The notes beneath the pieces are model-generated. The model ran no database searches. It was given only the letters and a program-made list of their open reading frames with translations, and was not told the DNA's origin. Shown here piece by piece: positions 1-64,000 of a stretch of DNA of 64,000 nt. Positions within the stretch are counted from its first letter, which is position 1; each line of letters starts with the position of its first letter. A program made the translations under genes and the position numbers. Source of the stretch: Caulobacter vibrioides OR37 (GTDB taxonomy: Bacteria > Pseudomonadota > Alphaproteobacteria > Caulobacterales > Caulobacteraceae); assembly GCF_000372645.1 (NCBI RefSeq), contig NZ_APMP01000007.1:1-64000 (forward strand), written 5' to 3'.

Positions 1-503
1 CCGGCGAGCCCCGGAAATCCAGGAAGCGCCAGAGTGGCAGGCTTCTAGAGAAGCCAACCAAGTCAGTCAAGTCTTTATTTCGAGAAGATCTCAAAATCTC
101 TACTTAACTAGCCCATCACCGCGCCGCTGAATTCTTTCGAAGTCTTGGCGGCGATGATTGGAGCGGCGCTTCTAATGAAGCGACATTCCGAAGTCAACCA
201 ACTCTTTTCGACTTTTCCGCACCACCCGAAGCCGGGGTAGCGAAGAGACAAAAAGAGGACCCTAGGGCTGCCGAAGCCGCCCTTGCGGATCCATCATCGA
301 GTCGATTGGAGCGCGGTATCTAGCCAAGCGTCAGGACCGATGCAAGCTTCCTTTCGGAAGCCGCGTCGTCCGGTCACGAAGCCGTTCCGAGCGAGGCGTT
401 GATCTAGTCCCCGCCCACGGCTCTGGCAACCCCCTCGCGACAATATAACAACGCTCTTTTGACGGCCGGCGGAACGTTTCGGCTCAGCCGCCCGAGGGCG
501 TGC
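1..503. other. Noncoding left edge
   Basis: No convincing gene is visible on either strand in these 503 bases. The first 350 bases are less GC-rich than the rest of the window and carry short inverted repeats, for example GGCTTC-TAGA-GAAGCC at 40-55. No tRNA T-loop or recognisable rRNA sequence was found. The segment ends in the tail of the minus-strand ferredoxin gene. It could be the upstream region of a leftward transcription unit outside the window, since a promoter-like pair is visible at 42-70. Confidence 0.5.
42..70 (-). promoter_or_regulatory. Possible housekeeping promoter reading leftward
   Basis: On the minus strand TTGACT (70-65) is followed 17 nt later by TAGAAG (47-42). This also fits the Caulobacter sigma-73 pattern TTGACG, 10-14 nt, GCTANAWC at about six of the eight -10 positions. 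The -10 lies inside the perfect hairpin at 40-55. Transcription would leave the window to the left, so the target gene cannot be seen. Confidence 0.35.
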
Positions 504-851
<348 letters not shown>

Positions 852-2090
852 TTAAGCCGCCACCTCTTTCATGGACACATGCGTGTCGGCGAGTTTTTCA
901 GCGTTTACCGGCGCGCGCTTGGCGATCAGCTGCTTACCGGCCATGAACTCGGCCGGCGCGTTGACCGCCTCGACCGCCCGCACCAGATCGCCCTTCAGGT
1001 GGAAGACGGCGAACTTGGCCACGGCGACGTCGCCGCGAACGACCTGGCGGTCGGCCTCGAACGGCAGGCCGGCAATCTGCAGCTTCAGATCATATTGGTC
1101 GGACCAGAACCAGGGAACCTCCGGCGCCGGCCCCGGACGGCCGAGAATCGCCGAAGCGGCCTGCTTGGCCTGCTCCAGGGCGTTGGGAACGCTCTCCAGG
1201 CGGAACTGGCGCTCATATAGCGGCAGCGGCCGATGCGCGACGTCGCCGATCGCGAAGATCGACGGATCGCTGGTCCTGGCCTCCAGGTCGACGACCACGC
1301 CATTGGCGGTGTCGAGGCCAGCGTCCTTGGCCAGCTCGTCATTCGGAACCGCGCCCACCCCGACCAGGGCGACGTCGCAGGCCACCACGCGGCCGTCGGT
1401 GAAGCGCACGCCCGTGACGTGACCGTCGCGACCCTCGAAACCCGCCACGCCGGCGTTGAGCTCGAACGCGACGCCATGCTGGCGGTGATAATCCTGGAAG
1501 AAGGTCGACAGGGTCTCGCAGGCCACGCGCGCCAAGACGCGGCTTTCGCGTTCGATAACCATGGCGTGGCTGCCCAGAGCGCGGGCGGAAGCGGCGGCCT
1601 CGAGACCCACATAGCCACCGCCGATCACGGCCAGGCGCTTGTCGGGCCCGAGGGCGTGCTTGAGCAATTCAGCGTCGGCGGCCGTTCGCAGGGCCAGGAC
1701 GCCGGCCAGGTCGGACCCGGGAATCGGAAGTTCGCGCGCGCGCGCGCCCGTGGCCAGGATCAGGGCGTCATAGGCAATGACCTCGCCCGAGGCCAGGATC
1801 ACGGTCTTCTCGGCGCGATTGATCCGCTCGGCCACGCCTTCGAGGCGCAGGGAGACATTGTTCTGGGCGTACCAGTCGGCCGGCTTCAGCGCCAGGGAGT
1901 CGGCGTCGGCCTCGCCCTTCAACCAGGCCTTGGAAAGCGGCGGGCGCTGATACGGCAGGAGCGGCTCGTCGCCGATCAGCACGACCCGGCCCTCGTGACC
2001 ATACTGGCGGAGGAAAGCGGCGGCCGAACCGCCCGCGTGACCCGCGCCGACGATCACGACGCATGCGTTCTGATTGACGTTAGCGTTCAA
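852..2090 (-). CDS. FAD-dependent ferredoxin reductase (NAD(P)H)
   Basis: A 412-residue pyridine-nucleotide-disulfide oxidoreductase of the putidaredoxin/rubredoxin reductase type. An N-terminal FAD Rossmann motif (VIVGAGHAGGSAA, near residues 12-24) and a central NAD(P)H Rossmann motif (AVIGGGYVGLEAA, near 154-166) are visible. The FAD-binding FAIGDVA motif follows at about residue 280, and a C-terminal reductase domain closes the protein. The family moves electrons from NAD(P)H to a 2Fe-2S ferredoxin, and the neighbouring ferredoxin is the obvious partner. The start is a TTG at 2090, six bases after a strong GGGAGG ribosome site. A CGTCA-AAAA-TGACG inverted repeat at 2107-2120, just upstream, could be an operator. 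Confidence 0.93.
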   Translation of the reverse strand: MNANVNQNACVVIVGAGHAGGSAAAFLRQYGHEGRVVLIGDEPLLPYQRPPLSKAWLKGEADADSLALKPADWYAQNNVSLRLEGVAERINRAEKTVILASGEVIAYDALILATGARARELPIPGSDLAGVLALRTAADAELLKHALGPDKRLAVIGGGYVGLEAAASARALGSHAMVIERESRVLARVACETLSTFFQDYHRQHGVAFELNAGVAGFEGRDGHVTGVRFTDGRVVACDVALVGVGAVPNDELAKDAGLDTANGVVVDLEARTSDPSIFAIGDVAHRPLPLYERQFRLESVPNALEQAKQAASAILGRPGPAPEVPWFWSDQYDLKLQIAGLPFEADRQVVRGDVAVAKFAVFHLKGDLVRAVEAVNAPAEFMAGKQLIAKRAPVNAEKLADTHVSMKEVAA

Positions 2091-2166
2091 GGACGCCCTC
2101 CCATTTCGTCAAAAATGACGCCGGCGTCACCTATTGGCAAGCGCCTTTGATCAAGGCGGATACGAA

Positions 2167-2200
2167 GGGGGCGGCGACTCTGATCGAGATCGCCGCCCCC
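2167..2200 (-). terminator. Hairpin terminator after sdhB
   Basis: A perfect 11-bp stem (GGGGGCGGCGA with TCGCCGCCCCC) lies 19 nt past the sdhB stop. On the minus strand it is followed by only a weak T-rich tail (TTCGT), so it may work poorly as a Rho-independent terminator or act as an mRNA 3' stabiliser. Confidence 0.6.
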
Positions 2201-2218
2201 TGACCTTGTGCAAGCTCG

Positions 2219-3001
2219 TCAGACGACGCGCTCGACCATCATTTTCTTGATTTCGGCGATCGCCTTGGCCGGGTTCAGCCCCTTGGGGCAGACCTGGGCG
2301 CAGTTCATGATCGTGTGACAGCGATAGAGCTTGAAGGGATCCTCTAGCGCGTCCAAGCGGTCGCCGGTGGCCTCGTCGCGGCTGTCGATCAGCCAGCGAT
2401 AGGCATGCAGCAGGGCCGCCGGACCCAGGTACTTGTCGCCGTTCCACCAGTAGCTGGGGCACGAGGTCGAGCAGCAGGCGCACAGGATGCACTCGTAAAG
2501 ACCGTCGAGTTTCTCGCGGTCTTCCGGGCTTTGCTTCCACTCGGCCTGAGGCTCGGGCGTGTCGGTGTGCAGCCAGGGCTCGATCGAGGCGTACTGCGCG
2601 TAGAACAGCGTCAGGTCCGGGATCAGGTCCTTGACCACCGGCATGTGCGGCAGCGGGCTGATCTGGACGGCCTTGCCAGGGACCTCGGCCCAGCCATGCG
2701 TGCAGGCCAGGGTGTTGCGGCCGCCGATGTTCATCGCGCACGAGCCGCAGACGCCCTCCCGGCACGACCGACGGAAGGCCAGGGTCGGGTCGATGGTGTT
2801 CTTGATGTACAGCAGGGCGTCCAGGACCATCGGCCCCACGGCGTCCATATCGACGTCGTAGGTGTCCCAGCGCGGATTGCCGCCCGCTTCCGGGTCGTAG
2901 CGATAGATCTTGAAGGTCTTGACCTTCTTGGCGCCCGCGGGAGCCGGCCAGTGCTTGCCCGACTTGACCTGCGAGTTCTTGGGGAGAGCGAGTTCGACCA
3001 T
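2219..3001 (-). CDS. sdhB: Succinate dehydrogenase iron-sulfur subunit
   Basis: A 260-residue subunit of respiratory complex II that passes electrons from SdhA-bound FAD to ubiquinone. The 2Fe-2S cluster cysteines are in [15 protein letters not shown], with a distal Cys in NTLAC. The 4Fe-4S motif is [12 protein letters not shown], and the 3Fe-4S motif is [17 protein letters not shown]. It starts at ATG 3001, seven bases after the sdhA stop, and is the last gene of sdhCDAB. The length is normal for the family. Confidence 0.98.
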
Positions 3002-3008
3002 CGGACCC

Positions 3009-4796
3009 TCAGTAGACCCGTTGCTTCGGCGGGATGTAGGCGATGTCGTCGGACATCGTGTAGCTGTGCACCGGACGGTAATCGATCTTCACCTTGCCCG
3101 ACTGGTTATCCAGCCAAGCCAGGGTGTGCTTCATCCATTCGGTGTCGTTGCGGTCGGCGAAGTCCTCGCGGGCGTGGGCGCCCCGGCTCTCGGTGCGGTT
3201 CACCGCGCCGTTCACCGTCACGACGGCCTGACCGATCAGGTTGTCGAACTCCAGGGTCTCCATCAGGTCCGTGTTCCACACGAGGCCACGGTCGGAAACC
3301 TTGATGTCGCTCTTCTTGTCCCAGACGGCCTGCAGGCGCTTCACGCCGCTGTCCAGGCTCTCGCCGGTGCGGAACACGGCGGCGTCTTCCTGCATCGCCT
3401 TCTGCATCTCGAGACGCAGCTCGGCGGTGCCGGTCGAGCCCGAGGCGTTGCGGAAGTGGTCGAAGCGCGCCAGATGCGCCTCGGTCTGCTCGGCCTTCAA
3501 CTCGGGCTGCTTGGCGCCCGGCTTGACGATCTCGGCGCAGCGAAGAGCCGCGGCGCGGCCGAACACCACCAGATCGATCAGCGAGTTCGAGCCCAAGCGG
3601 TTGGCGCCGTGCACCGACACGCAGGCCGCTTCGCCCACGGCCATTAGGCCCGGGATCACCTTGTCGGGATTGTCGCCGTCCTTGGTGACGACCTCGCCGT
3701 GATAGTTCGTCGGGATGCCGCCCATATTGTAGTGGACGGTCGGCAACACCGGGATCGGCGCCTTGGTCACGTCGACGCCAGCGAACACCTTGGCGGTTTC
3801 CGAGATGCCCGGCAGGCGCTCGGCCAGGATCTTGGGATCCAGGTGGTCGAGGTGCAGGAAGATGTGGTCCTTGTTCGGACCCACGCCACGGCCTTCGCGG
3901 ATCTCGATGGTCATCGCGCGGCTGACCATGTCGCGCGGCGCCAGGTCCTTCACCGACGGGGCGTAGCGCTCCATGAAGCGCTCGCCTTCCGAATTGGTGA
4001 GATAACCGCCTTCGCCGCGGGCGCCTTCGGTGATCAGGCAGCCGGCGCCGTAGATGCCGGTGGGGTGGAACTGCACGAATTCCATGTCCTGCAGCGGCAG
4101 GCCGGCGCGCAGGGCCATGGCGTTGCCGTCGCCCGTGCAGGTGTGGGCCGAGGTCGCCGAGAAATAGGCGCGGCCGTAACCGCCCGTGGCCAGGATCACC
4201 ATCTGGGCCTGGAAGCGGTGCAGGGTGCCGTCGTCGAGCTTCCACGCGGTGACGCCGCGGCAGACGCCGTCGTCCATGATCAGGTCGAGGGCGAAGTACT
4301 CGATGAAGAACTCGGTGTCGTGGGCCAGGGACTGGCCGTACATCGTGTGCAGCATGGCGTGACCCGTCCGGTCGGCCGCCGCGCAGGTGCGCTGGATCGG
4401 GCCTTCGCCGAAGTTCTTGGTCATGCCGCCGAAAGCGCGCTGATAGATCTTGCCGTCGGCCGTCCGCGAGAAGGGCACGCCCCAGTGCTCGAGCTCATAG
4501 ACAGCCGCCGGGGCGTTGCGGGTCAGGTACTCGATGGCGTCCTGGTCGCCCAGCCAGTCCGAACCCTTGACGGTGTCGAACATGTGCCAGCGCCAGTCGT
4601 CCTGGCTCATATTGCCCAGCGAGGCCGAGATGCCGCCTTGAGCGGCCACCGTGTGGCTGCGGGTCGGGAACACCTTGGTGACGCAGGCGGTCTTCAAGCC
4701 GGCCTGGGCGCAGCCGAGCGCGGCGCGAAGGCCAGAACCGCCGGCGCCGACGACAACGACGTCGAACTTGTGATCGATGAACTTGTAGGCCGACAT
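3009..4796 (-). CDS. sdhA: Succinate dehydrogenase flavoprotein subunit
   Basis: A 595-residue catalytic subunit oxidising succinate to fumarate in the TCA cycle. The N-terminal dinucleotide fold [14 protein letters not shown] binds FAD. The SHTVAAQGG segment holds the histidine that covalently binds FAD in this family. Active-site motifs HPTGIYG and the C-terminal region ending in YIPPKQRVY are typical. ATG 4796 is preferred over the TTG one codon earlier. With the ATG the start overlaps the sdhD stop by one base (TGATG), implying translational coupling. Confidence 0.98.
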
Positions 4797-5215
4797 CAAT
4801 GGGCTCCGGTCACGGTCAGGGCGACCTTCAGGATCGAGAAGATCCCGACGGCGCCGGCCAGCACGCAGACGAACAGGTTGCCGATCACCAGGGCCGACTT
4901 GCTCGTGAAGCGGTGGACATAGTCCTCGATGACCACCTGCACCGCGTTCGACAGGTGGATCAGGGCCGAGATCAGCAGCAGACCCAGCAGCACCGCGTTG
5001 ACCGGCTGGCTGACCCAGGCGGCGGCGGTCTGCTGGTCGGCGCCGATCAGCTTCAGGGCGGCGAAAACGCCCCAGATGCTCAGCGGCGCCAGGGCGAGAC
5101 CCGAAACGCGCTCGGTGATGAAGTGGCTGACGCCGTGGCGCGAGGCGCCCATGCCCCGCGCGCGCGACAGAGGCGTGCGGAACTGCTGGGGCTGGAAGAG
5201 GTCGTTCTTGCTCAT
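4796..5215 (-). CDS. sdhD: Succinate dehydrogenase membrane anchor SdhD
   Basis: A 139-residue small integral membrane subunit that anchors complex II. Three hydrophobic helices are visible (around [31 protein letters not shown] and [16 protein letters not shown]). The motif [15 protein letters not shown] includes the conserved His and Asp-Tyr used for heme and quinone binding in SdhD. It starts at ATG 5215, two bases after sdhC. The assignment rests on operon position and topology, because anchor subunits are poorly conserved in sequence. Confidence 0.93.
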
Positions 5216-5217
5216 GA

Positions 5218-5625
5218 TCAGAACGCTCCGTTCGCGTGGGCGATAACCCAGGTGACGATCGTCGCCACGACCGCGAAGGCGATCGCCATGGCGCCGGTCA
5301 TGTCGGCCACGCGGGGCTGGAAGCCCTTGCCGGTGTCCCAGAAGGTCTGGCGGATGGTGTAGGCGATGTTGAAGAACACCGCGAAGGTCTCGCCCAGCAG
5401 AACCAGCTTGCCGATCGGCGAGCCCAGCAGGCCGACATAGCCGGCATAGGCGTCGGAACCGGCGGCCAGGGCGGCGGCCCAGCCGGCCAGGATCACGGCG
5501 CCGACCCACAGGCCGACGACGCAGCCGCGGTGGAGGATCGAACAGGCCATGGTGATATGCCAACGCCACACCTGCAGGTGGGGCGACATCGGGCGCTCAG
5601 GCAGCCCCCGGCTCGTGTCGGTCAT
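5218..5625 (-). CDS. sdhC: Succinate dehydrogenase cytochrome b556 subunit
   Basis: A 135-residue first gene of sdhCDAB. Three transmembrane helices are present. The N-terminal [16 protein letters not shown] and SILHRGCVV segments match the conserved SdhC signature (RP.SPHL and S..HR.TG, with the S and R that contact ubiquinone). The true start is ATG 5625, because upstream in-frame sequence is not SdhC-like. A promoter candidate lies at 5664-5693. Confidence 0.95.
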
Positions 5626-5663
5626 GAGAGGTCCAACCTCAGTAGCCTTTGTGCGTTGCGGGA

Positions 5664-5693
5664 CGCTTTTAAGCGCGAGGACGGGGGTGTCAA
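5664..5693 (-). promoter_or_regulatory. Candidate housekeeping promoter of sdhCDAB
   Basis: On the minus strand TTGACA (5693-5688) is followed after 15 nt by TTAAAA (5672-5667). The -10 lies in a perfect palindrome CGCTTTTAAGCG (5664-5675), which may also be an operator. It sits 39 nt upstream of the sdhC start. The spacing is shorter than the E. coli optimum but fits Caulobacter promoters. Confidence 0.4.
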
Positions 5694-5746
5694 TTAAACG
5701 GCGCCCTCTTGAGAAACGTTCGCACCTCGCGCGACGAGCGAGAGGG

Positions 5747-5772
5747 GGAACCCTTACGGCCAAGGTTGCGTT
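5747..5772 (+). promoter_or_regulatory. Sigma-T (EcfG) promoter of the HWE kinase gene
   Basis: GGAAC at 5747-5751 and CGTT at 5769-5772, separated by 17 nt, match the sigma-T consensus of Caulobacter. The predicted start of transcription is about 30 nt before the ATG at 5808. This would place the kinase under the general stress sigma factor encoded at 40.6 kb. Confidence 0.7.
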
Positions 5773-5807
5773 ACTTTGGGCTGGGCTAGGGAGAGGCGCG
5801 CGGGGAT

Positions 5808-7247
5808 ATGGCGAGTCCGATCGACTTCAAGGCGGTGTTTGATCGGATACCGACGCCGTACATGATGATGGACCACGCCCTGAACATCGTCGAAATGAAC
5901 GCGGCCTATCTGGAGGTCACGGGCCGCACGCGCGAAGACCTGTGCGGCCGGTACGTATTCGACGCCTTCCCCGCCGAGGGCGAGAGCCGGCGGCTGCTCG
6001 AAGAGTCGCTTTTTCGCACCCGCGACACCGGCAAGACGGACGTGATCGCCGTACTGCGTTACGCGATACCCAAACCCGCGGAAGCGGGCGGCGGGTTCGA
6101 GGATCGCTATTGGAGCTGCACCCACACCTGGGTGCCTTCCAACGAGGGCCCGGGCTTCATCCTGCAGAACACCCAGGACATCACCGAACTCAAACGTCTC
6201 AAGGACTCCGCCTTCCGCCCCGAGGCGCCGCCGAGCACCGCCATGTTGGGCGATTCCGTGCTGCGGCGGGTCGAGACCCTGCAATCCCAGAGCATGCAGA
6301 TCCGCCGCCTTTTCATGCGCGCCCCAAGTTTCGTGGCGGTGCTGAAGGGCGAGGACCACGTGTTCGACTTCGCCAACGAGGCCTATCTGAGGCTGGTGGG
6401 CCGACGGGACATTGTCGGCCGTCCCCTGCGCCTGGCGCTGCCGGAAGTTCTGGACCAAGGCTTCATTTCGCTTCTGGACGAAGTCAGGCGCTCCGCCGAG
6501 CCCTTCATCGGCCGCGACCTGCCGGTGATGTTGGCCCGCGAACCCGGCGCGCCGCTGGAGCAACGCTTTCTCGACTTCATCTATCAGCCGATCGTCGAGG
6601 CGGACGGCTCCGTGTCGGGCGTCTTCGTCGAGGGCTCGGACATGACCGAGCGTGTTCTGGCCAACCAGCGCCAGCGACTCTTGCTCGACGAGCTGAACCA
6701 CCGCGTCAAGAACACCCTGGCGACCGTGCAAGCCATCGCCCAGCAGACCCTGCGCGGTTCGACGACGCCGGAGACCTTCGCCGGCGCCTTCGAATCCCGA
6801 CTGCTGGCGCTGTCCCAGACACATAACGCCCTCACCGACAGCCAGTGGGCCGGCGCCGGTCTGCGCCAGATCCTGTCGCAGGAGCTTGGCCCCTATGGGG
6901 AAGAGCGCGTCCTGATGGACGGGCCGGAGACGCATCTGCCCGCGCGGGTAGCGCTCTCGCTGGGCATGGTCTTCCACGAGCTGGCGACGAACGCGGCCAA
7001 GTATGGCGCGCTCTCGACCGCCGGAAAGCTCGTCCTGACCTGGTCCGTGACGGCCGACGCGACGCTGGTCTTCGAGTGGCGCGAGACGGGGGGACCGCCA
7101 GCGGCGGAGCCTCGGCGACGAGGCTTTGGCTCCCGGCTGATCGAGCGCAGCATCGCCAACGAATTGCGCGGCGTGGTCTCGGCGGATTACGCCTCGACTG
7201 GCCTGACCGTGCGCTTCTCCGTGCCCTTGGCGCGCGAGTTCGACTAA
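5808..7247 (+). CDS. PAS-PAS HWE-family sensor histidine kinase
   Basis: A 479-residue soluble sensor kinase with no signal peptide or membrane segment. There are two PAS-like sensor regions (roughly residues 8-125 and 165-285), then an HWE catalytic core. The H-box [11 protein letters not shown] puts the phospho-acceptor at His298. The N-box [13 protein letters not shown] and the W-x-E motif FEWRETGG define the HWE subfamily. The PAS domains lack the LOV cysteine motif, so they do not look like blue-light sensors. No response regulator gene is adjacent. In alphaproteobacteria such orphan HWE kinases often act on PhyR, and the sigma-T promoter just upstream supports a stress-response role here. 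That link is an inference. Confidence 0.9.
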
Positions 7248-7828
7248 CCTCTGAAGACCGTCAGGGCCAGGTGCTGGAGCAGCATGATGGTCTTGGCGTC
7301 GCATATGCGGCCGTCGGCGATCATGGCCAGGGCCTCGTCGAGGGTCGGTTCCAGCACCTCGATGTCCTCGCCCTCGTCGGGATGGCCGCCGCCCTCGCCG
7401 ATCCGCATTCCGGCGTCATATTCGGCGACGAAGAAGTGCAGGATCTCGGTCACCGAGCCCGGGCTCATGAAAGCCTCGAACACCTTGCGCACTTCGCCGA
7501 GCCGATAGCCCAGCTCCTCCTCGACCTCGGCGCGGATGCGGACCTCGGGTTCGGCGTCGTCCAGCAAGCCGGCCGCCGCCTCGATCAGCAGATCGTCATA
7601 GCCGTTCACATAGGCCGGATAGCGAAATTGCTTCACCAACAGCACGGTGCGATTGGCCCGGTTATAGGGCAGCAAGACCGCCCCATTGCCGCGATCGTAG
7701 TGCTCGCGGCTCTGGGTCTGCCACGCGCCGTCGCGCCGCTTCCAGTCGAAGGTCGTGGTCTTCAGGACGTACCAGTTGTCGGACAGCAGCTTGGTTTCGC
7801 GAACGCGGACGCGGTCTTTGACGGACAT
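7244..7828 (-). CDS. nudK: Nudix hydrolase, NudK-type nucleoside-sugar pyrophosphatase
   Basis: A 194-residue Nudix enzyme that resembles E. coli NudK (GDP-mannose pyrophosphatase) along its length. Shared segments include the start [10 protein letters not shown], then [25 protein letters not shown] and [12 protein letters not shown]. The Nudix box lies around residues 86-107 with the metal-binding helix AEVEEELGY, where the usual Arg before the first Glu is Ala (Lys in NudK). It starts at ATG 7828. Its stop overlaps the stop of the convergent kinase gene by four bases. ADP-ribose pyrophosphatase is the main alternative activity. Confidence 0.88.
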
Positions 7829-7837
7829 TGAGGGCTC

Positions 7838-8956
7838 CTAATCGCGAACGCGCGAGACATAGTCGGCCGAGCGCATCTCTTGCAGGCGCGACACGGTGCG
7901 CTCGAACTCGAAGGCGCCGTCGCCCTCGGGATACAACGCCTCCGGTTCGGCCTCGGCCAGGGCCACGAGCTTGGCGTCCGCCTCGTAAAGCGCGTCGATC
8001 AGCGTGTTGAAACGCTTGGCCGCGTCGCGCTTGGCCGGGGTCAGGCGCGGAACGTCCTCCAGGAAGATCGTGTGGAAGCGCTCGGCGACGGCCAAGTAAT
8101 CCTGGGGTCCCAACGCCTGCTGGCAAAGGCTGGCGAACGAGGCCCGCAGCAGGCCGCCGGAGGCGCGCGGCAGGCGCATCTCGCGACCCAGCACCTTCAA
8201 GGTCGCGCCGCTCTCGGCCGCGCCGTCCAGCATGTCGGTCCAAAGTCGCTCGAACTCGGCCTGGCTGGCGTTGTCGTTCGGCGCCAGCCAGGTGCGGGCC
8301 GCCCGCAAGCGGTCCAGGCGGAAGTCCACCGGACCGCGCACCGCCACGACATCCAGCGCCGACTTCAGCATATCGATGAAAGGCAGGAAGAGCTGGCGGT
8401 TCAGCCCGTCCTTGTAGAGATCGTCCGGGGGCCGGTTCGAGGTGGCCACCAGGGTCACGCCCCGCGCGAACAGGGCCTCGAACAGCCGCCCCAGGATCAT
8501 GGCGTCGGCGATGTCGGTGACCTGCAGCTCGTCGAAGCACAGCAGCCGGGCGTTCTGCGCGATCAGGTCCGCCGTCGGGACGATCGGGTCGTCGCCCTTG
8601 TGCTGGCCAAAGCGCGCCTTGCGCACCGCCGCGTCGCCCTTGCGCCAAGCGTCGATGTCGGCGTGGACCTCGGCCATGAAGGCGTGAAAGTGGATGCGGC
8701 GCTTCTTGGCGACCGGCGCGCTGTCGAAGAACAGGTCCATCAGCATGGACTTGCCGCGACCGACGGGGCCCCAGAGATAGACGCCCCGCTGGCTCTTGGG
8801 CTTGCGGCCAAACAGCGAGAAGCCGGGCTCGCCGGCGTTGTCGAGATCGGCCTCCAGCCGCGAGAGCGCCTCGACGGCGGCGGCCTGGGCGGCGTCCGGC
8901 TTGATCTCGCCCTGGGCCAGGCGCTCGCGATAGGCGGTGCGAAGGGATGTCGGCAT
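7838..8956 (-). CDS. zapE: Cell division ATPase ZapE (AFG1 family)
   Basis: A 372-residue AAA-type P-loop ATPase. The Walker A motif is GPVGRGKSMLMD (around residue 64), followed by the family hallmark RRIHFHAFM. Walker B is LLCFDELQVTDIADAM, and sensor motifs include TSNRPPDDLY. In E. coli ZapE associates with the Z-ring under stress, and the eukaryotic relative Afg1/LACE1 handles mitochondrial membrane proteins. It starts at ATG 8956 and ends nine bases before nudK, so the two are probably cotranscribed. Confidence 0.94.
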   Translation of the reverse strand: MPTSLRTAYRERLAQGEIKPDAAQAAAVEALSRLEADLDNAGEPGFSLFGRKPKSQRGVYLWGPVGRGKSMLMDLFFDSAPVAKKRRIHFHAFMAEVHADIDAWRKGDAAVRKARFGQHKGDDPIVPTADLIAQNARLLCFDELQVTDIADAMILGRLFEALFARGVTLVATSNRPPDDLYKDGLNRQLFLPFIDMLKSALDVVAVRGPVDFRLDRLRAARTWLAPNDNASQAEFERLWTDMLDGAAESGATLKVLGREMRLPRASGGLLRASFASLCQQALGPQDYLAVAERFHTIFLEDVPRLTPAKRDAAKRFNTLIDALYEADAKLVALAEAEPEALYPEGDGAFEFERTVSRLQEMRSADYVSRVRD

Positions 8957-9043
8957 CGGGATGTGCGGTTAGCGCGTGCGGGACGCGGGGGGAAGGGGCT
9001 TGCGCCTCTCAACATCGTCGAGGCGACGCGCTATGGGAGACGG

Positions 9044-9490
9044 ATGAAGACCCTCCACCTGGCCGACGAGGCCGCGACCCAGGCGCTCGGCCGCCAGTTG
9101 GCCGCGTCATTGCGCCTCGGCGACGCGATCTGCCTGACGGGCCCGCTCGGCGCCGGCAAGTCGACCCTGGCCCGGGCCCTGATCCGCGCCCTGACGTCCC
9201 CGGACGAGGAGGTTCCGAGCCCGACCTTCACCCTGGTGCAGTTCTACGAGACGCCCGCTTTTCCGCTGGCCCACTTCGACCTCTATCGCCTCACCGATCC
9301 CGACGAGGCCTACGAGATCGGCCTGGATGAGGCGCTGGACGGCGGCGTCGCCCTGATCGAATGGCCGCAGCGGCTGGAAGGGCGTTTGCCGCCGAATCGG
9401 CTCGATATAGACATCGCCCTCGATGGCGGCGCGCGACGCGCCGTCCTCACGGCGCACGGTAGTTTCGAAGGACGCCCCCTTGAGTTCTGA
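9044..9490 (+). CDS. tsaE: tRNA t6A biosynthesis ATPase TsaE
   Basis: A 148-residue P-loop ATPase needed with TsaB, TsaC and TsaD for threonylcarbamoyladenosine at tRNA position 37. Walker A is GPLGAGKSTLARA. The family motifs PSPTFTLVQFYE, HFDLYRL and the ending ALIEWPQRL are all visible. The ATG at 9044 gives the usual family length. It is the first gene of the overlapping plus-strand run tsaE-amgK-murU-addB. Confidence 0.96.
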   Translation: MKTLHLADEAATQALGRQLAASLRLGDAICLTGPLGAGKSTLARALIRALTSPDEEVPSPTFTLVQFYETPAFPLAHFDLYRLTDPDEAYEIGLDEALDGGVALIEWPQRLEGRLPPNRLDIDIALDGGARRAVLTAHGSFEGRPLEF

Positions 9491-10571
9491 GCGTGAAGCG
9501 GCGAAGGCCGCGTTCCTGAAAGCCCACGGCTTCGGCGACGTCCGCCGCCAGCCGCTGGGCGGCGACGCCTCAACGCGCAGCTACGAGCGCCTGCATCGCG
9601 AGGGCGGCCAGAGCTTCATCTTCATGGACCAGCCGCCGGCGCTGGAAAGCGTCGTTTGCCCGCCGAACGCGACCGACGCCGAGCGGCTGGCCCTGGGCTA
9701 CAACGCCGCCGCGCGCCTCGCCGCCGGCTCGGTCGCCGCCTTCGTCGCCACCGCCGACTATCTGCGCCAACGCGGTCTGTCGGCCCCGAGGATCCACGCC
9801 TACGACGTCGCCCAGGGCCTCGCCGTCCTGGAGGACCTGGGCGACGGACTCTATGCCACGCTGATCGCCGAGGGGCAGGACGAACGCCCGCTCTACGAGG
9901 CCGCCGTCGACCTGCAAGTCGTCCTGCACGCCGAAACACCGCCGGACGTTCTGACCGTGGACGAGGCGCGCTGGCCGCTGCTCACCTATGACGCCCTGGC
10001 CCTGAAACACGCCACCGACACCTTCCTGGAATGGTGGCCGCAATTCGCCGGCATCCCCGCGTTCACGCCCGAAGCCGTGGCTGAGTGGGACGCGCTATGG
10101 GCGCCGGTGTGGGTGCGGGGCGAGGCCGGAGCCAGCGTCTTCACCCATCGCGATTATCACGCGCAGAACCTGCTCTGGCTGCCCGAACGCAAGGGCGTGG
10201 CCCGCGTCGGCTTGTTGGATTTCCAGGACGCTCTGCGCGCCCATCCAGCCTGGGACTTGACCCATCTGCTACAGGACGCTCGGCGCGATGTGTCGGCGGC
10301 GCTGGAGGCGGCCATGCTGGACCGCTATCTCACCGCCCGCTCGAGCGTCGAGCGAGAGGCCTTCATCGCCGACTACCGCGCGCTCGCGGCCTCGAACGCG
10401 GCCCGCATCCTGGGCCGCGTCTTCGCGCGCCAGGCCCTGCTGGGCCGTCGCCAGTACGAGGCCTTCATGCCGCGCACCTGGCGCTATCTGGAGCGCAACC
10501 TGGCCGATCCGGCCCTCGCCGACCTGAAAGCCTGGTTCGACCGCTACGTTCCGGCGGAGGCCCGTCGATGA
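9480..10571 (+). CDS. amgK: N-acetylmuramate/N-acetylglucosamine 1-kinase AmgK
   Basis: A 363-residue aminoglycoside-phosphotransferase-fold sugar kinase. The motif FTHRDYHAQNLLWL is the catalytic loop of this fold (H-x-D-x-x-x-x-N), and GLLDFQDAL supplies the DFG-like metal-binding Asp. Neighbouring murU makes this the AmgK of the anabolic recycling route, which phosphorylates MurNAc at C1. The start chosen is TTG 9480, which has a GAAGGA ribosome site about seven bases upstream and overlaps tsaE by 11 bases. An ATG at 9423 is in frame but would overlap tsaE by 68 bases. The gene overlaps murU by ATGA. Confidence 0.9.
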   Translation: MSSEREAAKAAFLKAHGFGDVRRQPLGGDASTRSYERLHREGGQSFIFMDQPPALESVVCPPNATDAERLALGYNAAARLAAGSVAAFVATADYLRQRGLSAPRIHAYDVAQGLAVLEDLGDGLYATLIAEGQDERPLYEAAVDLQVVLHAETPPDVLTVDEARWPLLTYDALALKHATDTFLEWWPQFAGIPAFTPEAVAEWDALWAPVWVRGEAGASVFTHRDYHAQNLLWLPERKGVARVGLLDFQDALRAHPAWDLTHLLQDARRDVSAALEAAMLDRYLTARSSVEREAFIADYRALAASNAARILGRVFARQALLGRRQYEAFMPRTWRYLERNLADPALADLKAWFDRYVPAEARR

Positions 10572-11305
10572 GCGCCGCCGCCAAGGGGCCCAAGATCGCG
10601 ATGGTGCTGGCCGCCGGGCTTGGCACCCGGATGCGACCCCTGACCAACGACCGCCCCAAGGCCCTGGTCGAGGTCGCGGGCAAGGCGCTGATCGATCACA
10701 TGCTGGACCGTCTGGCCGCCGCCGGGGTCGAGACCGCCGTGGTCAATGTCCACTATTTCGCCGACGTCGTCGAAGCCCACCTCAAGGCTCGCGAGGCCAA
10801 GGGGCTGAGGCCGCGCATCGTCATCTCCGACGAACGCCCTCAGGCCTTGGAGACCGGCGGCGGGATCAAGCACGCCCTGCCGCTGCTGGGCGAAAGCCCT
10901 GTTTTCGTCGCCAATATCGATTCGATCTGGATCGAACGCGCCGGGGCGGCCATCGACGCCGTGGCGGCCGCCTGGGACCCGGCCAGGATGGACGTCTGCC
11001 TGATGCTGGCCTCGACCCGGGAATCGCTGGGCTTCCATGACACCGGCGACGTGTTCCTCGGCGACGATGGCGTCGTCCGCTTCAAGGACCCCGGCGAGAT
11101 CGCGCCGCTGGTCTATGTCGGCGTGCACATCTGCAAGCCCCGGATCACCGCCGACGGTCCGGATGGGCCGTTCTCGCTATTGCCGCTGTGGAAGCGCCTC
11201 GCCGCCGACCACCGCGTCCACGGCGTCGCGCCGGACGGGCTCTGGATGCACGTCGGCGATCCCGACGCCAAGCTGGCCGCCGAGGCGAGGCTGGCTCAAG
11301 GATGA
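10568..11305 (+). CDS. murU: MurNAc-1-phosphate uridylyltransferase MurU
   Basis: A 245-residue nucleotidyltransferase. The N-terminal signature AMVLAAGLGTRMRPLT and PKALVEVAGKALID are those of sugar-1-phosphate nucleotidylyltransferases. It ends with a compact C-terminus and lacks the left-handed beta-helix of GlmU. Directly after amgK it fits MurU, which makes UDP-MurNAc from recycled MurNAc-1-phosphate and so bypasses MurA. This is the fosfomycin-insensitive recycling path described in Pseudomonas putida. It starts at ATG 10568 overlapping amgK, and its stop overlaps addB by ATGA. Confidence 0.92.
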   Translation: MSAAAKGPKIAMVLAAGLGTRMRPLTNDRPKALVEVAGKALIDHMLDRLAAAGVETAVVNVHYFADVVEAHLKAREAKGLRPRIVISDERPQALETGGGIKHALPLLGESPVFVANIDSIWIERAGAAIDAVAAAWDPARMDVCLMLASTRESLGFHDTGDVFLGDDGVVRFKDPGEIAPLVYVGVHICKPRITADGPDGPFSLLPLWKRLAADHRVHGVAPDGLWMHVGDPDAKLAAEARLAQG

Positions 11306-14289
11306 GCGCTCCGGCCCCCTTCTTTGAGCGTCCGGGGCCGCGCTGGTTCTCGATCCCCGCGCACCGGCCGTTCGTCGACGACCTGGCGCGCGGCCTGCTG
11401 AACGCCCTGGAGCCGCTGGGCCCCGAGGCCCTGCCCCGCGCCACGGTCCTGACCCCCACCCGGCGCGGCGCCCGCGCCCTGGCCGACGCCTTCCTGGCGG
11501 TCGGCGGCGGGCGCGCCCTGCTGCTGCCGCAGATCCGTCCGCTCGGCGACCTCGACGAGGGCGAGCCGCCGTTCGAGCCGGGCGAGCTCTCGATCGACCT
11601 GCCGCCCGCCATCGCTTCGCGCCGCCGCCGGTTCGAGCTGGCGCGGCTGGTGGTCGATCACGGGAGCCTGCTGTCCTTCAAGCCCGGCCCCGTCCAGGCT
11701 CTGGAACTGGCCAAGGCCCTGTCGGACTTCCTCGACAGCTGCCAGATCGAGGAGATCCCGTTCGAGGACAAGCTGGACGGCCTGGCCGAGGGCGATCTGG
11801 CCCAGCACTGGCAGGTCTCGGCCCGCTTCCTGAAGGCCGTGCTGCGCGCCTGGCCCGAGCGGTTGAAGGACCTGGGCCTGATCGACGTCTCCGAGCGCCG
11901 GGTCCGCCTGCTACGCGCGCTGGAGAAGCAGTGGTCCGAAACCCCGCCGACCGAGGTGCTGGTCGCCGCCGGCTCGACCGGCACCGCGCCGGCCACCGCC
12001 GACCTGCTGCGCGTCGTCGCCGTCGCGCCCAAGGGCGCCGTCGTGCTGCCCGGTCTCGACGAAGATCTGGCCGACACCGCCTGGGCCAAGATCGAGGGGA
12101 CGCAGGGCGAGCAGCACCCGCAAGGCGCCATGAAGCGCCTGCTGGACCGGGCGGGCGTGTCACGGGCCGACGTCCGCGCTTGGGTTCCCGATGTCGACAG
12201 CCGAGGACGCTGGCGGCGGCGGATCGTCAACGAGGCCCTGCGCCCGGCCGAGGCCACCGCCGACTGGCTGGCCCAGATCGCATCCCTGCGCGCCGAGGCG
12301 CCGGACCTCGACCCGATCGCCGAGGGCCTGACGGGCTTTTCCGTCATCGCCGCTCGCGCCGAGGAAGAGGCCGCCGGAGCCTGCGCGCTGCTCCTGCGCG
12401 AGGCGCTGGAAACGCCGGACAAGACCGCCGCGCTCGTGACGCCCGACCAGACCCTGGCCCGGCGGGTGATGACCCGCCTGCAGCGCTGGGGCGTGATCCC
12501 GGACAGCTCGGCCGGCGCGCCGCTGGCCGCCGGCGGCTCGGCGATCCTGGCTTTGCACTTCGCGCGCCTCGTCGAGGAGCCGCTGAATCCGGTGCGCCTG
12601 CTGGCCGTGGCAAAGCACCCGCTGGTGCTGGACGAGGACGAGGCGCCGGCCGCCGCTCTCCTGGAACGCAAGGGCCTGCGCGGCGCCGCGCCCGGCTCGG
12701 CCGAGGTGCTGCGCGTCCGACTGAAGGACGCCCCCGAGGCTCTGGCGCTGTGCGAGCGCGTGCTCGCCGCCGTCGACCACGCCGCCAGCCCCTATGCCGA
12801 CGGCTACGCTCGCCCCTGCCAGGCGGCCAAGGCGCTGGTCGAGGCGCTGGAAGGCCTGATCGCGCCGCCCCGCCTGTGGGCCGGCGGCGCGGGCGAGTGC
12901 CTGGGCGCGCTGATGGCCGCCCTGATCCAGGACGGCGAGCCCCTGCCCGGCGCCTCGCCCCAGGCCTTCGCCGACATCCTCGACCGGCTGGTCAACGAGG
13001 AGACGGTCCGCGTCGGCGGCGCCACTCACCCGCGACTGCGCATCCTGGGCGCCATCGAGGCTCGCCTGGTGCGCGCCGACCGCCTGGTGCTGGCGGGGTT
13101 GGAGGAAGGCGTCTGGCCGCAAGGCGCGCCGATCGACCCCTTCCTGTCGCGGCCGATGCGCGCGCGCTTGGGCCTGCCGCCGCCCGAGCGGCGCGTCGGC
13201 CTGACCGCCCACGACTTCGCCCAGGCCGCCAGCGCGCCCGACGTGGTGCTGGTCCACTGCGAGCGGCGCGGCGGCGCGCCGGCCGTCGAGTCGCGGTGGC
13301 TGTGGCGCTTGAAGACCCTGGCCGCCGGCGCGGGCCTTTCCCTGCCCCGCCGCGACGACGTGCTGGACTGGGTCCGCGCCCTCGACGCGCCCGAGCCTTA
13401 TTCGCCGATCAAGCGCCCTGAACCGCGCCCGCCTGTCGAGGACCGCCCGCGCAGGATGGCCGTCACCCGCGTCGAGGCCCTGACCCGTGATCCCTACGCC
13501 GTCTGGGCCCGCGATATCCTCAAGCTCTATCCGCTGGAGCGCCCGGACGAACCGGTCGAGGCCCGCGCGCGCGGCACGGCGATCCACGCGGCCTTCGAAA
13601 AGTTCGCCGAGACCTATCCGGACGCCGTGCCCGCCGACGCGGCGGGTGTGTTCGAGCGCTTCTACATCGAGGCCCTGGTCGGGGCCGGCATGCCGCCAAC
13701 GGCCCTCGCCCGCGAGAAGGCCCTGGCCCGCGAGGCCGCGCTTTGGGTCGCCGACTGGGAGCGTCATCGCCGCGCGAGCGCCCGCAAGATCGTGGTCGAG
13801 GCCGAGGGCCGGCTGGAGCTCTCGATCAACGGCCGCCCCTTCACCCTGACCGCCAAGGCCGACCGCATCGAACCCACCGCGGACGGGACCGCCCACATCC
13901 TCGACTACAAGACCGGCGCCGCGCCGTCGCAGAAGCAGGTCGACACCGGCTTCTCGCCGCAGCTGACCCTGACGGCGGCGATCCTGATGAACGGCGGCTT
14001 CCCGGACCTGGGCAGCCCCGCGCCGGGCGAGCTGACATATGTCCGCGTCACCGGCCGCAAGCCCGCCGGCGAGGAGCAGGTCCGCGCCCTGTCCGGCGGC
14101 GAGAGCGAGGAGGCCGCGCGCAAGGCCATGGACGGCCTCGTCAAGCTGATCGCCCGCTATGACGATCCCGACGAGCCCTACCGATCGCGGGTCGCGCCCC
14201 AGTTCGTGAAAGAGCACCCCGGCGACTACGCCCACCTGGCGCGGGTGTTCGAATGGTCGACCAGCGGCGACGACGGAGAGGGCGAGTGA
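11302..14289 (+). CDS. addB: Double-strand break repair protein AddB
   Basis: A 995-residue partner of AddA in the helicase-nuclease that resects double-strand ends before RecA loading. The N-terminal helicase-like region (VLTPTRRGARALADAF near residue 48) is degenerate as usual in alphaproteobacterial AddB and has no good Walker A. The C-terminal PD-(D/E)XK nuclease domain is clear at roughly residues 855-890, with ADRIEP, then ILDYKTG, then the Q in SPQLTLTA. It starts at ATG 11302, overlapping murU by four bases. addA follows after a 142-bp gap that holds a repeat. Confidence 0.95.
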   Translation: MSAPAPFFERPGPRWFSIPAHRPFVDDLARGLLNALEPLGPEALPRATVLTPTRRGARALADAFLAVGGGRALLLPQIRPLGDLDEGEPPFEPGELSIDLPPAIASRRRRFELARLVVDHGSLLSFKPGPVQALELAKALSDFLDSCQIEEIPFEDKLDGLAEGDLAQHWQVSARFLKAVLRAWPERLKDLGLIDVSERRVRLLRALEKQWSETPPTEVLVAAGSTGTAPATADLLRVVAVAPKGAVVLPGLDEDLADTAWAKIEGTQGEQHPQGAMKRLLDRAGVSRADVRAWVPDVDSRGRWRRRIVNEALRPAEATADWLAQIASLRAEAPDLDPIAEGLTGFSVIAARAEEEAAGACALLLREALETPDKTAALVTPDQTLARRVMTRLQRWGVIPDSSAGAPLAAGGSAILALHFARLVEEPLNPVRLLAVAKHPLVLDEDEAPAAALLERKGLRGAAPGSAEVLRVRLKDAPEALALCERVLAAVDHAASPYADGYARPCQAAKALVEALEGLIAPPRLWAGGAGECLGALMAALIQDGEPLPGASPQAFADILDRLVNEETVRVGGATHPRLRILGAIEARLVRADRLVLAGLEEGVWPQGAPIDPFLSRPMRARLGLPPPERRVGLTAHDFAQAASAPDVVLVHCERRGGAPAVESRWLWRLKTLAAGAGLSLPRRDDVLDWVRALDAPEPYSPIKRPEPRPPVEDRPRRMAVTRVEALTRDPYAVWARDILKLYPLERPDEPVEARARGTAIHAAFEKFAETYPDAVPADAAGVFERFYIEALVGAGMPPTALAREKALAREAALWVADWERHRRASARKIVVEAEGRLELSINGRPFTLTAKADRIEPTADGTAHILDYKTGAAPSQKQVDTGFSPQLTLTAAILMNGGFPDLGSPAPGELTYVRVTGRKPAGEEQVRALSGGESEEAARKAMDGLVKLIARYDDPDEPYRSRVAPQFVKEHPGDYAHLARVFEWSTSGDDGEGE

Positions 14290-14308
14290 GACCGGTCTCC
14301 GCTCAGAT

Positions 14309-14422
14309 CCTCCCCCGCGACGCGGGGGAGGTGGCCCGGAGGGCCGGAGGGGGCAAGCTGGACGCAAGCCGCATTAGCCCCCTCAGTCACTTCGTGACAG
14401 CTCCCCCGCAAAGCAGGGGAGC
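14309..14422. repeat. Nested C/G-rich palindromic repeat between addB and addA
   Basis: Outer hairpins CCTCCCCCGCG...CGCGGGGGAGG (14309-14331) and GCTCCCC...GGGGAGC (14400-14422) bracket GGAGGGGGC and GCCCCCTC arms. The whole element is therefore itself a long inverted repeat. Related elements are at 19935-20058, 21857-21979, 24446-24520 and 58475-58514. It sits inside an operon and would form a large RNA hairpin. Confidence 0.75.
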
Positions 14423-14431
14423 ATCTTTCTA

Positions 14432-17400
14432 ATGCTGCACGATCCACAGCGCGTCGCCGCCGATCCGGCGATCTCGGCCTTCGTCACCGCCAACGCCGGC
14501 TCGGGCAAGACCAAGACCCTGATCGACCGGGTCGCGCGCCTGCTGCTGGCCAAGGTGGCCCCCGAGGCGATCCTCTGCGTGACCTACACCAAGGCCGCCG
14601 CCGCAGAGATGCAGCGGCGCCTCTTCGAGCGGCTGGGCAAGTGGTCTGTCACCAGCGACGCGGACCTGCGCGCCGAGCTGATCAAGCTGGTTGGCGACGG
14701 CGAGGTCTATGACGCCGACCGTCTCTCGAAGGCCCGCGCCCTGTTCGCTCAGGCGCTGGAGACGCCCGGCGGCCTGAAGATCCAGACCATCCACGCCTTC
14801 TGCGAAAAGCTGCTGCGGCGTTTCCCGCTGGAGGCCGGGGTCTCGCCCGGCTTCACGGTGATGGACGACCAGGCCGGCGCCGCGATCGCCCGCGCCGCCC
14901 GCCGCGCCGTCGCCAACTGGGTCGACACTAACGACGATGCGTTCGCGGACGCTTATGCGCGGTTCTCAGTGGCGCTGGATTTCCAGAGCTTCGAGGCGAT
15001 GTTCACGGGCTTCGAGGCGCGGCGCGGCCAGATCATGGCCTATGTCCAGCGCTGCGGCGGCCTGGCCGAAGCGATCGCCGACGCGTGGAAGCGCTGCGGC
15101 TTCGACGCGCCGACCTCAGCCGAGGACCTGGCCGCGCGCGCCATGGCGCGCCTCGACCTGCCCGCCTGGCGCGCGGCGGCGACCGTGCTGTTCGACGGCG
15201 GCGGCAAGCAGGACGCCAAATACGCCGAGGCCCTGGCCGCCGTGGCCCGCGATCCTGACGCCACGCTGGAGCTGGCTCTCCGCGCCCTGTTCACCGAGGG
15301 CGGCGAAGGAACGCCCGCGACCTGGCCCGCCAAGACCTCCGGCCTGAAGAGCCGCGAGGACCTGCGCGAGGCCCTGCTGCTGGAACAGGCCAAGCTGGAG
15401 GCCGCCCGCGAACAGGTCCGCGCCGCCAAGGTGGCCGAGGACACCCAGAACGCCCTCTTACTGGCCGGCCTCTATATCGAGCGCCACATGGCCGAGAAGG
15501 AGGCGCGCGGCGCGCTCGACTTCACCGACCTGATCGACAAGACCCGCGTCCTGCTGACCGAGAAGGTCGAGGCCGCCTGGGTGCTCTACAAGCTGGACGG
15601 CGGCGTCGACCACATCCTGCTGGACGAGGCCCAGGACACCGCCCCCGAGCAGTGGGAAATCCTGCGCGCCCTGACCGCCGACTTCTTCGCCGGCGAGACC
15701 TCCGAAGGCTGGAGCGGCCGGCGCGCCGAGCGCACGCTGTTCATCGTCGGCGACGAGAAGCAGTCGATCTATTCGTTCCAGGGCGCGGATCCCACGCGGC
15801 TGCTGGAAGAGACCCAAGGCTACATCGCCCGCATCGAGGCGGTCGGCGCGGTCGGCAAGGGCGTGCCGCTGACGGTCTCGTACCGCTCGACCCACGAGGT
15901 CCTGAGCTTCGTCGACGCCCTGTTCTCCGATCCCGAGACCCGTGAGGGCGTGCCGCCGCCGGTCGGCCAGGACCTCGTCCGCCACGAGCTGTTCCGCCAT
16001 GGCCATCCCGGTTGCGTCGATCTCTGGCCGCTGACCCGCGAACTGCCCGGCGAGGAGCGCGAGGCCTGGGAGGCGCCGCTGGACGCCGAGGGCGAGCGCA
16101 GCGCCAACCGCCGCCTGGCCGAAGCCATCGCCGCCGAGACCGCCGCCATCCTCAAGCGCGGCGACGCTGTGTTCGACAAGGAGCTGGGCCGCCATCGCGC
16201 CGCCCACGCCGGCGACATTCTGGTCCTGGTTCGCCGCCGCAAGGTGCTGTTCGAGGAGATCATCCGCGCCCTGAAACGGCGCGGCGTGCCGGTGGCCGGG
16301 GCCGACCGCCTGGCTCTGTCCAGCCACATCGCCTTCGAGGACCTGCTGGCGCTGGGCCGGTTCGTCCTGTTCCCGGACGACGACCTGACCCTGGCGGCGC
16401 TTTTGAAGACGCCGTTCTGCGCCCTGACCGACGAGGACGTCTACGCCCTGGCCAAGGGCCGCCGCGCCACGCTTTGGGCCGAACTTCAGCGACGCGCCGA
16501 GGAGCGCCCCGAATGGACCGTCGCGCGGACGGTGCTGGGCTGGGCGCTGGCCGAAGGCCGCCGTCGCCAGCCGTTCGAATTCTACGCCGCCTGGCTCGGC
16601 CTCGCGGACGAAGCCGGCCGCTCGCATCGCGCCAAGGTCCTGACCCGCCTGGGCGCCGAAGCCGAGGAAGCGCTCGACGAGTTCCTGGCCCAGGTCATGG
16701 AGGCCGAGCAGCGCGGCGTGCGCGATCTTGAGGCCCTGGTCGCCGACTTCGCGGCGCTGGACATCATCGTCAAACGCGAGATGGAAGGCGCCCGGCGCGA
16801 GGTGCGGGTGATGACCGCCCACGGCTCCAAAGGGCTGGAGGCGCCGATCGTCTTCCTGCCCGAGACAACGGTGAAGCGCGGGGCCGGCGGCTCGCCGCTG
16901 CTGGTCACTGATGACGGCGCGCTGCTGTGGTGCGCCAGCGGCAAGGGCGACTGCGCGGCCTCGGCCAAGGCGCGGAAACTGCGCGAGGACAAGGAAAGCC
17001 ACGAGGCGCTGCGCCTGCTCTACGTGGCCCTGACCCGGGCGCGGGACCGGCTGATCCTGTGCGGCCGCATCGACGCGCGGACCAAGGACGACAAGGTCGG
17101 CGGCTGGTACGCGGCCGTCCGCAACGCTTTCGCCCATCCCGACATCGCCCCGCACGTGCGGACGATCGGCGAGGACGAAACCGCTTTCCTCCGTTACGGC
17201 CCCGATCCAGAGCCCGCGCCGGGCGTCGAGGAGAACATTCGCGTCGCCGCCGACGCGCCGGCCTGGATGACTCAAGTCGCGCCGCCGGAGCCGGCCGCCG
17301 CCCGCTACGCCGCCCCATCGCGGATCGAGGACAACGCTCGCATCCCCGCGCCCTCGCCGCTGGCCCGCGTCGCGGGGCTTGGCCGCTATCGCCGGGGCGA

Positions 17401-17893
17401 GCTGGTGCACAAGCTGCTGCAGATTCTGCCGGACCTCGCGCCCGACCAGCGGCCGGCCGCCGCGCGGCGGCTGCTGGCGGCCGAGCGCGACCTGACCGAC
17501 GACCAGCGCGAGGAGATGGCGGCGGCCGCCTTTGGCGTGCTGGACGACGCGCGCTTCTCGGCCGTGTTCGGCCCAGGCTCCCGCGCCGAGGTCGCCCTGG
17601 CCGGGACCAGCGCCCACCTGCCCAAGGGCCTGGCCGTCTCCGGCCGCGTCGACCGGCTGGTGGTGGACGAGGCCCGCGTCCTGGTCGTCGACTACAAGAC
17701 CAACCGCCCCTCGCCCGACCACATCGAGGACGCCGATCCGGCCTATCTGGCCCAGATGGCGGTCTATGCCGCCGTGCTGCGCGAGGTGTTCCCCGGCCGG
17801 GCGGTCGAAGCGGCGCTGGTGTGGACCGATGGTCCCAAGCTGATGCCGGTTCCAGAAAAGGTGATGGCCCAGGCCCTGGCGCGGCTGGCCTAA
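14432..17893 (+). CDS. addA: Double-strand break repair helicase-nuclease AddA
   Basis: A 1153-residue UvrD-like superfamily 1 helicase. Walker A is ANAGSGKTKTL (residues 20-30). Helicase motifs continue with CVTYTKAAAAEMQRR, DHILLDEAQDTAPEQW, GDEKQSIYSFQGADP, MTAHGSKGLEAPIVF and LLYVALTRARDRL. The C-terminal nuclease has GRVDRLVVDEARVLVVDYKT. The full motif set indicates an active helicase and nuclease. It starts at ATG 14432 directly after the repeat. With AddB it forms the RecBCD-equivalent of this lineage. Confidence 0.97.
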   Translation: MLHDPQRVAADPAISAFVTANAGSGKTKTLIDRVARLLLAKVAPEAILCVTYTKAAAAEMQRRLFERLGKWSVTSDADLRAELIKLVGDGEVYDADRLSKARALFAQALETPGGLKIQTIHAFCEKLLRRFPLEAGVSPGFTVMDDQAGAAIARAARRAVANWVDTNDDAFADAYARFSVALDFQSFEAMFTGFEARRGQIMAYVQRCGGLAEAIADAWKRCGFDAPTSAEDLAARAMARLDLPAWRAAATVLFDGGGKQDAKYAEALAAVARDPDATLELALRALFTEGGEGTPATWPAKTSGLKSREDLREALLLEQAKLEAAREQVRAAKVAEDTQNALLLAGLYIERHMAEKEARGALDFTDLIDKTRVLLTEKVEAAWVLYKLDGGVDHILLDEAQDTAPEQWEILRALTADFFAGETSEGWSGRRAERTLFIVGDEKQSIYSFQGADPTRLLEETQGYIARIEAVGAVGKGVPLTVSYRSTHEVLSFVDALFSDPETREGVPPPVGQDLVRHELFRHGHPGCVDLWPLTRELPGEEREAWEAPLDAEGERSANRRLAEAIAAETAAILKRGDAVFDKELGRHRAAHAGDILVLVRRRKVLFEEIIRALKRRGVPVAGADRLALSSHIAFEDLLALGRFVLFPDDDLTLAALLKTPFCALTDEDVYALAKGRRATLWAELQRRAEERPEWTVARTVLGWALAEGRRRQPFEFYAAWLGLADEAGRSHRAKVLTRLGAEAEEALDEFLAQVMEAEQRGVRDLEALVADFAALDIIVKREMEGARREVRVMTAHGSKGLEAPIVFLPETTVKRGAGGSPLLVTDDGALLWCASGKGDCAASAKARKLREDKESHEALRLLYVALTRARDRLILCGRIDARTKDDKVGGWYAAVRNAFAHPDIAPHVRTIGEDETAFLRYGPDPEPAPGVEENIRVAADAPAWMTQVAPPEPAAARYAAPSRIEDNARIPAPSPLARVAGLGRYRRGELVHKLLQILPDLAPDQRPAAARRLLAAERDLTDDQREEMAAAAFGVLDDARFSAVFGPGSRAEVALAGTSAHLPKGLAVSGRVDRLVVDEARVLVVDYKTNRPSPDHIEDADPAYLAQMAVYAAVLREVFPGRAVEAALVWTDGPKLMPVPEKVMAQALARLA

Positions 17894-18017
17894 GGCCGTT
17901 GCCGGAGGCGCATCGTCCTCCTACATGTTTGTGCAAGCGTCCGGAGCGAATCCGGGCAATTTGGAATTCATCGCGTCTTCCGCGCCGCCTGCGGCGGACG
18001 CCAGACTGGAGCAAGCC

Positions 18018-18350
18018 ATGAGCACCGTCGCGGTGACCGACGCCACTTTCGAAGCCGACGTCCTGAAGGCCAGCAAGCCCGTGCTGGTCGACTTCTGGGC
18101 GGAGTGGTGCGGTCCTTGTAAGCAGATCGCTCCGGCGCTGGAGCAGATCTCCGAAGAGCTGGCGGACGTCGTGACCGTCGCCAAGGTCAATATCGAGGAC
18201 AGCCCGACCACCCCGTCGCGCTACGGCGTTCGCGGCATCCCGACCATGATGCTGTTCCGCGATGGCCAGATGACCTCGATGAAGGTCGGCGCCATGCCCA
18301 AGCAGAAGATCCTGGAATGGCTGAACGAAGCCGGCGTTCAGGCGGCCTAA
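18018..18350 (+). CDS. trxA: Thioredoxin 1
   Basis: A 110-residue classical thioredoxin. The redox motif WAEWCGPCKQIAP and the cis-proline segment GIPTMMLF are in their standard places. It reduces disulfides of ribonucleotide reductase, PAPS reductase and peroxiredoxins in the cytoplasm. ATG 18018 is chosen because of GGAG six bases upstream and because upstream in-frame sequence is not thioredoxin-like. A strong terminator follows. Confidence 0.97.
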   Translation: MSTVAVTDATFEADVLKASKPVLVDFWAEWCGPCKQIAPALEQISEELADVVTVAKVNIEDSPTTPSRYGVRGIPTMMLFRDGQMTSMKVGAMPKQKILEWLNEAGVQAA

Positions 18351-18375
18351 GCGGCCTCATCCGCTAAGTTCGAAG

Positions 18376-18408
18376 CGCCCGCTCCGGTTCGCCGGGGCGG
18401 GCGTTTTT
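18376..18408 (+). terminator. Rho-independent terminator after trxA
   Basis: A 12-bp stem (CGCCCGCTCCGG / CCGGGGCGGGCG, one wobble pair) with a TTCG tetraloop is followed by five T residues. It ends trxA transcription just before the convergent small gene. Confidence 0.92.
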
Positions 18409-18416
18409 CGTGGTCC

Positions 18417-18524
18417 CTATTTCTTGGGCGTCACGATGAACGGCGAGACCGAGACCGGCGGGGCCTTCTTTTCGGCCTTCGGTTTGCGGATTTCCTTGTT
18501 CGACTTCTTCTGACCCTTGGCCAT
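18417..18524 (-). CDS. Small basic conserved protein (35 aa)
   Basis: An intact 35-residue reading frame starting MAKGQKKSNKEIRKPKAEKK and ending PFIVTPKK. It is very rich in Lys, with 11 lysines. Short lysine-rich proteins beginning MAKGQ..SNKE..KPK are widespread in proteobacterial genomes and have no assigned function. The reading frame is clean, with ATG start and TAG stop, and lies between the trxA terminator and folC. It is too short for many gene finders. Expression is not shown by the sequence alone. Confidence 0.7.
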   Translation of the reverse strand: MAKGQKKSNKEIRKPKAEKKAPPVSVSPFIVTPKK

Positions 18525-18609
18525 CGGCGGTTCCTGCCAGGGCGGGCGCGCGCGCCGAGGATGTCCGGCGGGCCGTGCCGCCCTATCGGCGTGACGCAGC
18601 CTTACGCCT

Positions 18610-19926
18610 TTAGGTCGGCCAAGTCTCGGGGCTCATCGCCAGGACCTCGCCGGCCAGGTACAGCGAGCCGCAGATCAACACGTGCGGCTTCGGCTCAAGT
18701 TGCAGCGCGCGGGTCAGCGCGTCCTCGACACCGTCGCAGGCGGCGGCGCGCAGGCCGGCCAGTTCGGCGGCGGCGGCGGTCTCGGCGGCGCTGGCGGCGG
18801 CGTGGCCCTCGAAGGTCACGGTGAACACCTTGGTCGCCACGCCCCGGAACGGGGTGAAAAAGCCGGTCGCGTCCTTATTGGCCAGCAGGCCCGAGATCAG
18901 CGCGACGGGACGGCCATCGCGGGCGGCGAGGTCGGCGACGGCGCGCGAGACGGCGCGGCCGGCGTGCGGGTTGTGGCCGCCGTCCAGCCAGAGATCGGCG
19001 CCGGCCGCCTTGGCGCGCTCGGCCAGCGGGCCGGCGGTCAGGCGCTGGAAGCGGGCGGGCCAGACCGCGCTGGCGATCCCCCGGCCCATCGCCGCCTCGT
19101 CGATTCGCGGATCACCCAAGGCCAGCAGGGCGGCGACGGCGAGACCGGCGTTGGCGAACTGGTGATCGCCCGGCAGCGAGGGCGCGGGCAGGTCCAGCAG
19201 ACGGTCCTGCATCTGCACCAGCAGGCGTCCCCGCTCGCCCCAGGCGTCGAAGTCGCGGCCCATCAGGGTCAGCTCGACCCCGGCCAGGGCGGCGGTCGTC
19301 TCCAGCACGTCCTCGGCGTCGCCGTGCTGGCGCGCGGAGACCACCGGAGCGTCCGGCTTGATGATCCCGGCCTTCTCGACGGCGATCTGGGCGATGGTGT
19401 CGCCCAGGAACTCGCGGTGGTCGATGTCGACCGGGGCGATGACGCTGGCCGCGGGCTTGGCGATCACATTGGTGGCGTCGAGCAGCCCGCCGAGCCCGAC
19501 CTCGACGATGCAGAGATCGGCCGGGACATCGGCGAAGGCGACGAAGGCCGCCGCCGTGGTGATCTCGAAGAAGGTGATCGGCTGGCCGGCGTTCGCGGCT
19601 TCGACACGGTCCAGCACATCGGCCAGGTGCTCGTCGGTGATCAGGGTCCCGGCGAGGCGGATGCGCTCGGCGAACCGCACGAGGTGCGGCGAGGTGAAGA
19701 CGTGGACCCTCAAGCCCGCCGCCTCGGCCATGGCGCGCAGATAGGCGACCGTCGAACCCTTCCCGTTGGTGCCGGCCACGTGGATGACCGGCGGCAGGCG
19801 GTCCTGCGGATCGCCCAGAGCCGCGCAAAGCCGCCGCATCCGATCCAGCGACAGGTCGATCAGCTTGGGATGCAGCGACTTCAGACGTTCGAGCGCGGCG
19901 TCGTGGGCGCGGAGGTGTTCGGCCAT
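18610..19926 (-). CDS. folC: Folylpolyglutamate/dihydrofolate synthase
   Basis: A 438-residue Mur-ligase-family enzyme that adds Glu to dihydropteroate and polyglutamate tails to folates. The ATP loop is VAGTNGKGSTVAYL (around residue 50). Further family motifs are TSPHLVRFAERIR, VEVGLGGLLDATN and the C-terminal LWLDGGHNPHAGR. It starts at ATG 19926. It lies downstream of accD in the trpFBA-accD-folC order common in proteobacteria, separated from accD by a repeat element. Confidence 0.96.
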   Translation of the reverse strand: MAEHLRAHDAALERLKSLHPKLIDLSLDRMRRLCAALGDPQDRLPPVIHVAGTNGKGSTVAYLRAMAEAAGLRVHVFTSPHLVRFAERIRLAGTLITDEHLADVLDRVEAANAGQPITFFEITTAAAFVAFADVPADLCIVEVGLGGLLDATNVIAKPAASVIAPVDIDHREFLGDTIAQIAVEKAGIIKPDAPVVSARQHGDAEDVLETTAALAGVELTLMGRDFDAWGERGRLLVQMQDRLLDLPAPSLPGDHQFANAGLAVAALLALGDPRIDEAAMGRGIASAVWPARFQRLTAGPLAERAKAAGADLWLDGGHNPHAGRAVSRAVADLAARDGRPVALISGLLANKDATGFFTPFRGVATKVFTVTFEGHAAASAAETAAAAELAGLRAAACDGVEDALTRALQLEPKPHVLICGSLYLAGEVLAMSPETWPT

Positions 19927-19934
19927 TTTCGTCT

Positions 19935-20058
19935 CCTCCTCACCCGCCTAGCGGGGGAGGTGGCGCGGCGCCAATAGGCGACGTGACGGAGGGGGCGCTG
20001 CGGAGGCGGTCCGAGCCCCCTCCACCGCCGTTCGGCGGTCCCCCCAAAGAGGGGGAGG
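19935..20058. repeat. Nested C/G-rich palindromic repeat between accD and folC
   Basis: It has the same design as the element at 14309-14422. A left hairpin ends in GGGGGAGGTGGC and a middle contains GACGGAGGGGGC and GCCCCCTCCACC. A right hairpin CCCCCCAAAGAGGGGGAGG closes it. It fills the accD-folC gap within the operon. Confidence 0.75.
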
Positions 20059-20071
20059 AAGAACTTCAGTC

Positions 20072-20998
20072 TTAGGCCGCCTTGCGGGCTCTGCCCATCA
20101 TCAGGGTGCCGAGGATCGAGCCCAGGACCTGCGGCAGCTCCTTGCGGTGCGTGACGCGGTCGACCATGCCCTTTTCGACCAGGTACTCGGAACGCTGGAA
20201 GCCCGGCGGCAGGGTCTCGCGGATCGTCTGCTCGATGACGCGCGGACCGGCGAAACCGATCAGGGCGCCCGGCTCGGCCAGGTGGATGTCGCCGAGCATG
20301 GCGTAGGAGGCGGTGACGCCGCCAGTGGTCGGGTCGGTCAGGACCACGACATAGGGCAGGGCGGCTTCCTTCAATTCGTTGATCGCCAGGGTCGTGCGGG
20401 CCATCTGCATCAGCGACAGCGCGCCTTCCTGCATCCGGGCGCCGCCGGCGGCGGTGAAGGCGATCAGCGGGACCTGGCGTTCAAGCGCGGCCTTGGCGGC
20501 GGCGATGAAGCCCTCGCCGGCGGCCATGCCCAGCGACCCGCCCATGAAGGCGAAGTCCTGGACCAGCACCACGGCGGGAACGCCGCCGACCTTGCCGTAG
20601 CCGATGGCCATCGCGTCAGGCTCGCCCGTCGCCTTGCGAGCGGCGGCCAGACGGTCCTTGTAGGGCTTTCCATCCGAGAACTTCAGCGGGTCCTCGACGA
20701 CCGAGGGCGTCGGCAGCGCCTCGTACTGGCCGTCGTCGAAGGTGAACTTGAAGCGGGCTTCCGGCCCGATCCGCATGTGTCGACCGGCCGGCGTGACCCA
20801 CAAGGCCGCCTCCAGGTCGGAGCGGAAGATCATCTCGCCGGTGTCGGGGCACTTGACCCAGAGGTTCTCGGGCGTCTCGCGCTTGGCGAACGCGCCGCGC
20901 ACGCCGGGGGCGATCCGCGACAGCCAACCGCCGCCTCGGCGATCGCCCGCTTGTTTCTTGTCGCCCTTCTTCGGGTCCTGGGGTTCAGCCATAGCCAT
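20072..20998 (-). CDS. accD: Acetyl-CoA carboxylase carboxyltransferase beta subunit
   Basis: A 308-residue subunit that, with AccA, transfers the carboxyl group from biotin to acetyl-CoA in the first step of fatty acid synthesis. The crotonase-like core is clear ([50 protein letters not shown]). The N-terminal zinc finger is degenerate. Where E. coli has two CxxC pairs, this protein has CPDT and WVTPAG, so only one of four cysteines remains. It starts at ATG 20998, with an in-frame ATG two codons later. It sits 12 nt after trpA. Confidence 0.96.
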
Positions 20999-21010
20999 AG
21001 CCTTAAAGCC

Positions 21011-21838
21011 TCACTTCGTCCCGACTCGCGCCGATCGCACAGCCTTAGCCAGCGCCGACGCCTTGAGAAGAACCTTCTCGGTCACGTTTTCGTTCAACTG
21101 GGCCGCCGACTCGATTTCGTCGACCAGGGCCGAGCCCACCACGGCGGCGTCGGCCACGCGGGCCACCTCGGCGGCGCGCTCCGGGGTGCGGATGCCGAAG
21201 CCCACGGCGACCGGCAGGCCAGAGGCCTGGCGAATGCGTTGGACAGCCGGCGCCACGGCGTCGGCGTCGGCTTCCTTGACGCCGGTCACCCCAGCCACCG
21301 AGACGTAGTAGACAAAGCCCGAGGTGCGGCGGATCACGGCCGGCAAGCGGGCGTCATCGGTGGTCGGCGCGGCCAGGCGGATCAGGGCGATGCCTTCCGC
21401 TTCCAGTGCGTCCGACAGCGGATCAGCCTCTTCCGGCGGGCAGTCGACGATGATCAGGCCATCGACCCCGGCCTTGGCGGCGGCGGCGGCGAAGCTCTCG
21501 AAGCCCCGGTGCAGCACCGGATTGAGATAGCCCATCAGGATGACCGGCGTGTCGGCGTCGCCCTCGCGGAAGGCGGCGACCAGATCCAGGGTCCCCTGCA
21601 GGGTCATGCCGGACGCAAGACCGCGCTGGGCGGCGCGCTGGATGGTCGGCCCCTCGGCCATCGGGTCGGAGAACGGGAAGCCCAGCTCGATCAGGTCGGC
21701 GCCGGCGGCCGGCAGGCCCTTGAGCACGCTAAGCGTCGTGGCCGCGTCGGGATCTCCGGCCATGACATAGGTCACGAAGCCGGCGCGGTTCTCGGCCTTC
21801 AGCGCCGCGAAACGGCGATCGATACGGTCTTTGGTCAT
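21011..21838 (-). CDS. trpA: Tryptophan synthase alpha subunit
   Basis: A 275-residue TIM barrel that cleaves indole-3-glycerol phosphate. The signature LIELGFPFSDPMAEGPTIQ contains the catalytic Glu (in ELGFPFSDP), and the second catalytic Asp is in the VDGLIIVDCPPEE region. The phosphate-binding segments VAVGFGIRTPE and VVGSALVDEI are present. It starts at ATG 21838. It is separated from trpB by a 160-bp gap with a repeat, unusual for two subunits of one enzyme. Confidence 0.97.
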   Translation of the reverse strand: MTKDRIDRRFAALKAENRAGFVTYVMAGDPDAATTLSVLKGLPAAGADLIELGFPFSDPMAEGPTIQRAAQRGLASGMTLQGTLDLVAAFREGDADTPVILMGYLNPVLHRGFESFAAAAAKAGVDGLIIVDCPPEEADPLSDALEAEGIALIRLAAPTTDDARLPAVIRRTSGFVYYVSVAGVTGVKEADADAVAPAVQRIRQASGLPVAVGFGIRTPERAAEVARVADAAVVGSALVDEIESAAQLNENVTEKVLLKASALAKAVRSARVGTK

Positions 21839-21856
21839 GGATTCTCGTTCCCCGCG

Positions 21857-21979
21857 CCCTCCCCCTTGATGGGGGAGGGTTGGGTGGGGGTGATGCGGCC
21901 GTCAGAGCCGCACGGGCTCGCCGGCCAGCGCCGTGCGAGCACCCCCATCCCCAGCCCTTCCCCCATCCAGGGGGAAGGG
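21857..21979. repeat. Nested C/G-rich palindromic repeat between trpB and trpA
   Basis: Hairpin CCCTCCCCC-TTGAT-GGGGGAGGG (21857-21879) and hairpin CCCTTCCCCC-ATCCA-GGGGGAAGGG (21955-21979) flank complementary arms GGGTGGGGGTG and GCACCCCCATCCCC. The right-hand hairpin is nearly identical to the one at 58490-58514. Confidence 0.8.
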
Positions 21980-21998
21980 AGCCTAAAAAAATCGTCGA

Positions 21999-23219
<1,221 letters not shown>

Positions 23220-23242
23220 AAGAGCTTCCGAGCTGGGCTTGT

Positions 23243-23905
23243 CTAGTCTTTGGCGCGTTTGACGGCGTCCAGGAACGCCGTGATCAGAGCCGGGTCCTTT
23301 AGGCCGGGACCGCGTTCCACGCCAGAGGAAACGTCCACGATGGGGGTTCCGGACGCCTGAACGGCCTCGGCCACGTTCCACGGATCCAGCCCGCCGGCCA
23401 GGAAATGCGGACGGGAAAAGCGGCGGCCGGCCAAGAGTCCCCAGTCGAACCGCGCGCCCGTGCCGCCGGGCAGGGCGGACCCTTCCACCGGCTTGGCGTC
23501 GAACATCAGGTGCTCGACGACGCCGTCGAAGGCCTGGGCCTGGTCGACATCGGCCGAGCTGGACACCGAGAGCGCCTTGATGACGCCCACGCCGGCCCGG
23601 GCGGCGATCTCGCGGACCCGCGAAGGGGTCTCCTTGCCGTGGACCTGGATCAGGTCGGGACGCATCGTCGCCATCAGGCGATCGACCAGGGCGTCGTCGG
23701 GATCGACCGTGACGGCGACCGGTTTGACGCCCCGGCCGCGCACCGGCGCGATCAATCGCGCGGCGGTCTCGGGCGTGACATCGCGCGGGCTCTTCTCGAA
23801 GAAGACAAAGCCCAGAAACGCCGCGCCGCCGTCGAAGGCGGCCTTCACGGACTCGGGCGTCGATAGCCCGCAGATCTTGGCCCCGACCGGGGAAGACGTG
23901 GTCAT
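23243..23905 (-). CDS. trpF: Phosphoribosylanthranilate isomerase
   Basis: A 220-residue TIM-barrel isomerase in tryptophan synthesis. The N-terminal motif [12 protein letters not shown] contains the catalytic Cys. The phosphate-binding motifs [11 protein letters not shown] and [15 protein letters not shown], with the conserved Asp, are intact. It starts at ATG 23905. It follows usg and precedes trpB, the order described for Caulobacter crescentus. Confidence 0.97.
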
Positions 23906-23970
23906 GGCCGGGGAGTTACGTGCGAGGCCCCGACGATGCAAGCCCAGCAAAACTCACGGCCGCGGAAAGC

Positions 23971-24240
23971 TCACTGCAAGGTGAAGATCCCGTTCACCGC
24001 CCGCCACTCGCGCGGACTGATCAGGCGGTTGTGGGCGACGCGCACCGAGTGCAGCACCCCGTCCAGCTCCTTGGCCCAGAAGTCGAGAAATCCCTTCAGG
24101 GTCGGGAATTTCGGGGCCAGGTCGTACTCCTGCCAGACATAGAGCTGCAGCAGGTGGGGGTGATCGGGAATGTGGTAGTGGATCTCGGCCGTGGTCAGGC
24201 CGTACCCCTTCATCTGCAACTCGAACGCCTTACTCGCCAT
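23971..24240 (-). CDS. usg: Usg family protein upstream of trpF
   Basis: An 89-residue small soluble protein of the Usg family, named for its place upstream of trpF in Caulobacter. Characteristic segments are GYGLTTAEIHYHIPDHP and LQLYVWQEYDLAPKFP. It is rich in aromatic residues and has no signal peptide or membrane segment. A strong GGAGG ribosome site lies seven bases before ATG 24240. Its function is unknown. It probably shares the trp operon transcript, since only 65 bp separate it from trpF. Confidence 0.9.
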   Translation of the reverse strand: MASKAFELQMKGYGLTTAEIHYHIPDHPHLLQLYVWQEYDLAPKFPTLKGFLDFWAKELDGVLHSVRVAHNRLISPREWRAVNGIFTLQ

Positions 24241-24565
24241 CGAAGATCCTCCGATAAAACGCGCCGATGACGGAACGTTTGATCCGGTCGGCGAGTCGCG
24301 CAAGCGCCGCGATGTCGCACGACGGCGCCGCTTCACACGGAGACCGCTGAAGGGATGGAAAAGGACACGGAGCGCCCGGGCGACGCCCGGAGGATGAGCA
24401 GTATCCGCCGCGCGGAAAGACCCGCGTGTTCCCGGCCAGCGGTAAACCTCCTCACCCTCCCACCGCACGCGGCGGCGGGCCCCGCCCTCTCCCGACGGGA
24501 GAGGGTTTTGGGGAGGGGCCGGCCGGCGCCGCGAGGGGATGCTACGCCCCGTTGTGGCGCGAAGC
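24241..24565. other. Gap between maeB and usg
   Basis: A 325-bp gap that should hold the promoter of the usg-trpFBA-accD-folC operon (minus strand), although no clear -35/-10 pair stands out. A C/G-rich repeat occupies 24446-24520, next to the maeB stop. No extra gene was found here. Confidence 0.5.
24446..24520. repeat. C/G-rich palindromic repeat next to maeB
   Basis: A perfect hairpin CCCTCTCCCG-A-CGGGAGAGGG (24485-24505) is flanked by CTCACCCTCCC on the left and GGGGAGGGG on the right, which can pair. It resembles half of the nested elements at 21857 and 58475 and may serve as the maeB 3' structure. Confidence 0.65.
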
Positions 24566-26848
<2,283 letters not shown>

Positions 26849-26978
26849 CCGGCGTTTCCCATTCCTGCTGCGCAAGTCGATGAAGGGGCGCGCCGATCGA
26901 TGCGAACGCGCCCTTATGCGCCGCCAGCGTAGCGACGCGAACGAGGCGTCACAACCGGGCGCCCGTGCGAAAATCCCA

Positions 26979-26994
26979 GCAAACGCTTGTTAGG
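26979..26994. promoter_or_regulatory. Possible TetR-type operator between maeB and dapB
   Basis: The sequence CCTAACAAGCGTTTGC on the minus strand resembles the CTAACAAGC/GTTTGTTAG palindromes bound by TetR-family fatty-acid or branched-chain catabolism regulators in proteobacteria. It has one good half and one weaker half. It lies 131 nt upstream of the maeB start. The match is partial and only suggestive. Confidence 0.25.
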
Positions 26995-27100
26995 ATTGGC
27001 GTTGCGTCAAGCTGGCTGCCGCTCGGGAAGCCCGCGCGAGGTTGACCTTGGGGGTCGGAATGGGCGAATTGCCGGCCAGGTTTCGTGTCGGAGAGCGCCC

Positions 27101-27886
27101 TTGTCCCTGCCCGTGAAGATCGCGATCGCCGGCGCCGAGGGCCGCATGGGCAAGGCCGTGGCCCTGGCCCTCGAAGGCCGCGCCGACGCCGCCGTCGTCG
27201 CCCGCTTCGATCGTCCAGGGGCGGAGGGCGGCTATCTCGTCTCGCGCGACCAGGCGCTGGAGATCGCCGAGGCGGTGATCGACTTCACCCTGCCCGAGGC
27301 TTCGGTCCAACTGGCCGAGGCCGCCGCCCGGCGCGGCGGTCCGGCTCTGGTGATCGGCTCGACCGGCTTTTCGGACGAGCAGTTGGTCCGCCTCGAGGAG
27401 GCTTCCAAGACCATCGCCATCGTTCGGTCGGGCAACTATTCGCTGGGCGTCAACATGCTGATGGGCCTGGTGCGCCAGGCCGCCGCCGCCCTCCCCGCCG
27501 AGGACTGGGACATCGAGGTCTTCGAGGCCCACCACAAGCGCAAGATCGACGCGCCGTCCGGCACGGCCCTGATGCTGGGCGAGGCGGCGGCCGAGGGGCG
27601 CGGGGTCGACCTGGCCAAGGTCGCCGACCGAGGCCGCGACGGGGTCACCGGTCCCCGCGTCGAAGGCGCGATCGGCTTCTCGGTCGTGCGCGGCGGCGGG
27701 ATTATCGGCGAGCACAGCGTGATCTTCGCGGGCGAGTCCGAGACCCTGACCTTGGCGCACTCGGCCATCGACCGCGGCCTGTTCGCGCGCGGGGCCATCG
27801 CCGCCGCCGTCTGGGTCAAGGCCAAGCCGCCGGGCCTCTACGACATGCAGGACGTGCTGGGGTTCTCACGTTCGGACGTCTCTTGA
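27101..27886 (+). CDS. dapB: 4-hydroxy-tetrahydrodipicolinate reductase
   Basis: A 261-residue reductase of the lysine/diaminopimelate pathway. The nucleotide-binding motif [12 protein letters not shown] is at the N-terminus. The family active-site signature [16 protein letters not shown] is intact and contains the His-His and Lys used in catalysis. The start is a TTG at 27101 ([11 protein letters not shown]) with GGAGAG upstream, since no ATG or GTG gives a better fit. It precedes the ydbH operon on the same strand by 51 nt. Confidence 0.95.
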
Positions 27887-27937
27887 AACCAAAGCTTGGC
27901 CTGAGGGCTTCTGTAGGGACCTAGACTTCAGGACGTC

Positions 27938-30900
27938 ATGGCCGACATCGCCCAGGAACCGAAGACCTCGCCGCCCAAGCCCTCGCCCCCGAAACCTTCG
28001 TCCGGGCGCGCCTGGGACCGCGAGCGTCTGGTCGATCTTGGGCTGGAGGCCTTGTCGGTCTCGATGCTGGCCTTCATCGCCGCGGGCTTGGTGGTCTGGT
28101 CCGACCGGCGCGAAATCGGCCGCGACCTGGCCCAGGCCTGGTTGAAGGACCACGGCATCGAGGCCGCCGTCGAGCTGGACGATGTCGACGCCACCGGCTT
28201 CTCGGGCAAGGTGCGCCTGGGACCGCGCGACGCCCCCGTCTTCGCGGCCGACAGGCTGGAGGTGGCCTATGACCTGTCCTCGCCGTGGAGCGGCGGGGCG
28301 TTCGGCATCCAGACCCGCGCCATCCGTCTGGTCCGTCCGCGTGTATTGGCCAGCCTCGACGCCAAGGGCCTTCGGTTCGGCGCCCTGCAGCCGCTGATCG
28401 ACGAGGCGCTGAAGTCGCCGCGCAAACCCGGCCCCGGCCCCGCCATCCTGGTCGAGAACGCCCAACTGGACTTGATGACGCCCGGCGGCCGCGCTCGCAT
28501 AACCGGCGACGCCAGCCTGGACGACGGACAGCTGCTGCGTTTCGACGGCCGCCTGGCGCCGCTGCGCTACGCCGCGCGGAACCTCGTGATCGACGGCCAG
28601 GGCGCCAAGGTCACGGCCCGAAAGCGCGGCGACCGGCTGACGCTCGAGGTCTCCCTGGCGCTGGACGCGCTGGAAACCGACGCCGCCGCGCTGTCGAACG
28701 GCGTCGCCGAGCTGTCGGCGGACCTGCCCTATCCGGACCTGGCCCGGATGGCGGCCAGCGGTCCGACCGAGGCGCGGCTGTCGTTGCGGGCCGACGCCGG
28801 CCGGATCGGCGAGCGGCAGGCCCAGGGCGTGACCGGCGACATGACCCTTTCCGGGCGCTTCGACGGGGGGCTGCCGGCCTTCGCCTTCCTGGGCCGATCG
28901 CAAGGCGTGCTGCGGGGCGAGCGCGTGTCGGGCCCGTCGCTGGACGCCCGAAACGCCGCCCTGGCCTTCGACGCTCCGCGCCTGATTCTCGACCACCGTC
29001 AGGGCCGGACCACCGCGCGGGGCGCGGCCGGCGCCAATCTGCGCGCCGACCAGGCCGGCGTCGGCGCCCTGGCCCTGCGCGACCTGAAGGCCAAGGCCGC
29101 CTCCAGGGATCTGTCCCTGGCGCTGGAGGACCGGAGGCCTTCGGTGAAGGGCCCGCTGGAGCTGGACGTCACGGCGGCGCGGATGGCCTCGGGCGGCTTG
29201 GCCCTGGCCTCGGCCAAGCTGCGCGCCCGGGGCGAGATCGACCAGGGGACCAAGGGTCTGACCCTGAGCCTGGCCGGATCGGCCGGCGGCCACAGCGGGG
29301 TCTCGACGCCCGATGCGCGAAGGCTGGCGCGGTTCATCCCCAACCCCGCCTATGGCCCGCCGCTGAGCCAGGCCCTGCGGACTTTCGACTTCAGCGCCCC
29401 GGCCGTGGCGCTCGACGTCGCCGGCGGGCGCACGCGCCTGACCCTGGCCCAGCCGGCGCGCCTCGCCGCCGCCAACGGCGCGGTGCTGACGGCGGCGGCG
29501 GCGAAAGGCCTGCTGCTGGACGCCGGCCCCGAGGGCGCCAGGGGCGCGCTGGAAGCCTCCCTGGCCGGCGGGGGCCTGCCGAAGGTCAAGGTCACGGCGA
29601 GCGACTGGCGGGCCCGGGGCGGGATTTTCACCTCGCCGCTGTCGATCACGACCGAGGGCTTCGACCTGCCGCCGATCCAAGGCGTCGACGGGCAGATCAA
29701 CGGCCAGGCGCGCGTCGCCGGCGGCCGCTTCACCCTGGTGACGGCGACGTGCGCGCCGGTCACCGCCACGCGCTACAGTCTCGGCGACAATCCGATCACC
29801 GCCCTCAAGGCCAGGGTCTGTCCGGTCAAGACGCCGCTGGTCACGGCCAGCGCGGGCGGCTGGACAGCGGCGCTGCGCTTCGAGCACGGCGAGGGCGCGT
29901 CGGCCGTCGCTCAGGTCCAGCTACGCGACGTCAAGGGCGAAGCGACGCTTGGTGGGACCCACGGCTTCGAGCGCGCCCGCGTGCGGATCGACGGGGCCGC
30001 CGCGACCGACGCCGCCCCCGAGCGGCGCTTTAACCCGATCCTGGCCAAGGGCGACCTGACGCTATCGGGCGGCGTCTGGAGCGGAACCTTCCAGGCCGCC
30101 ACGCCGACCGCCGTGCCGCTGGGTGAGATCCGGCTGCGCCACGTGGTGGCGACGGGCGCGGGTCAGGCCGACATCGACGCCTCTCGCCTCGCCTTCGCCA
30201 AGGGCGGGCCGCAGCCGGGCGACCTGTCGCCGTTGGCCGCCTTCGCCCGCGACGCCCAGGGGCGCGCCCGCTTCACCGGCGTCTTCGCCTGGAGCGACCG
30301 GGGCGCGACCAGCCATGGCCGCCTGGTGGCCGACAAGATCGACTTCACCAGCCCGATCGGCTTCGTCGCCACGCTGGACGGCGCGATCGACTTCAATAGC
30401 CTGGCCCCGCTGACCACTGCGCCGGGCCAGACGCTGAAGATCAGCAAGATCGACTCCATCGTGCCGCTGACGGCGGTGGAGTCGGTGTTCCAGCTGGACG
30501 CGGACTCGCTGCACATCGCCAAGGCCACCTTCGAGGCCGCCAAGGGCCGCGTATCGATCGAGCCCACCGACGTCCCCCTGGGTCCCGGCAAGCGCATTAG
30601 CGGCGCGATCGTCGTCGAGCACGTGGATCTCGGCGAACTGATCGCCGCCTCGTCCCTGGCCGAGAAGGTCAAGGTCCAGGCCCTGGTCGACGGTCGCCTG
30701 CCGTTCACGCTCGGTCCAGAAGGGCTTCGCTTCCAGCAGGGCAAGATCACCGCCATTCAGCCCGGCCGGGTCGAGATCGCCCGCTCCGCCCTGACCGGGG
30801 TCGCCGCCAGCCCGGCCGACAGCCCCGGCGCGCCGCCCGCCGTACCGGCCCAGGTCAACGCCATTCAGGACTTCGCCTACCAGGCCATGGAGAACCTGGC

Positions 30901-31192
30901 CTTCGACCAGTTGGAGGCCGGCGTGAACAGCACCGACAAGGGCCGCCTCTCCATCGTCTTCCACATCAAGGGGCGGCACGACCCCAAGGTGGCCGAGAAG
31001 GCCAGGGTCGGGATCCTCGACCTACTGCGCGGCCGCGCGTTCAACAAGCGCATCGCCCTGCCCGCCAAGACGCCGGTGGACCTGACCCTCGACACGTCGC
31101 TGAACTTCGAAGAGCTTCTGGAGGCCTGGCGGCGCGCGTTCGCGCCCGAGCCGGCCGCCGACAAGACTCGTTCAGGTCCGGTTCAACCGTGA
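27938..31192 (+). CDS. ydbH: YdbH-family AsmA-like envelope lipid-transport protein
   Basis: A 1084-residue protein with a proline-rich cytoplasmic N-terminus, one transmembrane helix near residues 38-52 (ALSVSMLAFIAAGLVVW), and a long periplasmic beta-rich body with repeated short strands. The C-terminal part carries the YdbH/dicarboxylate-transport domain. In E. coli YdbH, with TamB and YhdP, forms bridges that move phospholipids to the outer membrane, and it works with YnbE and YdbL. The two genes that follow match YnbE and YdbL, so the function can be transferred with fair confidence. It is longer than the E. coli protein (about 880 residues). Confidence 0.87.
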   Translation: MADIAQEPKTSPPKPSPPKPSSGRAWDRERLVDLGLEALSVSMLAFIAAGLVVWSDRREIGRDLAQAWLKDHGIEAAVELDDVDATGFSGKVRLGPRDAPVFAADRLEVAYDLSSPWSGGAFGIQTRAIRLVRPRVLASLDAKGLRFGALQPLIDEALKSPRKPGPGPAILVENAQLDLMTPGGRARITGDASLDDGQLLRFDGRLAPLRYAARNLVIDGQGAKVTARKRGDRLTLEVSLALDALETDAAALSNGVAELSADLPYPDLARMAASGPTEARLSLRADAGRIGERQAQGVTGDMTLSGRFDGGLPAFAFLGRSQGVLRGERVSGPSLDARNAALAFDAPRLILDHRQGRTTARGAAGANLRADQAGVGALALRDLKAKAASRDLSLALEDRRPSVKGPLELDVTAARMASGGLALASAKLRARGEIDQGTKGLTLSLAGSAGGHSGVSTPDARRLARFIPNPAYGPPLSQALRTFDFSAPAVALDVAGGRTRLTLAQPARLAAANGAVLTAAAAKGLLLDAGPEGARGALEASLAGGGLPKVKVTASDWRARGGIFTSPLSITTEGFDLPPIQGVDGQINGQARVAGGRFTLVTATCAPVTATRYSLGDNPITALKARVCPVKTPLVTASAGGWTAALRFEHGEGASAVAQVQLRDVKGEATLGGTHGFERARVRIDGAAATDAAPERRFNPILAKGDLTLSGGVWSGTFQAATPTAVPLGEIRLRHVVATGAGQADIDASRLAFAKGGPQPGDLSPLAAFARDAQGRARFTGVFAWSDRGATSHGRLVADKIDFTSPIGFVATLDGAIDFNSLAPLTTAPGQTLKISKIDSIVPLTAVESVFQLDADSLHIAKATFEAAKGRVSIEPTDVPLGPGKRISGAIVVEHVDLGELIAASSLAEKVKVQALVDGRLPFTLGPEGLRFQQGKITAIQPGRVEIARSALTGVAASPADSPGAPPAVPAQVNAIQDFAYQAMENLAFDQLEAGVNSTDKGRLSIVFHIKGRHDPKVAEKARVGILDLLRGRAFNKRIALPAKTPVDLTLDTSLNFEELLEAWRRAFAPEPAADKTRSGPVQP

Positions 31193-31226
31193 CCGGTCAA
31201 TCTGAACTCGCAATGGAGACCAACGC

Positions 31227-31412
31227 ATGAGACAGCGCGCCCTCTTGATGGCCATTCTCGCGACGGGAGCGCTCGGCGCGGCCGCCTGCACGCCCACCGT
31301 CCGCGTGAAGGTCGACCCGATCAACATCTACGCCAAGCTGGACGCCGACGTGCGCGTGCGGCTGGACAAGGAAGTCCAGTCGCTGATCCAGCAGAACCCG
31401 AACCTGTTCTAG
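31227..31412 (+). CDS. ynbE: YnbE-family outer-membrane lipoprotein
   Basis: A 61-residue lipoprotein. A signal peptide ends in the lipobox-like LGAAAC, so the mature protein starts at Cys about residue 21. The mature part (TVRVKVDPINIYAKLDADVRV) matches the YnbE family, whose members multimerise by beta-strand stacking on the YdbH C-terminus to reach the outer membrane. GGAGACC precedes ATG 31227. It is the second gene of the ydbH-ynbE-ydbL operon. Confidence 0.88.
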   Translation: MRQRALLMAILATGALGAAACTPTVRVKVDPINIYAKLDADVRVRLDKEVQSLIQQNPNLF

Positions 31413-31426
31413 GAAGGAGGACCGAC

Positions 31427-31783
31427 ATGATCCGCAAGACGATGACGGTTCTGGCGCTGGGCCTGGCGATGACCGCCGCCGGCGCCAATCTGGCCCTGGC
31501 CCAGTCCGCCGCCGCCAAGGCCGCCGTGGACGCCGCCAAGGCGGCCGGAACCGTGGGCGAGCAGGCCGACGGCTATCTGGGCATCGTGGCCGGCGGCGAC
31601 GCTGGACTGCGCGCCTCCGTGGCCGAGATCAACACCGGCCGCGCGGCCGCCTATCGGGACATCGCCGCGAAGACTGGCGTGACCCCCGAAGCCGCCGGCC
31701 AGGCCACCGCCAAGCAGCTCTACAGCCGCCTGGCGCCCGGCCAGTACTGGAAGCCGCTGGATGGCGGCTGGGTGAAGAAGTAA
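31427..31783 (+). CDS. ydbL: YdbL-family periplasmic protein (DUF1318)
   Basis: A 118-residue protein with a cleavable signal peptide (cleavage near ANLALA-QS) and an alanine-rich mature part. The segment GEQADGYLGIVAG and the C-terminal LAPGQYWKPLDGGWVKK match DUF1318/YdbL. In E. coli YdbL is a periplasmic helper that controls YdbH-YnbE assembly. A very strong AGGAAGGAGG ribosome site precedes ATG 31427, 14 nt after ynbE. Confidence 0.9.
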   Translation: MIRKTMTVLALGLAMTAAGANLALAQSAAAKAAVDAAKAAGTVGEQADGYLGIVAGGDAGLRASVAEINTGRAAAYRDIAAKTGVTPEAAGQATAKQLYSRLAPGQYWKPLDGGWVKK

Positions 31784-31879
31784 GCGCGCCTGCCCCTGGC
31801 CTCCTCCTCCCAAGCGGAACGGAGGGGGCCAGACGGCATCCAGCGCTGACCGCTCGCGAGCGCCTCCCGGACCGCCCTC

Positions 31880-33718
31880 TCAGGCCCTTCCGGTCACCCC
31901 GGCGACGGCGCGGGCGATCTGGTGGACGTTGTAGGGTTTGCGCACGATCGGGGCGTCGAAGCCCATCGGGGCGGCCTTGTCGGCGTATCCGGTCGCGAAG
32001 ACGAAGGGCCGACCAAGACCGCGCAGGATCTCGGCGACCGGAGCCACGGACTGGCCGTTGAGATCAGCGTCCAGCACGGCGACGTCGAAATCCCGATCGA
32101 CCATCGACAGCGCTTCGCCCAGCTCGGCCGCGCAGCCCACCACCTCGACGCCCGCGTCCTCGAGGCCGGCCTCGAGTTCAAGGGCCAGCAACAGGGAATC
32201 CTCGACGATCAGCACCTTCAGGCCGACGATCGCGCCAGGACGGATCGTCTCGTCGGCGGCGACCACGGTCTCGACGATGCGTTCTGGCGCGGCGCTGACC
32301 GGCTCCTCGGGCGGGCCGTCGGCCAGGGCGCTGGCCGCGCCCTGGATCATGGCCGTGACGCCCGCCGACCGGTAGGTGATCCGCGCCGAACCGCCCAGTT
32401 CGCGCCCGACCACATCCTCGATCAGGGTGGCGCCGAAGCCCTTGGTCGTCGGCGCCGTGGCCGGCGGGCCGCCGGTCTCCAGCCACTCCAGGGCGAACCC
32501 GCCCTCGGAGGTGCGCCGCCAAACCACCTCGACCTTGCCGTTCTCGGTCGAAAGCGAGCCATAGCGGACGGCGTTGACCGCCAGTTCGTGCAGGGCCAGG
32601 GACAGGGCGGCGGCGGCGCGGGGCGTCAGGAACAGTTCGGGTCCGTCCCAGCGGGTCTGGGTGGGCGCCAGGCCGCCCAACTCGGCCGCCGCGATCCGGG
32701 CGAGGGTCGCGCCCCGCCAGCGGGCGGCGCTGAGCAGATCGTGGGCCGAACTCATCGACTTCAGCCGGGCGGCGAAGGTCTTCAGGAACACGTCCAGCGA
32801 GGCCGACTTGCGCGCCGACTGGGCCGCCACCGACTGGACGACGGTCAGCAGGTTCTTAATTCGGTGATCCAGCTCGGCGACCAGGCTTTCGCGCTGCGCC
32901 TCCTGGCCCTTGCGCTCGGTGATGTCCTGGACGATCCCGATCAGATACGTCGGCTCGCCTTGGGCGTCGCGGAGCAGGACCCCCGAATCGCGGTTCCAGA
33001 TTTCCTCGCCGTTATCCAGTGGACGGCGATATTCCACGTCGTAGCGGTCGGCCTCCCGCAGTTGGGCGGTCACCGATTCGCGCACCCGCTCCCGATCGTC
33101 GGGATGCAGGTGGCGATACAGGGTCTGGCCCTTCTCGGCCGGAAGCTCGCCGGGCGCGATATTGGTGATCTTGGCCAGCCGGGGGCTGACCCGGACGACA
33201 TCGCGCCGGAAGTCCCACTCGAACTCGCCCAGGCTAGCGGCGGCGATCGCCAGGTTCAGACGCTCGGTCTGCAGCATTCGCGCCGTGTCGGGACGGCTCG
33301 CTCGCAGGGCCTCCGCCGCCATATGCGCCAGATCCTCCAGGGCCTGGCGATCCTCCTCGCTGGCTGGACCATGCAAGCCGGGCCCCTCGACCACCATCGC
33401 GCCTAGCACACGGCCTTGGTCGTCGCGGATCGGCGACGCAAGATCCGCGGGCGCCCCCGTGACCACCACACGGTCGGCCAAGTCTCCCCGCCGGGGCGCC
33501 TCGGGGCTAGCGTAGCCGATGGAGGCCACGCGCCAGACGCGGCGTTCATCGACCAGCGCGATGGCCGCCTTCGGCGCGTCGAACAGCCTCGCGGCCAAGC
33601 GGACCAGGCGCATGAAACGGGGATCGTCGACTGGACCGTCCAGCACGCCCAGGGCCCTCACGGCGCCGAGCCGGTCGGCTTCCTGACGATCGTCGCTGAC
33701 GATAGGGGCGTCCTGCAT
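31880..33718 (-). CDS. Hybrid HWE histidine kinase (GAF-PAS-kinase-receiver)
   Basis: A 612-residue cytoplasmic sensor. An N-terminal GAF-like domain (about residues 20-140) is followed by a PAS domain with PAC (about 160-275). The HWE core has H-box VAELDHRIKNLL (His285), N-box HELAVNAVRYGSL and W-x-E motif LEWLETGG. The C-terminal receiver domain (about residues 498-610) has acceptor Asp550 in VAVLDADLNG and the conserved Lys in IVRKPYN. No output domain or partner gene is adjacent. It lies divergent from a sigma-T-controlled pair next to the stress locus, so PhyR is a plausible downstream target. This is inferred. Confidence 0.9.
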   Translation of the reverse strand: MQDAPIVSDDRQEADRLGAVRALGVLDGPVDDPRFMRLVRLAARLFDAPKAAIALVDERRVWRVASIGYASPEAPRRGDLADRVVVTGAPADLASPIRDDQGRVLGAMVVEGPGLHGPASEEDRQALEDLAHMAAEALRASRPDTARMLQTERLNLAIAAASLGEFEWDFRRDVVRVSPRLAKITNIAPGELPAEKGQTLYRHLHPDDRERVRESVTAQLREADRYDVEYRRPLDNGEEIWNRDSGVLLRDAQGEPTYLIGIVQDITERKGQEAQRESLVAELDHRIKNLLTVVQSVAAQSARKSASLDVFLKTFAARLKSMSSAHDLLSAARWRGATLARIAAAELGGLAPTQTRWDGPELFLTPRAAAALSLALHELAVNAVRYGSLSTENGKVEVVWRRTSEGGFALEWLETGGPPATAPTTKGFGATLIEDVVGRELGGSARITYRSAGVTAMIQGAASALADGPPEEPVSAAPERIVETVVAADETIRPGAIVGLKVLIVEDSLLLALELEAGLEDAGVEVVGCAAELGEALSMVDRDFDVAVLDADLNGQSVAPVAEILRGLGRPFVFATGYADKAAPMGFDAPIVRKPYNVHQIARAVAGVTGRA

Positions 33719-33821
33719 GATTCCAGCTTAGACCCGCTTCGCGTTTGGCGCGAGCGACTTCGAATTCTTCCCCAATTCGGCCGATTCGTCAGTGGTGAAG
33801 CTCGCCGTCCTTGAGTATCGT

Positions 33822-33847
33822 GGAACCGCGACGCTAAGCTCGGCGTT
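33822..33847 (+). promoter_or_regulatory. Sigma-T promoter of the YqjD/YqjE-like pair
   Basis: GGAAC (33822-33826) and CGTT (33844-33847) with a 17-nt spacer match the Caulobacter sigma-T consensus. The start codon of the first gene is 58 nt downstream. Confidence 0.8.
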
Positions 33848-33904
33848 GACGGGGCGCCTCGTGAAAGCGTCCCCGGTCGGTCGCGTCGCGAACAGGAGAT
33901 CATC

Positions 33905-34255
33905 ATGCCCGCCAATTCGCTGAATGCCGCCGCCAACGAAGCCGACAAGGCCAAGGACGCCGCCCAGGACGCGGTCGATCACGCCGAACGCAGCTTCGCC
34001 GAAGCCGCGAACGCGGCGCGCGTGTCGCTGACCGAGGCCGCCAAGCGCGTCGAGAAGTCGGTGGCGGAAGGCTTCGAAACCCTGCGCGCCCAAAGCCGCA
34101 CCTATACCGACACCGCCGGTCAGCAGCTGGAAGACGCCCAGCGCTACGTTTCCGAGCGCGTGCGCGAGCGTCCGATCACCGCCACCCTGGCCGGTCTGGG
34201 CGTGGGCGTGCTGATCGGTCTTCTGATCGCCGGCGGCCGCAGCAACAACCGGTGA
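33905..34255 (+). CDS. DUF883 (YqjD/ElaB-like) membrane-anchored protein
   Basis: A 116-residue protein with a long amphipathic, alanine-rich helical region (residues 5-90) and a C-terminal transmembrane helix (GLGVGVLIGLLIAGG) preceded by the DUF883-type motif VRERPITATLAG. In E. coli relatives are inner-membrane proteins induced in stationary phase, and YqjD and ElaB bind ribosomes. Here a sigma-T promoter and an overlapping second gene make it a stress-induced pair. The exact role in Caulobacter is unknown. Confidence 0.82.
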   Translation: MPANSLNAAANEADKAKDAAQDAVDHAERSFAEAANAARVSLTEAAKRVEKSVAEGFETLRAQSRTYTDTAGQQLEDAQRYVSERVRERPITATLAGLGVGVLIGLLIAGGRSNNR

Positions 34256-34650
34256 TTTTCGAAAAGACTCTCATGACGCTGGCGGCGGCCGCGGCCATCG
34301 CCGCCGCCGCCGCGGTCGGCGTCGTTTCCGCCGCCTTCGCGGTCTATGCCGTGCTGGTCCCCCTGGTCACGCCGGCGGGCGCGGCGGCCATCGTCGCCGC
34401 CATCGCCGCGCTGATCGTGGCGATCGCCGGCATGGTCGCCGCCCGCAAGGTCGAGGGCCATCGCCACCAACAGCAGGCGCCGCCGCAAGCTGGCTTCGAC
34501 ATGACCGGCCGCATCGTGGAAATCGTCCGCGATCGCCCGCTGATGTCGATCGGTCTGGGTCTGGCCGCCGGGGTCTTCGCCCTGAAGAACCCGACTCTCA
34601 CCGCCACCCTGGCCAAGGCCTTCCTGGACCCCAAGCCGCCGCAACGCTGA
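34252..34650 (+). CDS. Two-helix membrane protein, YqjE/holin-like
   Basis: A 132-residue protein with two closely spaced transmembrane helices at the N-terminus (about residues 8-35 and 40-62), both nearly pure Ala/Val/Ile, and a third weak hydrophobic patch (MSIGLGLAAGVFAL). The segment IVRDRPLMSIGLGLAAG mirrors the C-terminal motif of its upstream neighbour. Gene order matches YqjD-YqjE of E. coli. The start is GTG 34252, overlapping the upstream stop (GTGA), with ATG 34273 as an alternative. Function is unknown. Confidence 0.75.
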   Translation: MIFEKTLMTLAAAAAIAAAAAVGVVSAAFAVYAVLVPLVTPAGAAAIVAAIAALIVAIAGMVAARKVEGHRHQQQAPPQAGFDMTGRIVEIVRDRPLMSIGLGLAAGVFALKNPTLTATLAKAFLDPKPPQR

Positions 34651-34666
34651 GGTCCGCCAACCACCC

Positions 34667-34693
34667 GAACGCCGCCGACATTCGGCGGCGTTC
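34667..34693 (+). terminator. Hairpin after the YqjD/YqjE-like pair
   Basis: A perfect 12-bp stem GAACGCCGCCGA / TCGGCGGCGTTC with a CAT loop lies 17 nt after the stop. No T-run follows, so it may be a weak terminator or an mRNA stabiliser. Confidence 0.55.
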
Positions 34694-34852
34694 GCTCGTC
34701 GAAGCCCCGGAAACCCCAGATTTCCTAGGGTATTTATCGCTAAAAGTTGAGCGCGACGGGCGTCGGAACGACTTACGCTTTTCACCGGCGCCCTCTAGAT
34801 GCCTTTCCGCGCGTCCCGTCTTCCGTGGGGGACGCCTTCCCATGGAGCGAAC

Positions 34853-35473
34853 ATGACGTACAAGCTGCCCGACCTGCCCTACGCCTATGACGCGCTGGAG
34901 CCGACGATCTCCGCCAACACCCTGCGCTTCCACCACGACAAGCACCACGCCGCCTATGTCACGGCCCTGAACGGCCTGCTCAACGGCGACGACAAGGGTT
35001 CGCTGGAAGCGGTGATCAAGGACGCGGGTCCGGGCAAGGTATTCAACAACGCCGCCCAGGCCTGGAACCACGCCTTCTTCTGGGACGGCCTGTCGCCGAC
35101 CAAGACCGCGCCGGGCGCCGAGCTGGCCGCCGCGATCGAGCAGACCTTCGGCGGCCTGGACGGCCTGAAGGAAAAGTTCGTCGCCGAGGGTATCGGTCAC
35201 TTCGGCTCGGGCTGGGTGTGGCTGGTCTCGGACGCCTCGGGCGCCCTGAAGATCATCTCGACCCACGACGCCGACAGCCCCGTCACCCACGGCGTGACCG
35301 CCCTGGCGGTCGCCGACGTCTGGGAGCACGCCTACTATCTGGACTACCAGAACCTGCGGAAGGGCTTCCTGGAAGCCGTGTTCGACAACCTGATCAACTG
35401 GACCCTCGCGGACAGCCAGTACGCCGCCGCCAAGTCGGGCGCGCAAGGCTGGGCCTATCCGGCCCCGGAATAG
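34853..35473 (+). CDS. sodB: Iron superoxide dismutase
   Basis: A 206-residue Fe/Mn-family dismutase. Metal ligands are in [11 protein letters not shown] (His), NHAFFWDGL (His) and [11 protein letters not shown] (Asp and His). GLDGLKEKF and the FGSGWVWLV segment are characteristic. Fe specificity is suggested by [16 protein letters not shown], typical of SodB, but metal preference cannot be proven from sequence. ATG 34853 is preceded by GGAG at five bases. A GGAAC upstream (34757) lacks a matching -10, so sigma-T control is not supported. Confidence 0.95.
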
Positions 35474-35489
35474 GCGGCTGGGCTTCTCC

Positions 35490-35514
35490 GGAACGCACCG
35501 GAATCGGGCGCGTT
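35490..35514 (+). promoter_or_regulatory. Sigma-T promoter of the DUF1328 gene
   Basis: GGAAC (35490-35494) and CGTT (35511-35514) with a 16-nt spacer match sigma-T. The ATG of the small membrane protein is 73 nt downstream of the -10. Confidence 0.8.
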
Positions 35515-35586
35515 GATCTGAAGCGAGGCCGCCGGGCCCCGTTCCAGACAACCGCCCGAGGATCCGGGCCAAGACCGGAGACGCCG

Positions 35587-35760
35587 ATGCTGAATTGGGC
35601 CGTAACCTTCCTGGTGATCGCGTTGATCGCCGCCGTGCTGGGCTTCACCGGCATCGCCGGCGCGGCGATCGGGATCGCCAAGATCCTGTTCTACGTCTTC
35701 CTGATCCTGTTCCTGGTGTCGCTGGTCAGCCACCTGGTGCGGGGACGCGGAGCCTCGTAG
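35587..35760 (+). CDS. DUF1328 (YtjA-type) small membrane protein
   Basis: A 57-residue protein of two transmembrane helices ([21 protein letters not shown] and [19 protein letters not shown]) separated by the glycine-alanine turn [10 protein letters not shown]. The pattern [18 protein letters not shown] is the DUF1328 signature. Family members are hydrophobic peptides of unknown function, often stress-induced in alphaproteobacteria. The sigma-T promoter upstream agrees with that. The stop is followed by a strong bidirectional terminator. Confidence 0.88.
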
Positions 35761-35788
35761 CGGATCAATACCAACGGACGCCATCGCG

Positions 35789-35820
35789 CGGCGCGCCTCC
35801 AAACGGGGGCGCGCCGTTTT
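35789..35820. terminator. Terminator between convergent genes
   Basis: A perfect 9-bp stem CGGCGCGCC / GGCGCGCCG with an 11-nt loop is followed by four T residues on the plus strand. It lies between the DUF1328 gene and the end of the convergent phosphoesterase gene. Confidence 0.85.
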
Positions 35821-35825
35821 CGCGT

Positions 35826-36611
35826 TCAGCGCCGATCGCACGCCCAGGTGCGCCAGACTTCAAAACGGCCGCGCTCGTAGGCCAGCGCCGTCACGCGCAC
35901 GCAGCCGGGCTCGATGTCGATCAGGTTGAAGCCCGGCGCCGCGCCGCGCTCACGCAGCGACAGCGTTCCAGAGCCGACGGCCTGGGTCTTGCCATCGCCA
36001 AACGGGATGGCGGTGACGAACGGCAGGTGGATATGGCCCGACAGGATCAGGTCCGCGCCGGCCTCGACGAAGCGGTTGGCCGCGTCGACGCCGCCCCGGA
36101 CCCGGGCCGTCATCGGACCGCCCAGGATCTCCATCAGCGGATGGTGACAGACCACCACGCGCAGGTCGCCGACCGGCGCGGCGCGCAGGGCCTCGGTCAC
36201 GCGGCGGATTTGGCCGCGCGACACCGCGCCCTTCGACCAGTTCCAGCGGGCCTGGGCCGCGCGGGCGGTGTTCAGCGACGCGAGGGTTATTCCGGGCGCG
36301 CGCCAAACCGCGCCATCCGGCTCGCCGAAGCGGTCCGAAAACCGGCGCCAGGGCCGAGTGAAGCGTTCCAGAAGCTCGCCCGGCCCGACAAAGGGCGTGT
36401 CGTGATTTCCCGGGACCACCAGCCTGGGCCGGGGCAGGCGCGCCAGCCAAGCGGCGGCGGCGTCGAATTCGGCGGTCTTGCCGTCCAGCGTCAGGTCCCC
36501 CGCCACGATGACAAGATCCGGCGCCGCCCCGGCGATGCGGTCGATGGCGGCCTCGACCGCCTCGCGGTTCTCGCCGCCGAAATGGATATCCGAGACCTGG
36601 ACCAGCCTCAT
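35826..36611 (-). CDS. Calcineurin-like metallophosphoesterase
   Basis: A 261-residue binuclear metallophosphatase. The five family motifs are present: VQVSDIHFGG, VIVAGDLTLDG, VVPGNHD, VVVCHHPL and ILSGHIHLP. The domain resembles cyclic-nucleotide or lipid-headgroup phosphodiesterases (CpdA/UDP-diacylglucosamine hydrolase type), but the substrate cannot be named. It has no signal peptide. ATG 36611 overlaps the stop of the upstream lipid-kinase gene by four bases, so the two are translationally coupled and probably act in one pathway. Confidence 0.88.
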   Translation of the reverse strand: MRLVQVSDIHFGGENREAVEAAIDRIAGAAPDLVIVAGDLTLDGKTAEFDAAAAWLARLPRPRLVVPGNHDTPFVGPGELLERFTRPWRRFSDRFGEPDGAVWRAPGITLASLNTARAAQARWNWSKGAVSRGQIRRVTEALRAAPVGDLRVVVCHHPLMEILGGPMTARVRGGVDAANRFVEAGADLILSGHIHLPFVTAIPFGDGKTQAVGSGTLSLRERGAAPGFNLIDIEPGCVRVTALAYERGRFEVWRTWACDRR

Positions 36612-37474
36612 CCGGCCGCCTCGATCGCCGGCGGGACCAGGGCGCGGAAGGCCTTGGGACGGAAGCGGATCTGCGCCTCCGAACCCAGGCGGACCGGCTC
36701 GCCGTCCAGGATCGCCGGGATGCGGCCACGGGCCCAGACACGGCCCGCTCGGCACAGCCCCATGCTGACCGAAGGGTCCTGGCGCCACTGACCGCGCGCG
36801 GCCGCCAGCCCCAGCCGGAAGACATCCAACGCGCTGGACGGGTCCAGAGCGGCGGCCTCGAGCGCGCGGGCGTCGGAATCCAACGCGGTGGAAACCAGCG
36901 GGCACATCAGGGTCAGGGCTTCCGCCCGGTCCTTGGGTCGACTGTCCAGGCAAAAGCGCAAACGGCTGGAAAAGGCGCGCCGGAAGGCGCGGCGCGCCCG
37001 GGCCAGCGCCAGGTCAAGACGTCCCCGCCGCGCGGCCTCGCGCGCGTCGGCCCATAGGGCCGGGCTGCCCAGGATGGCGGCGACGAAGAACAGCCGTCCG
37101 TCGATCTCGCCGCCCGAAACGAATTGGGCCTCGCCACGCTCCAGGCAGGCGGCCATGGCCTCCGGCCACGACCCTTGGCCATAGAGGGCATGGGGCAGCA
37201 TGTTCATGGTGCCGCCGGGCAAGGGCGCGATCAGCGGACCCTCGGGGCCGGCCAGCTCGGCCGCCGCGCGCGCCGTGCCGTCGCCGGCCAGCACCAGCAC
37301 CGCGTCGGGAGCGGCGTCGATCACCCGCTTCAGACACGCGACCAGGTCCTCGGGGTCCGGCGCGTGGACCACGCCCGAAACCCCATGTTCGGCCAGCAAC
37401 CGTTCGGCGAGCTCCGGGGCGTCGGGCCCCACCGAGCCCGAGGCGATATTGGCGACGACCTCGATCCGGCGCAC
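36608..37474 (-). CDS. Diacylglycerol-kinase-family lipid kinase
   Basis: A 288-residue protein with the DAGK catalytic fold. The nucleotide-binding motif VLVLAGDGTARAAAEL (GGDGT class) and PLPGGTMNMLPHAL (the PLGTxN-type loop) are clear. It may phosphorylate diacylglycerol, sphingoid or related lipids, or be the YegS/LCB5 type. The GTG start at 37474 has a strong GGAGGG ribosome site about seven bases upstream. Upstream in-frame sequence is not conserved-looking. A sigma-T promoter lies 33 nt before the start. It forms a two-gene operon with the metallophosphoesterase. Confidence 0.85.
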   Translation of the reverse strand: MRRIEVVANIASGSVGPDAPELAERLLAEHGVSGVVHAPDPEDLVACLKRVIDAAPDAVLVLAGDGTARAAAELAGPEGPLIAPLPGGTMNMLPHALYGQGSWPEAMAACLERGEAQFVSGGEIDGRLFFVAAILGSPALWADAREAARRGRLDLALARARRAFRRAFSSRLRFCLDSRPKDRAEALTLMCPLVSTALDSDARALEAAALDPSSALDVFRLGLAAARGQWRQDPSVSMGLCRAGRVWARGRIPAILDGEPVRLGSEAQIRFRPKAFRALVPPAIEAAG

Positions 37475-37506
37475 GCGGGCTCCCTCCGATAGAAATTCGG
37501 CAAGGC

Positions 37507-37532
37507 AACGGCTCGCCGCGCCCCATGGTTCC
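37507..37532 (-). promoter_or_regulatory. Sigma-T promoter of the lipid kinase/phosphoesterase operon
   Basis: On the minus strand GGAAC (37532-37528) and CGTT (37510-37507) are separated by 17 nt. The predicted transcription start is about 25 nt before the GTG at 37474. Confidence 0.75.
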
Positions 37533-37622
37533 GCTTGTTGGCGCCCCGACGGTCGCCTTCGAAACGGAACCACGGTGTCATGCGTTTGCGCTAGCAGGGA
37601 CAAGCTCGAACGGAGAGCCAAG

Positions 37623-37967
37623 ATGAAGACGACCATGATCGCCCTGATGGGCGTGGGTGTGCTCGCGTCGGCGTGCACCTCGACCGGCAATGTGGAGCGC
37701 AACGCCGCCGGGGGCGCGGTGCTGGGCGGCCTGGCCGGCGCCGTGATCGGCAACAATGTGGGCAGCGGCAGCGCCGCCACCGGCGCGGCGATCGGCGCCG
37801 CCATCGGCGGGACGGCCGGCGCCATCAAGGGCTGCAAGGAAGACGGCGGCTGCGGCTCGAACTCGGTGAACCGTCGCCAATATTACGACGAGCGCGCGGG
37901 CCGTTATTACTATTACGACTCCCGCAGCGGTCGTTACTATTGGGAAGACGGCGCGCCCCGCTATTAA
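37623..37967 (+). CDS. Glycine-zipper lipoprotein with Tyr-rich tail
   Basis: A 114-residue probable lipoprotein. The signal peptide ends LASAC (Cys about residue 18). Residues 27-68 are a glycine-zipper stretch (GGAVLGGLAGAVIG, GAAIGAAIGGTAGA) like those of 17-kDa antigens and YMGG-type outer-membrane proteins. The C-terminal 30 residues hold ten tyrosines in repeated RYYYYDSRSGRYYWEDG blocks. It is likely anchored in the outer membrane, with unknown function. It is divergent from the lipid kinase gene and followed by a perfect terminator. Confidence 0.8.
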   Translation: MKTTMIALMGVGVLASACTSTGNVERNAAGGAVLGGLAGAVIGNNVGSGSAATGAAIGAAIGGTAGAIKGCKEDGGCGSNSVNRRQYYDERAGRYYYYDSRSGRYYWEDGAPRY

Positions 37968-37997
37968 GCCGGACGGCATCGACTTCCGAAGGTCGAA

Positions 37998-38026
37998 GGC
38001 GATCGGCGCGCGCCGATCGCCTTTTT
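37998..38026 (+). terminator. Perfect-palindrome terminator after the glycine-zipper gene
   Basis: A 24-nt perfect palindrome (GGCGATCGGCGC / GCGCCGATCGCC) is followed by five T residues. Confidence 0.93.
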
Positions 38027-38075
38027 GGCGCTTGCTTCGAAGCAAGTGTTTGGTGCTGACAGCAGGAGGGTTGGA

Positions 38076-38534
38076 ATGAGGGTTTCGACGACCATCGCGG
38101 CGAGCGTCGCGTTTCTGGCCTTGGGCGGCTGCGCGACCTCCCAGGGCCCCTGGCGTCACATCGCCAAGCCAGTGGCCGCCGCGCCATCGCCATGCGCGGG
38201 CTTCAAGTCGTCGATCTATTTCGACCAGGCGTCGGCCAGCCTGACGCCGGAGGCCCGCTTGGTGCTGGCCAACGCCCGCGATCAAGCGCGCGGCTGCGTC
38301 GTCCGGTCGGTGCGCGTGATCGGCCTGGCCGACGCCAAGGGTAGCGCGGACGCGAGCCTGGAATTGTCCCGGAAGCGGGCCGAGACCGTGTCCGCCGCCC
38401 TGGCCCAGAATGGGTTCGGCAAGGTCGACTTCGACCTCGACGCGGTGGGCGACGCGGGCGCGGTGACCGCGTCAGGCGCGGCGGCTCCGCTGCGTCGTCG
38501 CGCGGACATCCTGTTCGACCTGGCGCCGCGCTGA
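38076..38534 (+). CDS. OmpA-like lipoprotein
   Basis: A 152-residue protein. The signal peptide has a good lipobox (ALGGC, Cys about residue 19). The mature part resembles an OmpA/Pal peptidoglycan-binding domain: IYFDQASASLTPEARLVL aligns with the start of that domain, and LADAKGSADASLELSRKRAETV with its central helix. The usual D..G...N.R.LS.RRA pattern is partly altered (GSADASLELSRKRA), so peptidoglycan binding is likely but not certain. GGAGGG precedes ATG 38076. Confidence 0.8.
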   Translation: MRVSTTIAASVAFLALGGCATSQGPWRHIAKPVAAAPSPCAGFKSSIYFDQASASLTPEARLVLANARDQARGCVVRSVRVIGLADAKGSADASLELSRKRAETVSAALAQNGFGKVDFDLDAVGDAGAVTASGAAAPLRRRADILFDLAPR

Positions 38535-38555
38535 AGCTGAAACGCCACGAAGAAA

Positions 38556-38716
38556 GGCGGGCCGGAGACCGGTCCGCCTGAGTTCGCATCAACAAAGGGG
38601 GGGTGCGAAGGCGGCAGGCCAGCTATCGCCAGCCTCAAGTCGGGGGGGCGTCGCCGCCTTCGCATCCATAAAACGATGTCGCGCTCGGCGGGTTCCCGCC
38701 CGGCGCGAGTTTTTTT
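38556..38716 (+). ncRNA. Candidate structured RNA with Rho-independent terminator
   Basis: There is no reading frame of note here. Three stems follow one another. GGCGGGCCGG-AGA-CCGGTCCGCC lies at 38556-38578. A 12-bp perfect stem joins TGCGAAGGCGGC (38604-38615) and GCCGCCTTCGCA (38653-38664) around a 37-nt loop that ends in a G7 run. A GC-rich terminator hairpin at 38680-38709 is followed by seven T residues. It may be a small RNA or the structured 3' end of the OmpA-like mRNA. No sigma-T motif lies directly upstream. Confidence 0.4.
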
Positions 38717-38754
38717 CGCGGCGCGCTCAGGACCCCATCGAGCGAAGCCGAAAG

Positions 38755-38779
38755 GGAACGGCGGACTTCGCAAGACGTT
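38755..38779 (+). promoter_or_regulatory. Sigma-T promoter of two small membrane-protein genes
   Basis: GGAAC (38755-38759) and CGTT (38776-38779) with a 16-nt spacer match sigma-T. The predicted leader holds a GGCGGAC-GAACG-GTCCGCC hairpin (38789-38807) ahead of the start codon at 38825. Confidence 0.8.
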
Positions 38780-38824
38780 GATTTCCCAGGCGGACGAACG
38801 GTCCGCCGGGTTGGGAGCAGCGTC

Positions 38825-39022
38825 GTGATCCGGACATATCAAGCCGAGCATGGCGGATTGGTTTTCATTTCGACGCTCACGCAGCGTCAGCGAAGGATGC
38901 GCGCTCGCGTCACGGCCCTGGCCGTGATCACGGCGGTGGCCGCTTCCGCCGGCATGGTGCGGGCGTTCCACGACCACGCGATGAGTCAGCGCGCGACCGC
39001 CTTCGCTGTTGGAGGTAACTGA
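38825..39022 (+). CDS. Small single-helix membrane protein (hypothetical)
   Basis: A 65-residue reading frame starting with GTG and preceded by GGGAGC. It has a basic segment (QRQRRMRARV) followed by one hydrophobic helix (TALAVITAVAASAGMV), consistent with N-in orientation, and a short polar tail. It is not recognised as a known family. The sigma-T promoter upstream and the GGAGG ribosome site for the next gene inside its 3' end support expression as a two-gene unit. Confidence 0.6.
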   Translation: MIRTYQAEHGGLVFISTLTQRQRRMRARVTALAVITAVAASAGMVRAFHDHAMSQRATAFAVGGN

Positions 39023-39024
39023 AG

Positions 39025-39279
39025 ATGCCCGCCGATATCCACCCCTCCGCCCATGGCCCGCGCTTGAACGCCACGCGCGCCCGTCAGGCCCGCTGGGGCC
39101 GCCACGCCTTCTGGGTGCTGGTGATCTCGACGATCCTGGCGGCCCTGGCCCTGTTCGGCGCCTGGAGCTTCCGCGCCCAGGACCTGGCCGCGGTCGAGGT
39201 CAATAACGGCGTCAAGACGCCGGCCGAGGCTCAGCGCTATGACACGCCTCAGCGGCCCGCCAAGCAGACGCCGCAATAA
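39025..39279 (+). CDS. Small membrane protein (hypothetical), stress-locus linked
   Basis: An 84-residue protein with one transmembrane helix (FWVLVISTILAALALFGAWSF, about residues 29-49) and a basic cytoplasmic N-terminus. The polar, proline-rich C-terminal half is probably periplasmic. ATG 39025 lies nine bases after a perfect GGAGG and two bases after the previous stop. No family was recognised. Its position next to phyR and behind a sigma-T promoter suggests a stress-induced envelope role. Confidence 0.68.
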   Translation: MPADIHPSAHGPRLNATRARQARWGRHAFWVLVISTILAALALFGAWSFRAQDLAAVEVNNGVKTPAEAQRYDTPQRPAKQTPQ

Positions 39280-39301
39280 ATATCATCGATACCCAACGAA
39301 A

Positions 39302-39327
39302 AACGGCCTCCCTCTCGGAAGGCCGTT
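39302..39327. terminator. Bidirectional terminator between small gene and phyR
   Basis: The stem AACGGCCT / AGGCCGTT with a 10-nt loop is preceded by an A-run and followed by T residues. It can serve both the small membrane-protein gene (plus) and phyR (minus). Confidence 0.8.
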
Positions 39328-39353
39328 CTTCGGGATCTCTCTATTGCTCAGCC

Positions 39354-40166
39354 TTAAGCGGCCTTGCGGGTCCGGCGCGGGTGGAAGAACAGCGCCTGGC
39401 CGATCGCGGCCTTCACGGTTTCCGGCTGGAACGGCTTGGTGATCAGGAAGGTTGGTTCCGGACGCTCGCCGGTCAGGAGGCGCTCGGGGAAGGCGGTGAT
39501 GAAGATCACCGGCACGTCCATCCGGCCCAGGATATCCTTGACCGCGTCGATGCCCGACGAGCCGTCGGCCAGCTGGATGTCGGCGAGGACCAGGCCCGGG
39601 GTTCGGCGCGCGACCGCGTCGACGGCCTCGCCTCGCGTGGCGGCGATGTCGGTGACGTCATGACCCAGTTCGCGGACGAGAGCCTCGATGTCGGCGGCGA
39701 TGACCGGCTCGTCCTCGATGATCAGCACGTCGGTGGCCAGCTCGGCGTCGATCTCGGCCTGGGCGTCGGCGATCAGGCGTTCGACCTCGCCGAAGTCGCA
39801 GTCCAGGATCTGGGCCGCTTCGGTCGGCGTGAAGCCCTCGAGCGCGGTCAGCAGGAAGGCCTGGCGCGAGCGCGGCGCGATGCGCAGCAGGCGCTGGGCG
39901 GCGTCATCGCCCGCGCTGGACCCGGTGGAGACGCCATCGTCGCGACGGGCCTCCAGCTGCGCGCCGGAGCTGAGCCAGATGGCGTGAAACACCCGGTACA
40001 GCGCCACGCGCGGCGACAGGTCATCGTCGAGCGACCGGTCGCCCGCCGCCAAGGCTTCGAGGGCCACGCGGACATAGTGATCGCCGGTGCTTTGGTCGCC
40101 GGTCAGGGCGCGGGCGTAGCGACGAATATAGGGCAGATGCGGCGCCAGCCGAGCAAGAAGACTCAT
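39354..40166 (-). CDS. phyR: General stress response regulator PhyR
   Basis: A 270-residue anti-anti-sigma factor. Residues 1-140 form an ECF-sigma-like domain (sigma2/sigma4 mimic, with GFTPTEAAQILDCDFGEVE in the sigma4-like part). Residues 146-265 form a receiver domain with acidic pocket IIEDEP, acceptor Asp196 in LVLADIQLADGSSG and conserved Lys in FLITKPFQPE. When phosphorylated, PhyR binds NepR and frees SigT. ATG 40166 has GGGAGGGG just upstream. Its own sigma-T promoter at 40203-40228 gives positive feedback. Confidence 0.97.
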   Translation of the reverse strand: MSLLARLAPHLPYIRRYARALTGDQSTGDHYVRVALEALAAGDRSLDDDLSPRVALYRVFHAIWLSSGAQLEARRDDGVSTGSSAGDDAAQRLLRIAPRSRQAFLLTALEGFTPTEAAQILDCDFGEVERLIADAQAEIDAELATDVLIIEDEPVIAADIEALVRELGHDVTDIAATRGEAVDAVARRTPGLVLADIQLADGSSGIDAVKDILGRMDVPVIFITAFPERLLTGERPEPTFLITKPFQPETVKAAIGQALFFHPRRTRKAA

Positions 40167-40202
40167 GACCCCTCCCGATGCGGTGTCTTCGAAAACAAGC
40201 CT

Positions 40203-40228
40203 AACGAACGGCAAAGCTGCGCCGTTCC
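40203..40228 (-). promoter_or_regulatory. Sigma-T promoter of phyR
   Basis: On the minus strand GGAAC (40228-40224) and CGTT (40206-40203) are separated by 17 nt, 37 nt upstream of the phyR start codon. It matches the known autoregulation of this locus in Caulobacter. Confidence 0.85.
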
Positions 40229-40305
40229 GTCGAAGCGAGATAACGTTCCCTTTCACGACAGGTTCCGCTGTTCGCGGATTTTTGACATCCTATGCCCAAG
40301 CTTTG

Positions 40306-40330
40306 GGAACCCTGCACGGAAAACCACGTT
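40306..40330 (+). promoter_or_regulatory. Sigma-T promoter of nepR-sigT-phyK
   Basis: GGAAC (40306-40310) and CGTT (40327-40330) with a 16-nt spacer. It lies in the divergent region with the phyR promoter, so sigma-T fires both arms of its own locus. Confidence 0.85.
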
Positions 40331-40400
40331 GTCGTCTGGCGGAAAGACATTCGGCCAAAGGGGGCGGACGCCGATGCACAGGCCATACGGCGTCGAGGAC

Positions 40401-40586
40401 ATGATCGAACACGTACCCATGGAAGACAAACGCAAGAGCGCCGCGGCGCTGGACGAAGCCCGTCTGCGCCAGCAGGCGATCGGGGTGAAGTTGCGCCAGA
40501 TGTTCGACGAGGTCGTCAACGAGCCGGTGCCCGACGAATTTCTGGACATCCTCCGCAAGGCCGAGCCTCCGGCGGGGGGACGTTGA
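40401..40586 (+). CDS. nepR: Anti-sigma factor NepR
   Basis: A 61-residue helical protein that sequesters SigT until phospho-PhyR competes. The NepR signature is visible: IGVKLRQMFDEVVNEPVPDEFLDIL. Three ATGs are in frame: 40374, 40401 and 40419. ATG 40401 is chosen on length, but 40374 would also fit the predicted transcript. The gene ends three bases before the sigT ATG, so the anti-sigma and sigma factor are made together. Confidence 0.92.
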   Translation: MIEHVPMEDKRKSAAALDEARLRQQAIGVKLRQMFDEVVNEPVPDEFLDILRKAEPPAGGR

Positions 40587-40588
40587 GC

Positions 40589-41194
40589 ATGAACGAAGGC
40601 AAACCCGGCCGTTCCGCGCCGGACGCGACCCGCGACGCCGCCTTCAAGCGGGAGCTGGTCACGCTGATCCCGCATCTCCGCGCTTTCGCCCGCACCTTGA
40701 CCGGCGATCCGACCGCCGCCGACGACCTCGCCCAGGACGCGATGATGAAGGCGTGGGACGCCCGCGCCTCGTTCCAGATGGGCACCAACATGAAGGCCTG
40801 GACCTTCATGATCCTGCGTAACCAGTTCTATTCCGAAAAGCGCCGCAGCTGGCGGCAAAGCCAGCTGGACCAGGAAGCCGCCGAGCGGACCCTGGTGGCG
40901 GTCGACGACCCCGAGGCGCCGGTGGCGCTGGACGAGCTGCGCCTGGGTCTGGCCATGCTGCCCGCCGAACAGCGCGAAGCCTTGATCCTGGTCGGCGCGG
41001 GCGGCTTCGCCTACGAGGAAGCGGCCGACATCTGCGGCTGCGCGGTCGGTACGGTGAAGAGCCGGGTCAGCCGCGCCCGTCGCGCCTTGCAGGCCATCCT
41101 CGAAGCGGGGACCTATGATCGGGACGGCGGCGCGGCCGGCGACGCCATGCGCGCGATCCTGGCCGACGCGGAGCGACTGAGCTCCCTGCGGTGA
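40589..41194 (+). CDS. sigT: ECF sigma factor SigT (EcfG family)
   Basis: A 201-residue general stress sigma factor. Region 2 includes DPTAADDLAQDAMMKAWDAR and MKAWTFMILRNQFYSEKRR. Region 4 includes LPAEQREALILVGAGGFAYE and a helix-turn-helix CGCAVGTVKSRVSRARR. ATG 40589 has GGGGGGA upstream, and its stop overlaps phyK by GTGA. It would read the GGAAC/CGTT promoters found in this window. Confidence 0.96.
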   Translation: MNEGKPGRSAPDATRDAAFKRELVTLIPHLRAFARTLTGDPTAADDLAQDAMMKAWDARASFQMGTNMKAWTFMILRNQFYSEKRRSWRQSQLDQEAAERTLVAVDDPEAPVALDELRLGLAMLPAEQREALILVGAGGFAYEEAADICGCAVGTVKSRVSRARRALQAILEAGTYDRDGGAAGDAMRAILADAERLSSLR

Positions 41195-42885
41195 ACGCCC
41201 TGGCCGGCCGCGCCACGCGCGCCATCACGTCCATTCGCGTTCGCCTGGCCGTCGCCCTGAGCGTGGCCCTGCTGCCCGTGCTGGTGCTCGGCGTCATGCA
41301 ATCGATCTTCGCCTTTCGGGCCGAAGCCGATTCCCGACGTCAGAGCCTGGAACTGGCCGCGGGCCGCAGCGCGGCGATCGCCCGCGCGCGCATCGAGGCC
41401 GCCGGCGTGCTGCTGCAGACCCTGGGCCCGGGCTCGGTGGGCCTGGAGTGCGCCCAGCGCCTGGCCGACGTGCGCGCCCGACTGCCCGGCTACGCCAACC
41501 TGATCCGCTTCGACGCCCATGGGCGCGTGGCCTGCGCGGCCGCCACCACGCCGCTGGACGTGCAGCGCGGCGCTCGTCCCTGGTTCCAGGCCCTGCGCGG
41601 CGGCCAGGCGATGGTCGTGGCCAGCGCGCCAGGCGCGGCCTATGCCAACGAACCGGCCGTGTTGGCCGCTATCCGCGCCGGCCCCCCGGACCAGTTCGAG
41701 GGCGCGATGGCCGCGGTGCTCACCCTGCAAGGCCTCAAGCTGGAAACCGCCAACCGCTTCCTGCCGCAGGGGGCCGAGGTCGCCCTGGTCGATTCGCACG
41801 ACCAAATCTTCGCCGCCACCCAGCCCCAAGCCTTCGGCGCGCCGCCGCGCGGCTGGCGCGACGTCGCGGTCAAGCGAGGCGCGGCGATCTGGAACGGTCC
41901 CGACGCCCAGGGCCGCCCCCGCAGCTATTCGGTCGCGCCGCTGGTCAACAACGACGTCTTCGTCCTGCTGTCGGCGCCAGCGCCGGGCCTGCTCTCCTGG
42001 GCTTGGATCAATCCGATATCACGCCTGCTGCTGCCGCTGCTGGCGTTCGTGCTGGGCCTGGCCGCCGTCTGGTACGCGGCCGAGCGCGGGGTGATCCGCT
42101 GGATTGTCTATCTGCAGCGCGTGGCGGCCATCTATGCCCGGGGCCGCTTCACCGTGCGTCCGCTGCAGGCCGAACGCGCTCCGCCCGAGATCCGCGAGCT
42201 GGCCGCCACCCTGGACGCCATGGCCGGCGCCATCGTCGCCCGCGACGCCTCGCTGATGGACAGCCTGGCCGAGAAGGACGCGCTGATGCGCGAGATCCAT
42301 CACCGGGTGAAGAACAATCTCCAGATCATCACCTCGCTGCTGAACATGCAGCAGCGGGCTCTGGCCGATCCGGCCGCCAAGGCGGCGATGAACGACACCC
42401 GTCAGCGGATCACCGCCCTGGCCCAGATCTACCGCGCCCTCTACCAAGGCCCGGATCTGAAGCGGGTGGACCTGCGGCCGTTCCTCGAGGAGCTGACCGC
42501 TCAGCTGCTGGCCAACGACATGACGTCGACCGCCCTGGTCCGCACCGAGGTGCACGCCGACCCGCTGGTCATCGACCCCGACCGCCTGGCGCCGATCGCC
42601 CTCTTCGCGGTCGAAGCGATCACCAACGCCCAAAAACACGCGTTCGGCCCCCAGGGCGGCACGCTGGAGGTCGGCTTCCACGTGCGCGGAGAAGAGGCCG
42701 AACTGTCGATCGGCGACGACGGCCCCGGCGCGGCCGAAAGTCTGGGCGGCGGCGTGGGCCGCACGCTGATGACCGCTTTCGCCCGCCAGCTGCGCGGCAA
42801 GGTGACGTTCGAGACCCGCGACCCACGCGGTCTGACCGTCCGTCTCGTCTTCCCCACGCCCCAGGTCATGGCGCCCGGAACCTAG
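41191..42885 (+). CDS. phyK: PhyK sensor histidine kinase
   Basis: A 564-residue membrane kinase for PhyR. The first transmembrane helix (VALSVALLPVLVLGV, about residues 21-35) is followed by a periplasmic sensor region of about 230 residues, then a second helix (LLLPLLAFVLGLAAVWYA) and a HAMP-like linker. The HisKA_2 box LMREIHHRVKNNLQ puts the acceptor at His371. The ATPase domain has EAITNAQKHAF and IGDDGPGA. The GTG start overlaps the sigT stop by four bases. Position next to phyR-nepR-sigT matches the Caulobacter arrangement. Confidence 0.95.
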   Translation: MNALAGRATRAITSIRVRLAVALSVALLPVLVLGVMQSIFAFRAEADSRRQSLELAAGRSAAIARARIEAAGVLLQTLGPGSVGLECAQRLADVRARLPGYANLIRFDAHGRVACAAATTPLDVQRGARPWFQALRGGQAMVVASAPGAAYANEPAVLAAIRAGPPDQFEGAMAAVLTLQGLKLETANRFLPQGAEVALVDSHDQIFAATQPQAFGAPPRGWRDVAVKRGAAIWNGPDAQGRPRSYSVAPLVNNDVFVLLSAPAPGLLSWAWINPISRLLLPLLAFVLGLAAVWYAAERGVIRWIVYLQRVAAIYARGRFTVRPLQAERAPPEIRELAATLDAMAGAIVARDASLMDSLAEKDALMREIHHRVKNNLQIITSLLNMQQRALADPAAKAAMNDTRQRITALAQIYRALYQGPDLKRVDLRPFLEELTAQLLANDMTSTALVRTEVHADPLVIDPDRLAPIALFAVEAITNAQKHAFGPQGGTLEVGFHVRGEEAELSIGDDGPGAAESLGGGVGRTLMTAFARQLRGKVTFETRDPRGLTVRLVFPTPQVMAPGT

Positions 42886-42901
42886 CTTCGCCGGTGACGT
42901 T
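42877..42901 (+). promoter_or_regulatory. Sigma-T promoter of the entericidin-like gene
   Basis: GGAAC (42877-42881) and CGTT (42898-42901) with a 16-nt spacer. The -35 lies inside the last codons of phyK. The ATG of the small lipoprotein gene is 65 nt beyond the -10. Confidence 0.78.
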
Positions 42902-42965
42902 CTCTCCGGGCACGCTATCGCCGCCCCAACCCGTTTCCTTCCCGGGGCGAACAACGGAGAAGACC

Positions 42966-43109
42966 ATGCGCAAACTCGTGATCCTCGCCGCCCTCGCCGC
43001 CAGCCTGTCGGTGGCCGCCTGCAACACCGTTGAGGGCGCGGGCAAGGATGTGTCGTCGGCCGGCCGCGCCGTCACCGACACGGCCAAGGACGTCAAGAAC
43101 AATAACTAG
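42966..43109 (+). CDS. Entericidin-like small lipoprotein
   Basis: A 47-residue lipoprotein. The signal peptide LVILAALAASLSVAAC ends in a good lipobox. The mature 27 residues (NTVEGAGKDVSSAGRAVTDT...) match the entericidin A/B family (NT..G.G.D....G). In E. coli entericidin B is a stress-sigma-induced membrane toxin. The sigma-T promoter here fits that pattern of regulation. No antidote-like partner gene is adjacent. Confidence 0.88.
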   Translation: MRKLVILAALAASLSVAACNTVEGAGKDVSSAGRAVTDTAKDVKNNN

Positions 43110-43223
43110 AGCGCGTTAGGTTTAAGTGTGAGCGGTTAAACCGCTCGAACGCGCTTTAAATATTTGACTCTAGAGCCTGTTTGTCCGCTTCAAGCGATTC
43201 CATTTGAAGCGGACAGGCCCTAG
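43110..43223. repeat. GANTC-containing inverted repeat, copy A
   Basis: Part 1 (43110-43155): AGCGCGTT ... AACGCGCT arms around a GAGCGG-TTAAA-CCGCTC hairpin. It is followed by GACTC (43166-43170). Part 2 (43170-43223): a perfect 12-bp stem TGTCCGCTTCAA / TTGAAGCGGACA whose loop contains GATTC (43196-43200). GANTC is the CcrM methylation site. Part 1 recurs inverted at 46499-46571, and part 2 recurs degenerately at 45450-45500. The design fits the CIR repeats described in Caulobacter. Confidence 0.75.
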
Positions 43224-43272
43224 GGCGCTTCGATCCTCCGGGATCGGAAAGGGCTTTAGGCCTTAAGCGAAA

Positions 43273-43302
43273 CGCCTGCCGGTTTCAGCCGGCGGGCGTT
43301 TT
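43273..43302 (+). terminator. Terminator downstream of copy A repeat
   Basis: The stem CGCCTGCCGG / CCGGCGGGCG (one wobble pair) with a TTTCAG loop is followed by TTTT. It probably ends transcription from the entericidin-like gene. The 43224-43355 region holds no gene. Confidence 0.8.
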
Positions 43303-43355
43303 CACTAGGGAAGCGCGATATGGGAATCGCGCGACCTGCTTTTCCACGCGATGCT

Positions 43356-44189
43356 CTAGGCCGCGACGGCCGGGCGCACGGACGGGTCGCGCAGATAGAC
43401 GCCAGCGCGGCCCGGCGCGGCGGTCAGCAGATCCTCGAATTCGGAGAGGTCGTCCTCGGCGTCCACCACCAATACGCCGTCGGGCGGCAGCAGAGCGGTG
43501 AGCGATTCGACCACCTTGCTCCGCATGGACGCGTCCATGCCGCGCAGCACGCCCTTCAGCAGGATGACATCGAACCGGCCCATGGCCGACAGGTCGGCCA
43601 GCAGATTTATCCGCTTCCAGCGCACCATCTGCCGGATGCGCGGCGAGATCGCCCAGGTGTCGTCCTGGTTCTCGAAATACTTGACGAGCATCCGGATCGG
43701 CAGGCCGCGCTGGACCTCGAACTGGGTGTAGATGCCGGCCTGGGCCTTCTCCAGCGCCCGTTCCGACAGGTCCGATCCGAAGAACTCGAATCGCGTCCCG
43801 GTCGCCAGGCCCTTGGCCTCGACGGCGGCCATGGCCAGCGAATAGACTTCCTGGCCGGTCGCGCAGGCGGCGCTCCAGATACGGATCGGCGTGTCGCGGC
43901 GGCGCAGGGACAAGGCCGGCAGCACCTCGTCGCGCAACTGGGCGAAGGCCTCGCGGCCCCGGAAGAAAGTAGTGTCGCCCCGGCACAGCGCCTCGACCAC
44001 CGCCCAGATCAGTCGCTCCTCGCGCTTGGCGCGCAGGGCCGCGATCAGGGCGTCGATGGAATCGTAGCCTTCGCGCCGGGCCAGCGGCGCCAGACGGCTC
44101 TCAACCAGATACGCCTTCTCGGTCTCGACCCTCGCGCCGGCGCGGGCCCGGCCCAGGGCCGCCAGCAGGTCCATGTCCTCGGGGCTCAC
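43356..44189 (-). CDS. CheR-type protein-glutamate methyltransferase
   Basis: A 277-residue SAM-dependent methyltransferase with an N-terminal helical domain and a Rossmann core. The CheR signatures CRGDTTFFRGREAF and IWSAACATGQEVYSLAM are clear, as is FFGSDLSERALEKAQAGIY. The usual CRNVLIYF motif reads LKGVLRGMD, so the conserved Arg-Asn is replaced. The GTG start at 44189 overlaps the CheY-like gene by GTGA. No chemoreceptor or CheB gene is adjacent, so its substrate may not be a classical MCP. Confidence 0.9.
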   Translation of the reverse strand: MSPEDMDLLAALGRARAGARVETEKAYLVESRLAPLARREGYDSIDALIAALRAKREERLIWAVVEALCRGDTTFFRGREAFAQLRDEVLPALSLRRRDTPIRIWSAACATGQEVYSLAMAAVEAKGLATGTRFEFFGSDLSERALEKAQAGIYTQFEVQRGLPIRMLVKYFENQDDTWAISPRIRQMVRWKRINLLADLSAMGRFDVILLKGVLRGMDASMRSKVVESLTALLPPDGVLVVDAEDDLSEFEDLLTAAPGRAGVYLRDPSVRPAVAA

Positions 44190-44551
44190 AGCAGGCCCGC
44201 CTCGGCGAACTTCGCCTGGATGATGTCGCCGTCGAACGGCTTCATGATGTATTCGTCGGCCCCGGCCTCGAGGGCGGCGCGGATATGGTCGACGCTGTTT
44301 TCGACCGTGCAGAAGACGACCTTGGGCGCGTCGCCGCCGGGCTCGCCGCGGAGCTGACGCAGGAACTCGATGCCGTTCATCACCGGCATGTTCCAATCCA
44401 GCAGCACGGCGTCGGGCATGGCCGCGCGACACCACGCCAAGGCCTCCATGCCATCGGCGGCCTCGGCGATCTCGAAGCCGATGTCCTCGAGGACTCGGCG
44501 GGCGACCTTTCGGATCACCCGGCTGTCGTCGACCACCAGACAGGTCTTCAC
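44186..44551 (-). CDS. CheY-like single-domain response regulator
   Basis: A 121-residue receiver domain without output domain. The acidic pocket is in VVDDSRVIRKV, the acceptor Asp in AVLLDWNMPVMNG, and the conserved Lys in YIMKPFDGD. GTG 44551 is chosen because GGAG lies six bases upstream. A TTG four codons earlier is possible. It is cotranscribed with cheR downstream and lies beside chpT, whose histidine phosphotransfer activity makes a phosphorelay link conceivable but unproven. Confidence 0.92.
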   Translation of the reverse strand: MKTCLVVDDSRVIRKVARRVLEDIGFEIAEAADGMEALAWCRAAMPDAVLLDWNMPVMNGIEFLRQLRGEPGGDAPKVVFCTVENSVDHIRAALEAGADEYIMKPFDGDIIQAKFAEAGLL

Positions 44552-44646
44552 GGCGCGCTCCAAATCAGGCCGCTATCCTGGAAGGCGTCTGGTTAAGGAG
44601 CGGTTTGCCGAACCCGAATCGAGTCGCGGCGAATACATTTTTACGT

Positions 44647-45339
44647 TCAGGCGGCCGGAACCCAGGCGGCGATGCTGGCGCGCTCCTCGCCCACCTCGAC
44701 AGCGATCTGGCCGCCCGCGGCGCGGACCAGGGCGTTCAGATAGGCCGCCTGCACCCAGGGACCGCCCAGGCCCTCGGCCAGGGGCTGGCCCTTCAGCCCG
44801 GCCAGCACCTCGGGACGCAGGCGCGCCCGGGGGCCGACCGCGTCGGCGATGATCGAGAAGCGGCCGTCGGCGGCCACGCCCTTCAGCGTCGCCACGCCGC
44901 CGGCCGGAAGGGCGCTGGCGGCGATCTGGGCGATGTTGAGAATGGCTCGCGAGGCGGGCTTGTTCATCGCCTGCGGCTCGATCTGCCAGTCCAGGGTCGG
45001 GCGCACGTGGGCGAACACGCCCTGGGCCAGCTTTTCCAGCTCGCGCGAGTCGAAGTTCTCGGCCGAGGCCGAGGCGCCGAACGCCACGCGCGTGAACTGC
45101 AGCAGGTCGGCCAGCTTGCGGGCCGACGAAGCGATCAGGTTCATGGCGTCGTCGCGCATGTCCTGCGCCGCCGGATCCTCCAGCAGGTCGAGGCCCGAGA
45201 CGATGGCGCTGGCCGGACTGATGAAGTCGTGGCAAAGGCGCGCGGCCAGCATGGCGGCGAAGTCGGGGCCCTGGACGTCCATTTCGGGGGCGGCGGGGGC
45301 CGGGCTCGCGGGGGCGGTCTCGGAGACAGGGTCGGTCAT
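44647..45339 (-). CDS. chpT: Histidine phosphotransferase ChpT
   Basis: A 230-residue protein with a kinase-like dimerisation and pseudo-ATPase fold. The phospho-accepting His37 is in ARLCHDFISPASAIVSGLDLL, the ChpT signature. ChpT passes phosphate from CckA to CtrA and CpdR in the Caulobacter cell cycle. The ATPase-like half lacks a convincing nucleotide-binding G-box, as expected. ATG 45339 gives a length near that of known ChpT. A CheY-like gene lies 95 nt downstream on the same strand. Confidence 0.94.
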   Translation of the reverse strand: MTDPVSETAPASPAPAAPEMDVQGPDFAAMLAARLCHDFISPASAIVSGLDLLEDPAAQDMRDDAMNLIASSARKLADLLQFTRVAFGASASAENFDSRELEKLAQGVFAHVRPTLDWQIEPQAMNKPASRAILNIAQIAASALPAGGVATLKGVAADGRFSIIADAVGPRARLRPEVLAGLKGQPLAEGLGGPWVQAAYLNALVRAAGGQIAVEVGEERASIAAWVPAA

Positions 45340-45449
45340 GGCGGCGAACTTTGTCGTGATTTGAGGCTTTGGCAAACGGGGCTGTCCCCGAAAAGCCGTC
45401 GGCCGAAGGCGGATCTCGGCTGACCGGCTATCGACCTTCGGAGAAAAAA

Positions 45450-45500
45450 TCGAGCCCGTTTGGTCCGTTCCAGATTTCATCCAGACCGGACAAGCCCTAG
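45450..45500. repeat. Inverted repeat, copy B (degenerate)
   Basis: It is similar to the second part of copy A: GAGCCCGTTTGGTCCG ... CGGACAAGCCCTAGG versus AGAGCCTGTTTGTCCG ... CGGACAGGCCCTAGG. The loop reads GATTTC where copy A has GATTCC, so the CcrM site is lost. It sits between chpT and the DUF3553 gene. Confidence 0.6.
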
Positions 45501-45510
45501 GAACGCATCC

Positions 45511-45696
45511 GTGATCGATCCTTTTCTAGAGCCCGGCGTCCTGGTGCGCCATCCCGGCCAGCCCGATTGGGGTCTGGGCCAGGTTCAATCCGTGATCGGT
45601 CATCGCGTGACGGTGAATTTCGAAGAGGCCGGCAAGCAGACGATCGACGCGACGCGCGTCCGTCTGGTCTTCGTCGGCGACGACCCCCGGGGATGA
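45511..45696 (+). CDS. DUF3553 domain protein
   Basis: A 61-residue protein. The core PGVLVRHPGQPDWGLGQVQSV followed by VTVNFEEAGKQTI matches DUF3553, a small beta-rich domain related to the CarD/Tudor-like fold found at the end of some UvrD-type helicases. Standalone versions are common in alphaproteobacteria and have no known role. It starts with GTG 45511, and its stop overlaps the cysQ ATG (ATGA). Confidence 0.85.
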   Translation: MIDPFLEPGVLVRHPGQPDWGLGQVQSVIGHRVTVNFEEAGKQTIDATRVRLVFVGDDPRG

Positions 45697-46475
45697 CAAT
45701 GAGCAGCGAGACCCTCGCCGACTGGGGCCGCGCCCTGGCCAAGATCACCGAAGAGGCCGCCCTGGTCATCCTGCCGTTCTGGCGGACCGAGCTGGCCGTG
45801 GCCCAGAAGGCCGACGAAAGCCCGGTCACCGAGGCCGACCGCGCCGGCGAGCGCCTGATCCTCGACCGTCTGGCGACGCTGTGGCCGGACGTGCCGGTGG
45901 TCTCCGAGGAGCACGCCAGCGAGTTTGGAACGCCGGACGCCATCGGCCCGCGCTTCTTCCTGGTCGATCCGGTCGACGGCACCAAGGCCTTCGTGCGCGG
46001 CGACCCGAACTTCACGGTCAATATCGGCTTGATCCAGGACGGCGTTCCGGTCGCCGGCGCGGTCTGCGCCCCGGCCACGGGCGAGGTGTGGTTCACCACC
46101 GCCCAGGGCGCGATGAAGCGCGACGGCGTCGACGGCGCCGAGAGACGAGCCCATGTTCGCCCCTGGCCCAAGGGCCAGGCGCTGGGTCTGGTCAGCCACA
46201 CCATGCGAGAGGAAAAGGCCGCGGAACTGGCCGCCCAGTACGGCTTCGACCTGCGCGCGCCGATGGACAGCTCGATCAAGATGTGTCGCATCGCCGAGGG
46301 CTCGGCCGACATCTATCCGCGCCACGGCCCGACCTCGGAATGGGACACCGCGGCGGGTCACGCGGTGCTGGTCGCCGCCGGCGGGACCTTCACCCAGCCG
46401 GACGGCGCGCCGTTTCTGTATGGCAAGGCCGACCAGGGCTTCCGTAACGGCTGGTTCGTGGCGCGAGGCGGCTGA
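45693..46475 (+). CDS. cysQ: 3'(2'),5'-bisphosphate nucleotidase CysQ
   Basis: A 260-residue inositol-monophosphatase-fold enzyme that hydrolyses PAP, the by-product of sulfate assimilation. Lithium-sensitive phosphatase motifs are clear: SPVTEADRAGE, VVSEEHA, FFLVDPVDGTKAFVRG and the metal motif EWDTAAGHAVL. The FTVNIGLI and IYPRHGPTSEWDTAAGH segments closely match E. coli CysQ. ATG 45693 overlaps the previous stop, and ATG 45699 is an alternative. Confidence 0.93.
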   Translation: MTMSSETLADWGRALAKITEEAALVILPFWRTELAVAQKADESPVTEADRAGERLILDRLATLWPDVPVVSEEHASEFGTPDAIGPRFFLVDPVDGTKAFVRGDPNFTVNIGLIQDGVPVAGAVCAPATGEVWFTTAQGAMKRDGVDGAERRAHVRPWPKGQALGLVSHTMREEKAAELAAQYGFDLRAPMDSSIKMCRIAEGSADIYPRHGPTSEWDTAAGHAVLVAAGGTFTQPDGAPFLYGKADQGFRNGWFVARGG

Positions 46476-46498
46476 GAGCCCGCGACCTCGTCCTTCGA

Positions 46499-46571
46499 CA
46501 GGCTCTGGAGTCAAACGTTCAGAGCGCGGTCGAGCGGTCAAGCCGCTCACACTTAGACCTAACGCGCGCTA
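46499..46571. repeat. GANTC-containing inverted repeat, copy C
   Basis: This is the inverted counterpart of copy A part 1. GAGTC (46508-46512) is followed by AGAGCGCG ... CGCGCGCT arms and a GAGCGG-TCAAG-CCGCTC hairpin (46532-46548). Read on the minus strand, the order GCGTTAGGT.TAAGTGTGAGCGG is the same as in copy A. It ends at the stop codon of the EamA gene. Confidence 0.72.
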
Positions 46572-47444
46572 AGGCGCCAGCTCCTCCGGCCCCGCCTCCG
46601 GCGGCGTGGTCAGGATGGTCCCGACCGACGCCGCCACGATGGCGGCGATGGCCAGCCACTGGGTCAGGACCAGCTGCTCGCCGAGGATCGCCAGGCCCGC
46701 CAGTGCGCCGACCGCCGGCTCGACGCTCAGCATGACGCCAAAGCTGCGCTTGGGAATGCCCTGCAGGGCGACCATTTCCAGCGAATAGGGGATGGCGCTG
46801 GACAGCAGGGCGACCAGCAGGCCCAGCGCCGCCAGCCTGGGGTGGAACAGGTGGGCGCCGGCGGAGACCAAGCCGATCGGCACGACGATCAGGGCCGCCG
46901 TGCTCATGCCCAAGGCCACGGTGCGGCCAGCGTGCAGGTGTCCGACCCGCTTGCCCAGCAGGATATAGAACGCCCACATCACCGCCGCGACGCAGGCGAA
47001 GGCGACGCCCGCGGGATCCAGCCGCGTCGCGCCCGGATCGATCGGCAGCAGCAGGGCCAGGCCCATCACGGCCAGGCCGATCCAGACGAAATGGATCAAC
47101 CGGCGCGAATGGGCCACGGCGACCAGGAGCGGGCCCATGAACTCGATGGCGATGGCCAGGCCCAGCGGAATGGTGCGGATGGCCATGTAGAAAGTCAGGT
47201 TCATCAGCCCGACCACCGCGCCATAGGCCGCGACCTTCTTGAGGTCCTCGCGCGAGATCGGGTGGCGCCAGGGTCGCCAGACGAGCAACAGGATCAGGGC
47301 CGCGAACCCGACGCGGTAAGCTGAGACGCCCTGCGCGCCAGCCAGCGGGAACAGGCTCTTGGCGAACGACGTGCCGACGCACAGCGTCACGATCGAACCC
47401 AACAGGGCGGCGTAGGGCAGGAAGCGGGCGCGGGACGCGGACAT
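46569..47444 (-). CDS. EamA/RhtA-type inner-membrane exporter
   Basis: A 291-residue drug/metabolite-transporter superfamily protein with about ten transmembrane helices in two EamA repeats. The segments FYMAIRTIPLGLAIAIEFMGPL and LSSAIPYSLEMVALQGIPKR strongly resemble E. coli RhtA (threonine/homoserine exporter). The substrate is not certain. It starts at ATG 47444 without an obvious ribosome site. The TAG stop is formed by the end of repeat copy C. Confidence 0.88.
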   Translation of the reverse strand: MSASRARFLPYAALLGSIVTLCVGTSFAKSLFPLAGAQGVSAYRVGFAALILLLVWRPWRHPISREDLKKVAAYGAVVGLMNLTFYMAIRTIPLGLAIAIEFMGPLLVAVAHSRRLIHFVWIGLAVMGLALLLPIDPGATRLDPAGVAFACVAAVMWAFYILLGKRVGHLHAGRTVALGMSTAALIVVPIGLVSAGAHLFHPRLAALGLLVALLSSAIPYSLEMVALQGIPKRSFGVMLSVEPAVGALAGLAILGEQLVLTQWLAIAAIVAASVGTILTTPPEAGPEELAP

Positions 47445-47477
47445 GGCCCAGCTTTTAGGGAAGCTCGTCCCGTCCGG

Positions 47478-48683
47478 CTAGATCACGCCCCGCGACCGCA
47501 GTCCCGCGATCGCCTCGACGTCGAGGCCGGCTTCGGCCAGGACCGCGTCGGTGTGCTCGCCCAGCGTCGGACCGGGCCAGCGCACGCCGCCCGGCGTCCG
47601 CGTCAGCCGGGGGAAGGCGTTCTGCATCTTGATCGCCCCGAACACCGGATGGGCCACGGTGACGATCGACTGGCGGGCGGCGAATTGCGGATCCTTCAGC
47701 ATGTCCGGCGCGCGATATATGCGACCGGTGGCCAGACCCGCGGCTTCCAGCTTGGGCAGCAGGTCCTCGATGTCCTGGTCGGCGGTCCAAGCGGCGATGC
47801 GCGCGTCCAGTTCGGCCTGGTGAGCGCCTCGGGCCGCATGGTCGCGATAACGGACGTCCTCGGCCAGGTCGGGCCGGCCCATCAGGTCGCAAAGCCGCTT
47901 GAACAGGGTGTCCTGATTGGCGCCGATCAGGACGAGCTCGCCCGACTTGGTCGGATAGACATTCGACGGCGCGATGCCGGGCAGCACCGCGCCCGAGCGC
48001 TCGCGGACATAGCCGGTCAGGTCGTACTCGGTGATCAGGTTCTCCATCACCGTCAGCACGCTCTCATAGATGGCCGCGTCGACCACCTGACCCTTGCCGG
48101 TGCGCTGTCGGGCGTGCAGGGCCATCATCACGCCAAGGGCGGCGTTCAGGCCCGACAGGCTGTCGCCGATCGAGATCCCGGCCCGCGCCGGATTGCGGTC
48201 GGGCTCGCCGGTGATATGGCGAAGGCCGCCCATGGCCTCGCCGACCAGGGCGTAGCCGGCGCGCTTTGAATAGGGCCCCGTCTGGCCAAAGCCCGAGACC
48301 CGGGCCATCACCAAGCCAGGGTTGGTCTTGGCCAGGGCCTCGTAGCCCATGCCCCATTTCTCCAGCGTGCCGGGGCGGAAGTTCTCGACCACGACGTCGG
48401 CCTTGGCGATCAGAGCGCGAGCGATGTCGCGGCCCTCGTCGGTGCGCAGGTCGACGGTCACGGACTTCTTGTTGCGGCCGATCACCGGCCACCAGGGCGA
48501 AAGCCCCTTGGGCTTGGAGCGCCCCCACTGCCGCATCGGGTCGCCGACCTTGGGGTCCTCCAGCTTGATCACCTCGGCGCCGAAGTCGCCCAGGACCTGG
48601 CCGCAGAACGGGCCCGCGATCAGCGAGCCCATCTCGATCACCCGCAGGCCCGCCAGAGGGCCGCCGGAATTTTCCTGGGTCAT
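47478..48683 (-). CDS. Family III CoA-transferase (CaiB/BaiF)
   Basis: A 401-residue enzyme. The N-terminal LAGLRVIEMGSLIAGPFCGQVLGDFGAEVIKLE pattern (seen in parts as VIEMGSLIAGPF and GDFGAEVIKLED) is the CaiB/BaiF signature. The catalytic Asp of the family is expected in the RADVVVENFRPG...G region or just after it. The closest known roles are formyl-, carnitine-, succinyl- or methylsuccinyl-CoA transfer, and the substrate cannot be assigned. It starts at ATG 48683. It is not linked to an acyl-CoA dehydrogenase gene here. Confidence 0.9.
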   Translation of the reverse strand: MTQENSGGPLAGLRVIEMGSLIAGPFCGQVLGDFGAEVIKLEDPKVGDPMRQWGRSKPKGLSPWWPVIGRNKKSVTVDLRTDEGRDIARALIAKADVVVENFRPGTLEKWGMGYEALAKTNPGLVMARVSGFGQTGPYSKRAGYALVGEAMGGLRHITGEPDRNPARAGISIGDSLSGLNAALGVMMALHARQRTGKGQVVDAAIYESVLTVMENLITEYDLTGYVRERSGAVLPGIAPSNVYPTKSGELVLIGANQDTLFKRLCDLMGRPDLAEDVRYRDHAARGAHQAELDARIAAWTADQDIEDLLPKLEAAGLATGRIYRAPDMLKDPQFAARQSIVTVAHPVFGAIKMQNAFPRLTRTPGGVRWPGPTLGEHTDAVLAEAGLDVEAIAGLRSRGVI

Positions 48684-48705
48684 TCGAATTTATCCCCCTG
48701 GACCA

Positions 48706-48731
48706 GGAACCGTTCACGGGTCCGTGATGTT
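48706..48731 (+). promoter_or_regulatory. Weak sigma-T-like promoter of the DUF4142 gene
   Basis: GGAAC (48706-48710), a 17-nt spacer and TGTT (48728-48731). The first -10 base is T instead of C. It is 79 nt upstream of the ATG. This match is weaker than the others in the window. Confidence 0.4.
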
Positions 48732-48809
48732 TCTTCAGCGTACGGCGAACCGCGGCGCCGAAGCCTTACCCCTCAATACAAAAAGAACTCCAGGGAAAGA
48801 CAGAGAGCC

Positions 48810-49487
48810 ATGACCCGTCACCTGATTCTCGCGACCGCCGCCGTGGCGGCGCTGAGCTTGGCCGCCTGCGGCCAGAAGTCCGACGAAACCAAGGGCGCGG
48901 CCACGCCCGCCGAGCAAGCCGCGACGCCGGACGCCAACCCCGCCGCGACCGTTCCGACCCCGTCGGACGAGACCAAGGCCGACGTCTTCGTCGCCAAGGC
49001 CGCCGACAGCGACATGTTCGAGATCCAGGCCGGCAAGCTGGCCGGCTCGCGCTCGACCAACCCGTCGGTCAAGAAGTTCGCCGCCGAGATGGTCAAGGCC
49101 CATACGGCCACCAGCGACGGCCTGATGGCCGCCATCAAGACCTCGGGCGCGTCGATCACGCCGCCGACCGCGCTGTCGAAAGACATGCAGGACAAGCTGG
49201 ACGACCTGACCAAGGCCGACGCCAAGGACTTCGACAAGAAGTACGCCGACGACATGGTCGACGCCCACCAGTCGGCCCTGAACCTGCTGCAACGCTACGC
49301 CCAGGACGGCGACACGCCCGCCCTCAAGACCTTCGCCGCCGACACCGCGCCGAAGGTCCAGAAGCACCTCGAAATGGCCAAGGGCCTGAAGAAGGGCTTC
49401 GGCACCGGCGAGGACATGGCCAAGGCTCAGGAAAAGGCCGACAAGGCTCAGGCCAAGGCCGACGAGAAGGCCGCGCCGAAGCCGTAA
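48810..49487 (+). CDS. DUF4142 lipoprotein
   Basis: A 225-residue periplasmic or outer-membrane lipoprotein. The signal peptide ends in lipobox SLAAC (Cys about residue 20). The helical DUF4142 (ferritin-like) domain spans about residues 55-190, with DVFVAKAADSDMFEIQAGKLA at its start, FAAEMVKAHTATSDGL, and DMVDAHQSALNLLQRYAQDG in the second half. The tail is a repeated Lys/Ala block (KAQEKADKAQAKADEKAA). Related proteins are often stress-induced in alphaproteobacteria, but the function is unknown. Confidence 0.88.
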   Translation: MTRHLILATAAVAALSLAACGQKSDETKGAATPAEQAATPDANPAATVPTPSDETKADVFVAKAADSDMFEIQAGKLAGSRSTNPSVKKFAAEMVKAHTATSDGLMAAIKTSGASITPPTALSKDMQDKLDDLTKADAKDFDKKYADDMVDAHQSALNLLQRYAQDGDTPALKTFAADTAPKVQKHLEMAKGLKKGFGTGEDMAKAQEKADKAQAKADEKAAPKP

Positions 49488-49693
49488 TGCCGGCTGGACT
49501 TCAGGGAAGCGCGTCGGCGACCGTCGCCTTGGCGGCCGGACGCTCTCGACCTTCGGTCCACAACGGAATATCGGCCGTCGCGATGCGGCGGCCCAGCTTC
49601 AGAAGGGCGGCCTCCGCATGGAGGTCGCCCGGTTTGCATCCGCGCGGGAGGGCTTCAAACGCAGCCTCTTCCGCCCCAAGGCTCGGGCTTCGC

Positions 49694-52600
49694 TCAATGG
49701 CCCACCTTGATCGTGTTGTCGTCGCCGTTGCGGTCGATCACCGTGTTGTAGGGATCAATCCCCGCGAAGCTCGGCGCCCGGTCCGTCACGAAGGTGAAGG
49801 TCTGCACGCCCGACCGGACGGGCCGCCGCTCGTAGAGAACCACGTCCTTGGTCGAGAAGCCTTTGTCGCCCGGCTTGGCCGCGAACAAGCCGATGTCCAT
49901 GGTCTCGTCCAGCGGCGCGGCTGTCTCCTTGCCCTTCCCGTCGGCGTACTTCTTCTGGGCGTCGACGATCAGTCTGACCTCGTACTTGCCGTCGTTCCGC
50001 TTCTTCACCGAGGCGCTCTGAGCCTGCAGGTCATAGAGCGTGATCTTCTCGAACAGGTCGGTGATCAGGGCCTGCTTGTCGGCCGGAGCCTCGGCGCGCA
50101 GCAGCGTTAGGAAGTCGTTGGCGTTGGGATAGGGCGCGCCCTTGAAACCGTACTTGGCGATCAGCTCGCGCAGGGCCCGGTTGACGGCCTCTTCTCCAAT
50201 CTCGGCCTGCAGGCGGTACATGACCAGCGAGCCCTTGCGGTAATAGATGTAGGGCTGGTTCTCGACCCTGGCCAAGGGCTGCTCGTCGATCGGATCGCCG
50301 CCGCGTGACCGCAGGTAGCTGTCCAGCTCGAACTTCAGGAACTTGCGGATCTGGTCCTCGCCATAGGTGTGCTTCATCACCATCAGGGCCGAGTACTGGG
50401 CGAAGGTCTCGCTCAGCATCGATCCGCCCTGTTGGTCGGCGCCGATCACCTGGTGCGCCCACCACTGGTGGCCGATCTCGTGGGCGCCGACATAGGTGAC
50501 CATGTCGATCTTGGTCGGATCGCGGTAGTCGGAGATGAAGAACAAACCCTCCGACCACGGAATGGTGTTGGCGAACGACTGGGCGAACCGGGCGTAGTCG
50601 GGGAACTCCTGAATCCGTAGCTGGCGGAACTGGTAGGGCCCGAAATTGGCCTGATCGTAGTCCAGCGACCGCTTCATCGCCGCCTTCATCCGGTCGACGT
50701 TCCAAGGGTGCTGGGCGTCGTAATAGACGGCTAGGTCGACGCCCTTGTAGGCCTCGCGCGCCACCTGGTAGCGGGCCGACTGGATCGAGACGAAGGGCAG
50801 GATCGGCGCATCGGTGACGAAGCGCGCCGTGCGGCGGCCGTTCTTGACGATGTCCGAGACCCTGTAGCCCGGCGCCACCGGCGTCTGGTCGGCCTCGGTG
50901 GTGACGGTGATGTCGGACGTGACGAAGTCGGCGTCCTTGCGCAGGCCGTTGAATTGCAGCGAGGCGACGTCGCCCAGCTTGGCCATCCGCTGCTCGGGCG
51001 GCAGGCCGTACTTGCGGCGCTTGGCGCGGTCCTGCAGCAGGCCCGCGCGTGACATGCCCAGGATCGGCGCGATCTCCATGTTGTTGACGAAGGTGCCGTT
51101 GTCGACCACCCGCGTCTCTGGGTCGCTATTGGGGAAGCCGCGCTGGGCTCGCACGGTGATGAAACTCATCTTGCGCCGCTCGCCTGGCCGCATCGGGGTG
51201 TCGAAGGCGAAGATGCGGTAATTGAAGCGCTCATAGGTCTTCTTGGGCCGCGCGCCCTCGATCGACAGGCCCTTGACCTTCAGGTCGCGATCGAAGCGGA
51301 CATGGATCTCCTTCAGCGGCGCGTCGGTCTTGTTCTCGATGACATAAGCGCCCTTGGTCTCGACGCGCGGCGCGTGTGGGCGCAGGTCGACCTCCAGCGT
51401 CATGGCCACGATCTTGGGCTGGGGCGTGTTCTCGAACGGCAGCAGGGTCTTTTCGTAGTCGGCCTGCCACTGTTCGTTGTCGATCTTGGTCCGGTAGGCG
51501 TTCCAGACATTGGTGTTCAGATAGATGAACCCGCCCAGGCCGACGAAGGCGACCAGGGCCAGTCCCATCAGCACGCCGGCGCCGCCGGCCAGCCGACGCG
51601 GCAGACGGATCAGGCGCGGCAGCAGCCGGGTCTCCGTCCCGCGCCGCCACAGGCCGTAGGCCAGCACCAGCAGCACCGTCGCGAAGGCGGTCCAGTAGGC
51701 GCGCAGCCACCAAGCCCCGATCCAGAAGTTACCCAGCCCGTTCATGTCCGAGAACGGCGTCTCGGTCGTCGAGCCGTAGTTGTAGAGCTTGGACTCGAAG
51801 CCGACGCTGGAGAGGGTGATGGTGCTGACGATGTAGACGACCATCAGGCCCCAGCCGACGAACTTGTGCGGGCTGATCGACTGCAGGAACACCGCCAGAA
51901 TAGCGACCAGAATGAAGTCCGCAGCCTGCGGCAGCACGTACCACAGCAGGTATTTTTCGAGCTCGAAGTGGAAATAACCGTGGAAGGCCTGGCTGAGCGC
52001 GGCGGCGACCACGCTGACCAGCAGGGTCGAGATCAGGACGAGGGCGATGGCCAGGGTCTTGGGGGCGACGAAGGCCCAGTCGGGCACGGGCGTGGCGTCG
52101 ATGATCTCGTGGGTCTTCCTCTCGCGCTCCCGCCAGACCAACTCCCCGGAATAGTAGATGGCGATGATCATGGGGATCAGGCCGAACGACCCCAGCAGTG
52201 GGTTCAACAGCACGCGCGTGACCGGATAGACGACGCCGCCATAGCGGTCCGCGTCCGTCGCGAACCACAAGGCGCCCATCGCGTTCGCCAAGCCCAGAAA
52301 CAACAGCACGAAATAGGCGGGGCTCTTGAAGACCTGGCCCATGTCCAGCCGCGTGCGGACCACAAGCTGAGCCCAGGCCGTCGCGCGGTCGAACCGCGGC
52401 TTCGGCGGTTCGCCTCCGAGCGCCGGCGGGGCGGCGGCGGCCTCCGTGGCGCTGGTCTTCCGGATCTTGCGTCGCCCCGACATCTCGGCCGACTGGAAGC
52501 GGAACAGACCATAGGCCGCCGCCAGGCAACCGATCGACAGGGCGAGGACAAAGAGGCGGTTGAACAGGAAGCTCCCGGCCAGCGCCGGGGTGAGGCTATT

Positions 52601-53281
52601 GCGTTCGCTCGCCGTCCAGTACTTGGCGGCCAAGCCATAGGCGGCCGTGCCCAGCGGCTCCCACGCCGCGGCGATCTTTTCGAATTCCGGCCGGTCCAGC
52701 GCGATGTTGGCGATGATCCAGAGGACCATGAAGCCGATGACGCCGACATAGGTCCACATCATCGAGCGCGTGATGGTCGCCAGGGCGAAGAACATTGACG
52801 AGGTCAGCAGCAACGACGGCAACGCCAGGACCACGTAGGAGAAAAGGTAGGCGTGGAGCGCGTTGGGCCCCAGCGTTTCGCGGTCGACCCACCACATGTG
52901 AGAACCCAGCCAGATGGCGAAAGGCACGACCAGGAAAGAGCTCGCCACCGCCAGGAAGGCGCCCGCGAAGCGACCGTACAGATAGTCGAACTTGCTGATC
53001 CGGGTCGACCGCAAGATCGGCCCGAAACCCGTCTCGTCGTCGCGGATCACGACATTGGCCACGAAGGCCGTGGTCACGAACATGTAGAGGATCGAGAAGG
53101 TCAGATGGCTTCTGGCCAGCGCGTAGGGGCCGTTGCGATGGTCGCTGGGATTGAGGCCGATATGGAAATTGCTCCAGGTCGTCGCGGCGAAGGCCATCAG
53201 GAAGAAGAGGACCGCCACCACCCAGAACACGGGCGACTTCAGCTGGTAGCGGAATTCGAACCCCGCGATCTTGCGAAACAT
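49694..53281 (-). CDS. ABC-2 permease fused to M1-family metallopeptidase
   Basis: A 1195-residue protein. The N-terminal half holds about 13 transmembrane helices in two ABC-2-like permease modules (about residues 1-275 and 310-600, both beginning with a SPxxxxVV/LL helix). The C-terminal half is an M1 gluzincin peptidase domain that would face the periplasm. Zinc motif HEIGH at residues 934-938 is followed by the third ligand in LSETFAQY (Glu958). The gap is 19 residues, not the usual 18. The GAMEN exopeptidase motif is absent (NTIPWSEGLFF is in its place). The partner ATPase is encoded 14 nt upstream. The transported substrate is unknown. Confidence 0.9.
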   Translation of the reverse strand: MFRKIAGFEFRYQLKSPVFWVVAVLFFLMAFAATTWSNFHIGLNPSDHRNGPYALARSHLTFSILYMFVTTAFVANVVIRDDETGFGPILRSTRISKFDYLYGRFAGAFLAVASSFLVVPFAIWLGSHMWWVDRETLGPNALHAYLFSYVVLALPSLLLTSSMFFALATITRSMMWTYVGVIGFMVLWIIANIALDRPEFEKIAAAWEPLGTAAYGLAAKYWTASERNSLTPALAGSFLFNRLFVLALSIGCLAAAYGLFRFQSAEMSGRRKIRKTSATEAAAAPPALGGEPPKPRFDRATAWAQLVVRTRLDMGQVFKSPAYFVLLFLGLANAMGALWFATDADRYGGVVYPVTRVLLNPLLGSFGLIPMIIAIYYSGELVWRERERKTHEIIDATPVPDWAFVAPKTLAIALVLISTLLVSVVAAALSQAFHGYFHFELEKYLLWYVLPQAADFILVAILAVFLQSISPHKFVGWGLMVVYIVSTITLSSVGFESKLYNYGSTTETPFSDMNGLGNFWIGAWWLRAYWTAFATVLLVLAYGLWRRGTETRLLPRLIRLPRRLAGGAGVLMGLALVAFVGLGGFIYLNTNVWNAYRTKIDNEQWQADYEKTLLPFENTPQPKIVAMTLEVDLRPHAPRVETKGAYVIENKTDAPLKEIHVRFDRDLKVKGLSIEGARPKKTYERFNYRIFAFDTPMRPGERRKMSFITVRAQRGFPNSDPETRVVDNGTFVNNMEIAPILGMSRAGLLQDRAKRRKYGLPPEQRMAKLGDVASLQFNGLRKDADFVTSDITVTTEADQTPVAPGYRVSDIVKNGRRTARFVTDAPILPFVSIQSARYQVAREAYKGVDLAVYYDAQHPWNVDRMKAAMKRSLDYDQANFGPYQFRQLRIQEFPDYARFAQSFANTIPWSEGLFFISDYRDPTKIDMVTYVGAHEIGHQWWAHQVIGADQQGGSMLSETFAQYSALMVMKHTYGEDQIRKFLKFELDSYLRSRGGDPIDEQPLARVENQPYIYYRKGSLVMYRLQAEIGEEAVNRALRELIAKYGFKGAPYPNANDFLTLLRAEAPADKQALITDLFEKITLYDLQAQSASVKKRNDGKYEVRLIVDAQKKYADGKGKETAAPLDETMDIGLFAAKPGDKGFSTKDVVLYERRPVRSGVQTFTFVTDRAPSFAGIDPYNTVIDRNGDDNTIKVGH

Positions 53282-53295
53282 CGGCCCGCTCCCCG

Positions 53296-54174
53296 TCAGG
53301 CCGCGCGGCGGGTGGACGACAGGGTCGAGAAATAGACGTCCTCGAGCCCGCCCTCGACCGGCGCGAAACCGTCGCCAGGATCTTGATCGGATTCGACGTG
53401 GATGACCGTGCGACCGGCCAGCAAGCGGGTCGAGATCACCTGGTGACGGGCCTTCGCGGCCTCGAGTTCGGCCTTGTCGATGGTCTTCTTCCAGATGCGC
53501 CCCTTCAGCTGGCGCACCAGGTCGCCGGGCGCGCCGTCCTTGACGATGCGCCCCTCGCAGATGATCGCCATGGCCGGGCAGAGGTCGGAGACGTCCTCGA
53601 CGATGTGGGTCGACAGGATCACCACCACGTTCTCGCCGATCTCGGCCAGCAGATTCAGGAAGCGGTTGCGCTCCTCGGGATCGAGGCCGGCGGTGGGCTC
53701 GTCGACGATGATCAGGCGCGGGTCGCCGATCAGGGCCTGGGCGATGCCGAAGCGCTGGCGCATACCGCCCGAGAAGCCGGCGATGGCCTTCTTGCGCACG
53801 GTCCACAGATTGACCTGGTTCAGCAGGCTTTCGACCGTGTCCTTGCGTTCCTTGGCGCCGGCGATCCCCTTCAGCACAGCCATGTGGTCGAGCATGTCGT
53901 AGGCCGACACGCGCGGATAGACGCCGAAGTCCTGCGGCAGATAGCCCAAGGTGCGGCGCAGCAGTTCCGGCGTCTTCAGCACGTCGATGTCGCCGAACCG
54001 GATGTGGCCGGAGGTCGGGGCCTGCAGCGTGGCGATGGTGCGCATCAAGGTGGACTTGCCGGCCCCGTTGGGACCCAGCAGACCGTACATGCCGCGCGGA
54101 ATCGTCAAGCTCACCTCGTCCAGGGCGCGAACCCCGTTGCCGTAGACGTGCGTCAGATTCTCGATGATCAGCAT
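53296..54174 (-). CDS. ABC transporter ATP-binding protein
   Basis: A 292-residue ABC ATPase. Walker A LLGPNGAGKSTLMRTI, Q-loop LGYLPQDFGVYP, signature FSGGMRQRFGIAQAL, Walker B RLIIVDEPTAGLDPEE and switch His in ILSTHIVEDV are all intact. A C-terminal extension (about 220-292) is typical of ABC-2-type exporters. ATG 54174 (MLIIENLTH) is chosen since upstream in-frame sequence is not conserved-looking. It pairs with the permease-peptidase that follows. Confidence 0.95.
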   Translation of the reverse strand: MLIIENLTHVYGNGVRALDEVSLTIPRGMYGLLGPNGAGKSTLMRTIATLQAPTSGHIRFGDIDVLKTPELLRRTLGYLPQDFGVYPRVSAYDMLDHMAVLKGIAGAKERKDTVESLLNQVNLWTVRKKAIAGFSGGMRQRFGIAQALIGDPRLIIVDEPTAGLDPEERNRFLNLLAEIGENVVVILSTHIVEDVSDLCPAMAIICEGRIVKDGAPGDLVRQLKGRIWKKTIDKAELEAAKARHQVISTRLLAGRTVIHVESDQDPGDGFAPVEGGLEDVYFSTLSSTRRAA

Positions 54175-54333
54175 GTGCGTCCTTAAGCCCCCGGTTAAGC
54201 TCGCCAGCCCCCCAACTGTCATGGCCCGAGCACGACGGCCCGGGCAAGTGAAAGAACGTTTATCGGCTCTCTTCGACCACGGTATTTCTAAGCCGCGACC
54301 AACGCCGTCGTCGTTCGAGAGGGGTTTTGGCGA

Positions 54334-54360
54334 GCGCTGTTTGGGTCTAAACCCAGCGCC
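54334..54360 (+). promoter_or_regulatory. Hairpin abutting the start codon of the FAH-family gene
   Basis: GCGCT...AGCGC arms (54334-54338 and 55-59 of the same decade, 54355-54359) enclose GGGT-CTAA-ACCC. The structure ends one base before ATG 54361 and leaves no room for a Shine-Dalgarno site. TAAACC at 54348-54353 lies seven bases upstream of the ATG, as a -10 element would for a leaderless transcript. Confidence 0.4.
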
Positions 54361-55041
54361 ATGACGTCCTACGCCTTCCCCCCGCACGCCATCCCGACGG
54401 TCCCGGTGGAGGGATCGGACGCCGCCTTTCCGGTTCGCCGCATCCTGTGCGTCGGCCGCAACTACGCCGCCCACCGGCGCGAGATGGGCGGCGACGAGCG
54501 CGACCCGCCCTTCTTCTTCGCCAAGCCGGCCGACGCCATCGCGCCGCTGAAGGACAAGATCGCCTATCCGCCGGCCACCAGCGACCTGCATCACGAGATC
54601 GAACTGGTCGTGGCGCTGAAGAGCGGCGGCGCCGACCTGTCGGTCGACGAGGCCCTGGCCGGCGTGTTCGGTTACGCGGTCGGCGTCGACCTCACGCGTC
54701 GCGACCTGCAAGGCGCGGCCAAGGCCAAGGGGCAGCCCTGGGAAGCCGGCAAGGCCTTTGACCAAAGCGCCCCGATCAGCGCCATCCGCGTGATGGACGC
54801 CCCCGCCGCCGAGGCCGCTGTCACCCTGTCGGTCAACGGCGAAGAACGCCAGCGCGGCCAGGTGGGCGACATGATCTGGAGCATCGGCGAGGTGATCGCC
54901 AAGGCCAGCCAGCTTTGGACCCTGGCCGCCGGCGACCTGATCTTCACCGGCACGCCCGAGGGCGTCGGCGCGATCGCGCGCGGCGACCGGATCGTGGGCG
55001 AGGTCGAGGGCGTGGGCCGCCTGGAATTCACCCTGGTCTAA
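54361..55041 (+). CDS. Fumarylacetoacetate hydrolase family protein
   Basis: A 226-residue FAH-fold C-C hydrolase/decarboxylase. Signature segments are RILCVGRNYAAHRREMG, PPFFFAKPADAIAP, the metal-binding Glu in HHEIELVVAL, and LIFTGTPEGVGAI near the C-terminus. Together with maleylacetoacetate isomerase directly downstream it suggests aromatic acid (homogentisate or gentisate) breakdown to fumarate or pyruvate. Short FAH proteins like this often act as fumarylpyruvate hydrolase. Confidence 0.92.
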   Translation: MTSYAFPPHAIPTVPVEGSDAAFPVRRILCVGRNYAAHRREMGGDERDPPFFFAKPADAIAPLKDKIAYPPATSDLHHEIELVVALKSGGADLSVDEALAGVFGYAVGVDLTRRDLQGAAKAKGQPWEAGKAFDQSAPISAIRVMDAPAAEAAVTLSVNGEERQRGQVGDMIWSIGEVIAKASQLWTLAAGDLIFTGTPEGVGAIARGDRIVGEVEGVGRLEFTLV

Positions 55042-55052
55042 AGGGCCATCCC

Positions 55053-55685
55053 ATGAAGCTTGTCCTGCACAGCGCCAAGCGCGCCAGCGCGCCCTATCGG
55101 GTCCGCATCGGCCTGAATCTGAAGGGCGTTCCCTACGAGATCCGTCCGGTCGATCTGGTCGCCAACGCCCATCACGCCGAGGACTATCGGGCGCTGAACG
55201 GCCAGGGCCTGGTCCCGACCCTGATGGTCGACGGCCGTCCGCTGACCCAGAGCCTGGCCATCCTGGAATGGCTGGACGAGACCCTTCCCGAACCGGCCCT
55301 CCTGCCGACCATGCCCTACGAACGGGCCATCGCGCGCGGCATGGCCGAGATCATCGCCTGCGACATCCACCCGCTGAACAATCTGCGCGTGCTGCGCCAG
55401 CTGACGGCGATGGACATCGGCGAGACCGAGCGCGACGCCTGGGTCGCGCGCTGGATCGGCGACGGCTTTCGCGCCCTGGAGCCGATGGTGGCCCAGCACG
55501 CCGGCGCCTTCGCCTTCGGCGACGCGCCAGGCCTGGTCGACTGCCTGCTGGTGCCGCAGGTGTTCAACGCGAACCGATTCAAGGTCGATCTGTCGCCGTT
55601 CCCGGCGATCGCCACCGCCGCCGCTCGCGCGGCCCGGCATCCGGCCATCGCGGCCGCCCACCCCGACCACCAGCCGGAGCGTTAG
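55053..55685 (+). CDS. maiA: Maleylacetoacetate isomerase (zeta-class GST)
   Basis: A 210-residue glutathione S-transferase-fold isomerase. The N-terminal motif SAKRASAPYRVRIGLNLKG corresponds to the zeta signature (SSCSxRVRIAL), but Cys is replaced: the SSC region reads KRASAPYR. GLVPTLMVDG and LTQSLAILEWLDE bind glutathione. The C-terminal helical domain has IHPLNNLRVL and GDAPGLVDCLLVPQVFNANRF. Gene order with the FAH gene supports aromatic catabolism. Confidence 0.9.
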   Translation: MKLVLHSAKRASAPYRVRIGLNLKGVPYEIRPVDLVANAHHAEDYRALNGQGLVPTLMVDGRPLTQSLAILEWLDETLPEPALLPTMPYERAIARGMAEIIACDIHPLNNLRVLRQLTAMDIGETERDAWVARWIGDGFRALEPMVAQHAGAFAFGDAPGLVDCLLVPQVFNANRFKVDLSPFPAIATAAARAARHPAIAAAHPDHQPER

Positions 55686-56318
55686 ATGCTTGAGGATCTG
55701 AAAGCCAACAACGCCGTCTGGTCGCAACGCAAGACCCAGGTCGATCCCGACTTCTTCAAGCGCCTGGAAGGCCAGCAGACGCCGGAATATCTGTGGATCG
55801 GCTGTAGCGACAGCCGCGTGCCGGCCAACGAAATCGTCGGCCTCGACCCGGGCGAACTGTTCGTCCACCGCAACGTCGCCAACCTCGCCCCGCCGCAGGA
55901 CGCCAACTATCTGTCGGTGCTGCAGTTCGCGGTCGAGGTGCTGAAGGTCAAGCATATCATGGTCGTCGGCCACTATGGCTGCGGCGGCGTGGCGGCGGCC
56001 ATCGACGGCCAGCGGCGGGGTCTGGTCGACCACTGGCTGCACCCGATCCGCGAGGTCCACGCCGAACACAAGCACGAGCTGGAAGCGATCCCCGAGGAGC
56101 GCGCCAGGCTCGACCGCCTGACCGAGCTGAATGTCGCCCGCCAGGTGCGCAACGTCGCCGCCGACGTCTTCGTCCAGGACGCCTGGGCGCGCGGCCAGTC
56201 CCTGGCCGTGCACGGCTGGGTCTATTCGCTGAGCAATGGCCTGGTCACCGACCTCGACATCGGCATCGCCAGCCTGGCCGACTACGAGCGCGTACTGTCG
56301 AGCGCGAGCCGGCCTTAG
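55686..56318 (+). CDS. Beta-class carbonic anhydrase (first copy)
   Basis: A 210-residue zinc enzyme interconverting CO2 and bicarbonate. Zinc ligands are in IGCSDSRVPANEI (Cys, Asp) and VVGHYGCGGVAAA (His, Cys). The start PEYLWIGCSDSR and the quinone of conserved residues in LFVHRNVANL are canonical. ATG 55686 follows the maiA stop directly. Another beta-carbonic anhydrase lies about 7 kb away on the minus strand. Confidence 0.95.
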   Translation: MLEDLKANNAVWSQRKTQVDPDFFKRLEGQQTPEYLWIGCSDSRVPANEIVGLDPGELFVHRNVANLAPPQDANYLSVLQFAVEVLKVKHIMVVGHYGCGGVAAAIDGQRRGLVDHWLHPIREVHAEHKHELEAIPEERARLDRLTELNVARQVRNVAADVFVQDAWARGQSLAVHGWVYSLSNGLVTDLDIGIASLADYERVLSSASRP

Positions 56319-56352
56319 GGGCTTTAAACGGGGGCGGGGTAGACCGCGTCCC

Positions 56353-58446
56353 CTACCCGCCCTTGATCCGCACCCGCGCCTTGGCCTTGCGGCCCCGCGC
56401 GTCGACCACTTCCAGCCTGTAGAAGCCCGCCGCGGCCGGCTTCCAGATCGCGCGGCCACTGACCGGGTCTGGGTCCAGGGGGCGGCCTTCGACGTACCAG
56501 GTCACGCCCTCGCCCTCGGCGGCCAGCACCAGGCCCCGCGCGCGCGGGCCCAAGGCGTCGACCTGCACCGACGCGCCGTCGGGCGGGAAGATCAAGCGCG
56601 GGCCGTCCTCCCCGCCCAGCTTCTGGAGGCCCAGGGGCGCGGCCTTCGGCGCGATCGGACGCGGAGCCGAGGCGGGCGCGCCCACGGCGTCGGCGACGTC
56701 GAACAAGAGCGGCAGGGCCGCGTCGCGTCCGGTCAGCCCGCCGCGCGCGCCGCCGTCGGCCCGCCCCGTCCAGACCAGGATCGCGTAGCCGCCAACCACG
56801 CCCGCCGCCACGGCGTCGCGAAAGCCGTAGGAGGTGCCGGTCTTGAACGCCATCGACGGCCCGCCGCGCGTCAGCGGCGAGGGGGCGCGACCTTTCGGGG
56901 CGGGAGCTTCGCGCAGGATATCCAGCACCTGCCGGGCGGCTTCCGGGCGAACCAGGCGCGTCCCGGCCGAGCGTTCGCGGACGGCGGCGTCCGTCTCGGT
57001 CCAGGCCAGGGGCTTGGCGACGCCGCCATCGCCGAGCGCCGCGTAGAGCATGACGAGATCGCGCCAGGTGATCCCCTCGCCGCCCAGGGCAAGGGCCAGG
57101 CCCGCTTCCTTCAGCTGGGCCTTGGGCCGCGCCAGACGCGCGCCGGTCGCCTCGATGCGTCCGGCGAAGGTCTCGGGGCCCAGCTTCTCCAGCGTGGCCA
57201 CGGCCGGAACGTTCAACGAATGGGCCAGGGCCTCGCGCACCGTGACCTTGTCGTGGAACACGCGGTCGAAGTTCTCGGGCTGGTAGTCGGCGAAGCGCGT
57301 GGCGTTGTCCTGCAGTTGGGTGTCGGGCGCGACCAGACCGTCGTCCATGGCCATGGCGTAGATGAACGGCTTCAGGGCCGAGCCAGGCGAGCGCAGGGCC
57401 TGGGTCATGTCGACCCAGCCGCCGGGGCGGTCCCGGCCGGCCGAACCGACGGCGGCGCGGACGGCGCGGGTCTTGATCTCGACCACCAGCACGGCCGCGG
57501 TCGCGTCGGGACCCTGGCTCGCGGCCACGGCGGCGACCATCGGTTCCAGCTTGGCCTGCAGGTCGGCGTCGATGGTCGAGACCACGCTGGCCTGGCCCGG
57601 CGGCGCGGCGCGCGCCAACTCGCCCGCCACATGCCAGGCCAGGGACGGAAACGGCGCGCGACGCGGTAGCGGCTCGGCCCCTGCTTCCTCGGCGGCGGCC
57701 GTGGTGATCGCGCGGGACCGAACGAGCTTGTCCAGCACCGCCCGCCGGGAGGCCCGGGCGGCTTCGGGATGGCGATCCGGACGGCGCGCCTCGGGAGACT
57801 GCGGCAGAGCGATCAGCAGGGCCTGCTCGCCGTCGGTCAGGCTGGAGGGCTCATGGCCGAAATAGCCCAGGCTGGCCGCCCGCGCGCCTTCCAGATTGCC
57901 GCCATAGGGCGCCAGGGTCAGGTAGAGCGCTAGGATCTCGCGCTTGGACAGCCGCGACTCCAGCTGAACGGCGCGGACCATCTCGATCAGCTTCGCGCCG
58001 ACATTGCGCGGTCGCGGCTCCAGCAGCCGCGCGGTCTGCATGGTCAGGGTCGAGGCGCCGGATGTCGGGTGGCCATGCAGGATCGCCGAGCCGATCGCCC
58101 GGACCAGCGACACCGGATCGACGCCAAGGTGCCACCAGAATCGCGCGTCCTCGACACGGATCAGGCGTTTCTGAAAGGTCGCGTCGGTCCGGTCCAGATC
58201 GGCCCGGATCCGCCAGCGCCCGTCCTCGACCGGCAGGGCGCGCAGCCAGGCGCCGCGACGGTCCAGGATGACCGGCGAGGAATGCCGGGCCCGAGTCATG
58301 TCCGGCGGGAAGGCGGCGTTGAGGGCGGCGAGGGCGACCTCGACGGCCAGGACGGCGACGAGCATCTTGGTGATCAGCCGAACCCGCCCGTCCCCCGGGA
58401 TGTAGGAGCGGTCGGGCGTGGCGGCGGCCAAGGGATCGGACGACAT
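56353..58446 (-). CDS. pbpC: Penicillin-binding protein 1C
   Basis: A 697-residue bifunctional class A PBP. One N-terminal transmembrane helix (LITKMLVAVLAVEVALAAL) anchors it. The glycosyltransferase domain (about 60-230) has VEDARFWWHLGVDPVS and SKREILALYLTLAPYGGN. The transpeptidase domain has SALK at Ser356-Lys359, SLN (AHSLNVPA) and KTGTS. A C-terminal beta domain typical of PBP1C ends the protein. ATG 58446 is preferred over the TTG one codon earlier. It is cotranscribed with the alpha-2-macroglobulin gene upstream. Confidence 0.95.
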   Translation of the reverse strand: MSSDPLAAATPDRSYIPGDGRVRLITKMLVAVLAVEVALAALNAAFPPDMTRARHSSPVILDRRGAWLRALPVEDGRWRIRADLDRTDATFQKRLIRVEDARFWWHLGVDPVSLVRAIGSAILHGHPTSGASTLTMQTARLLEPRPRNVGAKLIEMVRAVQLESRLSKREILALYLTLAPYGGNLEGARAASLGYFGHEPSSLTDGEQALLIALPQSPEARRPDRHPEAARASRRAVLDKLVRSRAITTAAAEEAGAEPLPRRAPFPSLAWHVAGELARAAPPGQASVVSTIDADLQAKLEPMVAAVAASQGPDATAAVLVVEIKTRAVRAAVGSAGRDRPGGWVDMTQALRSPGSALKPFIYAMAMDDGLVAPDTQLQDNATRFADYQPENFDRVFHDKVTVREALAHSLNVPAVATLEKLGPETFAGRIEATGARLARPKAQLKEAGLALALGGEGITWRDLVMLYAALGDGGVAKPLAWTETDAAVRERSAGTRLVRPEAARQVLDILREAPAPKGRAPSPLTRGGPSMAFKTGTSYGFRDAVAAGVVGGYAILVWTGRADGGARGGLTGRDAALPLLFDVADAVGAPASAPRPIAPKAAPLGLQKLGGEDGPRLIFPPDGASVQVDALGPRARGLVLAAEGEGVTWYVEGRPLDPDPVSGRAIWKPAAAGFYRLEVVDARGRKAKARVRIKGG

Positions 58447-58474
58447 CAACGATCCGCCCTATCCTGACGCGCTG

Positions 58475-58514
58475 TCACCCCCAACCTCGCCCTTCCCCCA
58501 TTCAGGGGGAAGGG
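58475..58514. repeat. C/G-rich hairpin repeat between alpha-2-macroglobulin and pbpC
   Basis: The hairpin CCCTTCCCCC-ATTCA-GGGGGAAGGG (58490-58514) differs from that at 21955-21979 only in the loop and is preceded by the CACCCCCAACC arm. It looks like one half of the element between trpB and trpA. Confidence 0.75.
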
Positions 58515-58528
58515 AGAGCCGCCGACCA

Positions 58529-61500
58529 TCATGGCCCCGGCGCGATCGTCGCGCGCGAGGCCTCGGAACGGGCGACCACCGCCGGGTGGTACATGTCCTT
58601 GGCGATCGCCCCCGGCAGGAAGAAGCTGCCCGGCGTCACCGCCCGGGCCACATAGGCCAGGGCGAACGGCTTGCCCCCTTCCAGGCTCATCGCGGCGATG
58701 AACCGGTCATCGCGGCTCTCCTGGACGCTGGCGGCGGTCAGCGTCCCGAGGAACTTGAACGGCCCGTTCTGGGCGTCGTCGGCGCCCAGGGTCGTTTCGA
58801 TCTCGAAGCCGGCCGGCAGGGCGTCGTCGACCACCAGGGCGGTGGAGCGCGCCTGCATCGAGTGGCCGGAGACCAGCACGATGACCCGATCGCCCTGGCG
58901 GATGGCGGCCGGATCGACCGCGCCGCCACTCATCGAGAACAGCCGCTTGCTGACCGACAGTCCGCTGGCCGAGGCCGGCGGGGCCGAGGTCGGGGTGCCG
59001 CGCACGCTGACAGTCCGCCACAGCACGCCCTTGCCGGTGTTGACGAAGCGGGCGTCGGTCAGCTTGCCCACCGCCCAGCGCGGCGCGCCGCCGGCCGGGG
59101 GCAAGGGGTTGGCCCCCGTGGCGTTGATCGAGATCGGGCCCGAGGCCTGGATCAGGGCGTTGGCCGCGTGCAGCAGCGCCGCCTGCTCCTGGGTGTTCAG
59201 CGCGTCCGGATCCTTGACCGTGTTCTCCAGACGCCCTTGCAGCTGGCGGGCGACGTCCATCATGCCGGACTCGGCGGCCAGGGCGGTCAGCACCGCCGTA
59301 TCGCGCAGCGGCGACTGGTACCAGTCCAGCTCGTCCTTGTAGCCGAGGCTGGACACCGCCTGGCGCATGGCCGAGCGGGCGCGGGCGTTGTCGCCCATAC
59401 GCGCCAGGCCGGCGGCCACATAGGCCTTGGCCACGGGTTGGCTCTCGTCCTTCATCTGAACGTCGTGCCACCAGCGCAGGCGGGCCAGATCCCCCTTGCC
59501 GGCCTTGGCCATCACATAGAGGGCGTAGGCCGAGGCCCGGCGGCGCATCCGCTCGGTGGCCTTCTTGGAAGCGTCCTCGTTGCCGGCCCACCAGCCCGGA
59601 TAGGACATGCGGTAGGCGACCGAGGCGAAGCCCTCCGGACGGCTGACCTGACGCATCGCGCCGACGGCCTTGTCGATGGCGCTGTCGGGCACGGCGACGC
59701 CCTGGGCCTTGGCCTCCAGCAGGAAGTCGACAACATAGGCGCCCAGCCAGGGATCGGCCTCGGCGTCGCCGACCCGCCACAGGCCAAAGGCGCCGTCCAG
59801 GGTCTGGCGGTCCAGCAGCTTGCCCACCGCCCCGGCCAGGGCGGCCGGCGTGCGCTTCAGCTTCGGATCGCTCGAGAAGGTCTGGGCGTACAGTAGCGGG
59901 TAGGCCGTCGAGACCAGCTGCTCGGTGCAGCCATAGGGATAGCGCTGCAAGGCCACCGCGATCGCCGAGGGGTCGAAACCGCGGATCGGCGAATAGCTGA
60001 CCTGCATCGTCACGTCGCCCGCCGCCAGACCGGCCAGCAGCGGATAGGACGGGGTGAAGGTCTCGCCCGGCTTCTGAGGCTCCACCGTGGTGCGCACCAC
60101 GTCGCCCCAGCCCAGGCGGGTCTGGATCGGATAGTCCTTCTGGGTGGCGAAGCCGGGGCCCGCGACCTTGAAGCCGATCCGGCCGACGCCGGTGACGTCC
60201 GGCGCCAGGAAGGGGATCTTCTCGGCGATGCGCTGGCCCAGGATCAGCTGGAACACCTTCTTGAAGACGACCTTGAGCCCGCCCATCGAGAAGGCCTCGG
60301 CCGTATAGGCGCCCGGCTTGCCCTCGACATTGTGCAGCTCCAGAGTGGCGAAGGCCTGGTCGCCCGGCGCCAGGAAGCGCGGCAGGTTCAGATCGGCCAC
60401 CACCGGCTGGCGCACGGTCAGCGGCTTGGTCGCAGAACCGACCGCCGTGTCGGTCCAGGCCACCGCCTGAATCCGCAGTTCGCCGTTGAAGTCGGCCGCC
60501 GGCAGGCGGATCACCGCCTTGCCGTCCAGGCCCGTCTCCACGACGCCGGACCACAAGGCCACCGTCTTGATCGGCGTGGTCGTCAGGCCCTCGCCGCCGA
60601 CCTCGTCGCCGCCGAAATTGACATTGGCGGGCGCGCCCAGGTTCGGGTCCAGCAGGCGGCCATAGTCGTCGCGATAGTTCAGGGTCAGGGCGCGCTTGCC
60701 GAAGTACCATTTCACCGGGTCGGGGCTTTCCTGGTGGGTCAAGCGCAGGATGCCCTCGTCCACGGCCGCGATCGTGACCTTGGCCTTCTGGCCGAGACCC
60801 AAGCCGCCGACCCTCACTGGAATCTCGACCGGCGCCTTGCTGTCGATCTTGGCGGGCGAGCCCAGATCCACGGTCAGCTTGCGGTTCTTCGGGTCCAGCG
60901 GAACATAGACGAGCCCCAGCGCCCGACGCGGCTTGGGCGAGGCGACCGGGTCGCGCGGCTGCACCACGCTGACCATGACATAGGCCCCGCCGCCCCAGGC
61001 GGCGTTGGTCTTCAGCCGCACGGTCGTCCCGTTCTCGCCGACGCTGACCGTCTTGAAGTCGATCAGGCGGTCGGTGGCGACGGCGACCTGGGCCTCGCCG
61101 GCATAGGGCGGCTTCAGGGTGATCTCGACCGTGTCGCCCTGGACGTAGGCCTTGGTTCCGGCGGTCACGCGGACCACGTCCGGCGCCTCGCCCTCCTTGG
61201 CGGGCGAGCCCCAGCCGGCGGAGAAGCGGGTCACGGTCCGAGCGCCGTCCGCGCCCTCGATCTCCAGGCGATAGTCGCCCCAGCCGAGACGGCGCGAGAA
61301 GCGCGCCGGCTGGCCGGCGCCGATATTGACCGCCGCCTTGGCCACGATCGCGTCGCGGCTGCTGCGCCGCCACTGCCAGCGGCCGTTCTGCTGGAACCAG
61401 TCATAGTCCCAGCGCTCGGCGATCAGGGTGTAGGTGGCGGTCGCGCCGATCCGCTGGCCGGCGGCGTTGACGGCGATCATGTCGAGGCTGACCGGCGGAT

Positions 61501-63577
61501 CGCCCCGGCCGGCGTCGCCCTGCTCGACCTTGACGCCGTAATAGACGGCCTTGGGACGCACCTTCAGCTCCAGCCCCTCGCGGACCGGGCGGCCGCCGGG
61601 CTCGAACACCGAGGCGGTGACGGCGGCGACCAGCGGCTGGTTGGTGTCGCCCGCCTGGTCGGTCCCGACCGATAGCGTGGCCCGGCCCTCGCCGTCGGTG
61701 ACGGTGGAGCCGAGGTCGAGGAACTTCTCCTCGAACGGCTTGGCCGCGTCGCCCCAGGCATAGTCCTTGAAGGCGGGGAACGGGTTGGGGTCGGCGCGCA
61801 GGCGCGCCTCGCCCTGCGTCTGCAGGCCCGCGCCCGGCGCGCCGTAGAGGAAGCGCGCGGTGACGTCGACCTTACGGGTCTGACCCGCGCCGACCGGCTG
61901 GGACTCCTGGCCCGTCGTGGTGACGGCCAGCCGCTGGGGCGCGAAGTCCTCGACCGAGACCGACAGCGAGCCGACCGCGTCCTCGATACCCTCGACATGC
62001 AGCTCGGCGGTCCAGCGCCCGCGCGGCGCCGAGCGCGGCAGGGCGATGTCGGCCAGCACCGCGCCGGCGTTGGCCTGGCTGAACGGATAGCGCTTGAACT
62101 CGACGCCCGAGGGACGCTTGACGATGATCTCGCCCTTGCGGTCCGAGACGGCCTTGGCCATCCGGTCGCGGACCATGGCCGTCAGGTGGACGGTCTCGCC
62201 GGGGCGATAGATGCCGCGGTCGGCGTAGAGATAGCCGTCGATGTCGGTGGCGACGCTGCGGCCGTCGACGCCGCCCTCGGTGCGACCGCCGACGCCCTGC
62301 TTGGAAAGATCGACCGGCGAGCGGTCGAGGTCCAGCACCGCCAGGTCGCCCTGCGGGCCATAGGCCATGACCATCTTGGCCCGCGAGGCGCCCTCGCCCT
62401 TCAACAGCGGCCTCAGGAAGCGCACCCGGCCGTCGGCGTCGCTCTGGGATTCGGCCAGGGACTCGCCATCGGCGGCGACCAGGGCCACGCGCACGCCCGA
62501 CAGGGTCTTGGCGCTCTTCAGCGAGCGGACCACGACGTCCAGGCTTTCGGAGCCGTCATAGGCCAGCATGGCCATGTCGGTGAACACGATCCAGCGGCGC
62601 GCCTGGGCCGGGTTGTTGTCGCTGTCGGTCTCGGCGCTGCGGCCGCCCGAGGCGTCGCGCGCCTTGATGACATAGGCGCCGGGCTTCATCTCCTTCAGCA
62701 CCGCGCCCAGCGGGAAGACCGTGGTGGTCTTCTGAGCCGTGGCGCCGCCGGCGACCTGGACCTTGCCCTTCCAGACCTGGCGGCCGTCGTCGCCGACGGA
62801 GTCCTCGCCATAGTCGCCGGCCCAGTCGCCCTCGCCGGTCGGATCGGGGGCGCTGATCGACTTGCGCACCAGGTTGCGATCCGGCACGCGCCAGACCTCG
62901 ATGGCCAGGGTCTGGACGTTGATCGTCTCGATGCCGACGCCGTCCGACTCCTCGCGCGGCAGGATCACGCCGTCGCCGGCGAAGCCGACATAGGGAGGCT
63001 TGTCGCCAAAGGTGAAATCGACATCGGCGTTGGCCGCCAAGGTGTCGCCGCCCTTGGCGGGCAGGCCCTTGAGCAGGGTAATGCGATGGTCGGTGAAGCC
63101 GACGCCGCCCAGGCACAGCTCGTCGCCCTTCACGCGGACCGAGGGCTGGCGGCCGAGATCCGGCGAGACCAGCACGAAGTCGGCATAGGGCTTGGACGGA
63201 TCCAGGTCCTTGCTCATCCGGACGCAGGCCAGGGGATCGGGACCGCTGGTGTCGACGCGGGTCTGCCAGACCGCGAAGCCCTCGGGCTTGGGAATGCCGC
63301 GCCGGGGCGCGTTGGCCGATCGCGGCTTGCCGAACAGCGACCAGGCCTCGCCCTTGACCGACTCCGCGCCGGCCGGCTTGGTCCCGCCGAAGAACAGGCC
63401 GCCCTTGCCGACCGCGAAACCGCCGCCGAAGCCGATCACCAGGGCCGCCGCCACCGCCACGGCCACCGGGCCCTTCAGAGCGGCGGGCCAGCGATCGGCG
63501 ACCTGCTGGCGCAGGCGCGCGAAACGGGAAGCGAAGGTGTCGCGGGCGCCTTCCGGCGGCGTCTCGTCCGTCGACAT
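58529..63577 (-). CDS. Alpha-2-macroglobulin family protein (YfhM type)
   Basis: A 1682-residue periplasmic protease trap. The N-terminus has one transmembrane helix (VAVAVAAALVIGFGGGFAV, about residues 42-60) in place of the lipobox of E. coli YfhM, so it is membrane-anchored. MG-type beta domains and a bait region fill the middle. The thioester motif GCTEQ (Cys1217, Gln1220) is intact, so it can probably bond covalently to attacking proteases. ATG 63577 is chosen because GGGGAG lies seven bases upstream, and another ATG five codons earlier is possible. Bacterial alpha-2-macroglobulins travel with PBP1C, as here. Confidence 0.94.
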   Translation of the reverse strand: MSTDETPPEGARDTFASRFARLRQQVADRWPAALKGPVAVAVAAALVIGFGGGFAVGKGGLFFGGTKPAGAESVKGEAWSLFGKPRSANAPRRGIPKPEGFAVWQTRVDTSGPDPLACVRMSKDLDPSKPYADFVLVSPDLGRQPSVRVKGDELCLGGVGFTDHRITLLKGLPAKGGDTLAANADVDFTFGDKPPYVGFAGDGVILPREESDGVGIETINVQTLAIEVWRVPDRNLVRKSISAPDPTGEGDWAGDYGEDSVGDDGRQVWKGKVQVAGGATAQKTTTVFPLGAVLKEMKPGAYVIKARDASGGRSAETDSDNNPAQARRWIVFTDMAMLAYDGSESLDVVVRSLKSAKTLSGVRVALVAADGESLAESQSDADGRVRFLRPLLKGEGASRAKMVMAYGPQGDLAVLDLDRSPVDLSKQGVGGRTEGGVDGRSVATDIDGYLYADRGIYRPGETVHLTAMVRDRMAKAVSDRKGEIIVKRPSGVEFKRYPFSQANAGAVLADIALPRSAPRGRWTAELHVEGIEDAVGSLSVSVEDFAPQRLAVTTTGQESQPVGAGQTRKVDVTARFLYGAPGAGLQTQGEARLRADPNPFPAFKDYAWGDAAKPFEEKFLDLGSTVTDGEGRATLSVGTDQAGDTNQPLVAAVTASVFEPGGRPVREGLELKVRPKAVYYGVKVEQGDAGRGDPPVSLDMIAVNAAGQRIGATATYTLIAERWDYDWFQQNGRWQWRRSSRDAIVAKAAVNIGAGQPARFSRRLGWGDYRLEIEGADGARTVTRFSAGWGSPAKEGEAPDVVRVTAGTKAYVQGDTVEITLKPPYAGEAQVAVATDRLIDFKTVSVGENGTTVRLKTNAAWGGGAYVMVSVVQPRDPVASPKPRRALGLVYVPLDPKNRKLTVDLGSPAKIDSKAPVEIPVRVGGLGLGQKAKVTIAAVDEGILRLTHQESPDPVKWYFGKRALTLNYRDDYGRLLDPNLGAPANVNFGGDEVGGEGLTTTPIKTVALWSGVVETGLDGKAVIRLPAADFNGELRIQAVAWTDTAVGSATKPLTVRQPVVADLNLPRFLAPGDQAFATLELHNVEGKPGAYTAEAFSMGGLKVVFKKVFQLILGQRIAEKIPFLAPDVTGVGRIGFKVAGPGFATQKDYPIQTRLGWGDVVRTTVEPQKPGETFTPSYPLLAGLAAGDVTMQVSYSPIRGFDPSAIAVALQRYPYGCTEQLVSTAYPLLYAQTFSSDPKLKRTPAALAGAVGKLLDRQTLDGAFGLWRVGDAEADPWLGAYVVDFLLEAKAQGVAVPDSAIDKAVGAMRQVSRPEGFASVAYRMSYPGWWAGNEDASKKATERMRRRASAYALYVMAKAGKGDLARLRWWHDVQMKDESQPVAKAYVAAGLARMGDNARARSAMRQAVSSLGYKDELDWYQSPLRDTAVLTALAAESGMMDVARQLQGRLENTVKDPDALNTQEQAALLHAANALIQASGPISINATGANPLPPAGGAPRWAVGKLTDARFVNTGKGVLWRTVSVRGTPTSAPPASASGLSVSKRLFSMSGGAVDPAAIRQGDRVIVLVSGHSMQARSTALVVDDALPAGFEIETTLGADDAQNGPFKFLGTLTAASVQESRDDRFIAAMSLEGGKPFALAYVARAVTPGSFFLPGAIAKDMYHPAVVARSEASRATIAPGP

Positions 63578-63661
63578 CCGTTGTCTCCCCATGTCTTGCG
63601 CGGTTCAGGAGCGACTTGAACCTAAGCGCGAGCGGGGGTCAACGGCGCCGCGATGACACTG

Positions 63662-64000
63662 TCAGGCGTCGAACGCCACCTGGCCGCTGGCCAGGTCGTA
63701 ACAGGCCGAGACAATCTTCAGCCGGCCCTCGCCCAGGCGCTCGGCCAGCACGCCGTCGGCCACCCGAAGGCGCGCGGCGACGTCGCGGACGTTCTGGCGG
63801 ATCGCCGCGTCCTTCAGGTCGGCGGGATGCTTTTCCTCGGCCTCCAGCACGGCCGGAACGATGGGCAGCACCATCTCGAACAGGGCGCCGTGCAGCTCGG
63901 CGTGCTTGGTCGCCACGTCGACGGCGGCGCTGACCGCGCCGCATTTCGTGTGGCCCAGCACCACGATCAGCGGCGCGCCCAGGTGCTCGACGGCGTAGAC
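63662..64000 (-). CDS. Beta-class carbonic anhydrase (second copy, partial)
   Basis: The C-terminal 112 residues of a gene that begins beyond the right edge. The zinc-binding motif VLGHTKCGAVSAAVDV is present, preceded by YAVEHLGAPLIV as in the beta-carbonic anhydrase family. The helical QNVRDVAARLRVADGVLAE and the ending IVSACYDLASGQVAF are typical of family members of about 230-250 residues. The N-terminal cysteine-aspartate zinc motif is outside the window. It lies 84 nt from the alpha-2-macroglobulin start on the same strand. Confidence 0.9.
   Translation of the reverse strand, partial: VYAVEHLGAPLIVVLGHTKCGAVSAAVDVATKHAELHGALFEMVLPIVPAVLEAEEKHPADLKDAAIRQNVRDVAARLRVADGVLAERLGEGRLKIVSACYDLASGQVAFDA

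Follow-up and report, generated by a model that had tools for sequence, protein, structure and literature searches.

On the minus strand of the 64-kb window (the whole stretch of DNA under analysis), a gene for a lipid kinase of the DAGK superfamily is followed by one for a calcineurin-like metallophosphoesterase (Table 1). Both families, named earlier in a sequence-only reading of this DNA, are recovered by Pfam, the kinase with 38.5 bits for DAGK_cat (cut-off 23.6) and the phosphoesterase with 68.7 bits for Metallophos (cut-off 21.5); the other features of that reading, a GTG start behind a ribosome site, an ATGA shared by the two genes and a sigT-type promoter, were likewise all located. 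The range that it gave, 36608-37532, covers the kinase and its promoter, with the phosphoesterase gene just outside. The promoter, GGAACCATGGGGCGCGGCGAGCCGTT, has a spacer of 17 nt and lies at -58 from the kinase start codon. This arrangement points to a single, translationally coupled operon behind one sigT-type promoter, from which sigT would transcribe both genes.

Table 1. The kinase-phosphoesterase operon and the stress-response genes around it (positions in the window).
Feature	Position	Strand	Basis and remarks
DAGK-superfamily lipid kinase, 288 aa	36608-37474	minus	GTG start; Pfam PF00781
Calcineurin-like metallophosphoesterase, 261 aa	35826-36611	minus	ATG start; Pfam PF00149
ATGA stop/start overlap (kinase TGA, phosphoesterase ATG)	36608-36611	minus	sequence
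GGAGG ribosome site of the kinase	37483-37487	minus	8-nt spacer to GTG; sequence
sigT/EcfG-type promoter, GGAAC-N17-CGTT	37507-37532	minus	motif match; motif kept upstream of orthologous kinases
GsrN-type sRNA (Rfam RF01529 CC3552)	38555-38661	minus	86.5 bits; between kinase locus and phyR
phyR	39354-40256	minus	Pfam PhyR_sigma2, PhyR_sigma-like, Response_reg
sigT/ecfG (start approximate)	40586-41194	plus	ORF; homologues beside phyR in relatives
phyK-like HWE sensor kinase	41191-42885	plus	ORF and gene order

The operon sits inside the phyR-nepR-sigT-phyK/gsrN locus, and its surroundings are the core locus of the general stress response (GSR), with the same gene order as CC_3474-CC_3477 of C. 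crescentus (PMC3073932). The window contains 12 matches to GGAAC-N15-18-CGTT against 1.5 expected; 10 of them fall at 33.8-42.9 kb, around phyR and sigT, and the GsrN-type sRNA has a sigT motif of its own (38696-38672). An entericidin-like lipoprotein ORF at about 42966-43109 (+), directly after the sigT motif at 42877-42901, is likely to be the counterpart of C. crescentus CC_3473. A stress-type run at 33822-35760 (+) encodes a DUF883-like protein, a small membrane protein, an Fe/Mn superoxide dismutase and a short membrane peptide; sigT motifs occur in it at positions 33822 and 35490, and two genes of a comparable kind stand after the pair at locus L042. Near the GSR locus there is also a second HWE histidine kinase (GAF-PAS-HWE-receiver; 31880-33718, minus strand), distinct from the phyK-like one.

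The pairing of kinase and phosphoesterase is not due to chance. The kinase is present in 36 of 37 genomes of the genus, that of the window included, the only exception being a 70%-complete assembly, and in every one of these 36 the phosphoesterase gene is its immediate neighbour. The two are adjacent in nearly all genomes of the order, other families included; at two loci (L036 and L038) the order within the pair is swapped with adjacency kept, and several relatives share the 4-nt overlap. Conservation of the operon in relatives, on which the sequence-only reading had let its case depend, is thus strongly borne out within the genus and in other families. In 32 of these same-genus genomes, and likewise in eight genomes from other families of the order, the pair moreover shares a contig with phyR, at a distance of about 2-8 kb.

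Conservation extends to the promoter. The exact EcfG motif, counted 25-130 bp upstream of the orthologous kinase, occurs at 25 of 29 same-genus loci (1.3 expected), at 45 of 70 loci of named Caulobacteraceae of the Caulobacter/Phenylobacterium type (1.9 expected), at both loci from another genus of Caulobacteraceae, at 5 of 16 loci from other families (0.17 expected) and at 6 of 26 from other orders (0.14 expected), counts to which close relatives contribute non-independent loci. Two of the six motif-bearing loci from other orders (L077 and L078, in genomes G183 and G232) belong to canonical GTAND kinases without a phosphoesterase. Permuted motifs gave a mean of at most 0.3 matches per group, and the higher counts of a few single permutations arise because related loci share sequence. 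Among close relatives the promoter ends are kept while the spacer sequence varies, and the operon has, at a conserved position, the GGAAC-N16/17-CGTT promoter expected of a sigT/EcfG regulon member. The exact motif is absent upstream of the kinase in many Phenylobacterium and at most loci outside the Caulobacteraceae, and one C. vibrioides locus (L094) has a weak form (CGAAC).

The kinase combines its domain score with the two-domain DgkB/SphK fold and the nucleotide motif and DGE expected of the DAGK superfamily (PF00781). Its motifs read AGDGT, PGGTMN and a C-terminal DGE; across 49 homologues GDG, GGT-x-N and DGE do not vary, and the first Gly of GGDG(T) is Ala in the Caulobacter kinases of the pair. 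The structure model (pLDDT 91.8) matches DgkB with Z 23.4 over 268 residues at 3.1 Å and SphK1 with Z 22.2, against at most 16.1 for NAD kinases; the absence of other folds from these match lists is not evidence. A Pfam NAD_kinase score of 26.5 bits, barely above the cut-off of 25.5, raises the question whether the enzyme resembles NAD kinases and acts on a soluble substrate, a reading made highly improbable by the higher DAGK_cat score, by the gap in fold similarity (Z 22-23 to DgkB and SphK1) and by the conserved C-terminal DGE; NAD kinase identity was rejected on fold match and motif.

Within the superfamily, DgkB of Staphylococcus aureus (a soluble diacylglycerol kinase; PDB 2qv7) has the same full-length fold, GDG motif and C-terminal DGE, but identity is 18%, and its GTVNDFGRAL is GTMNMLPHAL in the window kinase, with both Asp and Arg replaced. 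Unlike DgkB, the window kinase has a phosphoesterase partner and a sigT-type promoter. The GTxND Asp of the DgkB/YegS type is found in none of 145 motif-bearing, phosphoesterase-partnered kinases, whose loci are not all independent, and the window kinase reaches neither TIGR00147 (YegS/Rv2252/BmrU lipid kinases; 14.7 bits, cut-off 118.65) nor NF040993 (MamU lipid kinase; 48.6 bits, cut-off 400). Since this Asp is replaced, the chemistry or the substrate of the kinase may differ; the ceramide kinase CpgB, judged by the copy in the same genome (GKTNVLA), also lacks it, so the change need not mean lost activity. The genome holds only two DAGK_cat genes and no DgkA. That the kinase replaces DgkA as diacylglycerol kinase was considered and not adopted: DgkA is rare in kinase-bearing genomes (1/42 vs 51/295, p about 0.01), but the comparison is confounded and no proof, because the DgkA carriers sampled are mostly small genomes.

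The phosphoesterase has intact metal-ligand motifs (D8, H10, D39, N69/H70, H156/H157, H193 and H195), which are invariant in 50 homologues and correspond to the D-x-H, GD, GNHD, HH and GHxH signature of PF00149. GpdQ (Z 24.6) and Rv0805 (Z 23.6) come closest to its structure model (pLDDT 87.9), narrowly followed by purple acid phosphatases, so that diesterase and monoesterase activity are both possible. These two class III phosphodiesterases, GpdQ being a glycerophosphodiesterase, are the closest solved relatives by sequence profile and fold, at about 19-20% identity; the likeness to GpdQ (19%) is one of fold. The calcineurin-like superfamily also takes in nucleases and cyclic-nucleotide enzymes. 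Different chemistry for the pair has to be weighed here, with undecaprenol or another lipid alcohol as substrate, or a head-group intermediate as in YegS-like phosphatidylglycerol, CDP-DAG or UDP-diacylglucosamine chemistry. The GTxN without Asp in all readable phosphoesterase-partnered kinases sets these apart as a subfamily away from DgkB and YegS, a DedA-PAP2 protein is among the partners and the phosphoesterase matches LpxG; that match, at 19.9 bits, is however weak and far under the cut-off of 350, none of the named substrates is directly supported, and we regard such a substrate as unlikely.

A DAGK-type kinase with an adjoining calcineurin-like phosphoesterase occurs twice in this genome. 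The second DAGK_cat gene is cpgB-like, and its neighbours are spt, cpgC and a divergent phosphoesterase; in a C. vibrioides genome (L164) the order spt, cpgC, cpgB, cpgA, phosphoesterase is that of CC_1162-CC_1158 (PMC11324152). As a separate observation, the window's own genome lacks cpgA (CDP-alcohol transferase) between cpgC, cpgB and the phosphoesterase (L083:6923-9793), unlike L164. CpgB is a proven ceramide kinase that also accepts diacylglycerol in vitro (PMC10331486), and mutants of CC_1158 have intermediate phenotypes, which suggested that another gene can partly substitute for it (PMC11324152). The stress operon might accordingly be read as a stress copy of CpgB and the CC_1158-type enzyme, a reading to which the parallel architecture, the diacylglycerol activity of CpgB and the CC_1158 phenotypes lend some weight. 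The profile scores are nonetheless far apart: the stress-kinase profile gives the cpgB-like kinase 35 bits against about 370 for stress kinases, and the stress-phosphoesterase profile gives the cpg phosphoesterase 81 bits against about 334. The cpg genes belong to other subfamilies, are divergently arranged in the Spt cluster and have no EcfG motif in this genome, and the stress kinase, at its separate locus, has neither the close sequence relationship to CpgB nor a position in the Spt/cpg cluster. Spt is enriched among genomes with a stress-type phosphoesterase (9/21, p about 0.001), yet a true Spt is missing from the other 12 of the 21; because about half of the pair-bearing genomes thus lack it, a function in sphingolipids alone was rejected as a general explanation. 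Judged by sequence relationship and position, the pair is not the ceramide-kinase system, and the stress-copy reading seems improbable. The published hint of a CC_1158 substitute nevertheless makes the window phosphoesterase a candidate for that backup role in ceramide diphosphoglycerate synthesis.

The operon is not confined to the order. Across 337 alphaproteobacterial genomes, the best phosphoesterase homologues (above 175 bits) adjoin a kinase in about 20 of 24 cases, and members of the Rhodobacterales and Burkholderiales, Mesorhizobium, Azonexus and Legionella carry the operon as well. Named plasmids carry it in kinase-to-phosphoesterase order in Qingshengfaniella, Tritonibacter, Rhodovulum, Mesorhizobium, Paraburkholderia, Azonexus and Legionella, with the 4-nt overlap in the first six of these (MAFF303099 in the case of Mesorhizobium). 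An EcfG motif lies at -54 and -55 from the kinase in the Qingshengfaniella and Rhodovulum plasmid copies, at -50 from a PAP2 phosphatase gene in that of Mesorhizobium MAFF303099 and at about -250 in that of Tritonibacter; no motif is similarly placed in the Beta- and Gammaproteobacteria examined. The module therefore extends beyond the GSR; judging by these motifs, it seems to have come under EcfG control in some alphaproteobacteria. A PAP2 gene joins the operon in genomes G383/G157, Mesorhizobium and Paraburkholderia, once, in Mesorhizobium, as a DedA-PAP2 fusion.

These partners bear on the earlier proposal of a lipid cycle, taken here as opposed action in which the kinase would form a lipid phosphate for removal by the phosphoesterase (or PAP2), setting the level of a lipid signal under stress. 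The strict coupling of the two genes, down to translational overlap, and the presence of a PAP2 lipid phosphatase in some operons are consistent with such a cycle. Sequential use suits the operon better, however, because both enzymes come from one promoter and are made together; no lipid-signal receptor is known here, and PAP2 already supplies a phosphatase in some operons. An opposed cycle therefore strikes us as doubtful.

Other arrangements were noted in passing. Six genomes of other orders (G094, G202, G282, G151, G232 and G183) have a kinase that lacks a phosphoesterase partner and lies at most about 3 kb from a PhyR-type gene, those of G232 and G183 being of the canonical GTAND type; in G094 (L165), G202 (L166) and, by coordinates, G282, a GTMN-type kinase stands beside a sensor kinase, phyR and a sigma factor. 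On Mesorhizobium pMLb, two EcfG motifs, one per strand, lie in the interval that separates the PAP2-kinase-phosphoesterase operon from a divergent ATPase/sensor kinase pair (L189:1612-1781). Plasmid pPNP1 of Pseudomonas sp. JS425 brings together a phosphoesterase, an acylglycerol kinase, a CDP-alcohol phosphatidyltransferase and lptG, an assembly that resembles the Caulobacter sphingolipid cluster.

The two enzymes probably share a step in the maintenance of membrane lipids during stress, because the pair, and often the stress promoter with it, has been kept across many related bacteria. Operon structure, promoter conservation, the wide retention of the pair, the folds and the conserved active-site residues are computed results; transcription by sigT, catalysis, a lipid substrate, a shared pathway and its direction, and a physiological role are inferred. 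In the proposed scheme, sigT (EcfG) would drive one operon for two soluble enzymes, the lipid kinase and the metal-dependent phosphoesterase; the latter would cleave a phosphoester in a (glycero)lipid or in its head-group intermediate, and re-phosphorylation of the lipid alcohol, for instance diacylglycerol to phosphatidic acid, would fall to the kinase, so that lipids freed by envelope damage or remodelling would re-enter phospholipid synthesis under stress. We take this as the most likely reading and give it an even chance: a salvage or turnover module for lipid phosphate, recruited to the GSR, in which both enzymes act on the same membrane-lipid pool. More tentatively, the kinase-phosphoesterase operon, with or without PAP2, could possibly represent an unrecognised, class-wide lipid-phosphate arm of the GSR, perhaps turning over a stress-signal lipid phosphate or a head-group intermediate of a new kind.

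The alphaproteobacterial GSR has many uncharacterised output genes, and membrane-lipid turnover is not among the GSR functions named in the literature examined. In the table of the C. crescentus sigT regulon under carbon starvation, neither a lipid kinase nor a phosphoesterase is named (PMC3073932). The nearest published precedent is SGRAN_0919 of Sphingopyxis granuli, a GSR-dependent gene annotated 'sphingosine kinase' and assigned to the EcfG regulon (PMC7083833); it and the window kinase are both annotated lipid kinases linked to EcfG, a likeness by description only, and the account of SGRAN_0919 does not mention a phosphoesterase partner. The earlier statement that no such pair is described for the GSR accordingly stands for the pair, of which no description was found in the open-licence literature, but not for a GSR lipid-kinase gene as such, which had already been reported. 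Neither protein family is new; no description of the subfamily, of the conserved pairing or of its EcfG-type promoter was found in that literature. With the pair beside the phyR/sigT switch across families and behind a stress-type promoter, a link between the GSR and lipid metabolism becomes directly testable in a model organism.
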